DNA of 6,578 bases, from contig JABFVJ010000057.1 of the NCBI GenBank assembly GCA_013362835.1, forward strand, positions 1 to 6,578, in the 5' to 3' direction. How positions within the stretch are numbered: the first letter of the stretch is position 1; the number at the start of each line of letters is the position of its first letter. The stretch comes from Nonomuraea sp. (GTDB lineage Bacteria; Actinomycetota; Actinomycetes; Streptosporangiales; Streptosporangiaceae). Of this stretch, positions 1 to 6,578 are shown one piece after another. The notes under the pieces are model-generated. The model was not told the DNA's origin, ran no database searches, and saw only the letters and a list, made by a program, of their open reading frames with translations. The translations under genes and the position numbers were made by a program.

Positions 1-887
1 GCGGTCTGCGCGAGCAGCGCGCCGCCGAGCACGATCAGGCCGCCCACGATCTGGAACACGCCCAGCGTCTCGCCGACCAGCGCCCACGCCACCACCGCGC
101 CGCCGATGACCTCCAGCGAGGCGACCGTCGCCCCCACCGCCGCCGACAGCCGCTTCACCATGTTCATGCTCAGGATGTACGCCAGCGCCGTGGCCACCAG
201 CACCAGCCACAGGTACGCCCCGATCACCGGCAGCGTCGTGCCGCCCTGCGGGGCGACGGAGAGGGTGAACGCGTCCCAGGGGATGTCCCAGGGCCGCGCG
301 AAGGGGATCAGGACCACGGCCGAGCCGACCATGCCCCACGCGACCAGGCCGAGCAGGTCGATGTCGTCGCCGAGGCTGTCGCCCATCAGGAAGTACCCGG
401 CGCAGCAGGCTCCGGCCAGCAGGCCGAGGAGCAGGCCGAGCGCGTCCAGGCGCATGCCCTGCCAGGCTTCGACGACGATCGCGAGGCCGGCGAAGGCGAC
501 GACCGCGCCGACGTAGGCCGCCTTGGCCAGGCGGACCTTCCGTACGAGCCTGACCCAGGCCACCACCATCACCGGGGCCATGAACTCCAGCAGCAGCGCG
601 ATCCCCACCGGCAGCCGCGTGATCGCGACGAAGTAGAGCGACTGCACCCCCGCCACGGCCATGACCGTGTACAGCCCGAGGAACGGCAGCCGCGACCGCG
701 GGATGCGCAGTGCCCGCGGTTTCACCACGGCCAGCACCGCGACCAGCAACAATCCGGCGCCCGCCATCCGCGTCCAGACCGCCTCGACCGGCGCGAGACC
801 GGCCGCGATGAGGTACTTGGCCATGGGCCCGGAGAAGGCGAAACAACACGATGACACGAAGGCCAGTGCGAGCCCCGCAAGCCTCAT
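1..887 (-). CDS. EamA/DMT-family membrane transporter, C-terminus cut by window edge
   Basis: Reading the minus strand from the ATG at 887 gives 295 open codons that run off position 1, so only a short C-terminal tail should be missing (family members are usually about 280-320 residues). The protein is almost wholly hydrophobic, with about ten predicted membrane helices in two halves. The first EamA repeat covers roughly residues 5-137 and the second 148-295. Typical EamA stretches are LLLEFMAPVMVVAW (98-111) and ATVASLEVIGGAVVAW followed by a short loop containing GET (253-273). The family exports or imports small metabolites such as amino acids or sugars across the cytoplasmic membrane; nothing here fixes the substrate. 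A weak GGGG ribosome-binding site lies a few bases before the ATG. The gene diverges from the MgtE-N/CBS gene across a 98-bp gap. The family is clear; the substrate is unknown. Confidence 0.93.
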   Translation of the reverse strand, partial: MRLAGLALAFVSSCCFAFSGPMAKYLIAAGLAPVEAVWTRMAGAGLLLVAVLAVVKPRALRIPRSRLPFLGLYTVMAVAGVQSLYFVAITRLPVGIALLLEFMAPVMVVAWVRLVRKVRLAKAAYVGAVVAFAGLAIVVEAWQGMRLDALGLLLGLLAGACCAGYFLMGDSLGDDIDLLGLVAWGMVGSAVVLIPFARPWDIPWDAFTLSVAPQGGTTLPVIGAYLWLVLVATALAYILSMNMVKRLSAAVGATVASLEVIGGAVVAWALVGETLGVFQIVGGLIVLGGALLAQT

Positions 888-903
888 GGCTACCCCTACA
901 GCA

Positions 904-934
904 CAGTAATCAGCGTTAAATGCGTTTGATACTG
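904..934. promoter_or_regulatory. Imperfect dyad between divergent genes, candidate operator
   Basis: The gap between the transporter gene and the MgtE-N/CBS gene contains an AT-richer island. Its arms CAGTA-a-TCA (904-912) and TGATACTG (927-934) pair over 8 bp with one unpaired A. Between them lies a direct repeat of GCGTT (913-917 and 922-926). The left arm overlaps TACTGT (903-908 on the minus strand), a possible -10 box for the transporter gene, with no convincing -35 partner. Seen: the symmetry and its position. Inferred: that a regulator binds here. No regulator gene is adjacent, so this is tentative. Confidence 0.25.
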
Positions 935-972
935 ACATGCCTGCCATCCCGGGCGCAACGGCGTCTCACTGT

Positions 973-978
973 TAGCCT
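973..978 (+). promoter_or_regulatory. Candidate -10 box for leaderless start of the MgtE-N/CBS gene
   Basis: TAGCCT fits the actinobacterial -10 pattern TANNNT and ends 7 nt before the GTG at 986, which would place the transcript's first base at or next to the start codon. No Shine-Dalgarno sequence precedes that GTG, which agrees with leaderless translation. No good -35 hexamer is seen at 17-18 nt upstream. Confidence 0.4.
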
Positions 979-985
979 GGCCAAC

Positions 986-2194
986 GTGAAGATCTTCGTG
1001 GCCCGGTTGGCGGGGACCCCCGTCTTCGACCCGACGGGCGACCAGATCGGCCGGGTCAGAGACGTCGTCGTCGGCCTGCGCATCAGCGGCAACCCCCAGG
1101 TCCACGGGCTGGTCGTCGAGGTGCAGCCGCGCCGCCGCGTGTTCCTGCCCATCACCCGCGTACGCCGCATCGAGGCGGGCGCGGTCGTCTTCACCGGGCG
1201 GCTCAACATGCGCAGGTTCGAGCAGCGCGCCACCGAGACGCTGGTCATCGGGGAGATGCTCGACCTGTCCGTACGCGTCGGCGACGACCCCATGACCGTC
1301 TACGACGTCGCCATGGAGGAGAGCCTGCCCTCCCGATGGCAGATCACCAGGGTCGCGCTGTTCAAGGGCAGGCGGCGCGAGCCCCGCACGGTCGACTGGA
1401 ACGAGGTCTCCGGGTTCGACACGCTGCAGAAGGACCAGGGCGCGGCCGGGCTGATCGCCGCGTTCGAGTCGCTGCGCGCCGCCGACATGGCGAGCGCCCT
1501 GCACGAGCTGCCCAGCAAGCGGCGCATCGAGATCGCCCGCGAGCTCAACGACGACCGCCTGGCCGACGTGCTCGAAGAGCTGCCGGCCGACGACCAGATC
1601 GGCATCCTCGGCACGCTCGAACCCGAGCGGGCCGCCGACGTCCTGGAGGAGATGAGCCCCGACGACGCCGCCGACCTGCTGCACGACCTGCCGGAGGACC
1701 AGGCGGCCAGGCTGCTCGCGCTCATGGAGCCGGGCGAGGCGGCCCCGGTGCGGCGGCTGCTGACCTACGCCGACGACAGCGCGGGCGGCGTGATGACCAG
1801 CGAGCCCGTCATCCTGCCGCCCAGCGCGACGGTGGCCGAGGCCCTCGCCCACATCAGGCAGCAGGACCTGCCGCCCGCCGTCGCGGCCCAGGTCTACGTG
1901 ACCAGGCCGCCCACCGAGACGCCGACCGGCACGTACCTGGGGGTGTCGCACTTCCAGCGGCTGCTGCGCGAGCCGCCCTCGACGCTGCTCGGCCGCGTGC
2001 TCGACCCCTCGCTCGACCCGATCAGGCCCGACTTCACGCTGCGCCAGGTCCACGCCTTCCTGGCCAACTACAACCTGGTCGCCGCCCCGGTCGTGGACGA
2101 GCTCGGCAGGCTGGTCGGCGCGGTGACCGTCGACGACGTCCTTGACCACCTGCTTCCGGAAGACTGGCGCGAGGGGGCCGACCGTGACCACTGA
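986..2194 (+). CDS. Soluble PRC-barrel / MgtE N-domain / CBS-pair protein (no MgtE channel domain)
   Basis: The product is 402 residues from GTG 986. An upstream in-frame ATG (920) is less likely: its first 22 residues do not resemble the family, and homology begins at KIFVARLAGTPVFDPTGDQI. Residues about 2-72 look like a PRC-barrel (GDQIGRVRDVVVGLR), with a second PRC-like stretch at about 85-130. Residues about 150-255 form the acidic helical repeats of the MgtE N-domain (RLADVLEELPADDQIG, AADVLEEMSPDDAADLL). A CBS pair follows at about 263-392, opening with YADDSAGGVMTSEP, which is close to the YPEDSAG-x-MT junction of MgtE Mg2+ channels. The five-helix MgtE pore is absent and no membrane segment is seen, so the protein should be cytosolic. 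In MgtE these domains sense Mg2+ and gate the pore; here they may regulate a partner. The DUF1003 membrane protein gene overlaps its 3' end by 11 bp. Domain calls are firm; the role is unknown. Confidence 0.93.
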   Translation: MKIFVARLAGTPVFDPTGDQIGRVRDVVVGLRISGNPQVHGLVVEVQPRRRVFLPITRVRRIEAGAVVFTGRLNMRRFEQRATETLVIGEMLDLSVRVGDDPMTVYDVAMEESLPSRWQITRVALFKGRRREPRTVDWNEVSGFDTLQKDQGAAGLIAAFESLRAADMASALHELPSKRRIEIARELNDDRLADVLEELPADDQIGILGTLEPERAADVLEEMSPDDAADLLHDLPEDQAARLLALMEPGEAAPVRRLLTYADDSAGGVMTSEPVILPPSATVAEALAHIRQQDLPPAVAAQVYVTRPPTETPTGTYLGVSHFQRLLREPPSTLLGRVLDPSLDPIRPDFTLRQVHAFLANYNLVAAPVVDELGRLVGAVTVDDVLDHLLPEDWREGADRDH

Positions 2195-2651
2195 CCGACT
2201 CGACCAGCCGCGGGCGCTGCGCCGTTCGCTGCGCCCCCACTACGACCCGGAGGCGTTCGGCCGCCTGTCCGAGCGCATCGCCCGCTTCCTGGGCACGGCC
2301 CGGTTCATCGTCTACATGACCGTGTTCGTGGCGGTCTGGGTGATCTGGAACATCGCCGCGCCCCCGGCGCTCAAGTGGGACCCTTACCCGTTCATCTTCC
2401 TCACGCTGATGCTGTCGCTGCAGGCCAGCTACGCCGCGCCGCTCATCCTCCTCGCCCAGAACCGCCAGGACGACCGCGACCGCATCCAGTACGAGCAGGA
2501 CCGCGAGTCCGCCGACCGCAACCAGGCCGAGATCGAATACCTCACCCGCGAGATCGCCGGGCTGCGCCTGGCCCTGAGCGAGGTCGCCACCCGCGACTAC
2601 CTGCGCGCCGAGCTCGGCCGGCTGCTGGAGGAGCTCAACAAGCGTCAGTGA
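2184..2651 (+). CDS. DUF1003 family membrane protein
   Basis: The product is 155 residues from GTG 2184. This start is chosen because GAGGGGG (2171-2177) sits 6 nt upstream and because longer starts add non-family sequence. The start lies inside the end of the MgtE-N/CBS gene (11-bp overlap), indicating co-transcription and probably translational coupling. There are two membrane helices, at about 41-59 (FIVYMTVFVAVWVIWNIAA) and 68-91. The family hallmark is present: W-x-x-W-N, then WDPYPFIFLTLMLSLQASYA, ending with AQNRQDDRDR (91-100). Residues 93-153 are charged and heptad-like, probably a cytosolic coiled coil. The biochemical function of DUF1003 is not established. Its tight coupling to a pore-less MgtE sensor suggests a joint membrane complex, which is inference. 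The 3' end overlaps the convergent marR gene by 17 bp. Confidence 0.93.
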   Translation: MTTDRLDQPRALRRSLRPHYDPEAFGRLSERIARFLGTARFIVYMTVFVAVWVIWNIAAPPALKWDPYPFIFLTLMLSLQASYAAPLILLAQNRQDDRDRIQYEQDRESADRNQAEIEYLTREIAGLRLALSEVATRDYLRAELGRLLEELNKRQ

Positions 2652-3096
2652 CGTCGAGCCTGGCGAGCAGCGCCCGCACCTCGCCGACGTCACCCGCGCC
2701 GAGCAGGTCGAGAAACTGGCTCTTGACCCCGCGCAGGTAGGTGGGCGTGGCCTCGGCCAGCCGCTCGGCGCCCGGCTCGGTGAGCACCGCGAACAACCCG
2801 CGCGCGTCGTCGGAGCACGCCTCCCGCCCGACCAGCCCGTGGCGCTGCAGCCGGTCGATCAGCCTGGTCAGCCCGCTGCGGGAGAGCAGCACGCGCTCGG
2901 CCAGGTCGTTCATGCGCAGCCGCCGCCCCGGCGCCTCGGCCAGCCGCGCGAGCACCTCGTACGAGGCCAGCGGCAGCCCGTGGGCGACCAGCAGCTCGGT
3001 CTCCAGGCGGCGCGCGATGCGCACCTGGGCACGCTGCAGCATGCGCCAGACCGCCAGCTCTTCGGCGGTGAGCCCCTCGTCGCGCAGCAGAGTCAC
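2635..3096 (-). CDS. MarR-family transcriptional regulator
   Basis: The product is 153 residues from GTG 3096, the usual length for a dimeric MarR winged-helix regulator. Helices at about 11-38 and 117-150 form the dimer interface. The winged helix-turn-helix spans about 44-110, with L-x-x-R-x-L-R-M-N-D-L-A-E-R (57-68), recognition helix SRSGLTRLIDRLQRHGLV (72-89) and wing REACSDDARGLFAVLTEPG (91-109). Cys94 lies in the wing region and Cys153 is the last residue; redox sensing is possible but unsupported. No Shine-Dalgarno precedes the GTG, while a TAAGGT box ends 6 nt upstream, suggesting a leaderless transcript. Its promoter contains a 26-bp dyad, so autorepression is likely, and the same site could influence mrp, which diverges from it. 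The ligand and regulon cannot be told. The 3' end overlaps the DUF1003 gene tail-to-tail. Confidence 0.92.
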   Translation of the reverse strand: MTLLRDEGLTAEELAVWRMLQRAQVRIARRLETELLVAHGLPLASYEVLARLAEAPGRRLRMNDLAERVLLSRSGLTRLIDRLQRHGLVGREACSDDARGLFAVLTEPGAERLAEATPTYLRGVKSQFLDLLGAGDVGEVRALLARLDVTDAC

Positions 3097-3102
3097 GCAG
3101 TA

Positions 3103-3131
3103 ACCTTAGACGTTGTTGCACACACATCTAA
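3103..3131 (-). promoter_or_regulatory. Candidate marR promoter (TTAGAT - 17 nt - TAAGGT)
   Basis: On the minus strand, TTAGAT (3126-3131) and TAAGGT (3103-3108) are 17 nt apart, and the -10 box ends 6 nt before the GTG at 3096. That spacing fits a leaderless actinobacterial promoter with TANNNT at -10. The -35 is a poor match to TTGACA, so the call rests mainly on the -10 and its position. Confidence 0.45.
3106..3131. promoter_or_regulatory. 26-bp dyad, candidate MarR operator
   Basis: The outer arms TTAGA (3106-3110) and TCTAA (3127-3131) are perfectly inverted, and across the full 26 bp 9 of 13 position pairs are complementary, centred on the G/C at 3118-3119. MarR dimers typically bind such partly palindromic sites. 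The dyad covers the space from the marR -35 to within the -10, so a bound dimer would block RNA polymerase. It lies about 125 bp upstream of the mrp start codon. Binding by this MarR protein is inference. Confidence 0.5.
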
Positions 3132-3141
3132 CAAGCGCGGA

Positions 3142-3172
3142 TTAACTCAGCGACCCCCCGGGTTCATACCAT
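3142..3172 (+). promoter_or_regulatory. mrp: Weak candidate promoter for mrp
   Basis: TACCAT (3167-3172) fits TANNNT, and TTAACT (3142-3147) stands 19 nt upstream, which is longer than ideal. A start near 3179 would give a leader of about 75 nt carrying the hairpins described below. It would exclude the small ORF at 3171, whose ATG overlaps this -10. An alternative start site further upstream, near the marR operator, is possible. Confidence 0.25.
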
Positions 3173-3221
3173 GGAGGGGCATTCTCACTGGCATCAGCGC
3201 CTGTCACCCATAGACGACTAA
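3171..3221 (+). CDS. Possible 16-codon leader ORF upstream of mrp
   Basis: ATG 3171 opens a 16-residue frame, MEGHSHWHQRLSPIDD, ending at TAA 3219-3221. The last A of the stop is the first base of AGGAGGG, the putative mrp ribosome-binding site, an arrangement suited to translational coupling. The peptide has three His and one Trp in residues 4-8. Against it: no Shine-Dalgarno precedes the ATG, the ORF is short enough to arise by chance, and a candidate -10 box overlaps its start. It is listed as a possibility only. Confidence 0.18.
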   Translation: MEGHSHWHQRLSPIDD

Positions 3222-3254
3222 GGAGGGACGGCACTCCCTCGTGCCGAGACTTCG
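3221..3254 (+). promoter_or_regulatory. mrp: mrp leader: distant Shine-Dalgarno with two competing hairpins
   Basis: A strong ribosome-binding site, AGGAGGG (3221-3227), stands 27 nt before the mrp ATG, too far for normal initiation. Four adjoining 6-nt blocks follow in the order A-B-A'-B'. They are GAGGGA (3223-3228), CGGCAC (3229-3234), TCCCTC (3235-3240) and GTGCCG (3241-3246). A pairs perfectly with A', which would bury the ribosome-binding site. B pairs perfectly with B', which loops out 18 nt and leaves 9 nt between AGGAGGG and the ATG. The two helices cannot form together because there are no linking bases. B-B' has five G-C pairs against four in A-A'. The pairings are seen; a regulatory role is inferred. 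Confidence 0.5.
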
Positions 3255-4394
3255 ATGGCACCAACCCAGGAACAGGTGACGGCCGCCCTCGCCACCGTCA
3301 TCGACCCCGAGATCCGTCGCCCGATCACGGACCTCGACATGGTCAAGAACATCGAGATCGCCCCCGACGGGGCGGTGCGCGTGGGCGTCTACCTCACCGT
3401 GTCCGGCTGCCCGATGAAGGACACCATCACCCGTGACGTGAAGACCGCGGTCGGCAAGGTCGGCGGCGTGACGGACGTCCAGATCGAGCTCGACGTCATG
3501 AGCACCGAGCAGCGCAAGGTCCTGCAGACCAAGCTGCGCGGCGACCGGGGCCCGGAGAAGGAGATCCCCTTCAACCAGCCGGGCTCGCTCACCCGCGTCT
3601 TCGCCGTCGCGAGCGGCAAGGGCGGCGTCGGCAAGTCGTCGGTCACCGTCAACCTGGCCGCCGCCATGGCCTCCAGCGGCCTGAAGGTCGGCATCGTCGA
3701 CGCCGACATCTACGGTCACAGCATTCCTCGCATGCTGGGCGCCGCCGAGCGGCCCACCAAGGTCGAGGACATGATCATGCCGCCGTCCGCGCACGACATC
3801 AAGGTCATCTCGGTCGGCATGTTCAAGCCCGAGGGCAACACGCCGGTCGTCTGGCGCGGGCCGATGCTCGACCGGGCGCTCCACCAGTTCCTGGCCGACG
3901 TCTACTGGGGCGACCTCGACGTCCTCCTCCTCGACCTGCCCCCGGGCACCGGCGACATCGCCATCTCGGTGGCGCAGCGGCTCCCGTCGGCGGAGATCCT
4001 GGTCGTGACCACGCCCCAGCAGGCCGCCGCCGAGGTGGCCGAGCGGGCCGGTTCGATCGCCGCCCAGACCCACCAGCAGATCGCCGGCGTCATCGAGAAC
4101 ATGTCCTGGCTGCCCTGCCCCCACTGCGACGAGCGTGTCACCGTCTTCGGCGAGGGCGGCGGCCAGACCGTCGCCGACGCCCTGACCCGTACGCTGGGCG
4201 CCCGCGTCCCGCTGCTCGGCCAGGTGCCGATCGACCTGCGCCTGCGCGAGGGCGGCGACGAGGGCAAGCCGCTGGTGCTGACCGACCCCGACTCGCCGGC
4301 CGCCGCCGAGCTGCGGAAGATCGCCACCGGGCTGAGCCGGCGCGCCTCCAGCCTCAAGGGCATGCAGCTCGGCCTGTCGCCCAACCGTTCCTGA
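3255..4394 (+). CDS. mrp: Mrp/ApbC-type P-loop ATPase, Fe-S cluster carrier
   Basis: The product is 379 residues, a usual length for bacterial Mrp proteins carrying an N-terminal MIP18/DUF59 domain. That domain spans about 5-95, with DPEIRRPITDLDMVK (17-31) and the conserved Cys52 in SGCPMKD. The MinD-like ATPase follows: deviant Walker A GKGGVGKSS (121-129), switch VDADIYGHSIPRMLG (148-162), DLPPGTGD (227-234), and CPHC with Cys288 and Cys291, the pair that binds a bridging Fe-S cluster between two subunits in ApbC/Nbp35 proteins. It should act in the cytosol as a dimer that holds and delivers Fe-S clusters with ATP turnover. ATG 3255 is the only usable start in frame: an in-frame TAA lies at 3219-3221 and no ATG/GTG/TTG lies between. 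Translation probably depends on the structured leader before it. A strong hairpin follows the stop codon. Confidence 0.96.
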   Translation: MAPTQEQVTAALATVIDPEIRRPITDLDMVKNIEIAPDGAVRVGVYLTVSGCPMKDTITRDVKTAVGKVGGVTDVQIELDVMSTEQRKVLQTKLRGDRGPEKEIPFNQPGSLTRVFAVASGKGGVGKSSVTVNLAAAMASSGLKVGIVDADIYGHSIPRMLGAAERPTKVEDMIMPPSAHDIKVISVGMFKPEGNTPVVWRGPMLDRALHQFLADVYWGDLDVLLLDLPPGTGDIAISVAQRLPSAEILVVTTPQQAAAEVAERAGSIAAQTHQQIAGVIENMSWLPCPHCDERVTVFGEGGGQTVADALTRTLGARVPLLGQVPIDLRLREGGDEGKPLVLTDPDSPAAAELRKIATGLSRRASSLKGMQLGLSPNRS

Positions 4395-4405
4395 CCCGCG
4401 GACGC

Positions 4406-4442
4406 CGACGGGCCCGCTCGATGTGACCGAGCGGGCCCGTCG
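4406..4442. terminator. Bidirectional hairpin terminator between mrp and tatB
   Basis: A perfect 15-bp inverted repeat (4406-4420 with 4428-4442) encloses the 7-nt loop ATGTGAC. It starts 11 nt after the mrp stop and ends 18 nt before the tatB stop on the opposite strand. No run of T follows on either side, which is common for actinobacterial terminators. The position between convergent genes and the perfect symmetry support termination in both directions. Confidence 0.85.
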
Positions 4443-4460
4443 CGCGTCTGTGAGCGCCTG

Positions 4461-4823
4461 TCAGGTGGCCTCGGAGTCGTAGGGGGGCACTTCGCCGAGG
4501 CCGAGCTCCGACGGAGGCTCGGACTCGTACGGCGCCGCGCCGACCGGTTCCAGGTCCTTCGGCCTGCCGTTCCAGTCGTCCTCGATGTCGTCGAGCAGGT
4601 GCTTGCGCACGAAGTTCTTCGGATTGAGGTCGGCCGGATCGAAGTTCTGGAACTCCGGCCCGAGCCCCTGCCGCAGGTCGTCGCGCGCGTTGTTGGCCAT
4701 GCGCCGAAGGTTGCGCAGCGTCTTGCCCGCCTGCGAGGCGGCCTGCGGCAACTTTTCAGGACCGAAGACCAGGAGCGCGATGACGATCAGCGCCCCGACC
4801 TCCATCCACCCGAGTCCGAACAC
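4461..4823 (-). CDS. tatB: Twin-arginine translocase subunit TatB
   Basis: The product is 120 residues from GTG 4823, with ribosome-binding site GTAGGAG about 7 nt upstream. One N-terminal membrane helix (about 5-20, MEVGALIVIALLVFG) carries Glu8, the residue typical of TatB. The hinge FGPEKLP (20-26) leads into an amphipathic helix (about 27-56) and then a polar acidic tail. LGPEF (54-58) and FVRKHLLDD (71-79) resemble actinobacterial TatB rather than TatA, and the length exceeds typical TatA. With TatC it forms the receptor for folded Tat substrates at the cytoplasmic membrane; tatA and tatC are not in this window and usually lie elsewhere in actinobacteria. It follows htrA on the same strand after 215 bp, the order I recall from mycobacteria. 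It converges with mrp across a shared terminator. Confidence 0.95.
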   Translation of the reverse strand: MFGLGWMEVGALIVIALLVFGPEKLPQAASQAGKTLRNLRRMANNARDDLRQGLGPEFQNFDPADLNPKNFVRKHLLDDIEDDWNGRPKDLEPVGAAPYESEPPSELGLGEVPPYDSEAT

Positions 4824-4857
4824 CGTACGCTCCTACCGCAGTCGCATTTCTCTCCAC

Positions 4858-4863
4858 AGACTA
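4858..4863 (-). promoter_or_regulatory. tatB: Candidate -10 box for tatB
   Basis: On the minus strand TAGTCT matches TANNNT and lies 34 nt before the tatB GTG, leaving room for a short leader with the GTAGGAG ribosome-binding site. No convincing -35 of the TTGACA type lies at 17-19 nt spacing, so tatB may have its own start here or be read through from htrA. Confidence 0.3.
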
Positions 4864-4941
4864 AGGGCTCCAGGCCATGGCTGGACCGTCCCCCCTAGGT
4901 CATATCACCGGGAACCACCCAGCCGGCCCACAGCGCGCCCC

Positions 4942-4980
4942 GTGACGGCCCCCGACCGGTGAAGGGTCAGAGGCCGTGAC
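4942..4980 (-). terminator. Hairpin after htrA, terminator or attenuator before tatB
   Basis: In the minus-strand transcript, bases 4965-4977 pair with 4945-4957 to form a continuous 13-bp stem containing two G.U wobbles, with the loop CTTCACC. Beyond one mismatch, two further pairs close it (4979-4980 with 4942-4943). On the plus strand the two wobble positions become C-A mismatches, so the structure favours RNA made in the htrA-to-tatB direction. It lies about 58 nt past the htrA stop. The rest of the 215-bp gap shows no gene. No U-tract follows; termination is inferred. Confidence 0.55.
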
Positions 4981-5038
4981 ATGGAGGGCCCTCAGCCGGA
5001 GTACGGCGGGTGGCCGGACCACGCGAAGCCGTGAAGAA

Positions 5039-6578
<1,540 letters not shown>

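Follow-up and report, generated by a model that had tools for sequence, protein, structure and literature searches.

The mrp gene of this Nonomuraea sp. poses a simple question: how does a ribosome that binds a Shine-Dalgarno sequence (SD) 28 nt upstream reach the start codon? The window, by which we mean the whole 6,578-nt stretch of DNA analysed, encodes a 379-aa Fe-S carrier P-loop ATPase (mrp/apbC) with matches to Pfam PF10609 (E 5e-91) and FeS_assembly_P (PF01883), while the NCBIfam ApbC and MrpORP models match it below their cut-offs. The protein is 98% identical to the Mrp of genome G050 and 93% identical to that of Nonomuraea sp. G32. The elements around its start are as follows.

3167-3172, plus strand: TACCAT, the -10-like element of mrp, ending 82 nt before the ATG (predicted transcript start near 3179)
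3179-3219, plus strand: upstream part of the putatively gained leader, poorly conserved in parsimony changes and length variation
3220-3226, plus strand: AAGGAGG, the SD of mrp, read directly, 28 nt from the ATG
3223-3228, plus strand: GAGGGA, first of four interleaved 6-mers, read directly
3229-3234, plus strand: CGGCAC, hairpin 5' arm, pairing with GTGCCG at 3241-3246
3235-3240, plus strand: TCCCTC, hairpin loop, complement of GAGGGA at 3223-3228
3241-3246, plus strand: GTGCCG, hairpin 3' arm, closing the looped-out hairpin 3229-3246 (18 nt)
3247-3254, plus strand: AGACTTCG, the 8-nt spacer separating hairpin and ATG
3255-3257, plus strand: ATG, the start codon of mrp, read directly
3255-4394, plus strand: mrp/apbC

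An initial annotation of this region had described four interleaved 6-mers (3223-3246) between a distant SD and an ATG at 3255 that it held to be the only possible start, and a direct reading of the letters confirms the motifs and their coordinates, with AAGGAGG (3220-3226) as the one strong SD there. Because an in-frame TAA lies at 3219-3221 and no ATG, GTG or TTG falls between it and 3255, this ATG is the first possible mrp start. The spacing figures of the annotation hold up as well: we count 28 nt from AAGGAGG and 10 nt after loop-out, or 9 nt if the SD is read as AGGAGGG. Four perfect and gapless interleaved 6-mers occur once in the window and in 0 of 100 dinucleotide shuffles of it; with gaps of up to 2 nt allowed the shuffles give 4 in 100, and for interleaved 5-mers with gaps of up to 1 nt the window holds 2 and the shuffles give 20 in 100. 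A 16-codon frame from ATG 3171 to TAA 3221 was considered and set aside, as its ATG sits within the -10 element and L084 does not keep the frame.

We gathered mrp upstream regions first from 80 named loci and then from whole genomes, namely 54 of the genus of Nonomuraea sp. G32, 16 of the genus of Streptosporangium subroseum and 60 others of the family, the last drawn, mostly from the best matches downward, from 264 family genomes with an mrp match. When these 130 relatives are sorted into classes by sequence patterns, with AAGGAGG and the arms forming part of the definition of the hairpin class, 70 carry the order SD-hairpin-ATG at mrp (47/54, 16/16 and 7/60, respectively). In another 55, TANNNT stands 6-7 nt before the mrp ATG, four (L158, L161, L163 and L165) have an SD about 12-14 nt from the ATG and no hairpin, and one (L164, class 'other') has GGAG 7 nt from the ATG. 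Two covariance models, R1 built from 18 Nonomuraea sequences and R2 from 15 Streptosporangium sequences, were both trained on mrp hairpin sites, such that their informative aspects are their reach and the absence of other R1 sites. R1 gives one match in each of 47 of the 54 Nonomuraea-genus genomes, all at mrp and at no other site, while R2 matches 85 of 341 family genomes, 70 at mrp and 15 elsewhere only.

Across the 71 hairpin sequences, window included, the raw SD-ATG distance ranges from 26 to 51 nt. The looped-out length also differs, between 18 and 41 nt: of the 48 Nonomuraea sequences, 43 loop out 18 or 19 nt and five 26-27 nt, and the 23 other sequences loop out 36-41 nt. Once the hairpin is subtracted, the effective spacing comes to 10 nt for 67 of the 71, 11 nt for three and 8 nt for one. 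A decorative hairpin would not be expected to keep its summed distance to the SD and the ATG fixed. CGGCA and TGCCG are present in all 48 Nonomuraea hairpin sequences and no arm base differs among 18 distinct rows of this genus; L171-L173 have lost the outermost pair of the arms, and L099 keeps the SD-hairpin unit behind a leader that is about 25 nt shorter upstream of the SD. The longer interiors of Streptosporangium and its allies form a hairpin of their own, with z < -1 against mononucleotide shuffles in 18 of 20 distinct sequences, and 95.6% of cells are paired in these long hairpins, as compared with 19-67% for slid partners. Covariation is absent from the short-hairpin arms, which never vary, and in the long hairpins amounts to one pair changed on both sides, a score that 305 of 500 column shuffles also reach.

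The near-constant spacing bears on whether the inverted repeat acts in DNA or in RNA. As DNA, CGGCAC-N6-GTGCCG forms a dyad next to a divergent MarR-type gene and might be an operator for a regulator such as that protein; yet relatives that keep the hairpin have anywhere from 8 to 31 bp separating the five-base arms, and the constant quantity is the summed distance to SD and ATG rather than the distance to the promoter. We regard an operator as highly improbable.

We favor instead, with a probability of about 0.73, the reading that translation of mrp starts from a split ribosome-binding site whose two parts are bridged by a hairpin. The ribosome would bind AAGGAGG (3220-3226) on an mRNA beginning near 3179, the 18-nt hairpin (3229-3246) would be folded aside so that the 28-nt gap acts as one of 10 nt, and ATG 3255 would reach the P site, with the hairpin serving as a constitutive spacer rather than as a regulated switch. 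Folding in the cell and use by the ribosome are what we infer here from sequence. Parsimony on the mrp tree was counted without gaps over 30 rows of the same length, picked by a pattern that includes AAGGAGG and the arms. These pattern elements themselves show 0 changes, both in the 12 columns of CGGCAC/GTGCCG and in the 7 columns of the SD, while GAGGGA has 1 change, the spacer 3247-3254 has 4 in 8 columns, the loop TCCCTC has 6 in 6 columns, and the 12 nt before the SD have 53, a figure that small indels inflate in an ungapped count.

Natural losses of the hairpin point in the same direction as its conservation. L005 and L228, from the same genomes as L158 and L161, nest inside hairpin-bearing Nonomuraea with L111 and L245 (support 99/94), and L230, from the genome of L165, belongs to the 41-row clade that also includes them (99/93), but its position there is loosely supported (82/91). 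In all three the 5' arm and the loop are gone, TGCCG of the 3' arm is left and the SD stands about 12-14 nt from the ATG, which reads as a loss that restored near-normal spacing. L229 and L011, from the genomes of L163 and L164, are also without the hairpin and group with the leaderless L231 and L232 (100/96). Overall the mrp tree requires at least 4 label changes and is compatible with the hairpin having been gained once or twice.

These losses also weigh on a reading in which the hairpin is a passive relic and initiation proceeds through a weak element near the ATG or independently of an SD. The window does contain such an element, GAGA (3246-3249), 5 nt before the mrp ATG, but this reads GACA in 15 of 15 distinct aligned Streptosporangium sequences, which leaves no good SD near the AUG in either case. 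Substitutions occur in the loop and none in the SD or the arms, and in the lineages that lost the hairpin the SD came to lie about 12-14 nt from the ATG. A relic is thus unlikely in our judgment. If mrp is read from a split site, gene finders and translation-rate models that expect an SD near the start may misread such genes.

The initial annotation had gone further and proposed a two-state switch, in which one fold hides the SD by pairing GAGGGA with TCCCTC, the other loops out 18 nt, and a signal shifts the balance. Both pairings are indeed predicted, depending on the piece folded: 3221-3246 and 3179-3300, the segment that the annotation had proposed to fold, favor the SD-hiding helix, 3215-3257 favors the loop-out and 3211-3290 gives neither in full, while the stability of 3179-3300 as a whole is not unusual (z -1.1). 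Also in favor of a switch, the longer fold contains another hairpin, GUGCCG/UGGCAC, that would cover the start codon too. The two folds are near in energy in the window, where folding of short pieces favors the SD-hiding form by 0.8 kcal/mol, and 32 of 48 short sequences (window included) and 5 of 23 long ones are more stable in this form, with one tie (L099); yet the balance (on minus off) ranges from -7.3 to +4.1 kcal/mol among the 48 short-hairpin sequences and from -8.3 to +4.1 kcal/mol over all 71. Complementarity between SD and loop is somewhat above that of shuffles, with 4 of 500 scoring as high for the 14 distinct short sequences and 42 of 500 for the 20 distinct long ones, and the loop changes less than the indel-inflated stretch before the SD. 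However, 7 of 37 sequences of equal length lack a complete SD-hiding helix (83.3% of its cells are paired), not one compensated pair was found, and ATGGCACC occurs in leaderless relatives too, so that its pairing may be coincidental. The upstream leader varies, leader alignments reveal no conserved upstream sensor, and Rfam offers no family, with nothing at gathering level for the window, nothing at E up to 1 for 3100-3320 and, in seven related loci, two weak matches below the gathering score and none at the mrp hairpin. We consider a switch decidedly unlikely. What survives of the annotation is the distant SD with a CGGCAC/GTGCCG hairpin setting its spacing, as kept in 70 of 130 relatives. 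The comparison of relatives that it had suggested bears out the loop-out arms and the near-constant effective spacing but not the compensatory changes expected in either helix, and of the relatives with a normally spaced SD that it had named as evidence against the switch, L158, L161, L163 and L165 are cases at near-normal distance, all of them lacking the hairpin.

For the hairpin-bridged site itself, predictions place most of the SD in base pairs in both states, which is the chief argument against a ribosome site that simply lies open. With the hairpin looped out, the predicted probability that GGAGG is unpaired is 0.16 in the window, with medians of 0.18 for short and 0.19 for long hairpins. 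CTTC of the spacer 3247-3254 can pair weakly with GAGG of the SD, and RNAalifold predicts this GAGG/CUUC pairing in both Nonomuraea and Streptosporangium, as a 4-bp extension in the loop-out state. The predicted pairing may be a mild masking that the ribosome overcomes, and a minor SD-masking role is possible. A full pseudoknot of both helices was rejected by reasoning, since every loop would have length zero.

How mrp came by this arrangement is suggested by the relatives that have neither SD nor hairpin. In all 55 of the leaderless class, TANNNT, mostly as TANCAT, ends 6-7 nt before the ATG, compared with 7 of 1100 positions in a shifted control, and in none of the 71 hairpin sequences does TANNNT occupy that position. 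An element of this kind 6-7 nt before the start is a known mark of leaderless genes in Actinobacteria, according to the sections available of two sources (PMC3160421, PMC4633059). The mrp of these 55 relatives resembles such genes, whereas in the window those promoter words (GGTTCATACCATGGA, 3161-3175) are followed by a leader of about 76 nt that includes an SD, and TACCAT lies 82 nt from the ATG. The TANCAT element was recognised from the alignment of relatives; a sigma-70 consensus promoter scan gave no match. Among the 48 hairpin sequences of Nonomuraea, counting the window, 47 have it ending 82-94 nt before the ATG, with 84 nt as the value for 29 of them, and one has it at 59 nt; the mRNA of the window would start near 3179.

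A leader (76 nt in the window) thus seems to have been inserted between the old promoter and the old start codon of a once-leaderless mrp, since the window keeps its TACCAT, now 82 nt before the ATG, and since the words TACCATGGACTC, which end at the ATG in the leaderless L167, L175, L179 and L206, are still readable just before the leader in L168-L170 and L176. The scarcity of the promoter word in Streptosporangium, where it lies within 140 nt in only 1 of 16 sequences, counts against such an insertion. The split site would have been born when the leaderless gene gained this leader, and a single gene would then be seen shifting from leaderless to leadered initiation, with a transposon end at the start codon as a possible route.

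The hint of a transposon comes from R2, which also matched a repeated sequence in other genera resembling the outward end of IS200/IS605-type elements, with neighbours that match Y1_Tnp (PF01797) and OrfB_IS605/TnpB (two loci tested). These ends, from the same bacterial family, share with the Streptosporangium mrp hairpin the series AGGGACGGCA...TGCCGA...GATGG and a like inner helix, and both can adjoin start codons directly. They differ in that many have an SD such as GGGAGG between hairpin and ATG, whereas the mrp SD precedes the hairpin, and the inner helix is absent from the short hairpin of the window. Given this absence, the link between Nonomuraea and the IS ends runs via homology with Streptosporangium mrp, as seen in the alignment.

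We built a further model, R3, from ten IS ends and no mrp sequence, and searched 590 kb with it. R3 recovers the mrp site in 14 of 16 Streptosporangium loci at E 2.9e-7 to 7.5e-4 (L114 scores 0.064 and L115 is not listed) and lists 22 of 31 Nonomuraea loci at E 0.035 to 0.7, the window among them with a weak 20.5 bits (E 0.037), below the control L267. Among 24 control loci R3 reports two: L267 scores 24.3 bits (E 0.0032), with no TnpA or TnpB match found beside it, and L275 scores 17.1 bits (E 0.31). In 30 whole genomes the mrp site is found at E <=0.01 in 16 of 23 with long hairpins and 0 of 7 Nonomuraea, and is the only match in G059, G060, G063 and G071. When long mrp hairpins are compared with 14 collected IS ends, 0 of 200 pair-preserving shuffles score as high in 15 of 20 cases, or in 10 of 20 when the three most mrp-like ends are omitted, although the IS ends surfaced through their resemblance to mrp and the two search directions are not independent. 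The 16 Streptosporangium mrp loci contain no TnpA or TnpB match; a solo end would lack transposase.

We fetched 20 of the 37 non-mrp whole-genome matches, of which 13 have TnpB or TnpA homology within 1.5 kb (weak in L352) and seven have none. The mrp start reads ATGG, and 18 of the 20 fetched ends stop at ATGG or ATGA, a result that is partly built in because this end belongs to the model. From the terminal ATG, a frame of at least 150 codons runs in 11 of the 20, and a shorter one or none in nine; in an earlier set of 30 loci, a pattern requiring an ATG fitted 16, nine of which open a frame of at least 150 codons. Ten of the 11 proteins encoded by the fetched ends were tested and eight have a Pfam domain, which begins at residue 2 in a 2Fe-2S/FAD oxidoreductase, 3 in cytochrome bd subunit II, 8 in IMP dehydrogenase, 16 in an aldo/keto reductase and 20 in an epimerase, among others. 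Examples of IS ends among L314-L355 are L345, L351 and L354; the long frames include guaB-like, cydB-like and aldo/keto reductase genes, and the guaB-like L354 has no transposase match nearby.

Since IS ends often abut start codons, many carrying a GGGAGG-like outward SD just before the ATG, an IS end at the mrp start codon is plausible, and such ends are perhaps start-codon-seeking elements that resupply translation. That the mrp hairpin may be a domesticated IS end is a lead rather than a proven descent. Taken jointly, these observations allow a tentative scenario, which we rate at somewhat less than even odds, wherein IS200/IS605-type ends of Streptosporangiaceae would be mobile translation-start cassettes, with a hairpin and often an outward SD, that insert exactly at start codons. 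In an ancestor of three groups, Nonomuraea, Streptosporangium and one other, such a cassette would have landed at the start of leaderless mrp and given the gene a leader. It would have persisted as a hairpin-bridged split site, which later became shorter or longer or disappeared, with the effective spacing kept at about 10 nt. If this is true, a transposon end converted a leaderless mrp into a leadered gene.

The closest known counterparts of the proposed site are T4 genes 38 and 25, in which, according to the available part of one account, RNA structure cuts the SD-AUG spacing from 22 to 5 nt and from 27 to 11 nt, respectively, and destabilising that structure lowers translation (PMC3014915). 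The same part describes the gene 25 structure as present in close T-even phages and absent from more distant ones (PMC3014915). The likeness, as far as this part extends, lies in an over-long SD-AUG distance shortened by intervening structure, from 28 to 10 nt in the window, and the mrp sequence shares the T4-type traits of an SD more than 20 nt from the AUG, a bridging hairpin and no good close SD. In contrast to the T4 genes, mrp is a chromosomal bacterial gene, probably of leaderless ancestry, in which the predicted loop-out varies from 18 to 41 nt with a near-fixed remainder. In the split ribosome-binding site of E. coli thrS, the portion available of a second source has a long hairpin accommodated by the ribosome without unfolding, and its essential single-stranded part is a standby site as far as section 18 tells (PMC3936740). 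On that partial account the shared feature is an accommodated hairpin, whereas the mrp hairpin sits between SD and AUG. Literature searches on hairpin-spaced SDs, leaderless genes, mrp leaders and IS605 ends at start codons found no account of the mrp case, which does not prove that none exists. With variable hairpins, near-constant spacing and natural losses, the mrp device appears conserved over 70 genomes and could be used to study how ribosomes pass over structure that separates an SD from its AUG.

Other genes may share the layout. Across 320 kb of the Nonomuraea genome G052, 10 of 1377 GGAGG sites (0.73%) are candidate split sites, with no clear excess over eight decoys (0.22-0.79%). R2 also pointed to a permease gene, at which, among the 30 best of 146 matching genomes with upstream regions read by eye, four loci (G235, G232, G231 and G237) have SD-hairpin-ATG, and their hairpins differ in sequence among these four genomes of another group. 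At this gene, named by eye as a sugar ABC-transporter permease, L276, L277, L278 and L284 read SD, 2 nt, hairpin, 8 nt and ATG, and it is possibly a second split ribosome-binding site. L252 (G108) and L253 (G042) also have SD-hairpin-ATG with an effective spacing near 11 nt, one at an unnamed gene and the other at a gene that looks by eye like that of a sigma factor.

Two observations concern the neighbours of mrp in the window. The divergent MarR-type gene (2635-3096, minus strand) is itself probably leaderless, because TAAGGT ends 6 nt before its GTG (window 3094-3108, minus strand). Further upstream, the frame 989-2191 encodes a protein with PRC-barrel, MgtE_N and CBS domains and without the MgtE transport domain, and it overlaps the DUF1003 gene at 2184-2648 if the latter starts at 2184.
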